Notes under the pieces: model-generated
Told to the model about the DNA's origin: nothing
The model's database searches: none
Seen by the model: the letters and a program-made list of their open reading frames with translations, nothing else
Origin: Prochlorococcus marinus
Lineage (GTDB): Bacteria > Cyanobacteriota > Cyanobacteriia > PCC-6307 > Cyanobiaceae
NCBI RefSeq assembly: GCF_001180265.1
Contig: NZ_CVSW01000032.1
Coordinates: forward strand, 434,001-498,000
Direction of reading: 5' to 3'
Length of the DNA: 64,000 bases
Translations under genes and position numbers: made by a program
Shown: in pieces, positions 1-64,000 of the stretch
Layout of the letters: each line of letters begins with the position of its first letter
How positions within the stretch are numbered: position 1 is the stretch's first letter

Positions 1-88
1 CTCTTCTTCTTCGAACACTTTTACCACTATCAGCAGATCTTGATTCCAAAACTCTACTATCTGTGTTTTGACAGGTTGGACACTGCAT
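1..88 (-). CDS. nrdR: NrdR transcriptional repressor, N-terminus (partial)
   Basis: The reverse strand starts at ATG (86-88) and reads [17 protein letters not shown] followed by an Arg-rich stretch, running off the window edge. This is the N-terminal zinc-ribbon half (first CxxC pair) of NrdR, the ATP/dATP-sensing repressor of ribonucleotide reductase genes. The second CxxC pair and the ATP-cone lie outside the window. A terminator separates it from psbB-psbT upstream, so it probably has its own promoter. Confidence 0.88.
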
Positions 89-148
89 GTGGTGAAATAA
101 GCTGCACTTCAACTCTAATAGTAGAGTAATATTTTAATTATGAAAAGT

Positions 149-177
149 AAAAAACCTCTTATTAAAGAGGTTTTTTT
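149..177 (-). terminator. Rho-independent terminator after psbB-psbT
   Basis: An inverted repeat with arms AAAACCTCTT and AAGAGGTTTT is flanked by A and T runs, so it can act on both strands. It follows the psbT stop codon and separates the psbB-psbT unit from nrdR on the reverse strand. Confidence 0.85.
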
Positions 178-184
178 ACTAAGT

Positions 185-283
185 TCATTTTCTATCAAAT
201 TTAGGGGGGTCTCTAAAGGCGACAGCAAAGAATAAGGTAACAACTGCGAGAGTTAGAATAAGAACGTAAGCGAAAGCTTCCAT
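185..283 (-). CDS. psbT: Photosystem II reaction center protein PsbT
   Basis: A 32-residue protein starts [15 protein letters not shown] and ends [10 protein letters not shown], which matches PsbT along its full length. It is a single transmembrane helix at the photosystem II dimer interface, close to CP47 and D1. It lies 23 nt downstream of psbB on the same strand, the usual cyanobacterial psbB-psbT pairing, and a terminator follows. Translation was read directly from the reverse complement. Confidence 0.95.
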
Positions 284-306
284 AAGATTAAGTAATAAAG
301 TTTAGT

Positions 307-1830
307 TTAAACCCTTCCTGGGATTCTTCTTGTGGTTTCGTCACCAAGCTTCTTGAATAAACCAAATTCAACTTGGTCGCCAATCTCAGCATCAATACCA
401 GCGAAGGAATTTCTATAAAGAGTTCTTGAAGCGTGCCACCAGTGGCCAAACAAGAATAGCAATCCGAAACATAGATGAGCATATGTAAACCATGCTCTAG
501 GGGAGCTTCGGAATACACCGTCAGATTTATAGGTTTCTCTGTCAAACTTGAATGCTTCTCCAAGCTGAGCCTTTCTGGCTAATCTTTTAACTACGGCAGG
601 ATCAGTAAATGTTTGACCATTTAGATCACCTCCATAAATAGTTGCTGTAATACCAGTTTGTTCAAATGAATACTTTGCTTCAGCCCTTCTAAATGGAATA
701 TCGGCTCTTACATTGCCTTCTTTATCTTCTAGTATAACTGGGAAGTTTTCAAAGAAATTAGGTATTCTTCTAACTTCTAATTCATTACCTTCCTTGTCTT
801 GAAAAGCAATATGACCTTGCCAACCAGTTGGTAAACCATCACCGTTGACAAGAGCTCCAACTCTGAATAGACCACCTTTAGCAGGACTATTTCCAACATA
901 ATCGTAGAAGGCTAATTTTTCTGGAATCGATGCATATGCCTCTTCCTTTGTTGCACCATCGTCAATAGCAGCTTGTACCCTTCTGTTGATTTCAGTTTTG
1001 AAATAGCCGGAATCCCATTGGTATCTGGTAGGACCAAATAATTCAACTGGAGTGGTAGCTGATCCGTACCACATTGTTCCTGCAACAACGAAGGAAACAA
1101 ATAATACAGCAGCTAATGCACTAGCTAGAACACCTTCGAGGCTTCCAAGTTTTAATGCTCTATAAAGTCTTTCTCCGGGTCTATTGGTAATGTGAAAAAT
1201 ACCTCCAATAATACCCATAAGTCCTGCTGCAATATGATTAGCAACAATTCCTCCTGGATTAAAGGGATTAAATCCTTCTACTCCCCAGGAAGGGGCTACA
1301 GGCTCCACGTGGCCAGTTAAACCATAAGGATCAGAAACCCAAATCCCCACGTTTGCACAATGAAATGCTCCAAAACCAAAGCATGTAATTCCAGCTAGAA
1401 GAAGGTGAATCCCGAATATTCTTGGCAAATCAAGAGCAGGCTCACCAGTTCTTGAATCTTCCCATAAATCTAAATCCCAGTATGTCCAGTGCCAAATAGA
1501 GGCCAACATTAATAATCCACTAAATACTATGTGTGCTGCTGCAACACCTTCAAAACTCCAGAACCCAGGATCAACTCCTGTAGCACCCGTAATATCCCAC
1601 CCGTTCCAACTACTTGTGATACCTAGTCTTGCCATGAAAGGCATAACGTACATCCCCTGTCTCCACATTGGATTGAGAACAGCATCAGAAGGATCAAAAA
1701 TGGCTAATTCATAAAGAGCCATAGAACCGGCCCAGCCGGCTAATAATGCAGTATGCATAAGATGCACAGCAAGTAGTCGACCTGGGTCGTTAATGACTAC
1801 TGTGTGAACTCTATACCAAGGCAATCCCAT
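307..1830 (-). CDS. psbB: Photosystem II CP47 chlorophyll-binding core antenna protein
   Basis: The 507-residue product begins [18 protein letters not shown], the conserved CP47 N-terminus, and has the usual length of the family (about 510). CP47 is a six-helix thylakoid protein that binds chlorophyll a and passes energy to the D1/D2 reaction centre. Paired histidines in the hydrophobic helices ([43 protein letters not shown]) are the chlorophyll ligands, and the large lumenal loop lies between helices V and VI. It is transcribed with psbT. The 222-nt gap to the divergent ferredoxin gene should hold both promoters. Confidence 0.98.
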
Positions 1831-2052
1831 CGGTTAATTTCTAGTAACTATGCTGAATAAACAGCTAAACATCACGATAGTAAGGGTTTTTTAGTCTTTG
1901 AGGGATTTTTGTAAATAAATTTATTTTCTTGCAAAAATTGGGCAAATCGATTTGCATGACTGAATTTACAAGGAATTTTTAGCAAAAAATTGTTAATATT
2001 TTGGTCACAATTCTCAAAGTAAAACGCCAAAATAAGAAAAATAACTAAAAAA

Positions 2053-2415
2053 ATGGCAACTATTAGATTTATCCGTGAGGATTTAGAAGTTCAATGTAAT
2101 TCTGGTGAAAATTTAAGGGAATTGGTAATGAAAGAAAACTTACAACTTTATGGTTTAAAAGGCATTTTAGGAAATTGCGGAGGGGCAGGACAATGCAGTA
2201 CTTGCTTTATTTCAGTTGAAGGAGGAAACAAAAATTCCTTAAGCCCTCTTACTTCTGTTGAAGAAGAAAAACTCAAAAATAGACCAGAAAATTGGCGACT
2301 TGCGTGCCAAACATTGATAAAATCATCTGCAGTAATTTTAACAAAACCACAATCTCCTCCCTCAAATTTGGAAGAACTAAAAAAAATTAGTGAAAATAAA
2401 AAATTACCTCGCTAA
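2053..2415 (+). CDS. [2Fe-2S] ferredoxin-like protein
   Basis: The 120-residue product has the plant-type ferredoxin cluster pattern: C42, C48 and C51 in NCGGAGQCSTCF, with C85 in LACQT. It differs from the main photosynthetic PetF by its wider first spacing (Cx5C rather than Cx4C) and a longer, basic C-terminus. It probably carries electrons in the cytoplasm, but the partner cannot be told from sequence. It is divergent from psbB and lies upstream of psbM. The family call is strong and the specific role is unknown. Confidence 0.85.
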   Translation: MATIRFIREDLEVQCNSGENLRELVMKENLQLYGLKGILGNCGGAGQCSTCFISVEGGNKNSLSPLTSVEEEKLKNRPENWRLACQTLIKSSAVILTKPQSPPSNLEELKKISENKKLPR

Positions 2416-2516
2416 ATTGTTTAAGACTGTTAATCAGTTTATAAAATTTGTTTATTTTTCCACTTTATTCCAAGTTATATGTCTATAGTCTTAGTACTTA
2501 AATAATGATGTTTTAA

Positions 2517-2669
2517 ATGGAAACAACTAATTTTGGATTCGTAGCTAGTCTTTTGTTTGTAGGGGTGCCAACAATATTCCTTATAGGTTTATTTATTTCT
2601 ACTCAAGATGGAGAAAAATCAAGCTTCTATTCTGACTCTAGTAAAGGTAGGCTTGGTCCAAAACGCTAA
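2517..2669 (+). CDS. psbM: Photosystem II protein PsbM
   Basis: A 50-residue protein, METTNFGFVASLLFVGV and onward, ends in KGRLGPKR. It is one transmembrane helix with the GxPTxFLIGLFISTQ core of PsbM, a subunit at the PSII monomer-monomer interface. The tail after the helix is longer than in freshwater cyanobacteria, as in other Prochlorococcus. The prmC start follows 11 nt after its stop codon. Confidence 0.93.
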   Translation: METTNFGFVASLLFVGVPTIFLIGLFISTQDGEKSSFYSDSSKGRLGPKR

Positions 2670-2680
2670 ATTTTTTACAG

Positions 2681-3550
2681 ATGCTTTGCATTTCTGTAGA
2701 AGAATTCTTATTTTGGAAAAAAAAGCAACTCTCTAAAGGAGGCAATCAACAATCTTTAGCTGTTTTACTTGATTGTCTAGGCGGTATATCGACCAGCGAT
2801 CTAAATTCGATAATTTTTAATCCTAATGGGAAATTACATTTAAAAAAAAACTTAGAATTCCTGGAATCTGTTTGGGATGATCATTTACTAGAATCTTGCC
2901 CTGTGCAATACCTTTGTGGAATAACTTTTTGGAGAGACTTAAAATTAAAAGTTTCAAAAAAAGTACTTATTCCCAGACCAGAGACAGAGCTCATAGTTGA
3001 TATTGTCTTCAGTATATTTCGAAAGAAGTCAGAAAAACTATTTTTTGCTGAATTAGGAACTGGATCAGGCGCTATTAGTATTGCTTTGGCATTGGCTTAT
3101 CCATTGAGTGAAGGAGTAGCAACTGATATAGATCAAGATGCATTAGAAATTGCCATTAAAAATTATAAAAATTCTTCTAAACAATCAAATTTGAAATTTT
3201 GTTGCGGAAATTGGTGGTCACCTCTTGAAAGTTTTCAAGGAAAACTAGATCTCGCTATTTCAAACCCACCATATATTCCAAGAGATACTTATGAAAAATT
3301 ACCCAAAGAAGTTAAAAATTTCGAACCTAAAGTTGCTTTATTAGGCGGCGAAGATGGTTTAAAGCATATTAGAGAAATAATACAAAAAGCACCATTATTC
3401 TTAAAAGAGAAGGGCTGGCTAATTTTAGAGAATCATTATGATCAAGCCGAAAAAGTAAAACAAATACTTATTAAGAATAAATTTACATCAATAGAAATTG
3501 TGAAAGATCTTACAGGTATTGGTAGATTTACTATTGGAAGATATAAATAA
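2681..3550 (+). CDS. prmC: Release factor glutamine N5-methyltransferase PrmC (HemK)
   Basis: The 289-residue protein has a helical N-terminal domain and a Rossmann methyltransferase domain. The SAM motif ELGTGSGAI (about 124-132) and the NPPYIP motif (195-200) that clamps the glutamine substrate are both visible. It methylates the GGQ glutamine of release factors RF1 and RF2. It follows psbM closely, and the Sua5/TsaC gene follows on the same strand after 23 nt, a pairing common in bacteria and consistent with a translation operon. Confidence 0.94.
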   Translation: MLCISVEEFLFWKKKQLSKGGNQQSLAVLLDCLGGISTSDLNSIIFNPNGKLHLKKNLEFLESVWDDHLLESCPVQYLCGITFWRDLKLKVSKKVLIPRPETELIVDIVFSIFRKKSEKLFFAELGTGSGAISIALALAYPLSEGVATDIDQDALEIAIKNYKNSSKQSNLKFCCGNWWSPLESFQGKLDLAISNPPYIPRDTYEKLPKEVKNFEPKVALLGGEDGLKHIREIIQKAPLFLKEKGWLILENHYDQAEKVKQILIKNKFTSIEIVKDLTGIGRFTIGRYK

Positions 3551-3573
3551 ATTATTGTAGGTTCATAATTTAA

Positions 3574-4155
3574 ATGAATTTAGTAGACTCAAAATCCGCT
3601 CTGCAGACTCTTAAAAGTGGTTTACCTATAATTTTCCCGACTGATACATTACCTGCGATTGGATGCTTGCCAAAATTTTCAGAAATTATTTATGAGTTTA
3701 AAAAAAGAGATAGAGATAAACCTTTAATTCTTATGGGTTCAGAACACAAACAATTAATTGATTATGTTCACGAATCAGCTAAAGAAGATTACGAAAATAT
3801 AGCTTCAAAATATTGGCCTGGAGCTCTGACAATGGTTGTCCCTGCTTCAGAAAAGCAGACTTCAATCCTCACAAGCAATGATTTTACTCTTGGATTAAGG
3901 ATTCCAAATTCATACATAGCTCAATCTCTCATGAGAGAAACAGGCCCATTGTTAACCTCAAGTGCGAATATTTCAGGTTTTAAAGGATCAATTGCAGTTG
4001 AAGGTATTGCTCTAGACTTCCCTTCTTTAAAAATATTAAGCCCTGTTCCGTGGGAAAAAAGCAGTGGAAAAGCTAGTACTATTATATTTTGGAAGAAAAG
4101 CGGAGATTGGAGGTTGATTAGAGAAGGAGAGGTATTAGTTAAGGAATTGCATTAA
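3574..4155 (+). CDS. tsaC: Sua5/TsaC-type threonylcarbamoyl-AMP synthase
   Basis: The 193-residue product is a Sua5/YciO/YrdC domain. It shows the KKRDRDKPL nucleotide-binding motif, the FPTDTLPAIGC entry segment, and the TSSANISG and GLRIPNS motifs. It makes threonylcarbamoyl-AMP from threonine, bicarbonate and ATP for t6A at tRNA position 37. It has the short TsaC form without the C-terminal Sua5 domain. Its stop codon shares one base with the start of a small membrane-protein gene, so the two are probably translationally coupled. Confidence 0.9.
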   Translation: MNLVDSKSALQTLKSGLPIIFPTDTLPAIGCLPKFSEIIYEFKKRDRDKPLILMGSEHKQLIDYVHESAKEDYENIASKYWPGALTMVVPASEKQTSILTSNDFTLGLRIPNSYIAQSLMRETGPLLTSSANISGFKGSIAVEGIALDFPSLKILSPVPWEKSSGKASTIIFWKKSGDWRLIREGEVLVKELH

Positions 4156-4322
4156 TGTTATTATTATTATTTTTTGTTTTATCAATTCAATTTTTTTCTT
4201 ATTGGATATTTGAACCCCTTGCATCTTTTTTAGAGTATGTTCTCGAAATAAGACTAATACCTATCATTGCTCTGATAGGTTTAATCTTTTTATTTTCAGC
4301 AAAGAATATTGAACAGAATTAA
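4155..4322 (+). CDS. Small hydrophobic protein coupled to tsaC
   Basis: A 55-residue reading frame starts at an ATG whose A is the last base of the tsaC stop codon. It has two hydrophobic stretches (residues 1-20 and about 34-48) around a short acidic linker and ends KNIEQN. I do not recognise the family. The coupling to tsaC and membrane-like composition support it as a real gene. A role in tRNA modification should not be assumed. Confidence 0.6.
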   Translation: MLLLLFFVLSIQFFSYWIFEPLASFLEYVLEIRLIPIIALIGLIFLFSAKNIEQN

Positions 4323-4333
4323 ATAAATCAAAA

Positions 4334-4405
4334 TGCCGGCTAACAGATTTGAACTGATGACCTTCGCTTTACAAAAGCGCTGCTCTACCGCTGAGCTAAG
4401 CCGGC
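4334..4405 (-). tRNA. trnT: tRNA-Thr (anticodon UGU)
   Basis: The reverse strand folds as a cloverleaf: acceptor GCCGGCT paired with AGCCGGC plus discriminator A, D-arm GCTC/GAGC, anticodon loop TTTGTAA with TGT, and a T-loop TTCAAAT. The anticodon reads ACN threonine codons. The CCA end is not encoded. It lies between the tsaC unit and minE. Confidence 0.95.
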
Positions 4406-4470
4406 AATGATTTAATCTTACAATTAGGGAGGGTCAATTATCAGTATTTTTTTAGCTTTTTTTAAATTTA

Positions 4471-4806
4471 TTACTTTTTGATATCTTTATTAGCTTTATC
4501 GGTTTTATCAGTTTTTTTGAATTTTATTTCTCCTGAAATGGTTCTTTTGATTGGTAAATTGGCAACTAGTGCAGTCATTCTATCCTCAGTCTCTAAACTT
4601 ACTGCTACCTCTTCAAAATCAATTTCAACATATTTAGCAACAACATCAAGAATCTCTTTCCTCATTTTATCTAATAGATCAGTTGTTAAGGAACTCATAT
4701 CAACTCTGTCATGAGCAAGAACAAGTTGTAATCTTTCTCTAGCTGTATTTGCACTAGACGTTTCTCTGCCTAGTAATTTATTTATAAGATCTCTGAGAGT
4801 CATCAT
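4471..4806 (-). CDS. minE: Cell division topological specificity factor MinE
   Basis: The 111-residue protein has the MinE layout: an N-terminal MinD-binding region containing [13 protein letters not shown] (about 22-34), and a C-terminal topological-specificity domain with the LRKEIL-like and EVAVSLE-like segments. MinE drives MinD off the membrane by activating its ATPase, which places the Z-ring at midcell. A Lys-rich tail from about residue 97 extends past the usual 85-90 residues. An adjacent ATG gives a one-residue alternative start. It is the last gene of minCDE and starts 1 nt after minD. Confidence 0.95.
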
Positions 4807-4807
4807 T

Positions 4808-5623
4808 TTAAAAAACCTTTGTTTGCATTAATCTCATGAATTTATCTTTAAGACTTTTGCCTTCTTTTTTGGGATCGATAATTGGGACATCTTTATTTGT
4901 AAGTCTTTGAGAAACATTCAAATAACATTTTTTTGCAGGAGATCTACCATCTGAAAGTGTCAGTGGCTCTCCTCTATTTGTACTTATTATTACCTGTTCA
5001 TCTTCTAAAACAATACCTAACAAGGGCAAAGAAAGGATCCCTTGAACATCTTCGATAGATAACATTTCTTGACTAGCCATCATGTTAGGGCGAACTCTAT
5101 TAATTACAAGTTGGATAGGCTCAATATCTGAAGTATTGAGAATCCCTATTACTCTATCCGCGTCGCGCACTGCAGATAATTCTGGGTTAGTAACAACAAT
5201 AGCTTCTTTACATGCTGCAAGGGCATTTTTAAAGCCATCTTCTACACCAGCAGGACAATCTACTAAGACAAAATCAAAGTTATCACTAAGTAGCTCACTA
5301 ATTTTTTTCATATCTTCGGGCTTCATCCAATCCAACATCCTTGGATCCCCTGCAGGTAGAAGAGCAAGATTAGGTTCCTTTTTATGTCTAACCAATGCTT
5401 GGTCAAGACGACAATTCTTGTCTAGAACATCTTGAGCAGTATAAATGATGCGATTTTCTAATCCTAGAAGAAGATCTAAATTTCTTAATCCAAAATCAGC
5501 ATCTAGTACAGCAGTTGTTGCTCCGCTACTAGCAAGTGCTATGCCTAGGTTTGCAGTTAAAGTTGTTTTACCAACCCCTCCTTTACCTGAACAAATTAAT
5601 ATTGTGCGAGTTTTCTTCCCCAC
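4808..5623 (-). CDS. minD: Septum site-determining ATPase MinD
   Basis: The 271-residue ParA/MinD ATPase has the deviant Walker A motif GKGGVGKTT (13-21), the switch I segment [15 protein letters not shown] and the VDCPAG switch II. A basic amphipathic helix at the C-terminus (KDKFMRLMQ) targets it to the membrane. It recruits MinC and oscillates with MinE to restrict FtsZ assembly. It sits between minC and minE on the same strand. Confidence 0.98.
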
Positions 5624-5734
5624 GGTTTTAAAGATTTTACAAATAATAAAGCCACTTGAAGAAAGTTAAATATTTTAAAGGTTAAGTAATTCTTAAATTT
5701 ATCTAATTTGAATTAATTTATTGCAAATGATTAA

Positions 5735-6397
5735 TTAATTTTTACTTTCGATTATGTGTGGTTTGATAACTATAGTTTGTTTATCTATTAACGCAATTTC
5801 TGGATAAAAATTTTTGGGCTTATCCTTTGGTCCAATAGCTATCACATCTGCAATTCTTAACTGTAGAGGGTTTAGATAAAGTGATGCAATAGAGGCATTT
5901 TTATTTCCACTTTTCCCTGCGAATGCAATCCCCAGTAATTTGCCCCAAACGTAAATATTTTTCTTAGCGGAAACTATTGCTCCTGGATTAACGTCTCCAA
6001 TAATGCATAGGTTTCCATTTGAAGATATTCTTTCACCCGATCGCACTGTTCCTTTATGAAGAATATCGTCTTTCTTTTTTGAATTGAATAATAGTAACTT
6101 ATTTTTAATCTCTTGTTCACTGATAAAAGCTGAATCTATTTTTAAAAACTTTCCGCTTAGTATCGTATCCCTATCATTTGAGTAAATGCGTAAGGAACAA
6201 ATGTTAATTTTGTCAAAATGGTGTTTTAACTTTACTAACTGATGAGAACTTATTGACTCATTAACTGCGAAAATTTTTGCTTCTAAAGGTTCCTTGATAG
6301 AAGAAAACCTTTTAAAAGCTTCATGGATATTATTTAAATCCGATAAAGAAAAAATTTCTAAATAATTACGTTTAGTATTTTTTAAAACTATTTCCAT
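5735..6397 (-). CDS. minC: Septum site-determining protein MinC
   Basis: The 220-residue protein has a weakly conserved N-terminal half and a clear MinC C-terminal beta-helix domain: VRSGERISSNGNLCIIGDV, then GAIVSAKKNIYVWGKLLG and ASIASLYLNPLQLRIAD. The C-terminal domain dimerises and binds MinD, and the N-terminal part inhibits FtsZ. It heads the minCDE operon, 111 nt upstream of minD, and lies 10 nt after the HD-domain gene on the same strand. Confidence 0.95.
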   Translation of the reverse strand: MEIVLKNTKRNYLEIFSLSDLNNIHEAFKRFSSIKEPLEAKIFAVNESISSHQLVKLKHHFDKINICSLRIYSNDRDTILSGKFLKIDSAFISEQEIKNKLLLFNSKKKDDILHKGTVRSGERISSNGNLCIIGDVNPGAIVSAKKNIYVWGKLLGIAFAGKSGNKNASIASLYLNPLQLRIADVIAIGPKDKPKNFYPEIALIDKQTIVIKPHIIESKN

Positions 6398-6407
6398 CGA
6401 ATTAAAT

Positions 6408-7703
6408 CTAGGAATTGTTTTTCATTAATGAAATTTCATTTTTAATTTCATTTTTGATAATATTTGGATAAATAATAAAAGAGCTCTCCTCAGATCTCAT
6501 TAAAGTTTTTATTAATGCGGAACTATTTTCTAATGCGCTTTGATAAGTACCGTCCCATATTTTTAGTGCATTATTAGATTCAAAACCTTTAAAAGACCTT
6601 TCCTTAATCCCGCAAAATATTTCTGAATCATAACCATTTTTTTCACATAATTTTGAAGCAAATGCAAGGATTTTTAATCTATCCATCTTACTTAAAAAAC
6701 TTATGTCTGATGCCTTTAATAAATCTCTGTCAATAAACATTTTGCATAGTGTAGAAAGTGGCTCAAATGATTCATCTTTCCATCTAATCAAATGATAATA
6801 AAAGGTTATATCATCATTTCTTATGAAATCATCAAAATCAATCTTTGAAGGCGAAAAAATCCATTTATATAGTGAATTATCTAACCAAATTTTCTTTTCA
6901 TAATTATGTTTTATTGTGTGTAATATTTTTTCCAGAATCCATGTTGATATTTCGTTTATTTTGTGATTATAGATTGTTCTATACATCAAGTTTCTTAGTA
7001 CAAGGAAATGCTCAATAGCGATCACTCCTTTTGGTTTGATTCCGATATTCCCATCAGGTGAAAAGGTAAGAGCTGAAATAATTCTTTCTAAATCTACTAA
7101 CCCATAATTAGTACCTGTGTTGTAACTATCGCGTAAAAGATAATCGAGACGATCGCAATCTATCTCACTACTTATCAATGTTTTTAAAGGTTTTGAAAAT
7201 AGTTGTTTTGATTGAAATAATACACCAATTTTTCTTGGTAATTCGTTGTCATACTTTTTGAGGATTGAATTTATTGGAGAATATTTTGTAACTAAGTTTT
7301 CAGACCATTGTTCGTGATTATGTTTGAATATTGTTTCACTGGTATGGCTTAAAGGTCCATGACCTAAATCATGTAGTAGAGCTGCTCCATAAAGAACAAA
7401 TTTATTTTCGCAAAATGAAGGTTTACTTTCAATTAATCTCTTATAAATTTTTCTAGCTATACAAAAAACACCAATTGAGTGAGTAAATCTACTCGATTCT
7501 GCACCATGAAAAAGTAATGATGCCGCTCCTAGTTGTTTTATTCTTCTTAGTCTTTGAAAAGCAACTGTATCAACTAATTCCATAATCATTAATTCTTCTG
7601 GCTTTTCTGCATCAAATACTATTTCTTTATGAATTGGATCATGAAAAATTCTTTTAATATTCATTTCTTTAAGATTTTTTATTTTAATCTTTAGCAATTT
7701 CAA
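6408..7703 (-). CDS. HD-domain phosphohydrolase, dGTPase/YdhJ-like
   Basis: The 431-residue protein has a full HD signature: H75 in RFTHSIG, H111-D112 in HDLGHGPLSH, and a distal DRLDYLLRDSYNTG motif. This is the pattern of dNTP triphosphohydrolase-like and SAMHD1-like enzymes that bind a metal and hydrolyse nucleotide phosphates. The substrate is not determined. Translation may begin at the internal Met14 (start at 7664, MNIKRIFHDPIHKEI), which matches where family conservation begins. The longer start overlaps the ctpA stop by 4 nt. It probably forms a unit with ctpA upstream and minCDE downstream. Confidence 0.88.
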   Translation of the reverse strand: MKLLKIKIKNLKEMNIKRIFHDPIHKEIVFDAEKPEELMIMELVDTVAFQRLRRIKQLGAASLLFHGAESSRFTHSIGVFCIARKIYKRLIESKPSFCENKFVLYGAALLHDLGHGPLSHTSETIFKHNHEQWSENLVTKYSPINSILKKYDNELPRKIGVLFQSKQLFSKPLKTLISSEIDCDRLDYLLRDSYNTGTNYGLVDLERIISALTFSPDGNIGIKPKGVIAIEHFLVLRNLMYRTIYNHKINEISTWILEKILHTIKHNYEKKIWLDNSLYKWIFSPSKIDFDDFIRNDDITFYYHLIRWKDESFEPLSTLCKMFIDRDLLKASDISFLSKMDRLKILAFASKLCEKNGYDSEIFCGIKERSFKGFESNNALKIWDGTYQSALENSSALIKTLMRSEESSFIIYPNIIKNEIKNEISLMKNNS

Positions 7704-8986
7704 GATTTAGTTTCTTCATTACTTATTTCAATAGCTTGAACTGAAACCTCTTCTTTTTCTAGAAGTGACCCCAGAAATAATTCTGCATTCCTTACCCATT
7801 TATCATCAGTACTTCCATATTCACTTGTATCCGGGAGATCAAGTAATTTGTCTGGAGTCATACCTTGGCCTTGAATATTATTACCTTTAGGGGTTAAGTA
7901 ACTAGCTACTGTTATAGCAATACCACTATCTTCTCCCAAACTTTTTAGGGATTGAATTAAACCTTTCCCATAAGTTTGTTCTCCCATAAGAATAGATCTC
8001 TCATTATCTTGTAAAGAACCTGCAAGTATTTCACTAGCACTTGCAGTACCTTTATTTACTAACGTCACCATTGGTCCATCAAAAGATGTCTCTTTTTGAG
8101 AAATAATTGCATCTTTTATTCCATTTCTATCTTTTGTCTCGACTACAGGTTTCTCACTCAATAATGAGTCTGCAACTGCTATTCCTGAGCTTACTAGTCC
8201 CCCTGAATTATTTCTAAGATCCAAGATCAAGCCCTCAACTTCTTTCTCTTTTAACTCTTGAAGTGCTTCTTCAACTTTTTTGGGTACGCTTTCGCTGAAT
8301 TGAGTTATCCTTAAATATCCTATTGTGTGAGAATCGTCTCTTAATCTTTTTGTTCTAACTGGTCTGAGATCTACTGATCTTCTCTCTAGATCGACTTCCC
8401 TAATTTCTCCTGATTCCGAAGTTAATTCAACTAAAACTTTTGTCCCCGATTCGCCTCTTAACTTTGAGGCAGTACCCGCAAGCCCTAATTTTTCTGATGC
8501 GATTCCGTCAACTGTCTCTACCAAGTCGCCGCTTACTATCCCTGCTTCTTCAGCTGGGGAACCCCCAAGAGTAGAGATAACTTTAACTTTACTGTCATCA
8601 TCTTCCCCTAATTGAAGCCCAACACCATTAATTTCACTACCAAAATTACTTGATTTCAGTAGTTCATAATCTTTTGGACGTAAAATTCTTGTGTAAGGGT
8701 CATCAAGAGGTCTCAACATGTCTTCAATTGCAGAATAAGCCTCTTCACTTGTTTCAATTTGTTTCTGTAATGTTTTTTGTCTAATTCTTTTCCATTGGAT
8801 TTCTTCAAACTTTTCTGGATCATAAAAACCTTCGTTGACTAAGGTCCAAGCGTCAAGTACTAATTGCTTGCTATCACTGAGAGCGTCCACTCTTTCTATC
8901 AATAAAAGATTGATAGAAAAAATAATGATCATTGAAGCAGTGATCAAAGTTTTGAATGTTAAAAGTTTGTTAAAAGATGAATTCAT
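7700..8986 (-). CDS. ctpA: Carboxyl-terminal processing protease CtpA
   Basis: This is a secreted or lumenal S41 peptidase. From the chosen ATG it has 428 residues: a hydrophobic N-terminal export segment, a PDZ domain (about 110-190) and the catalytic domain. The catalytic pair is Ser316 in KGTASASEI and Lys341 in QTYGKGL, 25 residues apart as in D1 processing proteases. CtpA removes the C-terminal extension of precursor D1 so that the manganese cluster can assemble. I chose the ATG at 8986 (MNSSFNKLL) over an upstream TTG at 9007 because export segments begin there. It is divergent from petB. Confidence 0.93.
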   Translation of the reverse strand: MNSSFNKLLTFKTLITASMIIIFSINLLLIERVDALSDSKQLVLDAWTLVNEGFYDPEKFEEIQWKRIRQKTLQKQIETSEEAYSAIEDMLRPLDDPYTRILRPKDYELLKSSNFGSEINGVGLQLGEDDDSKVKVISTLGGSPAEEAGIVSGDLVETVDGIASEKLGLAGTASKLRGESGTKVLVELTSESGEIREVDLERRSVDLRPVRTKRLRDDSHTIGYLRITQFSESVPKKVEEALQELKEKEVEGLILDLRNNSGGLVSSGIAVADSLLSEKPVVETKDRNGIKDAIISQKETSFDGPMVTLVNKGTASASEILAGSLQDNERSILMGEQTYGKGLIQSLKSLGEDSGIAITVASYLTPKGNNIQGQGMTPDKLLDLPDTSEYGSTDDKWVRNAELFLGSLLEKEEVSVQAIEISNEETKS

Positions 8987-9057
8987 TGGGTTAAGTGTTA
9001 ACACCAAGTATAAGAATTTTAAGTAAGCTCTTTATATCAAAGCTAATTTTTTTTTGG

Positions 9058-9714
9058 ATGGCTAATTCTTCATCTGTTTACGACTGGTTTCAAGAAAGAC
9101 TTGAAATCCAGGACATAACTGACGACGTAACTTCCAAGTACGTACCCCCTCACGTAAATATTTTTTATTGTTTAGGAGGCATAACTTTAGTATGCTTCTT
9201 AATTCAATTTGCAACAGGTTTTGCAATGACTTTTTACTATAAGCCAACAGTTACACAAGCTTATAGTTCAGTAAGTTATTTAATGACTGATGTAAGTTTT
9301 GGATGGTTAATTAGATCTGTACATAGATGGAGTGCATCAATGATGGTTTTGATGTTAATCCTCCATGTCTTTAGGGTTTATCTTACAGGTGGTTTTAAAA
9401 GGCCAAGGGAATTAACTTGGGTTACAGGTGTTGTAATGGCAGTCATAACCGTCGCCTTTGGAGTGACAGGTTACTCCCTACCGTGGGATCAGGTAGGTTA
9501 TTGGGCAGTTAAAATTGTTTCAGGTGTACCTGCTGCAATACCAGTAATTGGTGACTTTATGGTTGAATTACTTAGAGGTGGAGAAAGTGTTGGACAATCA
9601 ACTTTAACAAGATTTTACAGTCTTCATACCTTTGTATTGCCATGGTCATTAGCAGTTTTCATGTTGATGCACTTTTTAATGATTCGTAAACAGGGTATTT
9701 CAGGTCCTTTATAA
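9058..9714 (+). CDS. petB: Cytochrome b6
   Basis: The 218-residue protein begins [18 protein letters not shown], the usual length and start of PetB, so longer upstream extension was rejected. Four helices carry paired haem ligands (histidines in SVHRWSAS and [10 protein letters not shown], then SLHTFVLPW and LMHFLMIRK). Cys38 in FYCLGG is the site for covalent haem c-n. PetB is the b-haem subunit of cytochrome b6f, linking the two photosystems and cyclic flow. petD follows after 33 nt, so they are co-transcribed. Confidence 0.98.
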
Positions 9715-9747
9715 AATCTTATACTTAAACCATTATTAGTTCTCCAT

Positions 9748-10230
9748 ATGTCTACTTTAAAAAAACCAGATCTATCTGATCCAAAATTGAGAGCAAAGTT
9801 AGCCAAAGGTATGGGCCATAATTACTACGGTGAACCAGCATGGCCTAATGATTTACTCTATATTTTCCCGGTAGTTATTTTAGGAACTATTGCATGCGTA
9901 GTGGGATTAGCAGTTCTTGACCCCGCAATGTTGGGAGACAAAGCTAATCCATTCGCGACACCCCTAGAAATACTTCCTGAATGGTACCTATATCCAGTTT
10001 TTCAAATACTTAGGGTAGTTCCTAATAAACTTTTGGGTATTGCACTCCAAACATTAATTCCACTTGGATTAATGATTTTACCTTTCATCGAAAACGTTAA
10101 TAAATTTTCAAATCCCTTTAGAAGACCGATAGCAATGTCAGTTTTCTTATTCGGAACTTTCCTAACAATATACCTTGGTATTGGTGCATGCTTACCTATC
10201 GATAAATCATTAACTTTAGGTTTATTTTAA
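9748..10230 (+). CDS. petD: Cytochrome b6f subunit IV
   Basis: The 160-residue, three-helix protein has the exact family length. It carries the [13 protein letters not shown] segment that forms the quinol-oxidation site with cytochrome b6, and starts [15 protein letters not shown], typical of PetD. It is the second gene of petBD. It converges on the invertase gene with only one base between stop codons and no visible terminator. Confidence 0.98.
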
Positions 10231-10231
10231 A

Positions 10232-11671
10232 TTAGATCTTAAACATATCTAGATCATTATTACCTTCTCTAAGAAAGTGATTCATTAATAAAAAACCTAC
10301 AATTGTCCAGGTTTGATAAGTTCTTGATTGTTGCCCAACCCAAGTACCTGTAGGCCCATCGAAATATTCTGCCCATTCTTGCTTTGGCAATTGATTTAAT
10401 TGACACCAATAAGATTCTTCGACTAGAGACTTCATTTCTTCCATAAGAATTACATCATCAGAGGGAAACTTTTTTTGATGTAAAAGTACAGCAGTGCCAA
10501 AAAACCAAAGTAAACTTGGCCAATGACCGCCATTGTGGTAACTCCATGGCCAATTTTTTGGATCAGATCCAGTTTTATTTTGCCATTCTTCGACATCCAT
10601 ATGGGGATGACAAATTCTCATAGGCATTTGCGCCATCAAATGCTGTCGGTTATGTAAAACTAATCTAAATAAAGCTCTTTGTTCTGCAGGAGGTAGTACT
10701 CCAAACATGCAGGCCAAAGAATTTCCTAAACTGTAAAACCTAAAGTCAGGTCTTCCTGTTCTAATATTTCCTATTAAGTAACCACCTCTATTCTCTAACC
10801 AATCTTGAAGCCAGGAGGGGACTACTTGGGGTTGAACGTTAAATTCATTAAAGTGTTGATCATCTCCATACTGTTCAGTAGGCCTTCTTCTTAGAATTTG
10901 CATTGTTTGGCTGGTAACCCAATAATGTTTTAAGAGAAAACTTCCTAAATCCTTAACCCATTGGTTTGTAAGAATAAGTCTTTGATCTAAAAGTCTACTT
11001 ACATGATCTGCTCGACTTAGTTCCATTAAATTTATACAGCTCTTTAAACATCCATGAAGTAAAACTTCAACTTCTAAAGGTGCTCCCCACACATCCATAG
11101 GTCTATCAATCATAAATGCGCAATCCGGAACAAATAGTACTGGAGTGCCCTCAAATGTTGGATGCAGAACTAAATCTAATAAAAGTTGAATACCTCTTTG
11201 AACACTTTGACTTTTCCCAAAGGCATAATCACCACTTTTATTGACGTAATACCAACACAAAATTGGCCACCATAAACTTGCATCAGCTGAAGTAATCCTC
11301 CCTATGGATCTCTGACCGTAGTCTCCAATGAGCTTTCCGTTTTCTTCAATAAAACTAGTAGGAAATACGCCACGTGTTTGATAATTAGTGCTTTGTAATT
11401 CAAGACATACAGATAAGAACCTTTTGACAATTTCGTAACGTTTTTGGGTAATGAGGTAAATCATTACAGGAACGTTGTCTCTTAAGAATATTTCTCCATA
11501 ATTTAATTTTTTATTTTTTGTTGGGTGTTCTAGTGCAGCGACGCTTCCTACTAACTCGCCTGATATCTCTACTAAAGTCTTTTCAAAGTGTTTTTTTGCA
11601 TTTGTTACAATTTTCTCCTCATCGGAACTTGGTCTCACTCTTAAATTTTTTTGACTAAATCGTTCTGCCAT
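10232..11671 (-). CDS. Neutral/alkaline invertase, glycoside hydrolase family 100
   Basis: The 479-residue protein resembles GH100 cytoplasmic invertases of cyanobacteria and plants. It has the RDNVPVMIYLI segment, the RITSADASLWWPILCWYY motif with the probable catalytic acid D130, and C-terminal WSYHNGGHWPSLLWFF and TGTWVGQQSRTYQTWTI motifs. It cleaves sucrose to glucose and fructose, which in marine picocyanobacteria fits turnover of the compatible solute sucrose. It has no signal peptide. It is monocistronic and convergent with petD. Confidence 0.92.
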   Translation of the reverse strand: MAERFSQKNLRVRPSSDEEKIVTNAKKHFEKTLVEISGELVGSVAALEHPTKNKKLNYGEIFLRDNVPVMIYLITQKRYEIVKRFLSVCLELQSTNYQTRGVFPTSFIEENGKLIGDYGQRSIGRITSADASLWWPILCWYYVNKSGDYAFGKSQSVQRGIQLLLDLVLHPTFEGTPVLFVPDCAFMIDRPMDVWGAPLEVEVLLHGCLKSCINLMELSRADHVSRLLDQRLILTNQWVKDLGSFLLKHYWVTSQTMQILRRRPTEQYGDDQHFNEFNVQPQVVPSWLQDWLENRGGYLIGNIRTGRPDFRFYSLGNSLACMFGVLPPAEQRALFRLVLHNRQHLMAQMPMRICHPHMDVEEWQNKTGSDPKNWPWSYHNGGHWPSLLWFFGTAVLLHQKKFPSDDVILMEEMKSLVEESYWCQLNQLPKQEWAEYFDGPTGTWVGQQSRTYQTWTIVGFLLMNHFLREGNNDLDMFKI

Positions 11672-12280
11672 TTCATTTATATCCCTTATATTTAAGCCTA
11701 GTTGTTTAAAAAGAATTTGAACAAAAAAAAATTTAATAAAAAATTATTGTATAAAAGGTTGCAAAATTACGGTCGGATGGTTTAGTATTTTCTTCTGGGC
11801 AAAAATATATTTTTTGCAATATTCAAGCAATTACCTTAAATCTGATTTTTGGTAAAGTTATGAATTTTTTGGAGATTTGATTTAGATCATTACCTTCAGC
11901 CAGAAGAAGGGTTTTCCCTTCTAAGTGAGTTGTTCACAAGTTGTATAACTCTGCACCTAGAAAATTTAAAACTTAGGAACTGATGCTTTTATTGCGTCAA
12001 AACTTTATCAATTTTAATTTGGTAATTTTGAGATGTATTTGCAATAAAGGTGTGAGGTCCCGTCAAGAATATATAAATTGTTTTCAATTGCTAACTTTTA
12101 GTTTTTTGAAAACCAACGGATCTGAGATCTTGGAAAGTCACTTTGAAATATTTTTAATGTGCACTCAAAGTAATCCTTAAAATTTAAGGAGGCTGAACCT
12201 AAATAAATAAAGTCAATCTTACTTTTATTTGGAGGATGCAATTCATATTGAGTAGATTTATCTACAAAAGGATTTGAACA
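11672..12280. promoter_or_regulatory. rRNA operon upstream/leader region
   Basis: About 600 bases without a convincing gene separate the invertase start from 16S. It must hold the invertase promoter on one strand and the rRNA promoter and leader on the other. One clear structure is a hairpin with arms AGAAGGG and CCCTTCT around TTTT at 11905-11922, not followed by a T-run, so it is not a classic terminator. A 65-codon open frame at 11983-12180 has no family resemblance and lies in the transcribed leader, so I do not call it. Confidence 0.55.
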
Positions 12281-13762
<1,482 letters not shown>

Positions 13763-13885
13763 AACAGGGAGACAACAAAATGTTTAATATTATTTTGTCA
13801 CCTTAGGTCGATCGGTATCTCACATTCTTGATTTATTGAGAATTTCATTTCCTAAGTTTTTCTAGGTCACACCCATTATTTTCCT

Positions 13886-13959
<74 letters not shown>

Positions 13960-13971
13960 TATCTCTATGTT

Positions 13972-14044
13972 GGGGGTATAGCTCAGTTGGTAGAGCGCCT
14001 GCTTTGCAAGCAGGATGTCAGCGGTTCGAGTCCGCTTACCTCCA
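13972..14044 (+). tRNA. trnA: tRNA-Ala (anticodon UGC)
   Basis: The cloverleaf has acceptor GGGGGTA paired with TACCTCC, D-arm GCTC/GAGC, anticodon stem CCTGC/GCAGG with loop TTTGCAA, and T-loop TTCGAGT. It begins 12 nt after tRNA-Ile in the rRNA spacer. A further 256-nt spacer, in which I see no gene, precedes 23S. Confidence 0.97.
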
Positions 14045-14300
14045 CTGATTACCACCTCTTCCATATCTCGGAGAAAGGAAATTTTTTGAGTTGTGATCAA
14101 ATTCTGAACGAATCTAGCCTCCTAATGAAATCATTAAGATGCTGGACTCATTGAATTAATTTCATTGTTTTCAGAGAACCTTGACAACTGCATAGATTAT
14201 TTTTAAAGACAATAAGCATCTTTAATGATGCAGATTTATTATTTGTGCGAATGCATTAATAACAATTCTATTAAGCTGATGCTTCAATTTTGAAGTTATT

Positions 14301-17176
<2,876 letters not shown>

Positions 17177-17239
17177 ATAAACTTAATTTATTGTTTTTAA
17201 TTTATATAATTTTCTATGCAGTTCTCAAGGTTCACACTA

Positions 17240-17356
17240 TCCTGGTGTTCATGGCGATGTGGAACCACTCCGATCCATCTCGAACTCGGTTGTGAAACGC
17301 ATCAGCGGCGAAAATATTTAGGGGGTAGCCCCTTGAGAAAATAGCTCAATGCCAGG
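17240..17356 (+). rRNA. rrf: 5S ribosomal RNA
   Basis: About 117 nt, beginning TCCTGGTGTTCATGGCG and ending CAATGCCAGG, with complementary ends and the conserved CCATCTCGAACTCGG loop. It closes the rRNA operon, 63 nt after 23S, and is followed by a strong hairpin terminator. Confidence 0.95.
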
Positions 17357-17366
17357 TAAAATATTT

Positions 17367-17401
17367 AAAAGGATTTACTCGTCTTGAGTAAATCCTTTTT
17401 T
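17367..17401. terminator. Bidirectional terminator between 5S rRNA and mutM
   Basis: A 14-bp inverted repeat (AAAAGGATTTACTC and its complement) encloses a 5-nt loop and is flanked by T-runs on both strands. It ends the rRNA operon on the forward strand and overlaps the mutM stop codon on the reverse strand, so one hairpin serves two converging units. Confidence 0.92.
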
Positions 17402-18281
17402 ATTTTTGGCATTGAGGACACCAATGAGTACTTCTTCCAGAAAGTTTTTGCCTTTCAATTAAATTTCCACATTTATGACATTCTTTACCAGTCCTCTTAT
17501 AGACATTTGTCTGTAAACCAAAATTCCCATTCTCTCCCTCTAGGTCTCTAAAATCACTAAATGTCGTTCCCCCAGAACCTATACTTTTTTTTAATACAGT
17601 TACAATTGATTCTTTAAGCTTGATTAACTCTTTCTTCTTTAGTGTTTGAGCTTCTCTAAAAGGTGAAATACCAGCCGAGTATAAACTTTCATCAGCATAA
17701 ATATTACCTATGCCTGCAACTATTGTTTGATCTAATAAAATAGCTTTTATAGATTTAGTTCTGTTTGAAATAACTTTCTTAAGATATTTTGTGTCAAAGT
17801 CTTTTGAAAATGGTTCTGGTCCTAATGAGCCTAATCCTTTGATTATCTTATTGGTTGATAACCCTTGCTTAATCCACCACATTTGGCCAAAACTTCTTAC
17901 GTCAATGTATCTAAGCTCATTATTTTTTTTATCGAAAAATCTTATTCTTGTATGTTTACAGGGTGGAGTAGAATTACTGATAAATTTGAAATATCCAGTC
18001 ATTCTTAAATGAACTACAAGGAATCCATTGTGTTTTAATGTTATTTTTTTATTAATTTGGATATTCCCATTTTCTATTTTTTTTAATTCAGCTATTAAAT
18101 ATTTTCCTCTCCTTTTCCATTTACATAAAAAAGAGTTTTGAAGTCCATTAATAAATTCTTCCTTTTTAGAGGGGAATGCTACAGTTGAATCCCTACAGAC
18201 TTCTACTTTTTTGACAATAAAGTTATTAAGTTTTTGCTCTAAACCTCTTCTAACTGTTTCTACTTCAGGTAACTCTGGCAA
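17400..18281 (-). CDS. mutM: Formamidopyrimidine-DNA glycosylase MutM/Fpg
   Basis: The 293-residue protein starts [13 protein letters not shown], where Pro2-Glu3 form the catalytic N-terminus after Met removal. The helix-two-turn-helix segment ([14 protein letters not shown]) and a C-terminal zinc finger (CHKCG and CPQC) are present. It excises 8-oxoguanine and nicks the abasic site, relevant to oxidative damage in a phototroph. It lies 4 nt after psaE on the same strand, so the two are likely co-transcribed. Confidence 0.97.
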
Positions 18282-18285
18282 TTAT

Positions 18286-18495
18286 TTAAGCTTTCTCTAA
18301 TTCACTTTCAGCAAAATTATTTGTATTTGCTCCACCATCAGTTCCGCTTATACCAGCATAATTTACTTTATCAAATCTAACTACGCAGTTATATTTAATA
18401 CCTGATGTATCAACTGAAGCAACTTTGCCTATTTCATTGTACCAATATGATTCTGGTCTTTTTACTCTTACGAGATCTCCTCTTGAAATTGCCAT
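18286..18495 (-). CDS. psaE: Photosystem I reaction center subunit IV PsaE
   Basis: The 69-residue SH3-like beta-barrel protein begins [21 protein letters not shown] and contains the [14 protein letters not shown] segment diagnostic of PsaE. It is a stromal-side PSI subunit needed for ferredoxin/flavodoxin docking and cyclic flow. It is followed directly by mutM. Confidence 0.98.
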
Positions 18496-18575
18496 TACTA
18501 TAAATTTAACTTTTTAAAGAATAACCCATCATTAATAGTCTTAGACAAATTATTCACACATATTAATTAAAATTT

Positions 18576-19346
18576 CTAACAAAAATCATTTATTAAATTT
18601 TTTTCGAATTCTTCTTTAGGAGGCTCCCCACCCCTCCATTTTCTTCCTGGGATTCTTACGTCTAATTCATTCTTATCGCAATTGATTGAAAGAATAAGTT
18701 TTTTATTTTCCGGATTGAGAACATTTAAAACTTTTCTATTTTTAATTTTTTCATGAGATGTATTTTGAATACTTATTGGACCATAATTTTTTTTATCTAA
18801 CTCAATTAATTCATCATTTTTCTTATCTTTAGTTATTTGATGGTTTTCTAAATTACTTGGTTTGTTTTTGCTTAACAGAAGCTTTTGCCCAACTTTTATA
18901 GAATCTGGATTCTTAAGATTATTAATTTCTATCAAATATTCTAAATTTAACTTGTACTTGCTTGATATCTCAGTAAGGTTTTCCCCTGATTGAATAATAT
19001 GATAATTATTTTTTAAATCTGATTGTGTTGAAAGATTTTCAGTGAATTCCGAGATAATAAGATTTTGGCCAACAAATATATAATTTTCATCTTTTAAGTT
19101 ATTCAATTTAATAATTAAATCTTTATTTATTGAATAGAATTTTGAAATACTTGATATTGTGTCTCCAATTTTTACAATATGAATTTTTTTTATTTCAGTT
19201 TTTTCTTCATTAATTGATTCTTTTTGAGCAATATTCTCAATTTTATTTTTTGCTGTAAATATCTTTTCTTCTGATTTTATCAATGAGTGATTAAAAAAAT
19301 TAATAAATATGGCAATTACTAAAAATGCAAATTTCATAAAACTCAC
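18576..19346 (-). CDS. Exported protein with two LysM domains
   Basis: The 256-residue protein has an N-terminal hydrophobic export signal (about 1-24). Two LysM repeats follow, one around 53-97 (KIGDTISSISKFYSINKD) and one around 115-158 (QSGENLTEISSKYKLNLE), each ending with a VGQxLxx motif. LysM domains bind peptidoglycan N-acetylglucosamine. The lysine-rich C-terminal part (160-256) matches no catalytic peptidase domain I can recognise, and a GRKWRGGEPPKEEFE segment is its only striking feature. It may be a cell-wall-bound structural or adaptor protein. Confidence 0.82.
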   Translation of the reverse strand: MSFMKFAFLVIAIFINFFNHSLIKSEEKIFTAKNKIENIAQKESINEEKTEIKKIHIVKIGDTISSISKFYSINKDLIIKLNNLKDENYIFVGQNLIISEFTENLSTQSDLKNNYHIIQSGENLTEISSKYKLNLEYLIEINNLKNPDSIKVGQKLLLSKNKPSNLENHQITKDKKNDELIELDKKNYGPISIQNTSHEKIKNRKVLNVLNPENKKLILSINCDKNELDVRIPGRKWRGGEPPKEEFEKNLINDFC

Positions 19347-19409
19347 TATTTATTTAAAGATAATCTTTAAATTTTAAATCGCTAGGTTTTTGAAAACAAT
19401 TTAAGTAAT

Positions 19410-20801
19410 TTAAATCTGAAAAATAAACTTTAAAAATTTCTTTACTCTTCCGTAGGGAGGATACCGCAGATTTGAATCAAATAAAAATCCTTTAAAAGTA
19501 ATAGATTTTTGATTTGAAAAATTTCGAAACCCCTCTTCTCCATGAAATTTACCAATACCACTTTGTCCAACGCCTCCAAACGGTAAATTTGGAATAAGGA
19601 CTGGTAACATAACATCATTTATACAAATTGTTCCTGAGCTCGTTACTTTTGAAATATGATTATGGATTTTTTTATTGCCTCCAAATAAGTAGATTGCTAA
19701 TGGTTTTGATGTTTGACTAATCTGTTTTAAAGCTGATTCCTTATTATTGATTCCAATCACTGGAAGTAGTGAACTGAATAGTTCTTTCTGCAAAATATCT
19801 GTTTCATTTAATTTAGTGCTCAAGATTGTAGGAGATATTTTCAACTTTTTTTTACTAAAATTTCCTCCAAATAAAATTCTTTTTTCTTTTTTATATTGTT
19901 TGAGAATTTCTACAGTTGATGTAAATTGCTTTTTCTCTAATTTTGATAAGTTTTCGGAAATAATTGGATTATCTCCGTAAAAACTTACTATGCATTTCTT
20001 TAATTTTTCTATAAAAATATTTTCAATTTCTTTATCTACAAAGATATGATTCGGCGCCATGCAGGATTGACCAGAATTAAAAAATTTGCCCCAAACAATT
20101 CTTTTGGCAGCCACTTCTAAATTTGCATTCTTGAAAATAATTACAGGATTTGTTCCGCTTAACTCAAGAGTTAGTGGAGTTAAGTTTTTTGAAGCTAATT
20201 TCATTATAGATTTTCCTGTTTCAGTACTTCCTGTAAAAAATATGTGGTCAAAATTTTGTTCAATTAATTTTATGGATTGCTTATAATCACCCTCTACTGT
20301 CATTAGGACATCTTTACGGAAATATTTGATAGTAAGCTTTTTAATAAGTTTTGAAGTTGCAGGACATTTCTCTGATGGTTTTATAACTGCAGTATTTCCT
20401 GCTGAGAAAATATTTACCAATGGCTTTAAAATATAAAGTAATGGATAATTATAAGGACCAAGAATTAAGACACACCCAAGAGGTTCATAAATAACTTTGG
20501 AGGATGATGGAAATAGATAAAAAGGTGTATCAATCTTTTTTGGTCGCATCCAATAATTGAGTTTCTTTTTTATGAGTGAAATTTCTTCTTTCACTAAAAG
20601 GATTTCTGAAAGCCCTTCAATTTCAGATTTACCTAGATCAACAAAAAGTGATTGTATTATCTCTTTTTTATTTTCATCCAAAAGTTTAGAAACTATATTG
20701 ATATGTTGGATCCGCCATTTTATATTTTCAGTTTTACCTGTGAGAACTGTATTTTTTAATTTATAAATGTCTTCTAAATGAAATTTATCAGAAATTTTCA
20801 T
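19410..20801 (-). CDS. Aldehyde dehydrogenase, class 3-like (fatty aldehyde type)
   Basis: The 463-residue protein shows the ALDH active site: general base Glu213 in LELSG and catalytic Cys247 in FNSGQSCMAP, plus the GSTETGK cofactor motif. The short length, YNYPLLYILKPL segment and hydrophobic C-terminus resemble class 3/AlkH enzymes that oxidise long-chain aldehydes to fatty acids with NAD(P)+. In cyanobacteria this could remove aldehydes from lipid peroxidation or acyl metabolism. The exact substrate is unknown. It is divergent from the acetyltransferase gene. Confidence 0.9.
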   Translation of the reverse strand: MKISDKFHLEDIYKLKNTVLTGKTENIKWRIQHINIVSKLLDENKKEIIQSLFVDLGKSEIEGLSEILLVKEEISLIKKKLNYWMRPKKIDTPFYLFPSSSKVIYEPLGCVLILGPYNYPLLYILKPLVNIFSAGNTAVIKPSEKCPATSKLIKKLTIKYFRKDVLMTVEGDYKQSIKLIEQNFDHIFFTGSTETGKSIMKLASKNLTPLTLELSGTNPVIIFKNANLEVAAKRIVWGKFFNSGQSCMAPNHIFVDKEIENIFIEKLKKCIVSFYGDNPIISENLSKLEKKQFTSTVEILKQYKKEKRILFGGNFSKKKLKISPTILSTKLNETDILQKELFSSLLPVIGINNKESALKQISQTSKPLAIYLFGGNKKIHNHISKVTSSGTICINDVMLPVLIPNLPFGGVGQSGIGKFHGEEGFRNFSNQKSITFKGFLFDSNLRYPPYGRVKKFLKFIFQI

Positions 20802-20957
20802 TTTATACCTTTGAATAGTATTAAATATATCAAAGGATTAATTTTAAATAACTAAGGTTTTTAGCAAATTAAATCAAATTGAATGATTTATTAGAAATAA
20901 TCAAATTTATTAATATTGCCTTTAAAAATTCAGAAATTTCTTGGTTAGTATATTTCT

Positions 20958-21848
20958 ATGAGGGAAAAATTTTCAATTAGATTGATATCTTTAAATGAAA
21001 TACCAGAAGTCACAAACTGGGCAAGATTAGAAGGATTTTCTCCTGGAATGGATGACGTATCAATTTATAGAAATACAGATAATCAAGGGGTATGGGTAGC
21101 TTGTCTCGACAATAATCCTATAGGTTCTATTGCGTGTATAAAATATAATTCCTCGTATGGTTTTATAGGATTATTTATCGTTAAAAAAGAATTCCGAAAT
21201 AATGGATATGGAGTGAGATTATGGAAACATGCCCTCGAATATTTAAAAAATGTTGATTGTATTGGTCTTGAGGCTGCCCCTGATAGATTGAATGATTACG
21301 CAAAGTGGGGGTTCAGAAAATCTTCCATTACAAATCGATGGAAATTAAATGGTTTTCAAGATTTGCCATTGAAAAATTTCTATAAAGATCAATTTCATTC
21401 TTTTAAAGTTATCCCGGGTAATAAGATTTCCTCGGAAGCGGTCTTAATTTATGATGATCAAAGAGAACCTAGCCCCAGACCACATTTTCTAAATGACTGG
21501 TTGAGAAATTCTCATGGTAATGTCAGTGCAATTATCGATAATAATGGGATGTGCCATGGATTTGGCAGAATAAGACCTTGTGTATTGGAGAATAATGAGC
21601 AAGGCTGGAGAATCGGACCTCTTTTAGCGGATACTCCACCACTTGCTGAATTGTTAATAAGGGAGTTAGTTGGTGATTTAGATGCCCAAATCTTATTGGA
21701 TTGCTCTAATCTGAATCCATATGCAAATTATCTATTATCAAGTTTGGGATTTGAGGAAATATCAAAAACTTACAGAATGTATAAAGGTATTCAACCTCCC
21801 TGCCCAATGAATCAAGTATACGGACTTGCCTGCTTGGAACTGGGGTAA
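20958..21848 (+). CDS. Two-domain GNAT acetyltransferase (YitH-like C-terminal domain)
   Basis: The 296-residue protein has an N-terminal GNAT fold, with the acetyl-CoA loop VKKEFRNNGYGVRLW (about 76-90) and a downstream LEAAPDRLNDYAKWGF motif. The second domain (about 140-290) resembles the YitH/HolE-type C-terminal acetyltransferase module, with PSPRPHFLNDWL and SSLGFEEISKTYRMYKG. It is expected to acetylate a small molecule or protein amine. The substrate is not predictable. It stands alone with a divergent ALDH gene. Confidence 0.85.
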   Translation: MREKFSIRLISLNEIPEVTNWARLEGFSPGMDDVSIYRNTDNQGVWVACLDNNPIGSIACIKYNSSYGFIGLFIVKKEFRNNGYGVRLWKHALEYLKNVDCIGLEAAPDRLNDYAKWGFRKSSITNRWKLNGFQDLPLKNFYKDQFHSFKVIPGNKISSEAVLIYDDQREPSPRPHFLNDWLRNSHGNVSAIIDNNGMCHGFGRIRPCVLENNEQGWRIGPLLADTPPLAELLIRELVGDLDAQILLDCSNLNPYANYLLSSLGFEEISKTYRMYKGIQPPCPMNQVYGLACLELG

Positions 21849-21920
21849 TTCCCTTTAAAGCGAGCATTTTGCTTTTTGCTTTTGTAATACTGAAGTAAGT
21901 TTGTTTGATTATCCATAAGT

Positions 21921-22169
21921 TTAACTTTCAGAAGGTTTCAAAATTTTTTCTACAATATCCGCGTTGATTATAGTGATCTCTCCATTATCAATATTGGCAA
22001 CTTGAAACAAGGTCCATGAATTTGGATTTCTAGCTCCTCCAATACAGTCGATAACTTGACCGACCCAATAATTTTTATTCTTTTCATTAATATTTTGGCA
22101 ATTTTCTTTTTTAATTGCGACATAATCACCAGGCCTAACGAAAAGAAACTCAGGAGTTGCTAAGCTCAC
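21921..22169 (-). CDS. DUF3104 family protein
   Basis: An 82-residue protein with the pattern of DUF3104, a small family restricted to marine cyanobacteria: VRPGDYVAIKKE near the N-terminus, WVGQVIDCIGGARNP in the middle, and FQVANIDNGEITIINADIV near the end. It looks like a small beta-barrel, but no function is known. An imperfect inverted repeat lies directly upstream of its start. Confidence 0.75.
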   Translation of the reverse strand: MSLATPEFLFVRPGDYVAIKKENCQNINEKNKNYWVGQVIDCIGGARNPNSWTLFQVANIDNGEITIINADIVEKILKPSES

Positions 22170-22173
22170 AATA

Positions 22174-22210
22174 AATAACTTATAGTATATACGTACTATA
22201 GTAAGTTATT
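22174..22210. promoter_or_regulatory. Imperfect inverted repeat upstream of DUF3104 gene
   Basis: Arms AATAACTTA and TAAGTTATT are exactly complementary, with inner half-sites TAGTA and TACTA. It lies between the DUF3104 start (reverse) and a forward microprotein gene, where an operator or leader hairpin would be expected. No T-run follows, so a terminator is unlikely. Confidence 0.45.
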
Positions 22211-22266
22211 AGTTTTGTTGCCGAGCTTTGATTTATTTAGCAAACTAGGGGTAATTCAAAAATAAA

Positions 22267-22359
22267 ATGGAATCCACTGAAATTGCTATATTTTCAACAT
22301 TATTGGGGTTAATTTTGGCTTTAACTGACGCTTATATAGAAAGAAATATACCTGGATGA
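22267..22359 (+). CDS. 30-residue single-helix membrane microprotein
   Basis: The frame reads MESTEIAIFSTLLGLILALT followed by DAYIERNIPG. It has an acidic N-terminus, one predicted membrane helix (about 6-20) and a polar tail. This layout recalls low-molecular-weight photosystem or cytochrome b6f subunits, but I cannot match it to any named one. It starts 7 nt after an A-rich tract and stands alone. Confidence 0.55.
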   Translation: MESTEIAIFSTLLGLILALTDAYIERNIPG

Positions 22360-22379
22360 TAATAATTCCAATTCATTTC

Positions 22380-22535
22380 TTAAATCAAATAAGATTTAAG
22401 CTGGTCTAATATGTCGGAACGGTTGGAAACTAATTTTGTAAAAACTAAATATATCAACCCTCCCATTGCGAGTCTTCCGTTAATTTTCTCTAACTGCTTA
22501 AGTTTTCTAAACAAATTACTTTCGCGATTAAACAA
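22380..22535 (-). CDS. High-light-inducible (Hlip/Scp) protein, divergent, TTG start
   Basis: The reverse strand encodes a 51-residue frame containing LEKINGRLAMGG, the chlorophyll-binding ExxNGRxAMxG signature of Hlips. One hydrophobic helix follows (LIYLVFTKLV). Hlips bind chlorophyll and carotenoid and protect newly made photosystems under stress. No ATG is available upstream of the motif before the in-frame stop. The best start is TTG at 22535 (LFNRESNLFRK). The hydrophobic region is shorter and less glycine-rich than in standard Hlips, so it may be a specialised or decaying copy. Confidence 0.68.
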   Translation of the reverse strand: MFNRESNLFRKLKQLEKINGRLAMGGLIYLVFTKLVSNRSDILDQLKSYLI

Positions 22536-22633
22536 AATTTAAAGGGTATAGAAAATAAAAAAGTATTGATTACTTCAAAATTAAAAAAAAATTAAAAAAT
22601 TTATAGAAATATCATTTCAAATACGAATTAAAT

Positions 22634-22771
22634 TTAAAGCCAAGCTTCTTTCATCTCAAGATAAAGTCTTTCACTCTCAGCAGAATTAATTTTGCTGTCT
22701 GAATAGGACTGTTGCTGCTGCTGTTGCTGTTGCTGGGTTGAGTTAGTATTAGGGTTTTGAACTTCGCTCAT
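22634..22771 (-). CDS. 45-residue polyglutamine microprotein
   Basis: A frame MSEVQNPNTNST is followed by nine consecutive Gln residues (mixed CAG/CAA codons), then SYSDSKINSAESERL and a C-terminus ending EMKEAWL. The Q-tract is disordered, and the acidic C-terminal part is probably an amphipathic helix. I do not recognise the family. The mix of codons suggests selection on the protein rather than simple slippage. It lies beside the divergent Hlip gene on the same strand. Confidence 0.6.
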   Translation of the reverse strand: MSEVQNPNTNSTQQQQQQQQQSYSDSKINSAESERLYLEMKEAWL

Positions 22772-22886
22772 TAGAAGACTTTAGATTTGTGTTTATTCTC
22801 TCATATTTAGAGCTTTTTTTGTCAATTTAAATTCTTAAATTTTATTTAAATTTTCTATGTTTTTAATTTTCCTGAATTGAGTGAAG

Positions 22887-22988
22887 TTATTTCGCTACAG
22901 TAGTTTTGGCATATAGAAATTTAACTTCCCAATATACAATGCCTAGGAAGATAGCACTTGCAATGATAATTTCAGAAATGGCTAACAT
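22887..22988 (-). CDS. 33-residue single-helix membrane microprotein
   Basis: The frame starts MLAISEIIIASAIFLGIVYW and continues EVKFLYAKTTVAK. It has one transmembrane helix (3-20) and a basic tail, the typical form of a small thylakoid protein. The family is not recognised. It is supported by composition and position only. Confidence 0.5.
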   Translation of the reverse strand: MLAISEIIIASAIFLGIVYWEVKFLYAKTTVAK

Positions 22989-23135
22989 TTTATTTTCAAT
23001 ACTAATTTAATTTTGGTATCAATTTACACAGAATGCAATAGGTACTAATTACATTTAAGATTTAAAAAAAATCTTATTGAATAAAATAAAGCATCGAAAT
23101 AATATAAGATTTTAAGTTAGATACATATTATTTTC

Positions 23136-23570
23136 GTGGGAAATTTCATAAATTCAACTACTCTTATACCTTTAATGCCTTTAGTAACCTCTTTATTTAT
23201 TTTTATTTTGTTGGTAAGTTTTAACAGAACTCTTAACAGATTAACAAAACCAGTTACGGCACTGGTTGCATTATCTTTGTTAAGTTCTGCTTTTATAAGT
23301 TCATTTGACTATTTTAAGAAAATAGAACAAGAATTAGTTTTATCTGAATTTCTCAAGTTTTTTAAAGAAAAAAATTTAGTTATACATCTCAATTTGGTAA
23401 ATGAAAAAATTATAATTTTTTTCTCATTAATAATGCTATTGATTATTGGAATATCTTTTTATAAATTGCCTAGAAAAAAAGGTTATGTCTCATTGATGAT
23501 TAGCCTTGGGTTAATATCTTCTTCGGTGATGCTCTCAATATTGCTAATAGATTTCTCAGCACTAATCTAA
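23136..23570 (+). CDS. Small multi-helix membrane protein resembling the NdhF N-terminal region
   Basis: A GTG-started 144-residue protein has three to four hydrophobic helices. The opening (TTLIPLMPLVTSLFIFILL) resembles the first helices of NDH-1 chain 5/NdhF or related antiporter subunits. The conserved proton-channel core of such subunits is absent because the protein ends after about 144 residues. It could be a stand-alone small subunit or an unrelated membrane protein. Its end overlaps the PTOX stop codon by 4 nt, in convergent orientation. Confidence 0.5.
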   Translation: MGNFINSTTLIPLMPLVTSLFIFILLVSFNRTLNRLTKPVTALVALSLLSSAFISSFDYFKKIEQELVLSEFLKFFKEKNLVIHLNLVNEKIIIFFSLIMLLIIGISFYKLPRKKGYVSLMISLGLISSSVMLSILLIDFSALI

Positions 23571-24076
23571 ACTACACTAATGATTGACAAAGCTTCGTTA
23601 AGTTCTTGGACATGATTTAATTCATCTTGAGCAATTTCTTTTATTTTTTGATCATTTGGATTATCTATTAAATATTTGGAATAAGTCTCAAATGCATGTT
23701 CTTCGATTTTTATGTTTACATCATAAGCATTAGCAGGAGAGAAGAAATAATAAAAAACCATGATCCAATAATAGACAAGCACAAGGTGTCTCGCAAAAAA
23801 TCTATCAACCCAGAACCTATCTCCTCCTCTTTTTTCCATTTCTTTAAGATGCTCAGTTTCGTTAATAGCTTGATAAAAATGTTCTTTCATTAAAAGCATT
23901 GTTTTTTCATTTTTAATTCCTAGGGATTCTTTAAAATGAAGAACTGAAAGAAATGCAAAATAAGGTGATCTAGCTATTACTTCTAAAACCCAAAATCTTT
24001 GTAAAGATCTACCAGAGTATATGAAGTCTAAGAAGTTAACAGTACTATTCAAAATCAAAGAATTTAATTTCTTCAT
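23567..24076 (-). CDS. ptox: Plastoquinol terminal oxidase (PTOX/alternative oxidase family)
   Basis: The 169-residue di-iron oxidase retains all six expected ligands: Glu50 (HFKES), Glu73 and His76 (NETEHLKEM), Glu125 (IEEHAFETY), and Glu152 and His155 (DELNH). The surrounding IARSPYF, GGDRFWVDRF and YYFFSPANAYDV segments match PTOX. It oxidises plastoquinol and reduces O2 to water, a safety valve when PSI is limiting, for example under iron stress or high light. It is shorter than plastid enzymes because the N- and C-terminal extensions are missing. Neighbours are unrelated small genes. Confidence 0.92.
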   Translation of the reverse strand: MKKLNSLILNSTVNFLDFIYSGRSLQRFWVLEVIARSPYFAFLSVLHFKESLGIKNEKTMLLMKEHFYQAINETEHLKEMEKRGGDRFWVDRFFARHLVLVYYWIMVFYYFFSPANAYDVNIKIEEHAFETYSKYLIDNPNDQKIKEIAQDELNHVQELNEALSIISVV

Positions 24077-24231
24077 AAATTTCGCTTTTCTTTAAGTATA
24101 ATTACTCAGCCTCTCGAGGACTAAAATATAACTAACTACTTAACTAAAAATTAATATTTATAGCCTATAAATTGTTATTTCCATTGAAATATTTTTTTTT
24201 CATGTATTAATTGGTTAGATAAAAATTTTAT

Positions 24232-24372
24232 ATGACAACCACCGAAAAAATTGCAAATGCTAAAAAGAGGATTGATGAATTAGAAAGACTTATAAAATAT
24301 TGGAATGATTCAGACCATAATGAGACAAAAATAGTAAATTTTAAAAGGAACATTGAAAATAAAGTTGCTTAG
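24232..24372 (+). CDS. 46-residue helical hypothetical protein
   Basis: The frame MTTTEKIANAKKRIDELERL continues as a charged helix and ends FKRNIENKVA. Heptad-like Ile/Leu spacing suggests a short coiled coil. The protein is soluble, and no family is recognised. The ATG lies about 150 nt upstream of another small gene. Confidence 0.55.
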   Translation: MTTTEKIANAKKRIDELERLIKYWNDSDHNETKIVNFKRNIENKVA

Positions 24373-24519
24373 ATTTTGATGATTAAGGCTGATTAACTTT
24401 TATCTACTTAAGGTGATTTAATATCTTTGATGTTTTGAATATTGTTTGATTTTTAAATAGAGCAATTAAACCTATTCTCAAAAACGGTAAGGAAGAAATA
24501 ATGTAAAAGAAAAATTAAT

Positions 24520-24633
24520 ATGAAAACCTTTTCAAAAAAATATTTAGTTCCGATTAAATTTATACCATGGGTGTTTTGGATATTTATCTCTTTTATGAGT
24601 ATATATTTGTGTAAGATAGCTTGGGTAAGTTAA
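24520..24633 (+). CDS. 37-residue single-helix membrane microprotein
   Basis: The frame MKTFSKKYLVPIKFIPWVFW continues to a second half IFISFMSIYLCKIAWVS. It has a basic N-terminus followed by one membrane helix (about 13-32), so a N-in orientation is expected. No family is recognised. It converges on the next reverse-strand gene. Confidence 0.45.
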   Translation: MKTFSKKYLVPIKFIPWVFWIFISFMSIYLCKIAWVS

Positions 24634-24646
24634 ATAATTAATAATT

Positions 24647-24955
24647 CTAGCTTCTCCTTAACCAATCAGGAGCACCGCCAAACCAATCAGATATATCATC
24701 TTCATTTGGGTTGAAATGATTTTCTTTATCTAGTCCATCTAACCCAAATGATTGTAAGAGGTTTTCAATCCCCCCATCATTTTTTGTACCGTTCCTTCTA
24801 AAGCTATTAGCTTTTTTCAGCCAAAGAGAAATTGTCGAATTATGGTGTGCAAATTTCTCAACATATATCCTTTCTTCTAATGTAATTGATTTATCTTGAG
24901 CAATTCTTTTAATTATTCCTTGGATCTTTAGTCTTTTTGCATTGCTAAGGAGCAT
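24647..24955 (-). CDS. Conserved hypothetical protein, 102 residues
   Basis: A soluble protein with a basic helical first half (LLSNAKRLKIQGIIKRIAQD, then LEERIYVEKFAHHN) and an acidic Trp-rich end (DDISDWFGGAPDWLRRS). The C-terminal SDWFGGAPDWL motif is distinctive and may be a protein-binding tail. I do not recognise the family. Good codon use and a clean ATG support a real gene. Confidence 0.65.
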   Translation of the reverse strand: MLLSNAKRLKIQGIIKRIAQDKSITLEERIYVEKFAHHNSTISLWLKKANSFRRNGTKNDGGIENLLQSFGLDGLDKENHFNPNEDDISDWFGGAPDWLRRS

Positions 24956-25262
24956 TTTTGATAAATTATTATTTTATTAATCTTTTTATAGAAAGGATTA
25001 TTAAATATATCTTGTCAATGTTAATTTCAACAAATTAACTATTTAAAAAGGTTTTTAAGCAAGAAAAGTCTTAAGACACTAAAAAAAGGGATCAATAAGT
25101 TACGTATGATACGTTAATTCATTTATTAAACTTATAATTCCTACAAATTAGATAAAAAAAATCAATCCATTTTTAAGAATATTTTGAAATTAAGATAAGT
25201 GGACGCAGTTGTTGCGCTATAGTAAATATGTACTAATATTAGTACAGATGTATTATTAAGAT
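24956..25262. other. Intergenic stretch with no gene seen
   Basis: About 300 AT-rich bases hold no convincing reading frame. The only structured element is the palindrome near its downstream end, annotated separately. It should contain the promoter of the following forward gene and that of the reverse 102-residue gene. Confidence 0.5.
25230..25245. promoter_or_regulatory. Perfect 16-bp palindrome, candidate operator
   Basis: GTACTAATATTAGTAC is an exact palindrome ending 17 nt before the ATG of the next gene. That position, over the likely promoter or ribosome entry site, suits a dimeric repressor. The GTACTA half-site also occurs, imperfectly arranged, in the inverted repeat at 22174-22210. 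It does not match the spacing of the cyanobacterial LexA consensus known to me. Confidence 0.5.
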
Positions 25263-25466
25263 ATGAAAGTAATTTCATCTTCTCCTTATGCCCCTTTTAA
25301 TTCAAAAGAGTGGAATTATCTAATAAGCAAAAATGCAAAGTTTGAAAATACTCCAATAAAGATTCAAAAAAAATTTTATAGAACTTTTTCTCTAAAAAAG
25401 ATTGAAAAAGATGAACTTTTGCAAGAGAATAATAAATTACATCAACAAATGCAACTTGTATTCTGA
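25263..25466 (+). CDS. Hypothetical protein, 67 residues
   Basis: A basic soluble protein, MKVISSSPYAPFNSKEWNYL, with a helical C-terminus rich in Lys, Glu and Gln (LLQENNKLHQQMQ), possibly a short coiled coil. No family is recognised. A perfect palindrome lies just upstream of its start, which suggests regulated expression. Confidence 0.55.
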   Translation: MKVISSSPYAPFNSKEWNYLISKNAKFENTPIKIQKKFYRTFSLKKIEKDELLQENNKLHQQMQLVF

Positions 25467-25559
25467 TAGAAAAATATTAACTAACAATCTTTTTATTGAA
25501 TTTTATTTTACGAGATCCATTTTTTTGTTAGATTAGTAGAAATACAAGAAGGATTTAAT

Positions 25560-25850
25560 TTGGCTGTTGATCGAGAACTTTTAAAAGAAGTTACACAAGA
25601 ACTTTGGAATACCGTAAAAAAACTAAGGCCTGAGATAGATCGGCAAACTCGACTTCAATTAGTTTTAAAGGCCTTATTAACTATTGGAGATTTGCCAGAT
25701 CAAATGCAAGCTGCCATGGTAGTAGGCGTTTGCGCAGAAATGGATAAGAGTGATATTGATAATGTTGAAACTAATTCACAAACTAAAGATTCAAGCGGAA
25801 TTGATACTTCTACAGGCAGAAAAGTAGTACGAAGAAGTTCAGCTAAATAA
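25560..25850 (+). CDS. Conserved hypothetical protein, 96 residues, TTG start
   Basis: A helical acidic domain (DRELLKEVTQELWNTVKKLR, then LQLVLKALLTIGDLPDQMQ) is followed by a Ser/Thr-rich, probably disordered tail ending KVVRRSSAK. The TTG start is supported by an AAGAAGGA ribosome-binding sequence 7-10 nt upstream and by no better ATG. The pattern looks picocyanobacterial and I cannot assign a function. Confidence 0.65.
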   Translation: MAVDRELLKEVTQELWNTVKKLRPEIDRQTRLQLVLKALLTIGDLPDQMQAAMVVGVCAEMDKSDIDNVETNSQTKDSSGIDTSTGRKVVRRSSAK

Positions 25851-25861
25851 ACCTGAAACGA

Positions 25862-26065
25862 TCATCCTTTAATTTTCTTTGATTCGTTTTTATTAAGTCT
25901 ATTGAATAGGTAGTACGAAATTACAAGTAACAGGGGAACGAATATTGAATGTAAAGTCATCATTAATTCTGTTTGGCCCATTCCTATAAGATTTGACTCG
26001 CTTGGGAGTTGTTCTGACCAAGTACCAACTAAATGCCATGCTTGAGGAATTGATAAGAAAAACAT
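25862..26065 (-). CDS. Small membrane protein, 67 residues
   Basis: The frame has a polar first half (SIPQAWHLVGTWSEQLPSES) and one strong membrane helix near the C-terminus (MTLHSIFVPLLLVISYYLF), ending in a Lys-rich cytoplasmic tail. No family is recognised. It converges with the preceding forward gene with an 11-nt gap. Confidence 0.55.
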   Translation of the reverse strand: MFFLSIPQAWHLVGTWSEQLPSESNLIGMGQTELMMTLHSIFVPLLLVISYYLFNRLNKNESKKIKG

Positions 26066-26181
26066 ATAAGAGCTATAAGTTAAGTTTATGTTCAGGTAAA
26101 GATTATCATTATTGAACGTTTTTGCTTTCTTTATTCTTATTTCTTAACTAAGTATTTGTAGAGTTATAAAAAGAACTTGAT

Positions 26182-27711
26182 TCATAAATTTATTTTCTTA
26201 AGAAGAGTTTTAAATTCTTTTTTACCAATAATTTTTTCAGCTGCGTAAGCACCACTTGCTGAAACAGCAGGAATTCCAATACCTGGAAATGTACTTGCAC
26301 CGCAAGTAAATAAATTTTTTACTGGAGTTTTGCAGCCTGGGAAAAGACCTTTTGCCGCAGATATTGCAGGTCCATAACTACCACAATGGGTATTGGTGAA
26401 ATTTTTATGAGTGATTGGGGTTCCTAGCATCTTTAAATCAATCCTTTCATCTATGTCAGGGATGAATTTTCGCAATGCATTAAGGAATATCGAACATCTT
26501 TCTTCTTTCAAATTTTTATATGATAATCCCTTCGGATTTAGGTTTTCCCAAATTTCCCAAGGTTCATTTGCGGGAGTATATCCATGAAGAACATGTTTTC
26601 CTTTGGGGGCCATATTTTGATCTAAAACAGATGGGATTGAAAATACAGCTATATTTCTTTCTGATGTTATACCTTTTCCCCACTCATCAACATGTATCGC
26701 ATGTATTGGCAAATCTTCAAGGCCATCAGCATCAAAACCTAAATGTATATGAAGGAATGAATCACATATATCTGGATTCAATGCTTTTGGTTTCCATTTT
26801 TTGGAAATTTCATTTGGAACTAACTTTTTTAAATTCCAGACATCAGTATTCGTGACAACAGATTCACAGCTATACCTTAAACCATTATTAAGAGTTATAC
26901 CTGTAGCTAGATTTTTATTGAAGTTAATTGTCTTAACTCTCGATGAGAGAATTAATTCTCCTCCATTTTTTTTAAATCCATTAATTAAGGCTTTTACAAT
27001 AGATTCACTACCTCCTTTAGGGTATTCAAGATATGAATTTGGTTCAAACCATTCGTTAAATAAAGTAGCCATCGCAGCTGTATTTGTATCATGCATTGAC
27101 ATACCACTTATCAAAAAACTCAATAAATCAACCCAATTTCTGAGAAAAGGATCCTCTAGATGATTATTTACTAAATTCCCAAAGCCCTTATTAATTTTTG
27201 GTATTTGCTTGATGTTAGGTAAAAATTTTGAGGTTAAATTTATTAGATCTAAGAAATTTATTGATTCGGGAGAAAATGAGAGTAAAGGTATTTCATTTAT
27301 TAGTTTGCTAAGAGGTTTTATTCCGGAAATAAATGATTCCCATTCTTTAACAGATTTCTCACCTCGTAAAGTTTTAATTGTTTGTTTAAAAGGTTCTTCT
27401 CCCACATCAAGATTGAAATTGCCTTCTGGGACAATTACTTGCCAACCTTTGTATTGAAATAGTTCAACTTCTTCATCAAGTAATTTAAGAATTTGCCCTA
27501 AGGGATTAGTTGTCGGCCATTTACCTATTCCACTCCATAATGAAGGACCTGATTCGAAAGTGTAACCTTTTCTTTTGAAACTGTGAGCAACACCTCCAGG
27601 TTTGGTATGTGCTTCACATATAAGTACCTTTTTACCAGCTAAAGAGAGGATAGAACCACAACATAATCCACCTATACCACTACCGATTATTACAACATCA
27701 TACTTATCCAT
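26182..27711 (-). CDS. FAD-dependent oxidoreductase of the CRTISO/phytoene-desaturase family
   Basis: The 509-residue flavoprotein has an N-terminal dinucleotide motif, VVIIGSGIGGLCCGS (about 6-20), and the PGGVAHSFKRKGYTFESG segment characteristic of carotenoid desaturases, isomerases and related enzymes. The C-terminal FAD-contact region (TCGASTFPGIGIPAVSASG) is intact. Family members act on carotenes, retinoids or other polyenes. Because WSGIGKWPTTNPLGQ replaces the usual CrtH segment, I do not assign CrtH and prefer a paralogue of unknown substrate. It is monocistronic. Confidence 0.82.
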   Translation of the reverse strand: MDKYDVVIIGSGIGGLCCGSILSLAGKKVLICEAHTKPGGVAHSFKRKGYTFESGPSLWSGIGKWPTTNPLGQILKLLDEEVELFQYKGWQVIVPEGNFNLDVGEEPFKQTIKTLRGEKSVKEWESFISGIKPLSKLINEIPLLSFSPESINFLDLINLTSKFLPNIKQIPKINKGFGNLVNNHLEDPFLRNWVDLLSFLISGMSMHDTNTAAMATLFNEWFEPNSYLEYPKGGSESIVKALINGFKKNGGELILSSRVKTINFNKNLATGITLNNGLRYSCESVVTNTDVWNLKKLVPNEISKKWKPKALNPDICDSFLHIHLGFDADGLEDLPIHAIHVDEWGKGITSERNIAVFSIPSVLDQNMAPKGKHVLHGYTPANEPWEIWENLNPKGLSYKNLKEERCSIFLNALRKFIPDIDERIDLKMLGTPITHKNFTNTHCGSYGPAISAAKGLFPGCKTPVKNLFTCGASTFPGIGIPAVSASGAYAAEKIIGKKEFKTLLKKINL

Positions 27712-27750
27712 TAAATATTTACTTTACTCTTCAAGTAAAACTAATTCGTT

Positions 27751-27861
27751 TTAGACAAATGTATTAGTTGAAGTTGTAATACTTAGCACAACAGCAAGGA
27801 AGAATATGTAAGGAACTGCTTTAAGAGGTATGTAGCCTTGACTTTTAGAAATAAAATCCAT
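27751..27861 (-). CDS. 36-residue single-helix membrane microprotein
   Basis: The most likely product starts at an internal ATG and reads MDFISKSQGYIPLKAVPYIF followed by FLAVVLSITTSTNTFV. It has one helix (about 17-30). An upstream in-frame extension to 27987 is Lys/Phe-rich and lacks protein-like character, so I chose the shorter form. No family is recognised. Confidence 0.5.
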   Translation of the reverse strand: MDFISKSQGYIPLKAVPYIFFLAVVLSITTSTNTFV

Positions 27862-28010
27862 TAATTTAGTTACTTTATGTAAATATAATAACGAGACATT
27901 GTTCCTTATGTGTGCCAAAAAAATATTTTTTTGGAAATATATTGAAACAAAGAAATCTTTTTGCGTAGATTTTTTAACTAAGAACATTTTTTGTGAAGTT
28001 ATCTTAGTAT

Positions 28011-28520
28011 TTGATTCTTAGGTTAAAATCTATTATGAAAAACTTTCCTGATATTAATGAGATAAAGCTATTAGAAAAAAATTCTCAAAAAAATGGTAGC
28101 GGAATCGTACATGAGGAATTGTTAGGAATATGGAAGTTTAAGTATGTATGGGGAAAGGAGTCAGATGAAATCAAAAATATACCCAGTTCGATCCTCCAAG
28201 TATTGTCGGCAAGACTCGAATTAAAAAGTAAAAATAAAGAGGATCAAATAAATTATGAAATAAAAAATTCAATTAATTTTGGATTATTAAATATTACTTT
28301 TATTGGCAGGGCAGAATTAAAAGGGCTTAGACCTTTATTGGCTTTCTATTTTGAAGAATTGAAAATTAGTATTAGTAGTCTTCCAATATTTAATAAGGAA
28401 CTAAAAAAACCAGAAGATAAAAAAATGCCTTTTTTCTCACTTGTAGGAATTAGTACTAAAGATAATTGGTTATGTGCTCGAGGCAGGGGCGGAGGGCTCG
28501 CAATATGGGTAAAGTCTTAA
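28011..28520 (+). CDS. Conserved hypothetical, possible fibrillin/PAP-like protein
   Basis: The 169-residue protein probably starts at Met9 (28035, MKNFPDINEIKLLEKN). The layout (ELLGIWKFKYVWGK, then FGLLNITFIGRAEL, RPLLAFYFEELKIS and a C-terminal WLCARGRGGGLAIWVKS) is a beta-rich lipocalin-like pattern similar to plastid lipid-associated fibrillins. The similarity is from pattern recognition only. Fibrillin-like proteins act near thylakoid lipids and plastoquinone. It converges with the Nif11 gene with one base between stop codons. Confidence 0.55.
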   Translation: MILRLKSIMKNFPDINEIKLLEKNSQKNGSGIVHEELLGIWKFKYVWGKESDEIKNIPSSILQVLSARLELKSKNKEDQINYEIKNSINFGLLNITFIGRAELKGLRPLLAFYFEELKISISSLPIFNKELKKPEDKKMPFFSLVGISTKDNWLCARGRGGGLAIWVKS

Positions 28521-28521
28521 T

Positions 28522-28737
28522 TTAGTGGTATTCTCCTGGATGATCTACCTTTCTTACGGTAACTTTATCAACTTTTTGTCCATTAAATCTTAAGAGATCA
28601 TCTCCTGAAAAGTCATAACCTAAGCGTTGACCTATCAGGGCTACATCATCTGCTGTAGAGGATGTAGTAACCTGCTTTTTTAAGTCTTCATCGGATTGCA
28701 TCTTAATTAAAAATTTTCTTATTTCAGAAAAACTCAT
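28522..28737 (-). CDS. Nif11-like domain protein, 71 residues
   Basis: The N-terminal part, MSFSEIRKFLIKMQSDEDLK, then TTSSTADDVALIGQRLGYDF, fits the Nif11 domain used as the leader of many cyanobacterial ribosomal peptides. After it comes a polar tail ending KVDHPGEYH, with no Gly-Gly cleavage site and no cysteines. So this is likely a stand-alone Nif11 protein rather than a lanthipeptide precursor. No modifying enzyme lies nearby. Confidence 0.75.
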   Translation of the reverse strand: MSFSEIRKFLIKMQSDEDLKKQVTTSSTADDVALIGQRLGYDFSGDDLLRFNGQKVDKVTVRKVDHPGEYH

Positions 28738-28828
28738 TACTAGAATTTGATTATTTGTTGTTAAAAAAATTTATAAAATCTTTTTCTTAGTTAGAACAAG
28801 ATAAATAGATAATTATTATACTATTTTT

Positions 28829-29146
28829 ATGACTTACTTATTATTGTATATAGTTGGCGTAATTTTAATATGGTGGACATATCGTGTTGGTTGGCTTGAG
28901 GCGCTCAAAACAGTAGTTAAGGTTATTGTTCCCTCAGCGCTTATTATTTTATTTAACATTAAAGCCGGAAGATTACTTTTTAAAAGCCCTTTAGTCGGTT
29001 TTTTAAGCGCTTTACCTACTTCTATTTTTATTTTTAGAGGTTCATTACCTTTAGTTAGTTATATAAATAACTGGATTGAAAATAAAATAAATAAAATTGA
29101 TGATTCGGAAGTTATAGATACCGATTCCGTGACTTTAGATGATTAA
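28829..29146 (+). CDS. Membrane protein, 105 residues
   Basis: Three hydrophobic segments (about 3-17, 27-45 and 53-72), including YLLLYIVGVILIWWTYRVGW, precede an acidic C-terminal tail (IDDSEVIDTDSVTLDD). No family is recognised. It converges on the reverse-strand gene that follows with a 6-nt gap. Confidence 0.6.
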   Translation: MTYLLLYIVGVILIWWTYRVGWLEALKTVVKVIVPSALIILFNIKAGRLLFKSPLVGFLSALPTSIFIFRGSLPLVSYINNWIENKINKIDDSEVIDTDSVTLDD

Positions 29147-29152
29147 TTTATT

Positions 29153-29545
29153 TCAATCAAATCCAAGAAATAATTCTTTGTGTACAACAAGAACATCAAA
29201 TAAAGTTGTTCCATGAATAGGACTTAATGGGATTTTGTCTATATTCAATGCTTCTGCGCAAATTAAATGAGCATCCCATTTTGTATCGTGATCACTTATT
29301 TCAATTGACCACTCAATTACTTTTTTGAAATGTTCTGGCATCTCCGAACCAATTTTTCTGCAAATTTGACATAGAACTGACAAAAGAGGAGGTTTTGATG
29401 ACCTTTTTAAATCTTTAACAAGACTAGGTTGTGTAAAAACACTTGTATATCGAATGTAGTCTATCAATTCATATTCTTCTTTAGTAAGAGCTGCTTTATC
29501 TAATGCTCTTTCAAATTCGTCTATGGGGGTTATGGGCCTATCCAA
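29153..29545 (-). CDS. Conserved hypothetical protein, 130 residues
   Basis: A soluble helical protein with TKEEYELIDYIRYTSVF, then PPLLSVLCQICRKIGSEMPE and WDAHLICAEALNIDKIPL. Two cysteines at CQIC could bind metal but are not part of a clear finger. It lies 4 nt downstream of tatA on the same strand, so they may be co-transcribed. I do not recognise the family. Confidence 0.65.
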   Translation of the reverse strand: MDRPITPIDEFERALDKAALTKEEYELIDYIRYTSVFTQPSLVKDLKRSSKPPLLSVLCQICRKIGSEMPEHFKKVIEWSIEISDHDTKWDAHLICAEALNIDKIPLSPIHGTTLFDVLVVHKELFLGFD

Positions 29546-29549
29546 GATA

Positions 29550-29816
29550 TTAGTTGTTGCTGTTTTCTGAATCTATTTTTTCTTGATTAATTTCATTGGT
29601 TTGATTGCTTTCTAAAGATTTAGGAGATTCATCTTTATCTTCTTCGTTTATAACTTGATCGATTTCATTTTGGAATTCATTCGACGCTTTTTTAAGACTT
29701 TTCAAAGTTTTACCAAGCTGTTTTCCTAATTCTGGAAGCTTTTTGGGACCAAAAATTAAAAGAGCTAAGATAAGTATTACAGTAACTTCAGGCAAACCTA
29801 CACCAAAAATATTCAT
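29550..29816 (-). CDS. tatA: Sec-independent protein translocase TatA
   Basis: The 88-residue protein has the TatA layout: a short N-terminal helix (VGLPEVTVILILALLIFG), the FGPKKLPELGKQLGKTLK hinge and amphipathic helix, and an acidic Asn/Glu-rich tail. It forms the pore of the twin-arginine pathway for folded proteins across the thylakoid or plasma membrane. The Glu in GLPEV is the expected polar residue. tatC is not in the window. Confidence 0.93.
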   Translation of the reverse strand: MNIFGVGLPEVTVILILALLIFGPKKLPELGKQLGKTLKSLKKASNEFQNEIDQVINEEDKDESPKSLESNQTNEINQEKIDSENSNN

Positions 29817-29906
29817 AGCTGATAACTATTTAACTAATTAGAAAATCTATTATTAAATATAGTCAAATCATATGAAAATTTCATTCTTGGAAAAGCTTTA
29901 TTAATA

Positions 29907-30044
29907 TTAAAAAATTTTGTTAAATATTATTGTTATTAATACTCCTTTAAAGAAAACTAACCAAAGTAATTGATAATCACTCAATTTGAATTTTTTTTGG
30001 TACCAATTTATAAAAGTTTTATGTTTATCTATTATTTTTCTCAT
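29907..30044 (-). CDS. 45-residue hypothetical with a membrane helix
   Basis: The frame starts MRKIIDKHKTFINWYQKKFK and continues LSDYQLLWLVFFKGVLITII. A basic helix with WYQ precedes a single C-terminal membrane helix. Its WYQKKFxLSDYQLLW pattern looks like a conserved picocyanobacterial microprotein family, but I cannot name it. The rest of the 29817-30222 interval is AT-rich with no gene seen. Confidence 0.6.
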   Translation of the reverse strand: MRKIIDKHKTFINWYQKKFKLSDYQLLWLVFFKGVLITIIFNKIF

Positions 30045-30222
30045 TTTCACCGAGATTATTTATTAATATCACTTATTTTATCCTAATTTCTTTTATTATT
30101 ATTTTTTAGAAATCATAGATTCAACTTAATTTAGAGTATTCTATTAAATTTTTATCTTTTTCTAAATTAATTTTTTTCTAAATTATTGAAACTATTAGCT
30201 ATATATCTACTATCTTAAAAAA

Positions 30223-30456
30223 ATGAAGTACTTATTTGTTGTTTTTTATCTATTTTTTCTAATTTATCCAGCTGAAGCCGTTACCACAAAAATGTTTAAA
30301 GTTTTGGATACATGTGCAAGATATCGACTAGGTGAGATTAATGCTAATGAGGCTATAGAAAAACTAAAATTAAAGAATTCTTCCACTAGTCAGCTAAAGG
30401 ACCTAGTAAAAAAATATTGCTCAGTATTTACTCCAAATGAAAAAATTGAATTTTAA
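30223..30456 (+). CDS. Secreted small protein with two cysteines
   Basis: A 77-residue precursor has a signal peptide (MKYLFVVFYLFFLIYPAEA, cleavage likely after AEA) and a mature domain of about 58 residues. C30 and C67 may form a disulfide in the periplasm or lumen. The mature part is a helical charged domain (YRLGEINANEAIEKLKLK). No family is recognised. Confidence 0.65.
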   Translation: MKYLFVVFYLFFLIYPAEAVTTKMFKVLDTCARYRLGEINANEAIEKLKLKNSSTSQLKDLVKKYCSVFTPNEKIEF

Positions 30457-30472
30457 TCTTAGAAATACAAAT

Positions 30473-30607
30473 TTAATTATTCTTTTTTGAATAATCTTTA
30501 CCTTTCTTTCGTATTTCTTCAACTTTTTTAAAAGTAGTTATTTTTAAGTTAAAAATAACTCCCAAAAAAAGAATAAGAAATAAAAAAATATAAATTATTA
30601 ATTCCAT
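30473..30607 (-). CDS. 44-residue membrane-anchored microprotein
   Basis: The frame starts MELIIYIFLFLILFLGVIFN and continues as a basic charged tail (KKVEEIRKKGKDYSKKNN). It has one N-terminal helix and a cytoplasmic Lys-rich region, a common picocyanobacterial microprotein form. No family is recognised. Confidence 0.5.
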   Translation of the reverse strand: MELIIYIFLFLILFLGVIFNLKITTFKKVEEIRKKGKDYSKKNN

Positions 30608-30767
30608 ATTATTGAATTAATATATTCACCTCTATTTAACACTAGTTTATTTCAATAATTTTTTAGTATCTTTTAAAACAAAAAAACTGACTTTAATATC
30701 AGTAATTTACTTTAAGGTCACAAAAAAAACATATTAACCACTAATATGGAACTTTATAAGAATCACT

Positions 30768-31217
30768 GTGCAGATTGGAGATAAAATTCCAGAATTTTCT
30801 TTACTGGATCAAAATGGAGTTAAAAGATCAAATAAGGGATTAAAAAACCCCCTTGTTTTGTTTTTTTATCCAAAAGATGATACGCCGGGTTGCACTATAG
30901 AAGTTTGCGGATTTAGAGATAAATATGACTTATTTAAAGTATTAGGTGCACAAGTTTGGGGAGTAAGTAATGGAAGTACCTCAAGTCATTTGGCATTTGC
31001 AAATAAAAATAAATTACAATATCCATTACTTTGTGATACGAATGACGCTCTTAGGAAAACTTTTAAAGTTCCTAAAGTATTGGGTTTTATGGATGGTAGG
31101 GTAACTTACGTTATCGATCGCAAAGGGACGGTTAGGCATATTTTTAGAGATTTATTGAATGGTCCTGAACACATTAAAGAAGCTATCAGGGTAGTAAAGG
31201 AAATTCAAAATCAATAA
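30768..31217 (+). CDS. bcp: Peroxiredoxin, BCP/PrxQ family
   Basis: The 149-residue thioredoxin-fold enzyme has the peroxidatic motif DDTPGCTIEVCGFRD (peroxidatic Cys42 with the resolving Cys five residues later at 47), the PrxQ layout. It reduces hydrogen peroxide and lipid hydroperoxides using thioredoxin and is likely cytoplasmic. A GTG start (MQIGDKIPEFSLLDQNG) fits the usual family N-terminus. It stands alone. Confidence 0.94.
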   Translation: MQIGDKIPEFSLLDQNGVKRSNKGLKNPLVLFFYPKDDTPGCTIEVCGFRDKYDLFKVLGAQVWGVSNGSTSSHLAFANKNKLQYPLLCDTNDALRKTFKVPKVLGFMDGRVTYVIDRKGTVRHIFRDLLNGPEHIKEAIRVVKEIQNQ

Positions 31218-31284
31218 ATTATTATTCCAAGAACTTTAGATTAATAAATTTTGTTTTATTATAGTTCCAGCTTTTTTTTAATAT

Positions 31285-31557
31285 ATGAATAAAATGGGAA
31301 TGCAGGCTGTTGATCTTGCTATTCAAAATGGAGTGGATCTTGACGGAACTCCAATCCCTCAAAAAATGCTAGATCTATACAATAGAATTATGGATGAGGA
31401 AAATAAAAGACAAAGGAGTGGTGTTAAAAAATCAATGAGAAATAGATGCGTTAAAACGGGTTCTAAGCATTTTGATAAAGAAACGTTGAATCAATTATTA
31501 ATAGACTCAGGATGGGAAGGTCTTAAAGAAAAGGAAATTTTATTTTTTTATAACTAA
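31285..31557 (+). CDS. Conserved hypothetical protein, 90 residues
   Basis: A soluble basic protein: MNKMGMQAVDLAIQNGVDL, then IPQKMLDLYNRIMDEENKR and a C-terminal LNQLLIDSGWEGLKEKEI. It is helical with no membrane segment. A start at Met4 or Met6 is possible. No family is recognised. It follows bcp by 67 nt on the same strand. Confidence 0.6.
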   Translation: MNKMGMQAVDLAIQNGVDLDGTPIPQKMLDLYNRIMDEENKRQRSGVKKSMRNRCVKTGSKHFDKETLNQLLIDSGWEGLKEKEILFFYN

Positions 31558-31655
31558 AAAAAATTTTTATTTATCTTAAAAATAATTTATGGTAATTATT
31601 TATTTAGACTAAGAAACTGAGAACTAATTAAATATTTTTGACCTAATTTACTGAA

Positions 31656-32000
31656 TTATTTAAACCATCTTTTTTTTTTAGAGGAAATTACTTTTTCTTT
31701 TTCAGCTTTTGTTTTATTATTTGCTTTTTTGAAAGCCAAGTTGGCTTCTACAACTGTAACTATTGATATGAAAAAAAGACCAGAAATCCCAATTATTTGT
31801 TCATTTTGAGAGGGTTCTGAATCACCTTGTAAAAAAATACCTAAAGCGAACCATGCAGTACTAGCAGTGATGGTATAAAAATAGGGTTTCCATCTTCTTT
31901 GATATAAGTAACCTGATCCTAAACCAGGAAGAAAATTTAAAAAAGATGCTACCCACCCTTTTGAAGATGCAAGTATTTCGTCTCTTGAGGGGTAAGACAT
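31656..32000 (-). CDS. Membrane protein, 114 residues
   Basis: Two or three hydrophobic segments (GWVASFLNFLPGLGSGYLYQ, then TASTAWFALGIFLQG and IIGISGLFFISIVTVVEANL) precede a basic C-terminal tail of Lys residues. The GLGSGYLYQRRWK turn is reminiscent of small TM2-type membrane modules. No function is assigned. A 34-residue microprotein gene lies just upstream on the same strand. Confidence 0.6.
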   Translation of the reverse strand: MSYPSRDEILASSKGWVASFLNFLPGLGSGYLYQRRWKPYFYTITASTAWFALGIFLQGDSEPSQNEQIIGISGLFFISIVTVVEANLAFKKANNKTKAEKEKVISSKKKRWFK

Positions 32001-32005
32001 TTATG

Positions 32006-32110
32006 TTAGGTATTTATTAAATGTGAATTTATATAAGCAAAAGATATTGCTGCACAAATTACCCAACTAAAGGGTAAGAACATTCTTATTTTTTCTTTAT
32101 TATTATTCAT
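32006..32110 (-). CDS. 34-residue single-helix microprotein
   Basis: The frame starts MNNNKEKIRMFLPFSWVICA and continues AISFAYINSHLINT. It has a basic N-terminus and one helix. The next gene downstream starts 6 nt later on the same strand, which supports a shared transcript. No family is recognised. Confidence 0.5.
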   Translation of the reverse strand: MNNNKEKIRMFLPFSWVICAAISFAYINSHLINT

Positions 32111-32178
32111 TTTTTAATTATGGAAAATATTTTTAAAATCTGTGGATTTAATAGATATCTTAAAACTAGGAGAATTAA

Positions 32179-32202
32179 AAAAGACGGTTTTTAACCGTCT
32201 TT
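32179..32202 (-). terminator. Rho-independent terminator
   Basis: AAAGACGGTT and AACCGTCTTT form a 10-bp stem with a 4-nt loop. On the reverse strand a T-run follows, so it terminates the coiled-coil gene upstream (32230-32604). Confidence 0.85.
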
Positions 32203-32229
32203 GAAAAAAGTAATTTCTCTAAAAATAAA

Positions 32230-32604
32230 TTATTTATCTTTTGAGACTGAGAGTACTTTAAGTTGTTGTTTTACTTCTTTTTCTCTCTCTTCAAGATGTT
32301 TTAGTTGAACTTTAAAAGCATCTTCAAGTCTTACTTTTTGTGTTGTAATTTCATCAAGCTCTTCTTGATGTTGGTTTTTCTTTAACTCCTTCATTTCACT
32401 ATCGGAAATAACATATACAGGGCGATATGAAGGTGTTTCAAAAAGAAGATCAAACATTGAATACATAAGTGACCTTTGAATTAGTACAAATTCAATATCT
32501 GATAATTCTTTGGAATATGAAAGGATAAATACCGAAGATATTGATACGGCAAATACACCGAATTTCGGTTTACCTAACATAACCGCCCAGTATTTACCGA
32601 TCAA
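32230..32604 (-). CDS. Coiled-coil protein with an N-terminal hydrophobic segment
   Basis: The 124-residue protein has a hydrophobic stretch (GVFAVSISSVFILSYS) near the N-terminus and a charged coiled coil from about 67 to the end (SEMKELKKNQHQEELDEI, then LKHLEEREKEVKQQLKVL). It could be membrane-anchored with a cytoplasmic coil. No family is recognised. A terminator follows. Confidence 0.6.
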   Translation of the reverse strand: MIGKYWAVMLGKPKFGVFAVSISSVFILSYSKELSDIEFVLIQRSLMYSMFDLLFETPSYRPVYVISDSEMKELKKNQHQEELDEITTQKVRLEDAFKVQLKHLEEREKEVKQQLKVLSVSKDK

Positions 32605-32670
32605 ATTTTAAGGTATGTTCTAAAGTATTAAGGAGATGCTTCTAAAAATTTAAATTAAAAAGAACTAAAA

Positions 32671-33099
32671 ATGGATTTAAAAATTACTAAAACATTAGTA
32701 ATCCCATCCAAAGAAATTAAATGGCGATTTTCCAGATCCTCTGGCCCTGGAGGGCAAAATGTAAATAAAATTGAAAGCAGAGTAGAGATTATTTTTGATT
32801 TAGAAGATTCAAAAGTATTAAATGATTATCAGAAAGAAATTCTTAAAAGAAACTTGAAAAATAAAATAGTAAATAATAGCTTTCGTTTAGAGGTTCAAGA
32901 ACACAGAAATCAATTATTAAATAGGCAGCTAGCTTTAATGAAATTTAGTTCAATCATAAAAAATGCTTTAAATAAACCATTTAAATTAAGAAAATCTACA
33001 CAACCTACTAAAGCATCACAAAAGAAAAGAGTTGAGGTTAAGAAAAAACGCGGCGAATTGAAAAAAAGTCGACAAAAAGAAAAAATATATCAAATATGA
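32671..33099 (+). CDS. arfB: Alternative ribosome-rescue factor ArfB (YaeJ)
   Basis: The 142-residue protein is a lone release-factor domain with the catalytic GGQ in RSSGPGGQNVNKIESRVEI (about 24-42) and a Lys/Arg-rich C-terminal tail that inserts into the empty mRNA channel. It lacks the codon-recognition domains of RF1 and RF2. It hydrolyses peptidyl-tRNA on stalled ribosomes. Length and tail match ArfB closely. Confidence 0.92.
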   Translation: MDLKITKTLVIPSKEIKWRFSRSSGPGGQNVNKIESRVEIIFDLEDSKVLNDYQKEILKRNLKNKIVNNSFRLEVQEHRNQLLNRQLALMKFSSIIKNALNKPFKLRKSTQPTKASQKKRVEVKKKRGELKKSRQKEKIYQI

Positions 33100-33171
33100 A
33101 TAAACTAAATAAATTTTTTCCTCGCAGATTGCAATCAAAGCATATGATAAATTTAATTTTATTTTGGTTTA

Positions 33172-33420
33172 TTGAATTCAACTAATGATTTCTGGTTAAT
33201 TGACTCTAATTTTGTAGGGGTGATACGTTTCTACAAAGATAGAGATTATTCTGATAAATCTATTGATTATATGTTTATTGAAGAAGGAATTATTATGGGA
33301 ATTCATGGAGAAAATCCTCCATTAATGAAAACTAGAAAAAAAATTGTTATTGAAGAAGCGAGATTATTATGGCAAAAATTGTTAAATGAAGGTTGGCAAA
33401 AAACTAATAAAAAATGGTGA
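33172..33420 (+). CDS. DUF1651 family protein
   Basis: The 82-residue product has the layout of DUF1651, a family known mainly from marine Synechococcus and Prochlorococcus: an opening FWLIDSNFVGVIRFYKDRD, a middle PPLMKTRKKI and an ending ARLLWQKLLNEGWQKTN. A TTG start is used since no ATG lies before the conserved opening. The function is unknown. Confidence 0.75.
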   Translation: MNSTNDFWLIDSNFVGVIRFYKDRDYSDKSIDYMFIEEGIIMGIHGENPPLMKTRKKIVIEEARLLWQKLLNEGWQKTNKKW

Positions 33421-33448
33421 GGAAATTCTACAAAAAATTTTTTTAATT

Positions 33449-33613
33449 TCAGAAAATAAATGAACCTCTAGGGTATAGCTTGGAAATTTTTTCCTGTTGC
33501 AAATTTTTCTTTTTTTTGACGTCGTTTTCATATCTTCTCAACATCATTAGATAGTTTGTAACTCCAAAAATTATTAAAAACACAATAAATCTTATTCCTG
33601 CATCAAAGTTCAT
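33449..33613 (-). CDS. 54-residue single-helix membrane microprotein
   Basis: I chose the internal ATG giving MNFDAGIRFIVFLIIFGVTN. It has one helix followed by a long charged tail (RRYENDVKKKKNLQQEKI), ending LYPRGSFIF. An upstream extension to 33655 (MISNCQIKIK) is possible but lacks membrane-protein logic. No family is recognised. Confidence 0.55.
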   Translation of the reverse strand: MNFDAGIRFIVFLIIFGVTNYLMMLRRYENDVKKKKNLQQEKISKLYPRGSFIF

Positions 33614-33675
33614 ATGAATATTAAGCTTTATTTTAATTTGACAATTACTAATCAAAAATCAATCTGTATTTATAT

Positions 33676-34536
33676 CTAATTAATACGTCTAGTAAAAATC
33701 TTTTTTGATTGTACGGTATAAAAAATACATAATAAAAGTAATATTAAAATTGCACTAAAGCTTCCGATTGGGTTTGGAATATTTTGTGTAAAAGGCCCTG
33801 CTAAAAAAGAAGGTGTATTTTCTTTGAATTCTATTAATCCGTTATTTAATAAAAACCAAATACCCACTAGTCCTCCATGAATTCCTATGCAATTCCATAA
33901 AGAACCTTTATCTCTAATTTTTACTAATGATAGAAATATCCCAAGTAAAATAAATCCCAAACGCAATCCTACAATGTTCCAAAAGATCTCATTTGATAAA
34001 TTATGAACGAAGCTAAAAATTATAGCTTGTAAAGCTATTGATATTTTTGTACCATATTCAAATTTTAATTCTTCTAGTAACCAGCCTCTAAAAATTATTT
34101 CCTCTGCGAATCCAACACCTAATCCCAATAAAATAGAATTTAACAATATTATTGGCGAGATTTCACCTATCCAAGAAATATAATTTTTTTGCAATAGTGG
34201 TACCAGAATTATAATTATTAAAACTAAAGCAAATAAAATACCTCGAGAAAAATTGAAAAAGTTTTTCAAGAATTTGTCTTTTGTTATCCCAAGAATTATC
34301 CAAGCACTTGATTTATTTCGTTTGATATAAAACCAATATGGGAGTAAAAAGATAAAAAGTAAGAAAGTAATAATAGTACCAATTAAGGATAAATTATCTT
34401 TTTCAAAATTAAAAAATAAAAGTGGCAGAGATAAAGCCCAGCCAATTCCATAAAGAATAGGAATAAAAAATATAGTGGATAAAAATCTTGGTCTTAAAAG
34501 AAAAAAACTTCTAATTAGTATCATTAAATTTTTCAT
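33676..34536 (-). CDS. CPBP (CAAX-like) family intramembrane protease
   Basis: The 286-residue membrane protein has about seven to eight helices. The two key motifs are EEIIFRG (the EExxxR motif with adjacent catalytic glutamates) and the following FSFVH, with later HGGLVGIW. Members process prenylated or other membrane proteins or immunity peptides. The substrate is unknown. It lies just downstream of a small basic-protein gene on the same strand. Confidence 0.85.
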   Translation of the reverse strand: MKNLMILIRSFFLLRPRFLSTIFFIPILYGIGWALSLPLLFFNFEKDNLSLIGTIITFLLFIFLLPYWFYIKRNKSSAWIILGITKDKFLKNFFNFSRGILFALVLIIIILVPLLQKNYISWIGEISPIILLNSILLGLGVGFAEEIIFRGWLLEELKFEYGTKISIALQAIIFSFVHNLSNEIFWNIVGLRLGFILLGIFLSLVKIRDKGSLWNCIGIHGGLVGIWFLLNNGLIEFKENTPSFLAGPFTQNIPNPIGSFSAILILLLLCIFYTVQSKKIFTRRIN

Positions 34537-34553
34537 TTTAGTTTGAATATTAA

Positions 34554-34751
34554 TTAATCCCAGCCTTTGCCTTTTATTATTCTAACTAATTGTTCAAAAA
34601 GTTTTAGCTTTTTCTTTTTACTATAATTTATGTTTTTTGAAAGATTAGATAAATCTTTATAAAATTGCCTAGTTATTTTATCTTCTTTATCACTAGGCCA
34701 TAGTAAGTCTGAGCCCTCTTCATATTCTTCTTTATATCTTTCTTTATTCAA
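34554..34751 (-). CDS. Hypothetical protein, 65 residues
   Basis: A charged soluble protein: MNKERYKEEYEEGSDLLWPS, then EDKITRQFYKDLSNLSKNI and a Lys-rich end. It lies 17 nt upstream of the CPBP gene on the same strand, so translation may be linked. No family is recognised. Confidence 0.55.
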   Translation of the reverse strand: MNKERYKEEYEEGSDLLWPSDKEDKITRQFYKDLSNLSKNINYSKKKKLKLFEQLVRIIKGKGWD

Positions 34752-34840
34752 ATTTTTTTTATATCGTAATAATTTAAATTTTACTTATTGCAAATGCTTA
34801 AAAGTGATGTTTATTAAATTTGTGTATTTATTTAAAATTT

Positions 34841-34930
34841 ATGCAGATTAATCTTTCAACTTTAGTTTTTACATTACTATCTCCATTACTTATTTTTGCA
34901 GTAATAGTATCGGTTTACTTATTTCATTAG
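34841..34930 (+). CDS. 29-residue single-helix membrane microprotein
   Basis: The frame starts MQINLSTLVFTLLSPLLIFA and ends VIVSVYLFH, almost wholly one membrane helix. It has the size and composition of tiny photosystem or cytochrome b6f subunits, but I cannot match it to one. The start coordinate is set from the in-frame stop. Confidence 0.5.
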   Translation: MQINLSTLVFTLLSPLLIFAVIVSVYLFH

Positions 34931-34958
34931 GAAGTATTTACAAATAAACTTAATTAAT

Positions 34959-35054
34959 TTAAGGGTGTATTATGCCTACTTTTTCTAATGCAAATGATAA
35001 AATTGCAATTAAAGCCATTAGTGTTAATATCTTGTTCTTTTTGATGAAATCCAT
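34959..35054 (-). CDS. 31-residue single-helix membrane microprotein
   Basis: The frame starts MDFIKKNKILTLMALIAILS and ends FALEKVGIIHP. A basic N-terminus and one helix give a likely N-in orientation. It is convergent with the preceding microprotein, and the two could pair. No family is recognised. Confidence 0.5.
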   Translation of the reverse strand: MDFIKKNKILTLMALIAILSFALEKVGIIHP

Positions 35055-35128
35055 AATGCATATTAATAATCTATTTATTAAGTTCTTATATAAAATAATA
35101 AATAATTAAAATTATTATAACAGTAACA

Positions 35129-35269
35129 ATGGGACCCATATATATAGGAGATTTAGTTCCCTCAATAGCTTCTTATAAAGAGATAATTGTAAAATATGAT
35201 AAGGGTATAAAAGAAAGTGAATTTTATGAAGAACCTATTGGAGGAGATTTTAATTACCCTGATTGGTAA
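35129..35269 (+). CDS. 46-residue hypothetical protein
   Basis: An acidic soluble frame starts MGPIYIGDLVPSIASYKEII and ends GGDFNYPDW. The GDLVPSIASY segment looks like a small beta motif. The next gene starts 2 nt after its stop, so the pair is probably co-translated. No family is recognised. Confidence 0.6.
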   Translation: MGPIYIGDLVPSIASYKEIIVKYDKGIKESEFYEEPIGGDFNYPDW

Positions 35270-35271
35270 AT

Positions 35272-35454
35272 ATGCTTACTACAAAAATAACTTTTGCCTT
35301 GGCAGATTGGATTAGAGAGTGGCGTAAGTGCCGGGATAAGAATCCTTCTATTGATGAGTGCGTAAAATTTGTTCAGTGGAAATTAGAAGATTATGAACTT
35401 TCTGATAGTGATAAAAGAATAATTGAATCTATTTTGCTCTATGAATCTGAATAA
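35272..35454 (+). CDS. 60-residue hypothetical protein
   Basis: The helical soluble protein starts MLTTKITFALADWIREWRKC and ends ESILLYESE. I chose this ATG over an upstream TTG that overlaps the previous gene. Tryptophan-rich IREWRKCRDKNPS suggests a helix-turn region, but no family is recognised. Confidence 0.6.
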   Translation: MLTTKITFALADWIREWRKCRDKNPSIDECVKFVQWKLEDYELSDSDKRIIESILLYESE

Positions 35455-35499
35455 ATAAGTGATTATAGACTTTAATTTTTATATTTATCTATAAAAAAC

Positions 35500-35890
35500 A
35501 AAGGATCACTAAAATTCTCTTACAAATTAAGAAAAAAGTAAATCAGCATATTTACGGATTTACTGAAAATATAAAAAGGAGTAATTTATAAATGTTGAGT
35601 TCGGAGGCAATCTAAATGATTGATAGTCCGCCTGAAATTTAGCAAATTCCAAAATATAGGAAGCGTATTCCTGAGAATGGGATTATTCGAAAATTAAAGT
35701 TCAATCAATTAGTCTGATAAGACTTCGCTTTATAATTACTAGCGACAATAGGGACTGAAATTATCGAGAGAAATCCCCGAATTCACGTATTCTAGGTTTA
35801 TGAGTAAATAGACTTTAAAATATGTAATTTTATATCCTGTAAGAAGGAAATCAAATATTAAAAAGGACTGTACAAGCAGTCCTTTTTTTT
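35500..35890 (+). ncRNA. Candidate structured non-coding RNA ending in a terminator
   Basis: This stretch of about 390 bases has no useful reading frame but many local inverted repeats: TTCGGAGGC with GCCTGAA, GGAA with TTCC, GAAT with ATTC, AGTC with GACT, and CGCT with AGCG. It ends in a strong terminator with a T8 run. It is higher in GC than the flanks. No tmRNA, RNase P, 6S or SRP signature is visible. The 5' end is a guess. Confidence 0.5.
35861..35890 (+). terminator. Rho-independent terminator of the candidate ncRNA
   Basis: AAAAGGACTG and CAGTCCTTTT form a 10-bp stem around a 6-nt loop, followed by a run of T. It ends transcription about 75 nt before the prolyl iminopeptidase start, and no coding gene on this strand lies close upstream, so it points to a transcript in this gap. 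Confidence 0.9.
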
Positions 35891-35964
35891 GCTTAGCAAA
35901 TTTCTTCTAAACTAGACTTCTTTTTGGATATTATGGATTAATAAAGTGATTAAAATATTTCAAA

Positions 35965-36915
35965 ATGAAAGATCAAGTCTTGTTCCCAAAAATTGAAGTA
36001 CGAGAAAAGGGTTTTTTACAAGTAAGTGATATTCATACTATTTATTGGGAAAGATCTGGTAATCCAAACGGCAAAAAAATTCTTGTTATTCATGGAGGTC
36101 CAGGAGGAGGAAGTCAACCAAGATATAGAAGATACTTTGACCCAGATAAATTCGATATTATTCAATTTGACCAAAGAGGTTGCGGTTTTTCAACTCCTTT
36201 CTCCGAATTAAAAGAAAATACGACCAATCATTTAGTTGATGATATTGAGAAATTAAGGATTCTTTTAAAAATAGATACTTGGCATTTGTTTGGTGGATCT
36301 TGGGGCTCAACACTTTCACTTATATATGCGATAAAAAATCCCTCAAGAGTTATCAGCTTAACTTTGCGTGGAATATTTTTATGTAGAAAGTTTGAATTGT
36401 TATGGTTCTATCAATATGGTGCAAGTGAGATATTCCCCGATGAATTTGAAGAATATATTTCTGTAATACCAAAAGAAGAAAGAAATGATTTAATAAGTTC
36501 TTTTTATAAATATCTAACATCTTCAGATGCGAATCTTAGATCAAAAGCAGCAGCAGCTTGGACAAAATGGGAACTCTCAACAAGTCATTTAATAAATAAA
36601 AAATTTGATTTTGATAAGTCTGAAGTTAATTCTTTTTCAGATGCCTTCGCAAGGATCGAGTGTCATTATTTTATTAATAATATTTTCTTAGAAGATGATT
36701 TTATTTTGAAAAATATAAAAACAATAGAGTCGATTCCAACAAAAATAATTCAAGGGAGGTATGACGTTGTATGTCCTGTTAGGAGTGCTTGGGATCTAAA
36801 TAAGAAATTAAAGGATTCTGAATTAATTATAGTTAATGATGCTGGTCATTCAATGAGTGAAATAGGTATAAGTATCGAATTAATAAAAGCTGTAAAAGGA
36901 ATTGAAAATCTCTAA
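35965..36915 (+). CDS. pip: Proline iminopeptidase
   Basis: The 316-residue alpha/beta hydrolase has the oxyanion HGGPGGGSQPRYRRYFDP segment, the FDQRGCGFS motif, and the nucleophile elbow GGSWGSTLSL. The acid D in GRYDVVCP and base H in DAGHSMSE complete the triad. It removes N-terminal proline from peptides and is a typical S33 enzyme length. It is cytoplasmic with no signal peptide. It stands alone behind the ncRNA terminator. Confidence 0.93.
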   Translation: MKDQVLFPKIEVREKGFLQVSDIHTIYWERSGNPNGKKILVIHGGPGGGSQPRYRRYFDPDKFDIIQFDQRGCGFSTPFSELKENTTNHLVDDIEKLRILLKIDTWHLFGGSWGSTLSLIYAIKNPSRVISLTLRGIFLCRKFELLWFYQYGASEIFPDEFEEYISVIPKEERNDLISSFYKYLTSSDANLRSKAAAAWTKWELSTSHLINKKFDFDKSEVNSFSDAFARIECHYFINNIFLEDDFILKNIKTIESIPTKIIQGRYDVVCPVRSAWDLNKKLKDSELIIVNDAGHSMSEIGISIELIKAVKGIENL

Positions 36916-36938
36916 TAAAGAGAATGTGGTTTTAAAAA

Positions 36939-37112
36939 TTAAAGGCCATTATCTTCAATATTTTGTGCAATACTCCTAAGAAGTTCGACTATATCAGAAT
37001 CTTCGCATCGAGTATCTTCTTTAAGCAAAATGCACTCGTCTCTAATACTTACATTAGTACTCCACCATATACCTGAACTATTGGTATCATCCCACTCAAA
37101 TCTATTTGACAT
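36939..37112 (-). CDS. 57-residue acidic hypothetical protein
   Basis: The frame starts MSNRFEWDDTNSSGIWWSTN and has two cysteines (DECIL and TRCED) with an acidic end. Its ATG overlaps the stop codon of the preceding gene by one base, so they are translationally coupled. No family is recognised. Confidence 0.62.
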   Translation of the reverse strand: MSNRFEWDDTNSSGIWWSTNVSIRDECILLKEDTRCEDSDIVELLRSIAQNIEDNGL

Positions 37113-37369
37113 TACTTATTAATACTGATTTCGACCTCTTCATTGACTTTAGTTGAATCTTTTAATTCTTCTTTAGGTTCTTCTGGCCAGGCAACATCAA
37201 ATCTTGCAATTTCTTCTGTAGCAAAACCTTCAGGATGACGAGTACAAATTTTCTTTCTCCTTACAAAAATATGATCAACTCTTTTTTCTTCATCTGGAGT
37301 AACTATCCTTTCTAGTTCTATTACTTCTGTAAAAGGAGTTGGCTTTAGCTCTTTAGTAGGTTTTGGCAT
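37112..37369 (-). CDS. Conserved hypothetical protein, 85 residues
   Basis: A soluble protein with TPFTEVIELERIVTPDEEK, then VDHIFVRRKKICTRHPEGFA and an acidic tail. The RRKKICTRHPEGF segment is basic and might contact nucleic acid. It is the first gene of a two-gene unit with the downstream 57-residue gene. No family is recognised. Confidence 0.65.
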   Translation of the reverse strand: MPKPTKELKPTPFTEVIELERIVTPDEEKRVDHIFVRRKKICTRHPEGFATEEIARFDVAWPEEPKEELKDSTKVNEEVEISINK

Positions 37370-37508
37370 GTTCTTATCTCGTTAGATCTACCTTAAAGCT
37401 TAGATAACTAGACTGTGGATTTTTTAAATGGTTTTACCCAAATCATTACCTGATTATTTAATTATGAAGGATTTAATCATAAATGAATAATAAAATAATA
37501 AATTAAAT

Positions 37509-39002
37509 TTATATCCCTAAATTTAATTCATATTGGATTTGTTTGTTGTTATTACTTTTTTTAGGTCTTTTATTGATGACTGTTTTTTTCCTTGAGCCAT
37601 GCTTTAAATATATTTTTTTTGATATATCCCAGTAGCCTTTTTTTTGTGTGATTTCTTGAATTTTTTCCCTAGCTTCTCTAGATGTTTTAGAAATATCAAC
37701 TATAGGTTTAATGTATTCTAATTTTGAGTATTCTTCATTATTAAATTTGCTTAGTAACCAAGGCTCATGAATAAAAGTATCAGTTACTTTTCTTAATTCT
37801 GGTACCCATTTTTTTATAAATTTACCCTTAGGGTCGTGATCTTTTCCTTGCTTGATAGGATTGTAAATTCTATTGGTATTAATAGAGGTTGTTCCAGACT
37901 GCATTTGACATTGATTCCAATGTATTCCAGGCTCATAATCTATAAACTTTTTTGCTAATTCTGATCCTGAATCTTGCCAAGGTAACCACAAATTATAACT
38001 TGCAAAAGACATGAGCATTGCGCGCATTCTAAAGTTAATCCATCCATTAAAGTTTAATGAACGCATACAAGCATCTATAAAAGGAAAACCAGTATTGCCT
38101 TGACTCCATAAAACAAGTAATTCAGTTTTATTAGTTCTGATATTTTGAAAATAAGGGTGGAAATCTTGGAATTCTAATTCTGGTTCGCTTTCAAGTTTCT
38201 GAATAAAATGACAATGCCAAGTTAATCTACTCTTCAACATTCTTGAATTATTATTTTTATATAAATTTGCTTGATAAAAAATCTCTTTCAATGAAAGACA
38301 TCCCCAACTAATGTAAGGAGATAATCTTGAGCAGCTATCAAAAGATTTTTCTGGGCTTGAAATATCCTTTGAATATGAATTTAATTTTTCTTTAAAAAAA
38401 TATTCCATCCTTTCAAGGCCTTTTTTTCTTCCGCCTTTTAATCTTCCTTTACATTCGTCTTTTTTAAAAGAAAATATTTTTTCGTCGGGTATTGCCCCAG
38501 CTTCAAAATCAATTGGATTAATTTTTAATGGGCTTTTAATTAATCCCCTGTATGTATTTTTTGCCCATTTCTTTGACCAGTTATCCCTATTTATATTTCC
38601 TCTAAATACAGAAAACTGTAAATATTCTTTCCAAATTATTTTTTTATTTGAAGCCCATAATTTAACTTCTTGATCTCTTTTATAAGTAAGCCAATCTCCA
38701 GTTTCTTGATGGCTATATATACCCATTATATTAAATTTGGAACAAATTTCCTCAAAGATTTCAATTACATTTCCTGTTCTTATTATTAGTGGTTGTCCTT
38801 TTTCTTTAAGTGAATTTCTTAAATCTAATACACTTTCCTTACAAAATTGCCATTGCCTTCCTGAATGAGTTTTTTGATTCCATAACTCAATTTCAAATAT
38901 ATATATTGGTAAGATGTCATTATTTTTTAAAGATTCATAAAGTGCTTCATTATCATCTATTCTTAGATCCTTTTTGAACCATAAAATATTTATATCCTTC
39001 AT
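37509..39002 (-). CDS. phr: DNA photolyase/cryptochrome family flavoprotein
   Basis: The 497-residue protein has an N-terminal photolyase domain (INILWFKKDLRIDDNEALYE) and a C-terminal FAD domain with CSRLSPYISWGCLS, RMRAMLMSFASYNLWLPW and NPIKQGKDHDPKGKFIKKW motifs. It binds FAD and an antenna chromophore and repairs UV photoproducts in light or acts as a blue-light receptor. The segment WNQCQMQSGTTSINTNR replaces the usual class I CPD-photolyase NNGGWQW region, so this may be a cryptochrome-like variant. The 250 nt downstream hold no gene I can see. Confidence 0.85.
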   Translation of the reverse strand: MKDINILWFKKDLRIDDNEALYESLKNNDILPIYIFEIELWNQKTHSGRQWQFCKESVLDLRNSLKEKGQPLIIRTGNVIEIFEEICSKFNIMGIYSHQETGDWLTYKRDQEVKLWASNKKIIWKEYLQFSVFRGNINRDNWSKKWAKNTYRGLIKSPLKINPIDFEAGAIPDEKIFSFKKDECKGRLKGGRKKGLERMEYFFKEKLNSYSKDISSPEKSFDSCSRLSPYISWGCLSLKEIFYQANLYKNNNSRMLKSRLTWHCHFIQKLESEPELEFQDFHPYFQNIRTNKTELLVLWSQGNTGFPFIDACMRSLNFNGWINFRMRAMLMSFASYNLWLPWQDSGSELAKKFIDYEPGIHWNQCQMQSGTTSINTNRIYNPIKQGKDHDPKGKFIKKWVPELRKVTDTFIHEPWLLSKFNNEEYSKLEYIKPIVDISKTSREAREKIQEITQKKGYWDISKKIYLKHGSRKKTVINKRPKKSNNNKQIQYELNLGI

Positions 39003-39253
39003 TAATTTTTTGTTTTATACTAAAAAACAAAATCTTAATTTGTATATGAATTTATTAAATAACTAATTATTTTCAAATAATTTCAGAAAATCTTTATTTT
39101 TCATTTAAGGAAAACTTTTATCTTTAATTGAAATTATAACTTTTGAATAATATCTATATTTAGTTTGGTAATTACACATTAATAAGATAATCCTCCAATT
39201 TTTTAAATAAAATCTTCTTATTAATTCATCAAACTTTTTTTTATCAGTTTTCT

Positions 39254-39445
39254 CTAGTTGCTTATTATTAGATAAATATTTTTTTCAATCCATTCAAATA
39301 TATCTTTCATTTTTCCATTAATTTTTCCATTTTTTATCCAATTATTTATATATAGTTCATCTCCCTCTTCTAATACAAAACACTTTTCTGGAGAAGGAAG
39401 AGAATAATTGTGGAATTTTTCTACAAAATTGTAAATTAGTTTCAT
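39254..39445 (-). CDS. Hypothetical protein, 63 residues
   Basis: The frame starts MKLIYNFVEKFHNYSLPSPE and contains VLEEGDELYINNWIKNG and a helical end. It overlaps the tail of the next gene by 89 nt in another frame, so one of the two frames is likely not coding there. It has reasonable soluble-protein composition. No family is recognised. Confidence 0.45.
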   Translation of the reverse strand: MKLIYNFVEKFHNYSLPSPEKCFVLEEGDELYINNWIKNGKINGKMKDIFEWIEKNIYLIISN

Positions 39446-39803
39446 TTTGTTCTTTATTTGTTTTTATTTCGCGAACAAACATAAATACCCTAAATGAAAA
39501 AGCAAGTGAAATAATAAATGTAAGCGGGAAATAAATACCCCACAAGCGTAATTTTAGCCTCCTCCCTTCAGCAGCATAAAAAACAAAAATAGCTATGAGA
39601 AGAACCGCTGTATCTGCGGATATAAATCCTGATTTAGGTGTTATCCATGCATCATCAAAAAAGGCGTTTCCTATATCTATCGTGAACCCTTGAATGTTTC
39701 CATTTCTTACCAAATTAATAAACTGATTAATAAAATAAAATGGCCAAATAATTCCCGCTAAAGCGGTAGTTCCGTAAATGGCAAGCCTGATCTTAGACCA
39801 CAT
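39357..39803 (-). CDS. DUF2834-like membrane protein
   Basis: The conserved part (about 1-110) has three hydrophobic segments: the first near residues 5-25, then a soluble bend with FFDDAWITPKSGFISAD, then TAVLLIAIFVFYAAEGRRLK and WGIYFPLTFIISLAFSFRVF. The AAEGRRLKLRLWGIY pattern matches DUF2834. The last about 35 residues are basic and overlap another frame, and the true end may be earlier in ancestral forms. The function is unknown. Confidence 0.7.
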   Translation of the reverse strand: MWSKIRLAIYGTTALAGIIWPFYFINQFINLVRNGNIQGFTIDIGNAFFDDAWITPKSGFISADTAVLLIAIFVFYAAEGRRLKLRLWGIYFPLTFIISLAFSFRVFMFVREIKTNKEQNETNLQFCRKIPQLFSSFSRKVFCIRRGR

Positions 39804-40290
39804 AGTTTGTAATATATATAGCTAAAATTGACGTCTTTTTGATGTATAAAATAATATCAATTTTTATGCAAAAAAATTTACTCAATGCATATCTAGAAAA
39901 CTTGTGCATTGCTTTTGAGATATTTGATATTTATCTGTATGCAAAATAATGCATTATATATGTGCAAATTTAATCTGTTGTTGATCATTATTTTCTGCTT
40001 TTGGGATTAATTAATCACATCTTGATTTTTACTAATCAGCTATAAATAGTTAAAGATAAATTATTATGACTCAATATCTTTATGTTGATTTTATTTTGAG
40101 TTTTGTTGGGGTTTGTTTGTATATTTTAGGTTTAAAAAAAAGTTTTATTTAATGACCCCAAAAATTATCAGGATTAAATTAAATGGAAATTTTTATTAAA
40201 TACCCTCTTAATTTGACTAATTTTAAAATAAATAATTTCTTAGGTATTAAAATTTAAGAAAGAAAAATTTTAACTTTTTAAGAATTATCT
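39804..40290. other. Intergenic stretch with microprotein candidates
   Basis: About 490 AT-rich bases hold no large gene. A 28-residue frame at 40066-40152 is annotated separately. A 27-residue frame starting near 39867 (MQKNLLNAYLENLCIAFEIF) is possible but unsupported. The 3' part should hold the tenA promoter. I see no THI-box riboswitch upstream of tenA. Confidence 0.4.
40066..40152 (+). CDS. 28-residue single-helix membrane microprotein
   Basis: The frame starts MTQYLYVDFILSFVGVCLYI and ends LGLKKSFI, one hydrophobic helix with a basic tail. It is plausible as a membrane microprotein but has no recognised family. Confidence 0.4.
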   Translation: MTQYLYVDFILSFVGVCLYILGLKKSFI

Positions 40291-40914
40291 ATGTCAATTA
40301 CAAAAGAACTTTGGAAGGATAATTATGAGATTGCTTTACTAAGTTTAAATACAAAATTTGTTCAAGGCTTAAAGAATGGAAGACTCCCTAAAAACATATT
40401 TCAAGAATATTTAGCTCAAGATTATTTCTTTTTAGAGACTTTTGCTAAAGCATATGGTCTTGCAGTTTCTAAATCTAAGGATAAATACTCAATAAGGAAG
40501 TTGAGTGAACTTTTAATGGGCGTTTCAGAGGAGTTAATACTTCATGAAACTTATGCGAAAGAATGGGATATTGATTTGTCTAATAACTATATAAAAAAAG
40601 CTACAAAAAACTATACAGATTTCCTTGATGATACTTCCAAGAGACTTAGCTCCGTTGAAATAATGTTTGCAATGACTCCATGTATGCGACTTTATTCTTG
40701 GATAGGAAAAAGTTTGTATAAGGATGATTTTGACATTAAATATAAAGACTGGATAATTACTTACTCTGATGAGAGCTTTGAAAATTTAGCAAAAACATTG
40801 GAAAATCTTATTGAAACCAATAACGAAAGATATGATATTAATCAGGCAAAATATTTATACAAAAGAGCAATGGAATTGGAGTTGGATTTTTTTAATGCAT
40901 ATTCAGACTTCTAA
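40291..40914 (+). CDS. tenA: TenA family aminopyrimidine hydrolase / thiaminase II
   Basis: The 207-residue helical protein has the TenA fold: ELWKDNYEIALLSLNTKFVQ at the N-terminus, the FQEYLAQDYFFLETFAKAYG segment with the active-site Asp, and PCMRLYSWIGKSL with a candidate catalytic Cys. TenA hydrolyses aminopyrimidine breakdown products of thiamin for salvage to HMP. ThiD follows after 49 nt on the same strand. The pair forms a salvage module. Confidence 0.9.
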   Translation: MSITKELWKDNYEIALLSLNTKFVQGLKNGRLPKNIFQEYLAQDYFFLETFAKAYGLAVSKSKDKYSIRKLSELLMGVSEELILHETYAKEWDIDLSNNYIKKATKNYTDFLDDTSKRLSSVEIMFAMTPCMRLYSWIGKSLYKDDFDIKYKDWIITYSDESFENLAKTLENLIETNNERYDINQAKYLYKRAMELELDFFNAYSDF

Positions 40915-40963
40915 TTTTAATTAGAATTAATTTATAGTACTTTCAAAGACGAATTAATAAATC

Positions 40964-41743
40964 ATGTATTCAAAAATTGCACTTTCAATAGGAGGTAGTG
41001 ACTCCGGGGGTGGAGCAGGTATACAGGCTGATTTGAGAACTTTTATGGCCCTTAAAGTGCATGGATGTTCTGTTATTACATGTATTACTGCTCAAAATAG
41101 TTTAGAGGTTACATGCGTCGAACCAGTAGAGAAGAATACTTTAATAAGTCAATTAGATACGTTATTTGCTGATTTTGATATTGATTCATTAAAAACTGGA
41201 ATGTTATTAAATGAAAGAATAATTAATGATACTGCTTCAAAATTAAATACATATGAAATAACCAAAATTATTGATCCAGTAATGGTTACAAGAACTGGTT
41301 CTAAATTACTTGAAGATTCTGCGATTAATGCTTATAAAAAACTTCTATTACCAATTGCAGATTTGGTAACTCCAAATATTTATGAAGCAAATCTACTTTC
41401 TGGTTTAGAAATAAGAACTGAAGATGATATAGAGAATTCCGCAAGAAATATTATTGGTCTTGGAGCTAAAGCGGTACTTATAAAAGGTGGCGGTTTAACA
41501 GATATGAAAGGGAAGGATTTTTTTCTTGACATAAATGGTAGAAAAGAGTGGCTCTTTAATAATTTCATAAATACAGAAAATACCCATGGTAGCGGCTGTA
41601 CTTTGAGTGCTGCTATTTGTGGTTACAAGGCTCTAGGTTTTGATCTGATTGATGCCATACAAAAAGCGAAATCATTTGTTGAGAAATCTTTAGAAAATTC
41701 TTACAAAATAGGATCTGGTCCTGGTCCCCTAGGACATCATTAA
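40964..41743 (+). CDS. thiD: Hydroxymethylpyrimidine kinase / HMP-P kinase ThiD
   Basis: The 259-residue ribokinase-fold enzyme starts with the family motif [20 protein letters not shown] and has the C-terminal [13 protein letters not shown] anion-hole motif. It phosphorylates HMP to HMP-PP, the pyrimidine precursor of thiamin phosphate. It is downstream of tenA and fits salvage of degraded thiamin. Confidence 0.95.
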
Positions 41744-41761
41744 TTATTTATAGAAGTGGAG

Positions 41762-41947
41762 TTAGAACCACCATTTTCTGTAAGGCTTTTTTAAAAATAA
41801 GATTTCTTCAGTCTCCCATCCTCCCTCCAACCACTCAAGGTGCTCAAGCAATAAAGACTCACTTTCCCTTTTGCTTAATTGTTTAATTCTATTAGCAATA
41901 CCATCGAACCTTACTTTCATCAATTCCTCAATCTTGATGTTATTCAT
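41762..41947 (-). CDS. Hypothetical protein, 61 residues
   Basis: A charged soluble protein: MNNIKIEELMKVRFDGIANR, then LSKRESESLLLEHLEWLEGG and an ending KKPYRKWWF. It is mostly helical. No family is recognised. It converges on thiD. Confidence 0.55.
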   Translation of the reverse strand: MNNIKIEELMKVRFDGIANRIKQLSKRESESLLLEHLEWLEGGWETEEILFLKKPYRKWWF

Positions 41948-42129
41948 AGGTTAAATAATAAATTTTTTCTACTCTTACTTGTATACATTTTCTTGTCAAC
42001 GATTTTATTTTATTTGTTTACTAGTTGTTCTTAAATATGTATTAAATACAACTTTTTGAAATAGATAGTAATTATGACTTATTCACATAGATTTAATTAA
42101 AGACTAATTTATATAAAAATACTTTAATT

Positions 42130-42273
42130 ATGAATAAAGAAGAAACAGCAAAGCAAAAAACTATTTTAAATGTAGGCTATTGTGAAACTACCTCTGAATG
42201 GCTAAATAGAATCATTACTGAACTGGCAGATGAAAATAAAAATTTTGTAGATTTGTCAGTTATTTGCGCTTAA
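42130..42273 (+). CDS. 47-residue hypothetical protein
   Basis: The frame starts MNKEETAKQKTILNVGYCET and continues WLNRIITELADENKNFVD with an end containing Cys. It has soluble helical composition. No family is recognised. A clean ATG lies 71 nt upstream of the Cupin_5 gene on the same strand. Confidence 0.55.
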   Translation: MNKEETAKQKTILNVGYCETTSEWLNRIITELADENKNFVDLSVICA

Positions 42274-42344
42274 TTTTTTAGCAAATATATTTTATTTTCA
42301 GGTAGCTATTAACTGTAAAAGAAATTTTAAAGATATTTTGTGAA

Positions 42345-42812
42345 GTGAATCCTAAACAAAAAAATATAGAAATAATTAAACAATTTAATTTATCTCCTCA
42401 TCCTGAGGGTGGATGGTTTAAAGAGATAGTAAGGAGTAATAATTCTCTAATAAGGGAAGATGGCCAAAGCAGAAACTTTATTACTGGAATTTATTATCTT
42501 TTGGAGAGAGATGCTAAAAGTGCTTGGCACAGAGTAAAAAATGCAGATGAAATTTGGATTTATCTAAGGGGTGATCCTCTAAATTTATGGTGCCTAGATA
42601 ATGATAATAAGTTAATAAGAAATTTAATTTTAGATTCTAATAATCCAGTAGAAATGATCCCATCAGGATATTGGCAAGCTGCAAAAAGTACAGGTGAATT
42701 TACTTTAGTGAGTTGTTGTGTTGGTCCTGGTTTTGATTTTAAGGATTTTGAATTGCTCAGAAATTCAAATCATACTTCTAGATTAGATAAAGCAATTAAT
42801 GATCTTATTTGA
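42345..42812 (+). CDS. Cupin_5 (DUF985) family protein
   Basis: A 155-residue single cupin: SPHPEGGWFKEIVRS at the start, AWHRVKNADEIWIYLRGD as the metal-binding-like motif, and a C-terminal SCCVGPGFDFKDFELL. This layout defines the DUF985/Cupin_5 family. It may bind a sugar or nucleotide ligand, but no reaction is established. The GTG start fits the MNPKQKN opening. The true start of the next gene lies 68 nt downstream. Confidence 0.86.
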   Translation: MNPKQKNIEIIKQFNLSPHPEGGWFKEIVRSNNSLIREDGQSRNFITGIYYLLERDAKSAWHRVKNADEIWIYLRGDPLNLWCLDNDNKLIRNLILDSNNPVEMIPSGYWQAAKSTGEFTLVSCCVGPGFDFKDFELLRNSNHTSRLDKAINDLI

Positions 42813-42880
42813 AATATTTTTCGTTTATATTTTTGAAATTTTCCTTTAAATTTATAGAGATACTCAATCAATCTATATTA

Positions 42881-43258
42881 ATGAATAAAAATTCTGTCAA
42901 AACAATTGGTATTAATGATGAATCAAGAAAAGATTCACACTTGGTATATGTAAATCAGGCTGATGGATTAAAAAGCATCCTTAAGAGGGATTTTGATGAA
43001 TGGTCTAATTTTGATAGTTGGGAAAGTATTTCAGTTCAGCAATGGATTTTTTCAAAAGCTTTGGAGGTTTTTAGAGGTAAGAAAATTGATATTAAATGCG
43101 ATTGTTGTGAACATAATGATTTAATACCTAATGATTTTGAGAGTATTAAAAAAGAAAAATGCTTTGGTAAAAAAAGTGCTTACATGATTGAAAAAGTTGT
43201 AGATGAAATTCTATTAGCAAAGGCAAGAAGAGAAAGTGATGGAACATATTCTGCGTAA
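42881..43258 (+). CDS. Conserved hypothetical protein with CxC-type cysteines
   Basis: I chose the ATG giving MNKNSVKTIGINDESRKDSH and 125 residues. The region IDIKCDCCEHNDLIPNDF has a Cys-x-Cys-Cys cluster, possibly a metal site, and a helical C-terminus follows (VVDEILLAKARRESDG). A longer upstream frame looks like noise. No family is recognised. Confidence 0.6.
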   Translation: MNKNSVKTIGINDESRKDSHLVYVNQADGLKSILKRDFDEWSNFDSWESISVQQWIFSKALEVFRGKKIDIKCDCCEHNDLIPNDFESIKKEKCFGKKSAYMIEKVVDEILLAKARRESDGTYSA

Positions 43259-43294
43259 GGTTCATAAATATCTATGGAGTGAAAAATCTTTTAC

Positions 43295-43483
43295 TTACCA
43301 ATGAAAATTATCAGAAGAACCAATCGTTAAATTTCTTGTGGACATCTTATGGAACTTAAAGTGCACCGAATCACTGAACTCCTTTTCATCTGAGTAATTC
43401 ACAAGATCCACTGGGTCGATGTTTTCATCGAACCATGCATCATATTCAATATGGTTTGGTTCAGCAAAGTAACTCATATCCAA
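43295..43483 (-). CDS. Hypothetical protein, 62 residues
   Basis: An acidic frame starts MDMSYFAEPNHIEYDAWFDE and continues IDPVDLVNYSDEKEFSD with a basic end. Start could also be Met3. No family is recognised. It lies divergent from the ABM gene. Confidence 0.55.
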   Translation of the reverse strand: MDMSYFAEPNHIEYDAWFDENIDPVDLVNYSDEKEFSDSVHFKFHKMSTRNLTIGSSDNFHW

Positions 43484-43617
43484 TTAATAGCTTTCAAAAA
43501 GCATATAAACGGTACATGCGATACCAAATTAACATTCTTAATTTTTAGATAATCTATATTTTTAACTTGTACATAAAGATTAGTTGCTAAAAAGATATTA
43601 GAAATATCTAAAAATAA

Positions 43618-43971
43618 ATGTCTCTAGATACAACAATGGTTTCTATCCATCCCCACTTCACAATCAAGGATGGGAAAATGGACCAGTGCATAGCTCTTTT
43701 AGAAGAAATTTTGGTGCTAACAAAAGCTAATGAACCTGACTGCCTTTTTTTTAATATCACTACTTGCGGGTCAGATAAGGCTTATGTAAGAGAGGCATAT
43801 AAAAATGGTGCCGCCGCTTTATTTCATCTCAAAAATATGGGACATATGATTCCTAAGCTTTTTGAAGTGTCAGATATTACTGTGCAGGTCCAAGGCCCTG
43901 CCAAGGAGATTGAACCCTTGAAGGAAATACTACCAGACGCTGATTTCTATGAAGCAATATCTGGATTTTGA
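43618..43971 (+). CDS. Antibiotic-biosynthesis-monooxygenase (ABM) domain protein
   Basis: The 117-residue protein has a dimeric ferredoxin-like fold pattern: HPHFTIKDGKMDQCIALLEE, then EPDCLFFNITTCGSDKAYVR and HLKNMGHMIPKLFEVSDIT. ABM-domain enzymes act as cofactor-free oxygenases or haem-degrading proteins, but many are of unknown role. It is the first of three adjacent small genes of similar expected fold. Confidence 0.78.
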   Translation: MSLDTTMVSIHPHFTIKDGKMDQCIALLEEILVLTKANEPDCLFFNITTCGSDKAYVREAYKNGAAALFHLKNMGHMIPKLFEVSDITVQVQGPAKEIEPLKEILPDADFYEAISGF

Positions 43972-43985
43972 TTTAGATTGTATAT

Positions 43986-43999
43986 ATTGACAGTCGATC
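43986..43999. repeat. Direct repeat copy 1, 14 bp
   Basis: ATTGACAGTCGATC follows the ABM gene stop and precedes a terminator hairpin. An identical copy occurs after the next gene at 44452-44465. The repeated downstream position suggests a duplicated gene unit or a shared regulatory or processing element. Confidence 0.6.
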
Positions 44000-44003
44000 G
44001 CTG

Positions 44004-44025
44004 GGGGCTTTTAGCCCCCTTTTTA
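44004..44025 (+). terminator. Rho-independent terminator after ABM gene
   Basis: GGGGGCT and AGCCCCC form a GC-rich 7-bp stem with a TTT loop and a T-run. It ends the ABM transcript. Confidence 0.88.
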
Positions 44026-44101
44026 TTTAGGAATTCAAAATAAAAAAATCATCCCTTTACTTATATCAAGTAACTTTATTATCAGCTCAAATATTATTTT
44101 T

Positions 44102-44449
44102 ATGGCATCAACTTTTTATATTGTTCATCATGAATTTAAGGCAGGAAAAGCTGAAAAATGGTGGGATACAGCTTATGCGGCAATGTCACCAGGTGGTGGA
44201 TGGGATGATGCGGTTGCAGCTAATAAAGAAAAAGGATTTTTTAATCATTCTGCAAATGCCGTAACTAAAACTGGTCCTGTATATTGTTTTTGGGAAGTAA
44301 AAGAGGGTATTTCAGCTGAGGACTTTCAGGAGTTTATAGACGGTCCCTCTGGTCCAGATTTTGGACAAGATGCTCTGATGAATATCTGTAAACCAATTGA
44401 CACATCATTAATGAATGGACAAACACCTTATCCACCAGTTTTTTCTTGA
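44102..44449 (+). CDS. Small alpha/beta-barrel-like protein, 115 residues
   Basis: The protein opens STFYIVHHEFKAGKAEKWWD, then GFFNHSANAVTKTGPVYCFW and FIDGPSGPDFGQDALMNI. The strand-helix-strand pattern matches a dimeric ferredoxin-like fold as in its neighbours. I do not know the family name. It may share function with the ABM and DUF3764 genes on either side. Confidence 0.62.
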   Translation: MASTFYIVHHEFKAGKAEKWWDTAYAAMSPGGGWDDAVAANKEKGFFNHSANAVTKTGPVYCFWEVKEGISAEDFQEFIDGPSGPDFGQDALMNICKPIDTSLMNGQTPYPPVFS

Positions 44450-44451
44450 TT

Positions 44452-44465
44452 ATTGACAGTCGATC
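44452..44465. repeat. Direct repeat copy 2, 14 bp
   Basis: An identical copy of the 14-mer seen after the ABM gene, here starting 3 nt after the stop codon of the second small gene. No terminator hairpin follows this copy. Confidence 0.6.
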
Positions 44466-44493
44466 TAAAATAAATAGCAATTAGCTTTTTTTT

Positions 44494-44778
44494 ATGACTA
44501 TTGAAACTACTGTTTTCACCTTTAAACTTTCAAATACATTTGAGGAGTGGGTAAAAATGTTTGATAGTCCAGAGATAGATGAATTTCATAAAACGGTAGG
44601 ACTTACTCCTCTGTATCGTGGCAAAAGTTTAATTGATCCAAAAGAAGTTATTGTTATTCATCAAGCTGAAGAAGGTGTGGCTAAGCATGTTTTTTCAGAT
44701 CCAGAAACCATCAAAAATATAGAATCTGGGGGGCATATTTATAGCACAACGAAAATTACAAGTTGGGTTTCTGAGTAG
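44494..44778 (+). CDS. DUF3764 family protein
   Basis: The 94-residue protein matches DUF3764: TTVFTFKLSNTFEEWVKMFD, then TPLYRGKSLIDPKEVIVIH and the ending of GGHIYSTTKITSWV. The family is known mostly from marine picocyanobacteria. It is expected to adopt the same dimeric alpha/beta fold as the two preceding genes. The function is unknown. Confidence 0.8.
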   Translation: MTIETTVFTFKLSNTFEEWVKMFDSPEIDEFHKTVGLTPLYRGKSLIDPKEVIVIHQAEEGVAKHVFSDPETIKNIESGGHIYSTTKITSWVSE

Positions 44779-44898
44779 TCTAAAAACTAACTATTTAAAT
44801 CCATACAAATAATTCGACACAGGATTTATATAAGATCTTTAAAACAAAATTAGGGTATAGCAGAGTTTAAGGATAAGAGTATTAACTAATTTATTCTA

Positions 44899-45018
44899 TT
44901 ATATTATTAATAAGAATCTGAGTGCTAGAGGTAACCATAGACATAGAAGAAGCATTAGTAAAATAGTAATAGCATGGATATTTGGAATATAATGCTCTTT
45001 TAAAATTTGTGTTTTCAT
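44899..45018 (-). CDS. 39-residue single-helix membrane microprotein
   Basis: The frame starts MKTQILKEHYIPNIHAITIL and continues as a Leu-rich helix ending LRFLLII. It begins 3 nt after the stop of the next microprotein gene on the same strand, so the two are probably co-translated. No family is recognised. Confidence 0.5.
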   Translation of the reverse strand: MKTQILKEHYIPNIHAITILLMLLLCLWLPLALRFLLII

Positions 45019-45021
45019 AAT

Positions 45022-45111
45022 TTATCTCGCCTTCTTAAGTTTGATTTCTCTTCTGATAAGCAATGCTATAACTACAACACACATGTTCATTAGAAATACG
45101 TCTAATGGCAT
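45022..45111 (-). CDS. 29-residue single-helix membrane microprotein
   Basis: The frame starts MPLDVFLMNMCVVVIALLIR and ends REIKLKKAR. It is one helix with a basic tail. It lies directly upstream of the 39-residue microprotein gene. Confidence 0.5.
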   Translation of the reverse strand: MPLDVFLMNMCVVVIALLIRREIKLKKAR

Positions 45112-45252
45112 TTAATAAAAAAGTCTCTACTTAATTATTAGCAAGAATTTTGATCTATGAATCAAGAAATGATTGCTAATATTTATTGGCTTAATAAAAC
45201 GAATTTAAAAATTAAATTTATGCTTAAATATCTCAGAACTTTTCACTATTAA

Positions 45253-45552
45253 ATGGCTTATTCAGAAACAAGAATAGTAATAGGTGGTCTAGCTCATGTA
45301 CCTGTTCTTATTTTTATAGCCAATTTTATTAAAGGTAAGTTTGGAATTAAAATCCAAGAGGCCAAAGATAATATAGTTAATGAAGAACCAGTTAAAATTA
45401 TTGAGGTAAAAGATACATTAGTTAAAAAAGGAAAAGCAGAAGCTATAAAAGAAATCTCAAATAAGCTGGACAGTATTGAACAGAAGGCAGATGAGGTTTA
45501 TGAAAAGGTTAAGAAGAAAAAAAAGGATAAGAAGAAAAAAAAGAAAAACTAG
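45253..45552 (+). CDS. Membrane-associated protein with a poly-lysine tail
   Basis: The 99-residue frame starts MAYSETRIVIGGLAHVPVLI, continues with a possible helix and a coiled-coil-like charged region (AIKEISNKLDSIEQKADE), and ends in about 16 mainly lysine residues. The tail would bind nucleic acid or acidic lipid. The A-rich codons mean that the exact end is prone to slippage errors. No family is recognised. Confidence 0.55.
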   Translation: MAYSETRIVIGGLAHVPVLIFIANFIKGKFGIKIQEAKDNIVNEEPVKIIEVKDTLVKKGKAEAIKEISNKLDSIEQKADEVYEKVKKKKKDKKKKKKN

Positions 45553-45734
45553 AATGAGATCCTATCAAGCATCAATACATCTTGAACTTGGATTGTATCT
45601 ATCTTATCTTCATCTTCTGAGTCTTTATAAGATTCAATTTCAGCTTGAATTTTTCTCTTGTAAACTCCTTTGATATAATCAATTTCCCTTCTCCCTTTAT
45701 TCAAGGTTGGGAATGGTGATCTTTTTAAGTTCAT
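45549..45734 (-). CDS. Hypothetical protein, 61 residues
   Basis: A basic frame starts MNLKRSPFPTLNKGRREIDY and continues with KRKIQAEIESYKDSEDED. It is convergent with the previous gene with a 4-nt overlap. No family is recognised. Confidence 0.5.
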   Translation of the reverse strand: MNLKRSPFPTLNKGRREIDYIKGVYKRKIQAEIESYKDSEDEDKIDTIQVQDVLMLDRISF

Positions 45735-45761
45735 AACTTTCTCCCAGTAAATAAGTTTTGA

Positions 45762-45899
45762 TCAGCTCCAGTTTTTATCAGATTCAACAAAGCTATCCAA
45801 TGTTTGCTGATTCCTGATTTCTTCCTCAAGAAGTTCTTCTTCTGATCTTTTTTCAATCTTAGATTTATGATCTTCTTTTTGAGTGGATTTGGTAGACAC
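45762..45899 (-). CDS. 45-residue hypothetical protein, GTG start
   Basis: The frame reads (start GTG) STKSTQKEDHKSKIEKRSE and continues EEELLEEEIRNQQTLDSFVE, ending SDKNWS. It is acidic and helical. A competing frame on the same strand starting ATG at 45907 is basic and less protein-like. No family is recognised. Confidence 0.45.
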   Translation of the reverse strand: MSTKSTQKEDHKSKIEKRSEEELLEEEIRNQQTLDSFVESDKNWS

Positions 45900-46015
45900 T
45901 TGCTCATGACGGCTACAATGATGTTCTAACTAGTTAAACAAGCTATTCGCTAAAAAAATATGTACGGTTTGTAGTACTCCAAATACGGATAAAGGATCAA
46001 CAATTCAATTTAAAT

Positions 46016-46225
46016 ATGGGTAAGATTTTAGAAAATAAATTAAAAATTATAGTTGGGGAAAATCAAGCGATCAAGAATATTTGTTCATGGAAGAGAACAA
46101 AGAAGAAACAAATCAATAAGAGCGATTTAATTAAATATGATTTGGAGTTGGCAAAAAAATATATTTCTATTGGAAAGGCCGTTATTAAATTCAAAGTAAA
46201 CGACTTTAGACCTTATACCTTTTAA
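46016..46225 (+). CDS. Hypothetical protein, 69 residues
   Basis: A basic soluble frame starts MGKILENKLKIIVGENQAIK, continues SWKRTKKKQINKSDLIKY and ends NDFRPYTF. A Lys/Arg-rich middle could bind nucleic acid. No family is recognised. Confidence 0.5.
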   Translation: MGKILENKLKIIVGENQAIKNICSWKRTKKKQINKSDLIKYDLELAKKYISIGKAVIKFKVNDFRPYTF

Positions 46226-46280
46226 AACCAATTAAATGAATAGCTTACGATTATTGCGTTCAAATATCTTCTAGTTAAGT

Positions 46281-47213
46281 TTATAATCTTAATTTTTTCA
46301 GTTCGGGTTTAACTGCTGCCTCTAGCTCATTCATTGCATCTATCATTTTTTCGTGAAAAGCACCCCAATCATCTTCTGTAGATTTATAACCTCCCTCTAA
46401 ATCTATCCGAATTCTTGATGCCCTTTTACTTTCTAATCTTTGCCAACTAATTGGGAAATTAATTTTTTGATTAATAGTACTTTCTTGAAGTTGTAATTTA
46501 TCGAAAATCATTTTGTTCTCTTCTTGTGAATCTTTTCCCCTATCAATATATAATTCGCAGCCGCAATTATTTTGACCTACAAGATAATTAAATTCTAATC
46601 CTCTATATCCTGCAGAAACACAAATGTACGCTCTCATATTTGGTGATATATGTTGATGAGACTTAGCTTTTGAATTTGATAATAATTGTGTCCACCATCT
46701 TTTTCTAATGTAGTGTCTTTCAACAATTTCTTGTTTCGCTTTGCCAGCAACTTTAGCCTCGTTAGAGGGACCAGCTATTAGTGTCAATAAAGGGGCAGGA
46801 GAAGAAGAACCAATCCTAACAGCCTCAACTTTTACAAGATAAAAATATGCATTTGTAGATTCGTTTAACCATGAGATTGCATTTATATGCTCTTGTCTGG
46901 GCTCACTTACAATCCATATCGCTCCACTTGCTTCTCTTGCAGTGAGATACGTAATTAATTTTCCAAGATGGTCATGATTACTTTTCTCCAGTTGATTTTC
47001 AATAATTACAGTTTGTCCGTCGTTATTTTCTGCTACTAAATCTATGCTGAATGAACCGGCTGCTTGCTCTCTTTCCGCTGATGTCAATTCTAAATCTAAA
47101 GTATCATTCAAAATATCTAAATTTTCTTGCAGCCATTGAGTAAAGTCATATGCTTCATGTTTCCAGACCTCTCTTAATGGAACTCTTTGAAGCTTTTCAA
47201 TTGAATTTCCCAT
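46281..47213 (-). CDS. DUF4268 protein with a PD-(D/E)xK-like nuclease signature
   Basis: I chose the ATG at 47213 (MGNSIEKLQRVPLREVWKHE), matching the family start, over a TTG at 47249. The 310-residue protein has an endonuclease-like motif: Asp58 in SIDLVAEN, then Glu72 and Gln74 in VIIENQL, with GKLITYL after it. This resembles the D-x(n)-E-x-Q variant of PD-(D/E)xK enzymes. DUF4268 genes occur beside restriction-modification systems in other bacteria. It lies next to a tRNA-Pro fragment and a Type I operon, so it may be a defence gene. Confidence 0.75.
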   Translation of the reverse strand: MGNSIEKLQRVPLREVWKHEAYDFTQWLQENLDILNDTLDLELTSAEREQAAGSFSIDLVAENNDGQTVIIENQLEKSNHDHLGKLITYLTAREASGAIWIVSEPRQEHINAISWLNESTNAYFYLVKVEAVRIGSSSPAPLLTLIAGPSNEAKVAGKAKQEIVERHYIRKRWWTQLLSNSKAKSHQHISPNMRAYICVSAGYRGLEFNYLVGQNNCGCELYIDRGKDSQEENKMIFDKLQLQESTINQKINFPISWQRLESKRASRIRIDLEGGYKSTEDDWGAFHEKMIDAMNELEAAVKPELKKLRL

Positions 47214-47239
47214 GATGGATTTATAAATAAATTTCCAAT

Positions 47240-47261
47240 TTGCCGTCAAATTGCCGTCAAA
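47240..47261. repeat. Tandem 11-bp repeat upstream of DUF4268 gene
   Basis: TTGCCGTCAAA occurs twice head to tail just upstream of the DUF4268 ATG. On the reverse strand it gives TTTGACGGCAA repeated, in a position suitable for an operator or an integration-related direct repeat. Confidence 0.55.
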
Positions 47262-47348
47262 TATATCATAGTTTGTCCTGACAAATCATGAAGAAGTAAG
47301 CAGAAAATTAGTTATAGCTTGAAAACCTAGTGCTGAACTACGGCTATT

Positions 47349-47383
47349 AAGTGCTTTGGGAGCACTAAGTGGCAGGTTCGAAT
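47349..47383 (+). other. tRNA-Pro(UGG) fragment, candidate integration scar
   Basis: The 35 nt contain a paired anticodon stem (AGTGC/GCACT) with loop TTTGGGA, a 5-nt variable loop, the 5' half of the T-stem (GCAGG) and T-loop TTCGAAT. Base spacing is exactly that of a proline tRNA. The 3' T-stem and acceptor, and the D-arm side, are missing. It sits between the DUF4268 gene and hsdS. Such tRNA fragments mark att sites of genomic islands in picocyanobacteria. Confidence 0.6.
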
Positions 47384-47402
47384 AGAAAGATAAAAGATTT
47401 AG

Positions 47403-49097
47403 TTAACTTATATTTCCTCCCACAAGAGTATTTGCGAAATTTATTTGAGTACTTTGGGCTTTTACTAAAAGTGATTGAATTTGATCGCATATCAACAATA
47501 ATTGATTAACCTTGGAAACGATGCGATGTTGCTCAGCAATAGGTGGCAGAGGTACAAGAAAAGAATTAATATCTTTCATTGATATATTATCGTTCGTAGA
47601 ATTTTTAGATTTAAATATCACATCTTGAGTAAGTTCTGATTTAATCACAATATTCAAATACTCGGAAGTGATTGATCTGCCTGCTCTAATGGTTGCTACA
47701 CGTTGATTTACGAGCATTGGCTCATCAATGGACTCTACATGTAAGCTTTTCCCCACCGTTCCACCTGTCATTGCCAAAAGAATATCTCCTTCTTTAAGTT
47801 TGTACTTCTCTAGTTCATCTGAAATTTCATGCCTTACTATCTTATTTTTCTTAAATCCGCCTTCATCAAAGTCTGAAATTCTTATTACACGAGTTCCATC
47901 TTTGACAAAGTTTCCACTAGAGAAAGCGAACCCACCGTTTACATTAGCTAATTCCTTAAGTTGCTTCCAATCCCATTTATAAGGAACTTTGAACGGAACT
48001 ATTATTTCAGAACTTGGAATAAATTCTTTATCTAATATTGGAGAAAAATTTTTCTTATCTTCAATATTCTGCTTGACTAGCTTGCCCATAACAGCAAGTT
48101 GTAAGATTACTTTTTTTAATCGATTGATACTGCTTTCAGAAATGAAGAGGTTATTGAAATTTTTTTGTATATTTATCCAAGCCTCTTTAATTTGAGTGGG
48201 ATCTGCCGTGGCAGAGATTAGCGGTTTTAATAACGAGGTGACAAGCATGTTATGAGTCTCGATATTTTTTAGTTGAACTTGTTCTAATTGATCACAAAGC
48301 TCCATTAACTCGTTTACTTTGGCAACAATTCGATGTTGTTCGGCAATGGGTGGCAGCGGGAAGGGAAATCCTAGTAGTTTTACTCTGGAAATATTTGGCT
48401 GTGCTCCACCCTCACTTGCGGCATTAAAGTTCTTTCGCTGGGAAAGTAAATAAAAAAAGAGATATCGATTAAAAATCCCATTAAATGGTGTGCATCCGCA
48501 TACAGCCTGATTTGTGTAGGCCTTTTCCGCAAGTATTGCAGTTTTACCAATAGTCGCACCATACATAGCAACTAAAACATCTCCAATATTATTCTCCCTG
48601 AATGAGCCTGCATTAATAGCTTCCTCTGTGATTCTCTCTGATGAACCTTTTAGATCTTGGCAATCATTGAGTTCACCTGATTTGAGCCAGGTATTACCCC
48701 CTCCATAGTAATTTGGGTTTTCTCTTTTTGGAGTAGATCCTGATCCCCAATCTGCAATAATTCCAAGAGTTGTCAGCTCCCAGCTTGAAGGTAGTTTTAT
48801 AGAGGACCACGAATCATTAGTAATGCTGCATTTATGATTTTTTATCTTCTTACTTTTTATGAGAGATTGCCTTTCATAATTAATTTTTTCCAAAAGCTTA
48901 TTAGCGCTTTCGTCATTTTTATCTTGCTGCAGTAGCTTGCCTTGCATCGCGAGTTGAAGTATTAGCTCACGCAATTTCTGAATACCGTAAAGCTCAATTT
49001 TTTTATTCTTACCTTTCCCGCTATTCGACTTTGATTTGACTGTTGAAGTATAAATTTCGAGATTTTCTATAAATAATTTTTCAGTATTTACAATCAT
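47403..49097 (-). CDS. hsdS: Type I restriction-modification specificity subunit HsdS
   Basis: The 564-residue protein has two half-repeats, each with a target-recognition domain and a conserved coil. The coils are LPPIAEQHRIVAKVNELMEL in the middle and LPPIAEQHRIVSKVNQLLLI at the C-terminus. Each half is preceded by a helical RLKKVILQLA-type segment. The two TRDs bind the two halves of a bipartite DNA target. It overlaps hsdM by 4 nt, and a tRNA-Pro fragment follows its stop codon. Confidence 0.95.
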   Translation of the reverse strand: MIVNTEKLFIENLEIYTSTVKSKSNSGKGKNKKIELYGIQKLRELILQLAMQGKLLQQDKNDESANKLLEKINYERQSLIKSKKIKNHKCSITNDSWSSIKLPSSWELTTLGIIADWGSGSTPKRENPNYYGGGNTWLKSGELNDCQDLKGSSERITEEAINAGSFRENNIGDVLVAMYGATIGKTAILAEKAYTNQAVCGCTPFNGIFNRYLFFYLLSQRKNFNAASEGGAQPNISRVKLLGFPFPLPPIAEQHRIVAKVNELMELCDQLEQVQLKNIETHNMLVTSLLKPLISATADPTQIKEAWINIQKNFNNLFISESSINRLKKVILQLAVMGKLVKQNIEDKKNFSPILDKEFIPSSEIIVPFKVPYKWDWKQLKELANVNGGFAFSSGNFVKDGTRVIRISDFDEGGFKKNKIVRHEISDELEKYKLKEGDILLAMTGGTVGKSLHVESIDEPMLVNQRVATIRAGRSITSEYLNIVIKSELTQDVIFKSKNSTNDNISMKDINSFLVPLPPIAEQHRIVSKVNQLLLICDQIQSLLVKAQSTQINFANTLVGGNIS

Positions 49098-50557
49098 TTT
49101 TCATCTGAGAGAGCATTTTCAAGGATTTCTTTGAGTTTATTGCGCAGGTCTTGAATTTGATTCAATTGATCATCGTACTGATTCAAAAGCTCATTAGGGT
49201 CATGAATGATTTGATCGTCTATGTATGGGTTATTAATATCAAGGTTAAAATTTCGGGAGACAATTTCATCGATATTTACTTTCCAGGCACATGTTGTTTC
49301 TATCCGAGACCTGAATTTATCTTTCTCAGATCCCCACCAATCTTGGATCGGTTGAAATTCTTCATAGTTGATTGGTTTCGTTTTGTTATAAGCTTTAACA
49401 CCCTTAGGTAACTGATGTTCGTAAAACCATATCTCTTTAGTTGGTTCCCCTTTATTAAAGAATAAAAGGTTAGTGGAGATTGAGGTATATGGGGCAAAAA
49501 CTGATTTAGGTAATCGGATAATAGTGTGTAAATTGCAATCTTTTAAAAGAGCTTCTTTTATTCTTGTTTTAACTCCCTCACCAAAAAGAGTGCCATCAGG
49601 GAGAACTAAACCTGCTCGACCTCCATTTTTTAGCAACCTCATCATTAAAACTAGAAAAAGATCAGCCGTCTCTTTGGTTTGAAATTCTCCAGGAAAGTTT
49701 TTTTCAATACCATCTTCTTCTATGCCTCCAAAGGGAGGATTAGTAACTATAACATCTACTTTTTCATTTGTTCCCCAACTTACTAAAGGCCTTGCCAAAG
49801 TATTATCTGCGCTAACGTTATTAGGAACATCAATTCCATGTAAAAGTAAGTTTGTCATGCAAAGTATATAAGGAAGATGTTTTTTTTCGATTCCTTTAAA
49901 AGCTTCTTGTAAAAGTTTCTGATCAGCTTCTGTTTTTGCCTTTTTTCTAAGGTGTTCTATTACATTTACTAAGAAACCACCAGTACCACATGCAGGATCT
50001 AATATTTTTTCATGCAATTCGGGGTTTACCCTATCAACAATAAATTCGGTAACTGCCCTTGGTGTATAAAATTCACCTGCATCGTTAGCAGCCTGAAGTT
50101 CTGATAAAAGTTTTTCATATATATCTCCGAATAGGTGACGATCATCTGAGGAATTAAAGTCGATCTCATTAACCTTGTTAATTACTTGACGAAGTAAAGT
50201 ACCATTTTTCATATAATTAGTTGCATCTTCAAATGCATTTTTTATTAAATTAATTATTGGATTCCCAGTATTCTTTAGTTCTTTAAGATTTGGCAAAAGA
50301 TAATTATTAATAAATTCTAAAAGTTCATCTCCTGTAATGCCCTCCTCATCAATTGCCCAATTACTCCACCTTAACTCTTTGGCAATTGGAGATTGATAAT
50401 TATCATTTAATAATTCCATTTCTTGCTCTCTATCATCAAAAATTTTTAGAAAAAACATCCAACCTAATTGCTCTAAGCGCTGAACATCTCCATAAGTTCC
50501 CTTATCTTTACGCATTATGTCGCGAATAGATTTGACTATCCCAGAGACATTACTCAT
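49094..50557 (-). CDS. hsdM: Type I restriction-modification methyltransferase HsdM
   Basis: The 487-residue N6-adenine methyltransferase has the SAM motif DPACGTGGF (187-195) and catalytic NPPF (273-276), with an N-terminal HsdM domain (GWMFFLKIFDDREQEME). With HsdS it methylates host sites. The stop overlaps the hsdS ATG by 4 nt, and hsdR lies 5' with a 1-nt overlap, so the operon is hsdR-hsdM-hsdS. Confidence 0.96.
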   Translation of the reverse strand: MSNVSGIVKSIRDIMRKDKGTYGDVQRLEQLGWMFFLKIFDDREQEMELLNDNYQSPIAKELRWSNWAIDEEGITGDELLEFINNYLLPNLKELKNTGNPIINLIKNAFEDATNYMKNGTLLRQVINKVNEIDFNSSDDRHLFGDIYEKLLSELQAANDAGEFYTPRAVTEFIVDRVNPELHEKILDPACGTGGFLVNVIEHLRKKAKTEADQKLLQEAFKGIEKKHLPYILCMTNLLLHGIDVPNNVSADNTLARPLVSWGTNEKVDVIVTNPPFGGIEEDGIEKNFPGEFQTKETADLFLVLMMRLLKNGGRAGLVLPDGTLFGEGVKTRIKEALLKDCNLHTIIRLPKSVFAPYTSISTNLLFFNKGEPTKEIWFYEHQLPKGVKAYNKTKPINYEEFQPIQDWWGSEKDKFRSRIETTCAWKVNIDEIVSRNFNLDINNPYIDDQIIHDPNELLNQYDDQLNQIQDLRNKLKEILENALSDEK

Positions 50558-52890
50558 TAATTAGTTACCTCTTCATAAATAGCTTCTTCAAGGTCTTTAA
50601 TAGCTTTTAAGTAAGAATTTTTATCTCCAAAATATTTAATAATTTCTGTAGGAGTCCCCATCTCTGATAATGGAGGTAATCTAAGGATTTCCATTGATTC
50701 GATACCCTTAATACCACTATCGGCATATTTCAATAAAAGAGCGTTTAATACAGCACGAGCTTGTTCCCCATATTCACCAAATATATTTCTTTTCTTAACT
50801 TTATTTGCTCGTTCTTTTCTTGTTAATGGGGGCTGATCAAAGGCTACATGACACAAGAGATCAAATGCATCATATTCTTTCCCAACTTGTTCTTCTAATC
50901 GCTCAAAAAATACTCCTTTTGAAGCTAATTCATCTATAACTGCTTGTTTTCGATCAGCATTACTCCATGTAGTTAAAAATGCATCTAACGAAGCAAACTC
51001 AGACCTAACAGTATTACGAGAAAAGTCCCTTATACTTTCTGTTATTAAATTCCCGTTTTGATCAAGATAGCTAATCCGCTCACTTTGAATAGTAACTTCA
51101 ACATCTTTTACGTAGAACTTTTTTCTTGGATCAGGAGCAGGTCCAGGGTCCGGTCCTGGTTCAGGATCGGATCCTGGATTTGGATTTGGCGGCCAATTTG
51201 GATCTGGTATTGGATCTCCATCCCAATTAGGATCTGAGAAAAGCCTTGTGGCATTTCTAAAGTCCATAATTGTGAAAAATAATTTATTAAAATTTTCATT
51301 TATTCGAGTCCCTCTACCAATTATTTGCTTGAACTCATCAATGGATGCAATATTTTTATCAATCACAATTAATTTGCAAGTCTGTGCATCAACTCCAGTA
51401 GTCATTAATTTTGATGTGCAAGCGATAACTGGATAAGTTGATTCGGGATCAATAAAATTATCAAGTTGATTTTTACCAATTTCATTATCACCAGTTATTC
51501 TCATTACATATTTACTATTATCTGCAGCTAATTCAGGATTTTCATTGACCATAGCCTCTCTCATCCTTTCTGCATGATCAATATCTTCGCAAAAGATAAT
51601 TGTTTTACTATATCTATCAGTGGCTTTTAGAAATTCTGTGATCTTCTCAGCCACTCTTTTTGTTCTCTTCTTTAATACTAAATTTCTATCAAAGTCAGAT
51701 TGCACATATTCTCTATCATCTATTAATTCTCCATAATCATCTAACTGGCCTGGTTTCGGAACCCAACCCTCTATATCTTTATCTAGGCCATAACGAATAA
51801 CTTTATATGGAGAAAGAAATCCGTCTTGTATTCCTTGTTTGAGGGAATATTTAAAAATTGGTTCTCCAAAATAATCAATATTAGATACCTTGCTTGATTC
51901 TTTTGGGGTAGCAGTTAGACCTATTTGAGTAGCAGATGTAAAGTAATCTAAAATTTTTCTCCAAGATGCATCATCAGCAGCACTTCCTCGATGACATTCA
52001 TCGATAACAATAAGATCAAAGAAATCTTTTGAAAATTGCTTGTAGATATTTTTTTCTTCTTCTGTACCGGTTACTGCTTGATAAAGACAAAGGTAAACTT
52101 CATAAGACTTATCAACTGTTCTATTGGTGACTTTAGTCATTACTTTCCCAAAAGGTTTGAAATCATTATTTTTAGTTTGATCTACAAGAATATTTCTATC
52201 AGCTAAGAATAAAATTCTTTTTTTTGTTTTACTTTTCCAAAGTCTCCATATTATTTGAAAGGCAGTATAAGTTTTACCTGTCCCAGTTGCCATGACAAGT
52301 AAAATTCTATTCGCTCCTTTTGCAATAGCATCAATTGTTCTATTAATTGCATTTACCTGGTAATAGCGCGGACTTCTTCCTGACCCATCATCGTAATAAT
52401 CGTAAGTAACAATATTTTCTTGTTCTTCGGTATATCCCTTATGAGTTTTATATCTATCCCAGAGTATTTCTGGAGTAGGGAATTTATCTAATGAAATTTC
52501 CTTTTCAATTATGTCTCCTTTCCCTGTTCGATCATGTTCAATAAATGCATCACCATTTGAACTATATGCAAATGGGACATCCAGAATTTCCGCATATTCC
52601 AGGGCCTGCTGCATTCCTCCGCCAACTGGATTATTGTTATCTTTTGCCTCAACGATTGCTAATGGAATATTTGGTTTATGGTAAAGCACATAATCAGCAA
52701 ACTTTCTTTTCCCTCTTTTAGTTTTATTCCCATTAACTTCTATATTTCCATCTGTGAAATAATATTGTTCACGAATTTGAGTTATTGAATCCCAATTAGC
52801 GGAATGAATTGATGGTGTAATGGAAATCCTACACACGTCAGCTTCAGAGAAACTTTTCTTTTCTTTCTTAGAAAGTTCATTCCATTCCAT
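50557..52890 (-). CDS. hsdR: Type I restriction endonuclease subunit HsdR
   Basis: The 777-residue translocase-nuclease has a N-terminal nuclease motif (Asp66 in FADYVLYH, Glu81 and Lys83 in IVEAK), then a superfamily 2 helicase: Walker A ATGTGKT (201-207), DECHRGS, TATPKE and the late GRGTRI motif. A Pro/Asp-rich linker lies between the helicase and C-terminal domain. It is shorter than EcoKI-type HsdR, as in the EcoEI-like group. It cleaves unmethylated DNA after translocation. The first gene of the operon, it has its promoter beyond 52890. Confidence 0.95.
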   Translation of the reverse strand: MEWNELSKKEKKSFSEADVCRISITPSIHSANWDSITQIREQYYFTDGNIEVNGNKTKRGKRKFADYVLYHKPNIPLAIVEAKDNNNPVGGGMQQALEYAEILDVPFAYSSNGDAFIEHDRTGKGDIIEKEISLDKFPTPEILWDRYKTHKGYTEEQENIVTYDYYDDGSGRSPRYYQVNAINRTIDAIAKGANRILLVMATGTGKTYTAFQIIWRLWKSKTKKRILFLADRNILVDQTKNNDFKPFGKVMTKVTNRTVDKSYEVYLCLYQAVTGTEEEKNIYKQFSKDFFDLIVIDECHRGSAADDASWRKILDYFTSATQIGLTATPKESSKVSNIDYFGEPIFKYSLKQGIQDGFLSPYKVIRYGLDKDIEGWVPKPGQLDDYGELIDDREYVQSDFDRNLVLKKRTKRVAEKITEFLKATDRYSKTIIFCEDIDHAERMREAMVNENPELAADNSKYVMRITGDNEIGKNQLDNFIDPESTYPVIACTSKLMTTGVDAQTCKLIVIDKNIASIDEFKQIIGRGTRINENFNKLFFTIMDFRNATRLFSDPNWDGDPIPDPNWPPNPNPGSDPEPGPDPGPAPDPRKKFYVKDVEVTIQSERISYLDQNGNLITESIRDFSRNTVRSEFASLDAFLTTWSNADRKQAVIDELASKGVFFERLEEQVGKEYDAFDLLCHVAFDQPPLTRKERANKVKKRNIFGEYGEQARAVLNALLLKYADSGIKGIESMEILRLPPLSEMGTPTEIIKYFGDKNSYLKAIKDLEEAIYEEVTN

Positions 52891-52893
52891 AAA

Positions 52894-53406
52894 TCAGTTT
52901 TTATTTCCTTTCCTCATTTGTTCAAACATACTTACATATTGTAATGGAAAAACTTTAGTTAAATTATCTATTTTTTCTTCATCAAGTTCAACACCTTCAG
53001 GTAATTTCTTTATCAACTTTGGTATAGCTAATTTAGTGACATCTTTGCAAAAATTTATTCTATAAACCGCTTCTTTTTGTATCCCCTCTTTTATAGAACC
53101 ATCTTTTTCAAAAATAGAATTTATATCAAGTTTATTTCCTTTTAAAAGAGCAATTAAAACTTCATCAGCTATCCTTAAGGCTTCTTTTGATTCTTTCCCA
53201 TTTTTAATTCCAAATACCCAGGTGCAGGCACCTACGCCAAAAGCTCTAGCAATACAATCATCCTTACCAATCTCATCGCAAGGTAACTTAAATGACTCCT
53301 CAATCTTTTTTAGATCATATCCTTTTTCTCCCTCTGGGAAACCAGCAAAAGTCTTTATTGGAGAAATTAAAATTAATAAAAATGGTAGAAGGAATAATTT
53401 TTTCAT
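52894..53406 (-). CDS. Secreted protein of unknown function
   Basis: The 170-residue precursor has a clear signal peptide (MKKLFLLPFLLILISPIKTFA). The mature protein has cysteines in LPCDEIGKDDCIARAFGVGA, CTWVFG and NFCKD, which could form disulfides, and a helical C-terminus. It lies 3 nt upstream of hsdR on the same strand, so it may share its transcript. That does not show a role in restriction. No family is recognised. Confidence 0.65.
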   Translation of the reverse strand: MKKLFLLPFLLILISPIKTFAGFPEGEKGYDLKKIEESFKLPCDEIGKDDCIARAFGVGACTWVFGIKNGKESKEALRIADEVLIALLKGNKLDINSIFEKDGSIKEGIQKEAVYRINFCKDVTKLAIPKLIKKLPEGVELDEEKIDNLTKVFPLQYVSMFEQMRKGNKN

Positions 53407-53470
53407 TCTGTTAGACGATTTAAAAATAACTTTTGTCCTGATTAAACATTTATTTGTTTATGATCTCAGT

Positions 53471-53659
53471 ATGGCTTTAAGTTCTTACAGAATGCATAGG
53501 ATTTATCTGGCAGCGACCATGGGCTATGGCCTTGGATCAGATGATCCTGAGGAACTTGCATACTACAAGAAATTAAGAAAAGAAATGGATGATATGAAGA
53601 AGGATGCGGTTAAAAAAGGCATACCTCTTACGTGGGATAATCCAGGAGAAAAGGATTGA
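53471..53659 (+). CDS. Hypothetical protein, 62 residues
   Basis: The chosen ATG gives MALSSYRMHRIYLAATMGYG and a charged helical end KKGIPLTWDNPGEKD. A longer upstream frame overlaps the secreted-protein gene and is not used. It is followed by a 1-nt-overlapping microprotein gene. No family is recognised. Confidence 0.58.
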   Translation: MALSSYRMHRIYLAATMGYGLGSDDPEELAYYKKLRKEMDDMKKDAVKKGIPLTWDNPGEKD

Positions 53660-53754
53660 TGAGTCTTAATATTTTTTTGTTAATTGATGGAAGCCTAATG
53701 CTTATTGGATTACCTTTATTGATGATCCTAAAAGGCAAAAAGAAGACCCCCTAA
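53659..53754 (+). CDS. 31-residue single-helix membrane microprotein
   Basis: The frame starts MSLNIFLLIDGSLMLIGLPL and ends LMILKGKKKTP. Its ATG shares the A with the preceding stop codon (TGATG), a sign of translational coupling. No family is recognised. Confidence 0.55.
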   Translation: MSLNIFLLIDGSLMLIGLPLLMILKGKKKTP

Positions 53755-53823
53755 GTCAATTATTTAACAGCGAAAGTTACTCCCAGTTTCTTATAATTTT
53801 AGTTGTAGCAATGCTTTTGTCCA

Positions 53824-53895
<72 letters not shown>

Positions 53896-53905
53896 AATTT
53901 TAAAG

Positions 53906-53987
53906 TGGGCCGGGTTGGATTTGAACCAACGTAGGCAGAGCCAGCGGATTTACAGTCCGCCCCCTTTAACCACTCGGGCACCGACCC
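53906..53987 (-). tRNA. trnY: tRNA-Tyr (anticodon GUA)
   Basis: The cloverleaf has acceptor GGGTCGG paired with CCGGCCC plus A, anticodon loop CTGTAAA and a long class II variable arm before the T-loop TTCAAAT. The 82-nt length is as expected for bacterial tRNA-Tyr. It is tandem with tRNA-Thr. Confidence 0.96.
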
Positions 53988-54087
53988 CCACTATTTGAAC
54001 TTATCAGTTAATGGACACTTTGTGTGAAATTGTTTTGGTTTTTTTGTTTCTTTCTAGATAGCATTTGTAAAGAAAAAGACTTTATTG

Positions 54088-54531
54088 ATGATGAATATTT
54101 TATTGATAAATGGACCAAATCTAAATCTTTTGGGTACTAGAGAACCTGAAATATATGGTAATAAAACATTGAGTGATATAGAAAAAGATTTAACTAAAGT
54201 TGCTAAAGAAAAAAGTATTAATCTTGAATGTTTTCAAAGTAATCACGAAGGAGAAATAGTAGATAAAATTCAGGATTCTGTAAAAAGTATCCAAGGTATT
54301 CTTATAAATGCTGGAGCTTTTACTCATACCTCGATATCTATTCGTGATGCTTTAATTGGATCAAAAATACCTTTTGTAGAGTTACATATTTCAAATATTT
54401 TCAGTAGAGAAGATTTTCGTAAAGAATCTTTTCTTACAGATAGAGCTATAGGAATTATTAGTGGATTCGGAATATCAAGTTATTCTTTAGCTCTTGAAGG
54501 AATTATTGGATATTTAAGTAGTAAAGATTAA
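54088..54531 (+). CDS. aroQ: 3-dehydroquinate dehydratase, type II
   Basis: The 147-residue enzyme has [18 protein letters not shown] at the N-terminus, the catalytic-loop Arg and Tyr in that segment, [16 protein letters not shown] and [18 protein letters not shown]. It converts 3-dehydroquinate to 3-dehydroshikimate in aromatic synthesis. The start is ATG at 54088 or 54091. miaE starts one base after its stop. Confidence 0.95.
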
Positions 54532-55140
54532 ATGCTAGTTGAATTTAAAAGGCCTTCTTCTCATATTAAATATTTATCCTCATTAACCTCAGATGAGTGG
54601 ATCAAACTCGCTTTATCTAATCCAATTGATATTCTTATTGACCATGCTCATTGTGAAAGAAAAGCAGCAGGAGTAGCTATTCAATTGATGTTTAGATATC
54701 CATCAGAACCAAATCTGGCAGAAGTTCTAAGTCCAATAGCTAGAGAGGAATTAGAGCATTTTGAAAAAATACTTTATTTTTTAAAGGATCTTGGACATTC
54801 TCTTGAGTCCTTAAAACCTCCTCCATATGGAGCTGAATTGTCCAAGCATATAAGAAAGGAAGAGCCCAATAGAATGCTTGATAGTTTCTTAATATCAGGA
54901 CTTATTGAAGCAAGAAGTCATGAAAGATTAAGCTTGCTTGCGCTGAATTCTGAAGATAAATCGTTTAAATCTCTTTATGAGTCTCTGCTTGAGAGCGAGG
55001 CAAGACATTTTGGAGTTTACTGGAAACTAGCGCAAACTAAATTCTCTAAAAATCAAACTTTCAAAAGGTTAGAGGAATTGTCTGAAATTGAGTCATCAAT
55101 ATTAGCCGATACTTTTATGATGCCAAGGGTACATAGTTAA
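54532..55140 (+). CDS. miaE: tRNA 2-methylthio-N6-isopentenyladenosine hydroxylase MiaE
   Basis: The 202-residue di-iron protein has ligand motifs LIDHAHCERKAAGVA, REELEHFEKIL, EARSHERL and SEARHFGVYWK. It hydroxylates ms2i6A37 in tRNA. It is adjacent to aroQ and upstream of cobI on the same strand. Length matches the family. Confidence 0.9.
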   Translation: MLVEFKRPSSHIKYLSSLTSDEWIKLALSNPIDILIDHAHCERKAAGVAIQLMFRYPSEPNLAEVLSPIAREELEHFEKILYFLKDLGHSLESLKPPPYGAELSKHIRKEEPNRMLDSFLISGLIEARSHERLSLLALNSEDKSFKSLYESLLESEARHFGVYWKLAQTKFSKNQTFKRLEELSEIESSILADTFMMPRVHS

Positions 55141-55156
55141 AGTTAATAAAATTAAA

Positions 55157-55912
55157 ATGATAATAAACAAGTTCTTAAGTTTACTTAATCGATATAAAAC
55201 TGATTCACCAACATTCACCATAGTTGGAGTAGGCCCTGGAGATTCATCGCTTTTAACAATTGCTGCTGTGGATGCAATAAAAAAAGCGAAAGTTATAGTT
55301 TTTCCAATATCAGATGATAATAAAAAGAGTTTTGCTGCAGAAATAGTCAAGAATTACACCAAATTTAAAAAAAATATACCTATCATTTTTCCAATGGCTA
55401 GGAAGGATTTTGATCCTGATGAAATATGGTCTAACGCAGTAGAAAAAATTGTAAGATTTATAAAAAATGGTGAATCAGTTGTTTTACTTTGTCTAGGAGA
55501 TACCTCAATATTTGCAAGTTCTTCTAATATTTTGAGGATAATTAAGCATAATTATCCAGAAATAATTACCAAAACCATACCTGGTATTTCTTCTGTGTCA
55601 GCAGCAGCAGCTTTGAATAATTTTGATTTAGTTAAAAAAGGTGAGACTTTAATAATCAAAGAGTGCCCCTCTTCCAATTCAGAATTAACATCCCTAATTA
55701 AGGAAAGTAGAGAAAATAAAACGGTCTTGGCCATTATGAAAGTTGGTAAAAGATGGAATTTAGTTAGGGAAATTTTAAAAAAAGAGGATATCATCAATAC
55801 ATCATTAATAGCTTTAAGTGTTGGGATGCCTGATCAAATTATTCAATATGCATCCCAATATAAAAAAGAATTTATGCCTTATTTTTCTTTGATTTTGATA
55901 AGGTTTGATTAA
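55157..55912 (+). CDS. cobI: Precorrin-2 C20-methyltransferase CobI
   Basis: The 251-residue enzyme has the tetrapyrrole methylase motifs IVGVGPGDSSLLTIAAVDAI and LCLGDTSIFASSSNI, plus the PGISSVSAAAA segment. It methylates precorrin-2 at C20 in cobalamin synthesis. It ends with one base overlap with the next gene. Fits a B12-producing picocyanobacterium. Confidence 0.92.
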   Translation: MIINKFLSLLNRYKTDSPTFTIVGVGPGDSSLLTIAAVDAIKKAKVIVFPISDDNKKSFAAEIVKNYTKFKKNIPIIFPMARKDFDPDEIWSNAVEKIVRFIKNGESVVLLCLGDTSIFASSSNILRIIKHNYPEIITKTIPGISSVSAAAALNNFDLVKKGETLIIKECPSSNSELTSLIKESRENKTVLAIMKVGKRWNLVREILKKEDIINTSLIALSVGMPDQIIQYASQYKKEFMPYFSLILIRFD

Positions 55913-56397
55913 TGCAAAAAAAAGAAAAATTATTTGAAAATCAATTTACATGGCCAATATGTAAGGATCTATTATTTCTTGTTCTTGAAGATATGGTTAG
56001 TGATGTTTTTGTTTGTGAATTGGTTTGGGAAAGACTTTTTTACACTAGAGGAACAAGATTAAATAATTGGGTTTCTAGCTCATTAACTCCTTCTTATTGG
56101 TCAGAAAAATTTGAAAAAGCTCCTCAAATCATTTCAGAGCGATCAGCCTCAGTACATTTGACTCGATCAATTCCAAAAGACTATAAACAGGGATTGAAAA
56201 ATTTTCTTAATTTTAAAGGTTATAAGATTAATGAACTCTATCCAAGAAGAACTAGAAGAGCGACAGCAGTAAATTGGTTGATTTATTGGGCGATTGAAAA
56301 TGATTGTTTTTCAAAAGATAATGGATTAATTCCAAGTCCTAGTTCACCCCCTGTTAATCCAATTAAAGGTCATTTTGGCGATCCAGAGATAAAATAA
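55912..56397 (+). CDS. DUF1823 family protein
   Basis: The 161-residue soluble protein matches DUF1823, a cyanobacterial/plant family: PICKDLLFLVLEDMVSD near the start, PQIISERSASVHLTRSIP and ELYPRRTRRATAVNWLI. The basic RRTRRAT stretch may contact nucleic acid. It overlaps cobI by one base, so coupling is likely. The function is unknown. Confidence 0.82.
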   Translation: MQKKEKLFENQFTWPICKDLLFLVLEDMVSDVFVCELVWERLFYTRGTRLNNWVSSSLTPSYWSEKFEKAPQIISERSASVHLTRSIPKDYKQGLKNFLNFKGYKINELYPRRTRRATAVNWLIYWAIENDCFSKDNGLIPSPSSPPVNPIKGHFGDPEIK

Positions 56398-56469
56398 GTT
56401 TTTTAATACGGTAAATGATTCTATAAAAGGTATAGTTGTAATGGATACTACTTTCTTTGGAGAGAAGAA

Positions 56470-57843
56470 TTGATTCTTCCTACAATAGCAATTATCGGAA
56501 GACCGAACGTTGGGAAATCTACCTTAGTTAATCGTCTTTGCCAAAGTAATGATGCAATAGTATTTGATAAGCCTGGTGTTACAAGAGATAGAACTTATCA
56601 AAATGCTTCATGGGGAGGTAAGGAATTTCAGATAGTTGATACTGGAGGTTTAGTTTTTGATGATGATAGTGAATTTCTCCCAGAGATAAGGACACAAGTT
56701 TTCTTGGCTTTAGAAGAGGCTTCACTCGCGTTACTGGTGGTAGATGGGAATCAAGGCGTTACTGATGGTGATTTATCAATAGCAAAATGGTTAAGAAGTA
56801 CAAGCTGTAAAACAATTGTTGCTGTTAATAAATGTGAATCGACTACTCTAGGAATATCCCTAGCTTCAGAGTTCTGGAAATTAGGATTGGGCGAACCTAA
56901 CCCTGTTTCGGCTATTCATGGTTCAGGTACTGGAGATCTTTTAGATCTTGTTATTGGCGAACTTCCTGAAAATAATATTCAGGATGATGAAGAAAAGATA
57001 ATGATGTCAATTATTGGTAGGCCTAATGTTGGTAAATCTAGTTTGTTAAATTCAATCTGTGGAGAAAAAAGGGCAATAGTTAGTGATATTAGTGGTACGA
57101 CAACTGATTCAATAGATACGCTTATTAAAAAAGGTGATAATCATTGGAAAATTATTGATACTGCAGGGATTAGAAGAAAGAAAAATGTTAAATATGGCAC
57201 TGAATTCTTTGGTATTAATAGGGCTTTTAAATCTATAGATAGAAGTGATGTTTGTGTGTTAGTTATAGATGCGGTTGACGGAGTAACTGATCAAGACCAG
57301 AAGCTGGCTGGGCGTATAGAAGAACAAGGCAGAGCTTGCGTAATTGTTGTTAATAAATGGGATCTTGTAGAAAAAAATAGTTCAACAATTTATCAGGTAG
57401 AAAAAGAACTTAGATCTAAACTTTATTTTTTACACTGGTCAAAAATGATTTTTACATCTGCCCTAACTGGTCAAAGAGTTGATAATATTTTTGAGCATGC
57501 TCTTAATGCTGTAAATCAACATAGAAGAAGAGTTGCAACATCTGTAGTTAATGAGGTACTTAAAGAATCAATTAGTTGGAAAAGTCCTCCAACGAAGAGA
57601 AGCGGCAAGCAAGGTAGGCTTTATTACTGTACTCAAGTAAAGAACAAACCTCCCACTTTTACTCTTTTTGTAAATGACCCTAAATTATTCGGAATAACTT
57701 ATAGAAGATATATTGAGAAACAAATTAGAGTGAATTTAGGCTTTGAAGGCACACCCCTCATTTTACTTTGGAGAGGGAAACAGCAAAGAGCTTTAAATAA
57801 AGAAGTTGAACGAGAAAATATTGAGTTAATTCAAAAAGATTAA
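56470..57843 (+). CDS. der: Ribosome-associated GTPase Der (EngA)
   Basis: The 457-residue protein has two tandem GTPase domains, with P-loops GRPNVGKST (near residue 9) and GRPNVGKSS (near residue 182), NKCE and NKWD motifs, and a C-terminal KH-like domain. It acts in 50S assembly. A TTG start is used because no ATG precedes the P-loop. Its stop codon overlaps the next gene by one base (TAATG). Confidence 0.97.
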
Positions 57844-58757
57844 TGAATTTACTAACTAGATTTTCTGTTGGTCAATACGTCTATGGCAATAAAAGTTGGC
57901 TAAGAATTATAGATAGCAGATTAAAAATAATCATAGTCATGATATTTTTAATCACTCCAATTTGGGCCGGTCCGATATGGAGATTGAGTTTAGTGGGTTG
58001 TTTATTATTTATTACTTTTTTTAGTTTATTACCATCTAGAATATGGTGGCGATCATTGTTCTTTCTCTCTTGTTTATCATTATTAATTGGATGTATATCA
58101 ATAATTGCATCCTCTGATATTCAATCTCTTGATGGCTACTTAAGAAATCCCAAAGAGTTGCAAGTAGTACTTGAAAGCAATAAAGAATGGAATCTTTTGG
58201 AAATTCCTGCGCAAAAAATATGGTTTATAAATTTTGGCCCCTATAACTTATCAAGAAAAGCCTTTGAACTTGGAATTAAAACCTCCACTTTGATATTTAC
58301 TGTTATACATAGTGTAAATTTGATGCTTTTAACCACATTGCAGGAAGACATCGTATGGGGATTAAGTTGGTTTATGTATCCATTAAGAAAGATTGGATTA
58401 CCAATTAGTAAGTGGCTTTTTCAGTTATTAATTGCATTACGTTTTATTCCTCTAGTGCAGGAAGAATTTCAAAATATAATTAAATCAGTGTCAGTAAGAT
58501 CAATAAATTTTCGAAATTTAGGATTAAAGAAATCCTTTAATGTCTTATTAACCTTAGTTGAAAGGTTATTTCAAAATATATTCCTGAGAATTGATCAAGG
58601 AGCAGAGTCATTGTTCTCAAAGAAAAAAATTATTATTAAAACCAATAGATTTAGAACTCTGTATCCTTCAAAATCTATCAATGTAATTGTTAATACATTA
58701 TCGATTTGTTTTATTTGCATAGCAATTTTTCTTAGAAAACTGTATGGTGCATTATAA
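57843..58757 (+). CDS. ECF-type transporter transmembrane protein (CbiQ/EcfT)
   Basis: The 304-residue membrane protein has about five helices (LKIIIVMIFLITPIWAG, then FLSCLSLLIGCISIIAS) and the ALRFIPLVQEEFQNIIKSVS cytoplasmic helix typical of EcfT/CbiQ. It would couple to ABC ATPases and a substrate-specific S component for vitamin or metal uptake. The S component is unknown. It is downstream of der with a one-base overlap and upstream of pipX. Confidence 0.85.
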   Translation: MNLLTRFSVGQYVYGNKSWLRIIDSRLKIIIVMIFLITPIWAGPIWRLSLVGCLLFITFFSLLPSRIWWRSLFFLSCLSLLIGCISIIASSDIQSLDGYLRNPKELQVVLESNKEWNLLEIPAQKIWFINFGPYNLSRKAFELGIKTSTLIFTVIHSVNLMLLTTLQEDIVWGLSWFMYPLRKIGLPISKWLFQLLIALRFIPLVQEEFQNIIKSVSVRSINFRNLGLKKSFNVLLTLVERLFQNIFLRIDQGAESLFSKKKIIIKTNRFRTLYPSKSINVIVNTLSICFICIAIFLRKLYGAL

Positions 58758-58775
58758 ATAACACAATATTTAAGT

Positions 58776-59042
58776 TTGAGTTCTGAGCGTTATTTAAACC
58801 ATCCAACATTTGGTATGTTGTATCAAGTTTCTCCTGGAAATGATGGGAGAGATATTTATGCGACTTTATACGCTCAAAAAATGTTTTTTTTGGTAGAGGT
58901 TAAACAAAGAGAAGTTTTTTTTGAAGTTATACCTTATTTAGATGCCCGTAATCAGGCTGAATTAAACCTTCAAAAAGCTAGAAGACAAGGATCTGAAGAG
59001 CTATCTAAATGGGAGAATTTATTTACGCAAACTTTCTTATAA
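58776..59042 (+). CDS. pipX: NtcA coactivator PipX
   Basis: The 88-residue protein matches PipX: YLNHPTFGMLYQVSPG, then LYAQKMFFLVEVKQREVFFE and DARNQAELNLQKARR, with a helical end. It binds PII when 2-oxoglutarate is low and NtcA when it is high. A TTG start is supported by the usual N-terminus. Its pairing with yggS, 4 nt downstream, is standard in cyanobacteria. Confidence 0.94.
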   Translation: MSSERYLNHPTFGMLYQVSPGNDGRDIYATLYAQKMFFLVEVKQREVFFEVIPYLDARNQAELNLQKARRQGSEELSKWENLFTQTFL

Positions 59043-59046
59043 AAAG

Positions 59047-59682
59047 GTGAACACCACAAATTATTTAAAAATAAAAAATAAAATCCCTTCAAATGTAAAT
59101 ATTCTTGCCGTAAGTAAAGGATTTAAAAGTCAAGAAATCAAAACTATTCAAAACATTGGTCAGAATGATTTTGGTGAAAGTAAGTTTCAAGAGGCTTTTG
59201 AAAAACAATTAATCTTAAAAGATCTCAAGCAAATAAATTGGCACTTTATTGGAAGAATACAAAGTAATAAAATAAGAAAGATAATACAAAATTTTAAATA
59301 CATTCATTCAGTAGATTCATTTGAAAAGTTGCAAAAGATTTCTAATATTTCTTTTGAAGAAAAGAAATTTCCATTAATAATGTTGCAGGTTAAATTCAGT
59401 GATGATCCCTCTAAAGGTGGCTTTAATCCTGAATTTTTACTATCGAAATGGAGGGAAATTAAAGAATTGAAAAATATTACTTTAACCGGTTTGATGACTA
59501 TCAATCCTAAAGGACTTAGCTCTAAACAAAATTCAGAGTTGTTCAAAAAATGTCGCGCCCTTGCTGATTCACTGCAACTCCGAGATTGTTCCATGGGTAT
59601 GTCAGGTGATTGGGAGGAAGCTATTGACGCTGGATCAACTTGGTTAAGATTAGGATCATTGATCTTTGGAGATAGACAATAA
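59047..59682 (+). CDS. pipY: PLP homeostasis protein YggS/PipY
   Basis: The 211-residue PLP-binding TIM-barrel protein has the PLP lysine in LAVSKGFK, the WHFIGRIQSNKIRKI segment, GLMTINP and MGMSGDWEEAIDAGSTWLRLG. It maintains the pyridoxal phosphate and amino-acid balance. A GTG start follows pipX by 4 nt. It is in an operon with pipX. Confidence 0.93.
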   Translation: MNTTNYLKIKNKIPSNVNILAVSKGFKSQEIKTIQNIGQNDFGESKFQEAFEKQLILKDLKQINWHFIGRIQSNKIRKIIQNFKYIHSVDSFEKLQKISNISFEEKKFPLIMLQVKFSDDPSKGGFNPEFLLSKWREIKELKNITLTGLMTINPKGLSSKQNSELFKKCRALADSLQLRDCSMGMSGDWEEAIDAGSTWLRLGSLIFGDRQ

Positions 59683-59833
59683 TTAGTTATTCTTTTTTTA
59701 AAATCTTATTTATATAACTTGCAGTAAAGTACAACTAACGTTATTTAAGTATAGGTAGTTTATTCATTTGAATAATGAATCTATTGCTCAAGGTTCTTAA
59801 GCCTTAGTAATTAATTTCAAGAGGATTTAAAAG

Positions 59834-60406
59834 GTGTCACTTATTTCTAAATTAAAGGCCGTTATTGCAGGGGACGAATATCTTGATGATGATTTTGATG
59901 AGTTGGACTATGCATCACAGGATGAATTAAATCATATTAATGATTTCAAACAAGATACAAAAAATTCAAATGCCCTTACAAACTCAAATCCATTTGATTT
60001 TATGAATAATAAATCATCAAAAGTAGTTGGAATGCCAGGGATCTCGAATTCATCCTCAGAAGTAAGCTTAATGGAACCAAGAAGTTTTGATGAGATGCCT
60101 CAAGCTATACAAGCATTAAGAGAGAGAAAAACAGTAATTCTTAATTTAACAATGATGGACCCTGATCAAGCTCAAAGAGCGGTTGATTTTATTGCTGGGG
60201 GGACATATGCAATTGATGGACATCAAGAGAGAGTTGGTGAAAGTATTTTTCTTTTTGCACCAAGTTGTGTAAATGTTACTAGTTCTTCACCAGAAGAAGC
60301 TTCTCCTTCTTCTGGGCCCATAGAAAATACACCACAATATAGTTTTGGCAAAAATAACACTCCTGAGCCAGCGTGGGGAAATTCTAACTTAAGTGCTTAT
60401 TCATGA
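59834..60406 (+). CDS. sepF: Cell division protein SepF (Cdv2)
   Basis: The 190-residue protein has a variable acidic N-terminal linker and a C-terminal SepF domain ([40 protein letters not shown] and [12 protein letters not shown]). It anchors and aligns FtsZ filaments. A GTG start is preceded by a GAGGA ribosome-binding site. The end overlaps proC by 14 nt. Confidence 0.94.
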
Positions 60407-61226
60407 TTCATCAGTGACTGATAAAATTGCGATTATTGGTTTTGGAAATATTGCAAAAGCTATAATAACTCCTCTATTAGATAAAAAATTAATTCAGTCA
60501 GAGAACGTTTTTTGTGTCGTAAATTCAGAAAAAAGTTTAGAAAATATAAAAAAAAATTATCAATACAATATTAATGTTTATAAATCAGGTTCTAAAGAGT
60601 CAAAAATAATTTGGGATTGTCAATATAAACTTCTTTCGATAAAACCCCAACAATTAAATAATATAACTGAGGCTTATGATATAAGAAAAAAGGATAATTT
60701 AATAGTATCAATTCTTGCGGGGGTTTCATTAAATAGGCTTACTCAAAAGTTCCCTAATCATAAATGTGCAAGGGTGGTTACAAATATTCCAATAACTATA
60801 GGAAAAGGATTAACAGGAATTTCTTGGGGAGAAGAAATTTCAGAAGATCAGAAAATATTTGCAAAAAAATTATTTGAAAATACAAGTAAAATTTATGAAT
60901 TTACTGAAGATTACCTTGATATATTTTTGGCCTTAACTTCATCAGGGCCCGCAATTATTGCTTTAATTATAGAGGCATTAAGTGATGGAGGATTGAGCGG
61001 TGGATTGCCAAAAATACTTTCAGAGGAACTCGTCTTGGAAATGATACTAGGGACTACTAGTCTTATAAAAGAAAATAAACTAACTACTTCTGAACTTAAA
61101 AATTTAGTAACTTCTCCAGGTGGAACAACTATTTCTGCCTTAAGGGTTTTAGAAAAAAAGAGTGTAAGGTCAGCATTAATTGAATCAATAGTTTCAGCTA
61201 GTAATAGAAGTAAAGAGTTTCGTTAG
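60393..61226 (+). CDS. proC: Pyrroline-5-carboxylate reductase ProC
   Basis: The 277-residue enzyme has an N-terminal Rossmann motif ([13 protein letters not shown]), NIPITIGKG and the [20 protein letters not shown] and [11 protein letters not shown] signature. It makes proline from pyrroline-5-carboxylate. An alternative GTG at 60414 would give 270 residues and avoid overlap with sepF. A 4-nt overlap with the opposite-strand gene is seen at the end. Confidence 0.95.
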
Positions 61227-62389
61227 TTTGTAAAATTACTTTTTAAGTTCACATAAACTTTCTCAAGTGAATTTATATTTTTAGTAATTGTATATCTCTC
61301 AAGTACTCGTTCCCTAGCTTTTCCCCCAAGATCTTTTGTAAATGAAGGATGTTCTACAAGAATTGGGATTATAGTTTTCAATTGTGTAGTCACATTATCA
61401 GTTGAAATAACTATTCCTGCTCCGTTATCTAAAACTTCACCATCAGCACCGGCATCTGTGGCTATACATGCAGTACCAGTAGACATTGCCTCTAAAAGTG
61501 ATAATGACAAACCTTCTACAAAGCTTGGTAAGAAAAATACCTCCGCTATTTGCATTATCGCTACTCTAGTTTCTAAATCTAATTCGGCACCCCACCAAAT
61601 TAATTTCTCATTACCAAGGTTAGAAAAACTATTTTCAAGTGTTGGTTTTATTGGTCCATCTCCAACAATAACTAATTTGCAATTTTGAGTTTTTGTTTGG
61701 CGCCAAGAACGTAAAAGTGCCTCAATATTTTTCTCATTGGCAATCCTACCCATATATAAAAAGATTCTTTCATTTCCAAGTTTGTTTTTTACTTGATCAA
61801 ATTTTTTATTTTTTTCGCAAAGAGGTTTCCAAATATTCTCATCAACACCGTTTGGAATAACTATTAGTTTTTCTTTAGGTACTCCTAATTTATAAAGAAC
61901 ATTTTTTTGAAGTTCGGAAAAAATGATTACTTTATCGAACTTTGATAATGAGGGAGCATAAAGTTGATATGTTAACTGTTGAGTGCTAGCAGTTAAATTT
62001 CTATTTTTTGCATCAAATGGTGGGTGAAATGTTCCTATGAGTGGAAGATTAATTTCATTACAAATCTCTGGAAGTCTAAAGTCTAAAGGAGATAAAGTTA
62101 AGCTTGCATGTACTAAATCAGGCTTTAATCTTTCCAATGATAGCCTTAGCTCTTTTTCTGCTCTTGGTGAAGGTATTGTATAAACTTGGGATTTAATTAA
62201 ATATGGAAGACTTACATCAGGATCATTTGCTAGAAATAATGGTTTTGAAGAATTTGAACTAGAAGGATTGTCGAAATGAATGAAACTAATTTTATGACCT
62301 CTGGCCTTTAAGTTCTCAGTAGTTGAATTACCATAAGTTACATTTCCACAAAAAGGAGATTTCTTACCCAACCAGGCAACATGAACCAC
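61223..62389 (-). CDS. Glycosyltransferase family 4 protein
   Basis: The 388-residue GT-B enzyme has VPNGVDENIW-type PNGVDE, the RIANEKNIEALLRSW segment, and LPSFVEGLSLSLLEAMSTG as the donor-site E-x7-E motif. It transfers a sugar from a nucleotide donor. The substrate could be a glycolipid or osmolyte precursor, but SqdX is not supported by the N-terminus. It is convergent with proC and lies upstream of nothing on its strand but recO by 85 nt. Confidence 0.9.
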   Translation of the reverse strand: MVHVAWLGKKSPFCGNVTYGNSTTENLKARGHKISFIHFDNPSSSNSSKPLFLANDPDVSLPYLIKSQVYTIPSPRAEKELRLSLERLKPDLVHASLTLSPLDFRLPEICNEINLPLIGTFHPPFDAKNRNLTASTQQLTYQLYAPSLSKFDKVIIFSELQKNVLYKLGVPKEKLIVIPNGVDENIWKPLCEKNKKFDQVKNKLGNERIFLYMGRIANEKNIEALLRSWRQTKTQNCKLVIVGDGPIKPTLENSFSNLGNEKLIWWGAELDLETRVAIMQIAEVFFLPSFVEGLSLSLLEAMSTGTACIATDAGADGEVLDNGAGIVISTDNVTTQLKTIIPILVEHPSFTKDLGGKARERVLERYTITKNINSLEKVYVNLKSNFTN

Positions 62390-62474
62390 ATTGATTGAAT
62401 TAACTATTTATTAAATTAACAGTCAGAGCACCCAAGATCATAATTTTTAAATTTATTAATGGTTCATAAAAATG

Positions 62475-63260
62475 CTAATTGTATATTTCTCTCAACATTT
62501 TAAGTGAAGATAGATCTTTATCTAGTTGAGTAGAGATCCAAGTTTCAATAATAAATAATATTTTAAGCCAGACTTTTTTAGGTCCTAATAACTTTCCATT
62601 AGATTTTATTGGTAATTCTGGGAAAAGAAGTCTCTGTAATAGAGCAACTTCAGATGCATTTATTTTTAGGTTACTTTGAGGATCTTCCATGGAAGAAAAC
62701 CCTTCACTTGGCAAATAATAACAACTCCATTCCCAATTCCCCAAAGGCGGAATAATAGGTTCCCCAGTTTTACAGCAATGATGAATTGGTAAATTTATAC
62801 CTCCAATGGCTAATAGATGAATTAAGGATTGAATACTCATTGAGAGCATTTTAATATCTTCTTCTTTAGATTTTTCATACAAATAAATCCTATCTAGATG
62901 TGCAAGAACACAAGATAAATAGTTTTGTTGCTTGTCATTATTACCTACTAATAAAAAAGTTAATTCAGTTATTGCTTGAGCGGCAGCAAGACATTCAATA
63001 TTTTTCCCTAGACCTGAATAGCTTTTTAATATTTTAATTTGACGTACAGATTTAAGATTTCTTTTCCCAAAAATTTGCAGATTTAAATATGTTAACGGAG
63101 TAGCTGCGGCAAGACTACTTTTAGGACGTCTAGCACCAGGTACCGCTAATCGAACAATCCCTTGCTCATCAGTAAGAATAGTTATTAATCTATCATTTTC
63201 GCCTAATGGAGAAGCTTTAATACAAAGACCTTCTAATCTGCACTCACCAGAACCAGACAT
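62475..63260 (-). CDS. recO: DNA repair protein RecO
   Basis: The 261-residue protein has an N-terminal OB fold (EGLCIKASPLGENDRLITIL, then GIVRLAVPGARRPKSSLAAA) and a helical C-terminal domain. It loads RecA with RecR at gaps. The start lies one base from the deoC stop codon, so they are co-transcribed. Confidence 0.93.
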   Translation of the reverse strand: MSGSGECRLEGLCIKASPLGENDRLITILTDEQGIVRLAVPGARRPKSSLAAATPLTYLNLQIFGKRNLKSVRQIKILKSYSGLGKNIECLAAAQAITELTFLLVGNNDKQQNYLSCVLAHLDRIYLYEKSKEEDIKMLSMSIQSLIHLLAIGGINLPIHHCCKTGEPIIPPLGNWEWSCYYLPSEGFSSMEDPQSNLKINASEVALLQRLLFPELPIKSNGKLLGPKKVWLKILFIIETWISTQLDKDLSSLKMLREIYN

Positions 63261-63920
63261 TTAAATAACCTTTACTTCTTGAAAAATTTCACAAAAATTA
63301 GAAGTTCCAACGTAACTAATTCCATTATCAAAAAAATCAATAACTTGTGTCAGTTTTTTTATACCACCTACAACTTTGATATGATTTTGAGAGCCCGTTA
63401 TTTTTAATATTTCCGCTACATCATTCAATGTAATGGGAGGTCCAAAACCGTCCCCGAATTGAAAATTTTTTATTCCTAATTCCAAAGATATTTCTATCGC
63501 ATTGTACAAAACTTCTTTTTGTAGTTTTGATTTATTCATGATTATTGAAACTGGTAATCCAGATAACTTCACTTGCTCAATTTCAGCAGCGAAAGTATCT
63601 AAATTCCTCTTGGATAAATTGATAAAGTTTGGGATATATTCGATTCCGTTTGCACCTTTATCTTTTGCAAAATTAACTAATTCTTCAATAAATGTAACTG
63701 GTAAATCTGCTAAAGGGTAAGAAATGAGTGCGTTTATGTTTGCGCTGTAATTGCTCAAACGGTTTTTAAAATCATCTAAATAATTAAGTGAAGTAGAAAT
63801 ATTCTTGATATTATATTTTTTTATTAAATCGCAATTAGCGCAGAAATCTTCCCAGGTTAAATACGGGTTAATAATAATGGCATGAATTTTTTCGTTTAAT
63901 TCATATTCAATTTTTGGCAT
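63261..63920 (-). CDS. deoC: Deoxyribose-phosphate aldolase DeoC
   Basis: The 219-residue TIM-barrel protein has the Schiff-base lysine in HIKVVGGIKKL, and GIKNFQFGDGFGPP near the phosphate site. It cleaves deoxyribose 5-phosphate. The first strand (HAIIINPYLTWEDF) departs from the usual IDHTLLKP. It lies between hpf and recO on the same strand. Confidence 0.85.
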   Translation of the reverse strand: MPKIEYELNEKIHAIIINPYLTWEDFCANCDLIKKYNIKNISTSLNYLDDFKNRLSNYSANINALISYPLADLPVTFIEELVNFAKDKGANGIEYIPNFINLSKRNLDTFAAEIEQVKLSGLPVSIIMNKSKLQKEVLYNAIEISLELGIKNFQFGDGFGPPITLNDVAEILKITGSQNHIKVVGGIKKLTQVIDFFDNGISYVGTSNFCEIFQEVKVI

Positions 63921-63927
63921 TTAAAAG

Positions 63928-64000
63928 TTACTTGGATTGAATCAGTCCATAACCTCCATGATTCCTCTTGTATATAACTTGAAGTTCATTATTTTTTTTA
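63928..64000 (-). CDS. hpf: Ribosome hibernation factor HPF/LrtA, C-terminus (partial)
   Basis: The reverse strand reads a C-terminal stretch NELQVIYKRNHGGYGLIQSK before a TAA stop. The YKRNxGxYGLI ending is that of long-form HPF/LrtA, which dimerises ribosomes in stationary or dark cells. The rest of the gene is outside the window. deoC follows 7 nt after its stop. Confidence 0.82.
   Translation of the reverse strand, partial: KKNNELQVIYKRNHGGYGLIQSK

Follow-up and report, generated by a model that had tools for sequence, protein, structure and literature searches.

We analysed a stretch of 64,000 nucleotides of Prochlorococcus marinus (contig NZ_CVSW01000032.1), here called the window, and found at 47349-47383 the sequence AAGTGCTTTGGGAGCACTAAGTGGCAGGTTCGAAT, which contains the 3' half of a tRNA-Pro(UGG) gene. 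This piece is very probably the recombinase-side attachment end of a small, non-autonomous cassette of the tycheposon type, now a relic lying beside an independently gained Type I restriction-modification (R-M) operon. A leader joined to a tRNA half identifies a mobile unit of the islands, so that cassette borders can be marked from sequence alone in any Prochlorococcus genome. In the present case a candidate defence gene would have moved as a cassette and ended beside the R-M operon, a juxtaposition that bears on the assembly of phage defence in the most abundant phototroph, with hsdS present in only 34 of the 266 genomes of the genus. The stranded cassette end is a record of gene swapping among these ocean bacteria. 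The features of the window are the following.

46027 to 53786, no strand: the whole island, absent at the empty site in other strains.
46260 to 47383, plus strand: partial copy of a 1.8-kb DUF4268 cassette of genome G229, 96.9% identical.
46281 to 47213, minus strand: DUF4268 gene, 310 aa, PADLOC candidate family PDC-S11 (Pfam PF14088, E 3.5e-24; PDC-S11, E 9.8e-141).
47234 to 47350, plus strand: conserved leader, right-end type A (nhmmer 47234-47348, E 1.2e-28; conservation onset at about -114; recombinases at the far side of such leaders).
47239 to 47285, plus strand: arm-like repeats TTTGCCGTCAAA and TTGCCGTCAAA with the inverted repeat TTTGTC-CT-GACAAA, read from the sequence; the GACAAA repeats are conserved in 53 leaders.
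47326 to 47343, plus strand: imperfect inverted repeat adjoining the core, consensus CCTAGTGC-T-GCACTAGG; the window variant CCTAGTGCTGAACTACGG is that of G098 and G228.
47351 to 47383, plus strand: tRNA-Pro(UGG) 3' half, from the 5' anticodon stem to the T-loop, with 31/33 identities to the tRNA-Pro of the host genus; a recurrent unit boundary in the genus.
47384 to 52894, no strand: hsdS-hsdM-hsdR block, a separate neighbour with only scattered weak matches in the 266 genus genomes.
53823 to 53987, minus strand: tRNA-Thr(GGT) and tRNA-Tyr(GTA), from tRNA calls, the host hotspot of the island; elsewhere displaced tRNA-Thr halves lie at the far island end.

The preliminary description had recognised a tRNA-Pro(UGG) half here, and the match to the tRNA-Pro(UGG) gene of the genus bears this out (33 nt, 94%, E 2.8e-8; the gene of L022, as an example, is CGGGGCGTGGCGCAGCTTGGTAGCGCGGGTGCTTTGGGAGCACTAGGTCGCAGGTTCGAATCCTGTCGCCCCGA). 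The half runs through the anticodon stem (GTGC/GCAC), the loop TTTGGGA with the anticodon UGG, the variable region, the 5' T-stem and the T-loop, and then stops, lacking the terminal 13 nt, CCTGTCGCCCCGA. The stem had been taken for a non-host sequence, and this is refuted: GTGC-TTTGGGA-GCACTAGG (GTGC-TTTGGGA-GCACTA) is a near copy of the genus tRNA-Pro. At a tolerance of three mismatches, a search for the core gave a single hit in the window, and 100 shuffles gave no hit. ARAGORN and Rfam did not call the half, as expected for half a gene, and the exact pattern of the window core was not found in viral contigs. The host assembly G000 is a draft (1.39 Mb, 120 contigs, ~85% complete) in which neither an intact tRNA-Pro(UGG) nor the tRNA-Pro array was found; the missing intact gene probably reflects assembly incompleteness. 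Four other Pro halves lose identity directly past the T-loop as the window copy does (L096:10515, L167:2563, L100:8848 and L052:12994), and in L096 the T-stem is altered with its pairing kept. Such halves are possibly junctions with other tRNA-like sites.

A real half lies within the 35 nt first delimited, and these limits are too narrow, since homology spans 47234-47383 and, with the DUF4268 gene, 46260-47383. The leader of ~115 nt is joined directly to the half. Conservation among 53 distinct leader copies begins ~114 nt upstream of the core and is at background level beyond; the nhmmer model that detects the leader was trained on 50 leaders, with the window and G229 excluded. The query 47300-47440 has matches in 237 of the 266 genus genomes, and among the matches listed the alignments end at or before query position 85, which is the end of the T-loop. 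The type A leader pattern was not found in viral contigs.

In terms of recombinases, one diverse family of tyrosine recombinases was found beside Pro halves at ten loci, four in genomes (L044, L094, L131 and L151) and six in viral contigs (L113-L118), with 28-55% identity among the five compared. Their Pfam matches are weak and their matches to PHROG integrases moderate. The catalytic pattern R...HxxR...Y is readable in the recombinase of L094, where the leader between recombinase and core is of type A. The leader is most likely an attachment arm between recombinase gene and crossover core, because the recombinase genes begin 112-167 nt from the core at 10/10 loci, always oriented away from it. 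The direct and inverted repeats of GACAAA type would then plausibly be arm-type binding sites. Searches of the window with five relatives gave no tyrosine recombinase of this family. The six viral contigs, from IMG/VR, carry an exact 46-bp tRNA-Pro 3' half adjoining the recombinase, and appear to be temperate phages or satellites sharing the tRNA-Pro site. Between Pro halves on the G229 contig, L044:3040-11280 encodes a tyrosine recombinase, a fused prohead protease and major capsid protein, and an AAA ATPase, and this element seems satellite-like from its gene content. Pro halves on the same contig face either way, a pattern that could be genuine or an artefact of the draft assembly.

The cargo at type A leaders is unrelated between copies, and includes the recombinase, PstS-like, L-aspartate-oxidase-like, trypsin-like protease and EF-hand proteins (these four named from their sequences) and DUF4268. 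This bears on another explanation, that leader and tRNA half form a functional non-coding RNA or a regulatory region (terminator or promoter) of the neighbouring genes. The strong conservation of the leader and the inverted repeat adjoining the core speak for it; when the pairing of this repeat was tabulated, most pairs were nearly invariant and hence hold little information. However, the cargo on the leader side and its orientation change from copy to copy, the window copy is cut within the tRNA part, and Rfam gave only chance matches on the window feature at E up to 10. The conservation is also explained by a recombinase at a fixed distance, and we give the RNA or regulatory explanation very little credence.

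Considering the whole genus, direct copies of the tRNA-Pro half bound 71 consecutive units in 19 stretches, drawn from genomes carrying the leader and half repeat. Units range from 0.6 to 9.6 kb with a median of 2.2 kb, most being 0.6-6 kb and many below 4 kb. Every copy is on the same strand in 16 of the 19 stretches, and the intact tRNA-Pro is the first copy in 9/9 stretches that hold it. Most units have no recombinase, and unit content varies strongly between genomes. There are several types of right end (A to F, and H) and three of left end. A type A right end comes after a type 1 left end in 24 of 29 cases, and type C after type 2 in 11 of 14 (Fisher p 1.7e-4, a value that is too small because the units come from related genomes and are not independent). 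Through this association of left and right ends, each unit resembles an element with its own two ends. A search for clean insertion polymorphism of cassettes in the Pro arrays gave three candidates, which were set aside because they rest on over-merged clusters.

The cassette itself is best understood through G229. The 1.8-kb unit there has DUF4268, the leader and a complete half, CCTGTCGCCCCGA included, as its right portion. Two further genomes have DUF4268 with the same leader type and a half: G019, in a 1.3-kb unit and with a protein 90% identical, and G156, with a protein 75% identical. The match of the window protein to the candidate defence family PDC-S11 is full length, and its gene has its start codon at 47213, at a distance of 138 nt from the core. 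DUF4268 thus appears to be cassette cargo in the slot that the recombinase occupies in autonomous relatives. The gene differs between window and G229 by 21 synonymous and 0 nonsynonymous changes, and is therefore under selection. Ten of the 35 differences between the two copies fall in 47334-47371, where the window has the G098/G228 variant, which suggests exchange at the attachment region. The left end of the cassette is missing in the window, as homology with G229 begins at 46260. A blastn search of 46260-47403 against phage records gave no match.

The preliminary description had paired the half with the R-M operon, whose block starts one base after it, and had named as a refutation the occurrence of the same piece where hsd genes are lacking. 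This is what we found: the half appears to belong to the DUF4268 cassette and not to hsdSMR, because DUF4268, leader and half occur together in three other genomes (G229, G019 and G156) with no such hsd operon adjoining. An attachment remnant of an element that brought hsdSMR is accordingly an unlikely origin for the half, even though hsdS ends 19 nt from it and hsdS loci elsewhere sometimes lie among tRNA-Pro halves (4/33) or beside tRNA-Thr/Tyr (2/33). In the orientation of the units, the half is the closing end of the DNA to its left, with DUF4268, rather than of the hsd side, and no left-end type is visible in the sequence from 47384 onwards. The hsd operon is most likely a neighbour gained separately.

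As for the location, the island has its left flank up to ~46026 and its right flank from 53787 or 53824. These flanks lie ~40 bp apart in G042 and ~0.4-0.5 kb apart in G012, G031, G098 and G138, and therefore the island sits at tRNA-Thr(GGT)/tRNA-Tyr. A synteny check for an empty site had been proposed earlier and succeeded in these five strains, at this pair and not at tRNA-Pro. The proposal that a tRNA-targeting integrative element of picocyanobacteria left the half thus stands, with the correction that the island occupies another tRNA site. Islands occupy the same place in other strains, and their far end bears a displaced tRNA-Thr, as a copy or as a half. A displaced tRNA-Thr half was sought in the window and not found, so the left border of the island is eroded. 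Pro halves are also inside the Thr/Tyr islands of G011, G032, G167 and G174, and therefore the tRNA-Pro site reached another tRNA island more than once. Carriage within a Thr-site element is one option for the route of the half into the Thr island.

These islands also weigh against a technical explanation, in which an assembly or amplification chimera joined array DNA to the hsd operon. The incomplete draft in many contigs, its missing tRNA-Pro array and the abrupt break at 47383 would fit such a chimera. Against it, the outer flanks on either side are those expected from synteny and lie on a single 520-kb contig, and tRNA-Pro halves recur in the four Thr/Tyr islands just named; we consider a chimera very unlikely.

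Two further observations concern the tRNA-Thr/Tyr site. The window has at 53483-53741 a small gene by tRNA-Thr, whose homologue (~76% identical) lies inverted in other strains, both where the site is empty and at the far ends of islands. At L050:4640-4735 and L053:4529-4624, ~25 kb away from the intact tRNA pair, lie displaced 96-bp copies that comprise the whole tRNA-Thr and the 3' tip of tRNA-Tyr; in other strains the displaced piece is only a tRNA-Thr half. At tRNA-Thr/Tyr, integration may use two different target points.

The cassette reading can be put as a mechanism. A tyrosine recombinase from related elements would act inside the anticodon-loop core of tRNA-Pro(UGG), GTGC-TTTGGGA-GCAC. 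Insertion would rebuild the tRNA gene at one end, with the old 3' half staying at the other, behind the leader arm of the element. Repeated insertion with the tRNA restored would make tandem arrays grow, and the DUF4268 (PDC-S11) cassette would be one such array unit. An incomplete copy, including the leader arm and the tRNA-Pro half, would later have reached the tRNA-Thr/tRNA-Tyr island, where it lies next to the Type I R-M operon, presumably gained independently. The copy there has lost its left end, and its tRNA part lacks the final 13 nt. Neither an excised nor a circular form was observed. We regard the window copy as a relic because it is partial at both ends, has no recombinase and sits in an island that several strains lack.

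A broader interpretation, which we hold as possible but tentative, is that tRNA-Pro(UGG) hosts an integron-like system. Small cassettes holding one or a few genes, non-autonomous and with a matched left end and a right arm of ~115 nt, would be captured in tandem by recombinases that act in trans, and their halves would hitchhike to other tRNA islands and provide new landing sites there. The arrays might be likened in outline to integron cassette arrays, with tandem small gene units behind one anchor site. However, the site here is a tRNA half with a leader that most likely serves as recombinase arm, and we do not file the arrays as an integron member. We see the window feature as the remnant of an element of known kind, and the cassette-array reading as the more novel case.

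Tycheposons of Prochlorococcus, reportedly described by Hackl et al. in 2023, resemble the cassettes in tRNA-gene integration in picocyanobacterial islands, a tyrosine recombinase, variable cargo and satellite-like members (the G229 contig with recombinase, capsid-protease and ATPase). Coleman et al. are said to have noted in 2006 a tRNA fragment of ~48 bp repeated many times in Prochlorococcus islands. We take this repeat to be probably the same as the shared core of ~46 bp, extended here by matched end families and by the recombinase position.

Tycheposons use 7 tRNA genes and measure 4-200 kb (PMC10872708), and the window remnant is 1.1 kb, its source cassette 1.8 kb and the median unit 2.2 kb. 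The genus arrays have the tRNA 3' half as direct repeat, of which the window keeps one copy; unlike a tycheposon, the window copy has no tyrosine recombinase of its own and a single element end, the left one being gone. We therefore file the window feature as either a remnant of tycheposon-type elements or a cassette that they mobilised. It is not filed as a complete tycheposon because the window has no recombinase, whereas elements whose ends are the same or similar have one (L094, L131, L044 and the viral contigs).

Related cases are known. The tRNA-Met attachment region of MIT9313 and phage P-SS2 has several 36-bp copies of a tRNA piece in an island and also near the phage integrase gene; these island repeats are alike, but involve another tRNA and a phage instead of small cassettes (PMC2784084). 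An additive island of Methylophilaceae has recurring 20-bp tRNA-Lys ends (PMC10872708) and is likewise punctuated by repeats of a tRNA 3' end, although in another phylum, with another tRNA and a shorter repeat. Another picocyanobacterial integrase family lies near tRNA-Phe/Cys, with R-M genes nearby (PMC10187409).

Lastly, the hsd operon has clear HsdR, HsdM and HsdS genes and is a Type I restriction-modification system that is not part of the element. The block ends at the stop of the island gene 52894-53406, which other Thr islands carry with no such operon, and its DNA has only short weak matches in the genus. No hsdS relatives were confirmed in viral contigs. Among the hsdS genomes, 33 are above the cut-off. 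An association of hsdS with Pro halves was considered and dropped, as 4/33 stretches against 0/7 controls are too few to claim. Five hsdS stretches (L119, L120, L122, L128 and L138) lie beside tRNA-Asn(GTT), which is a possible hotspot for Type I R-M.
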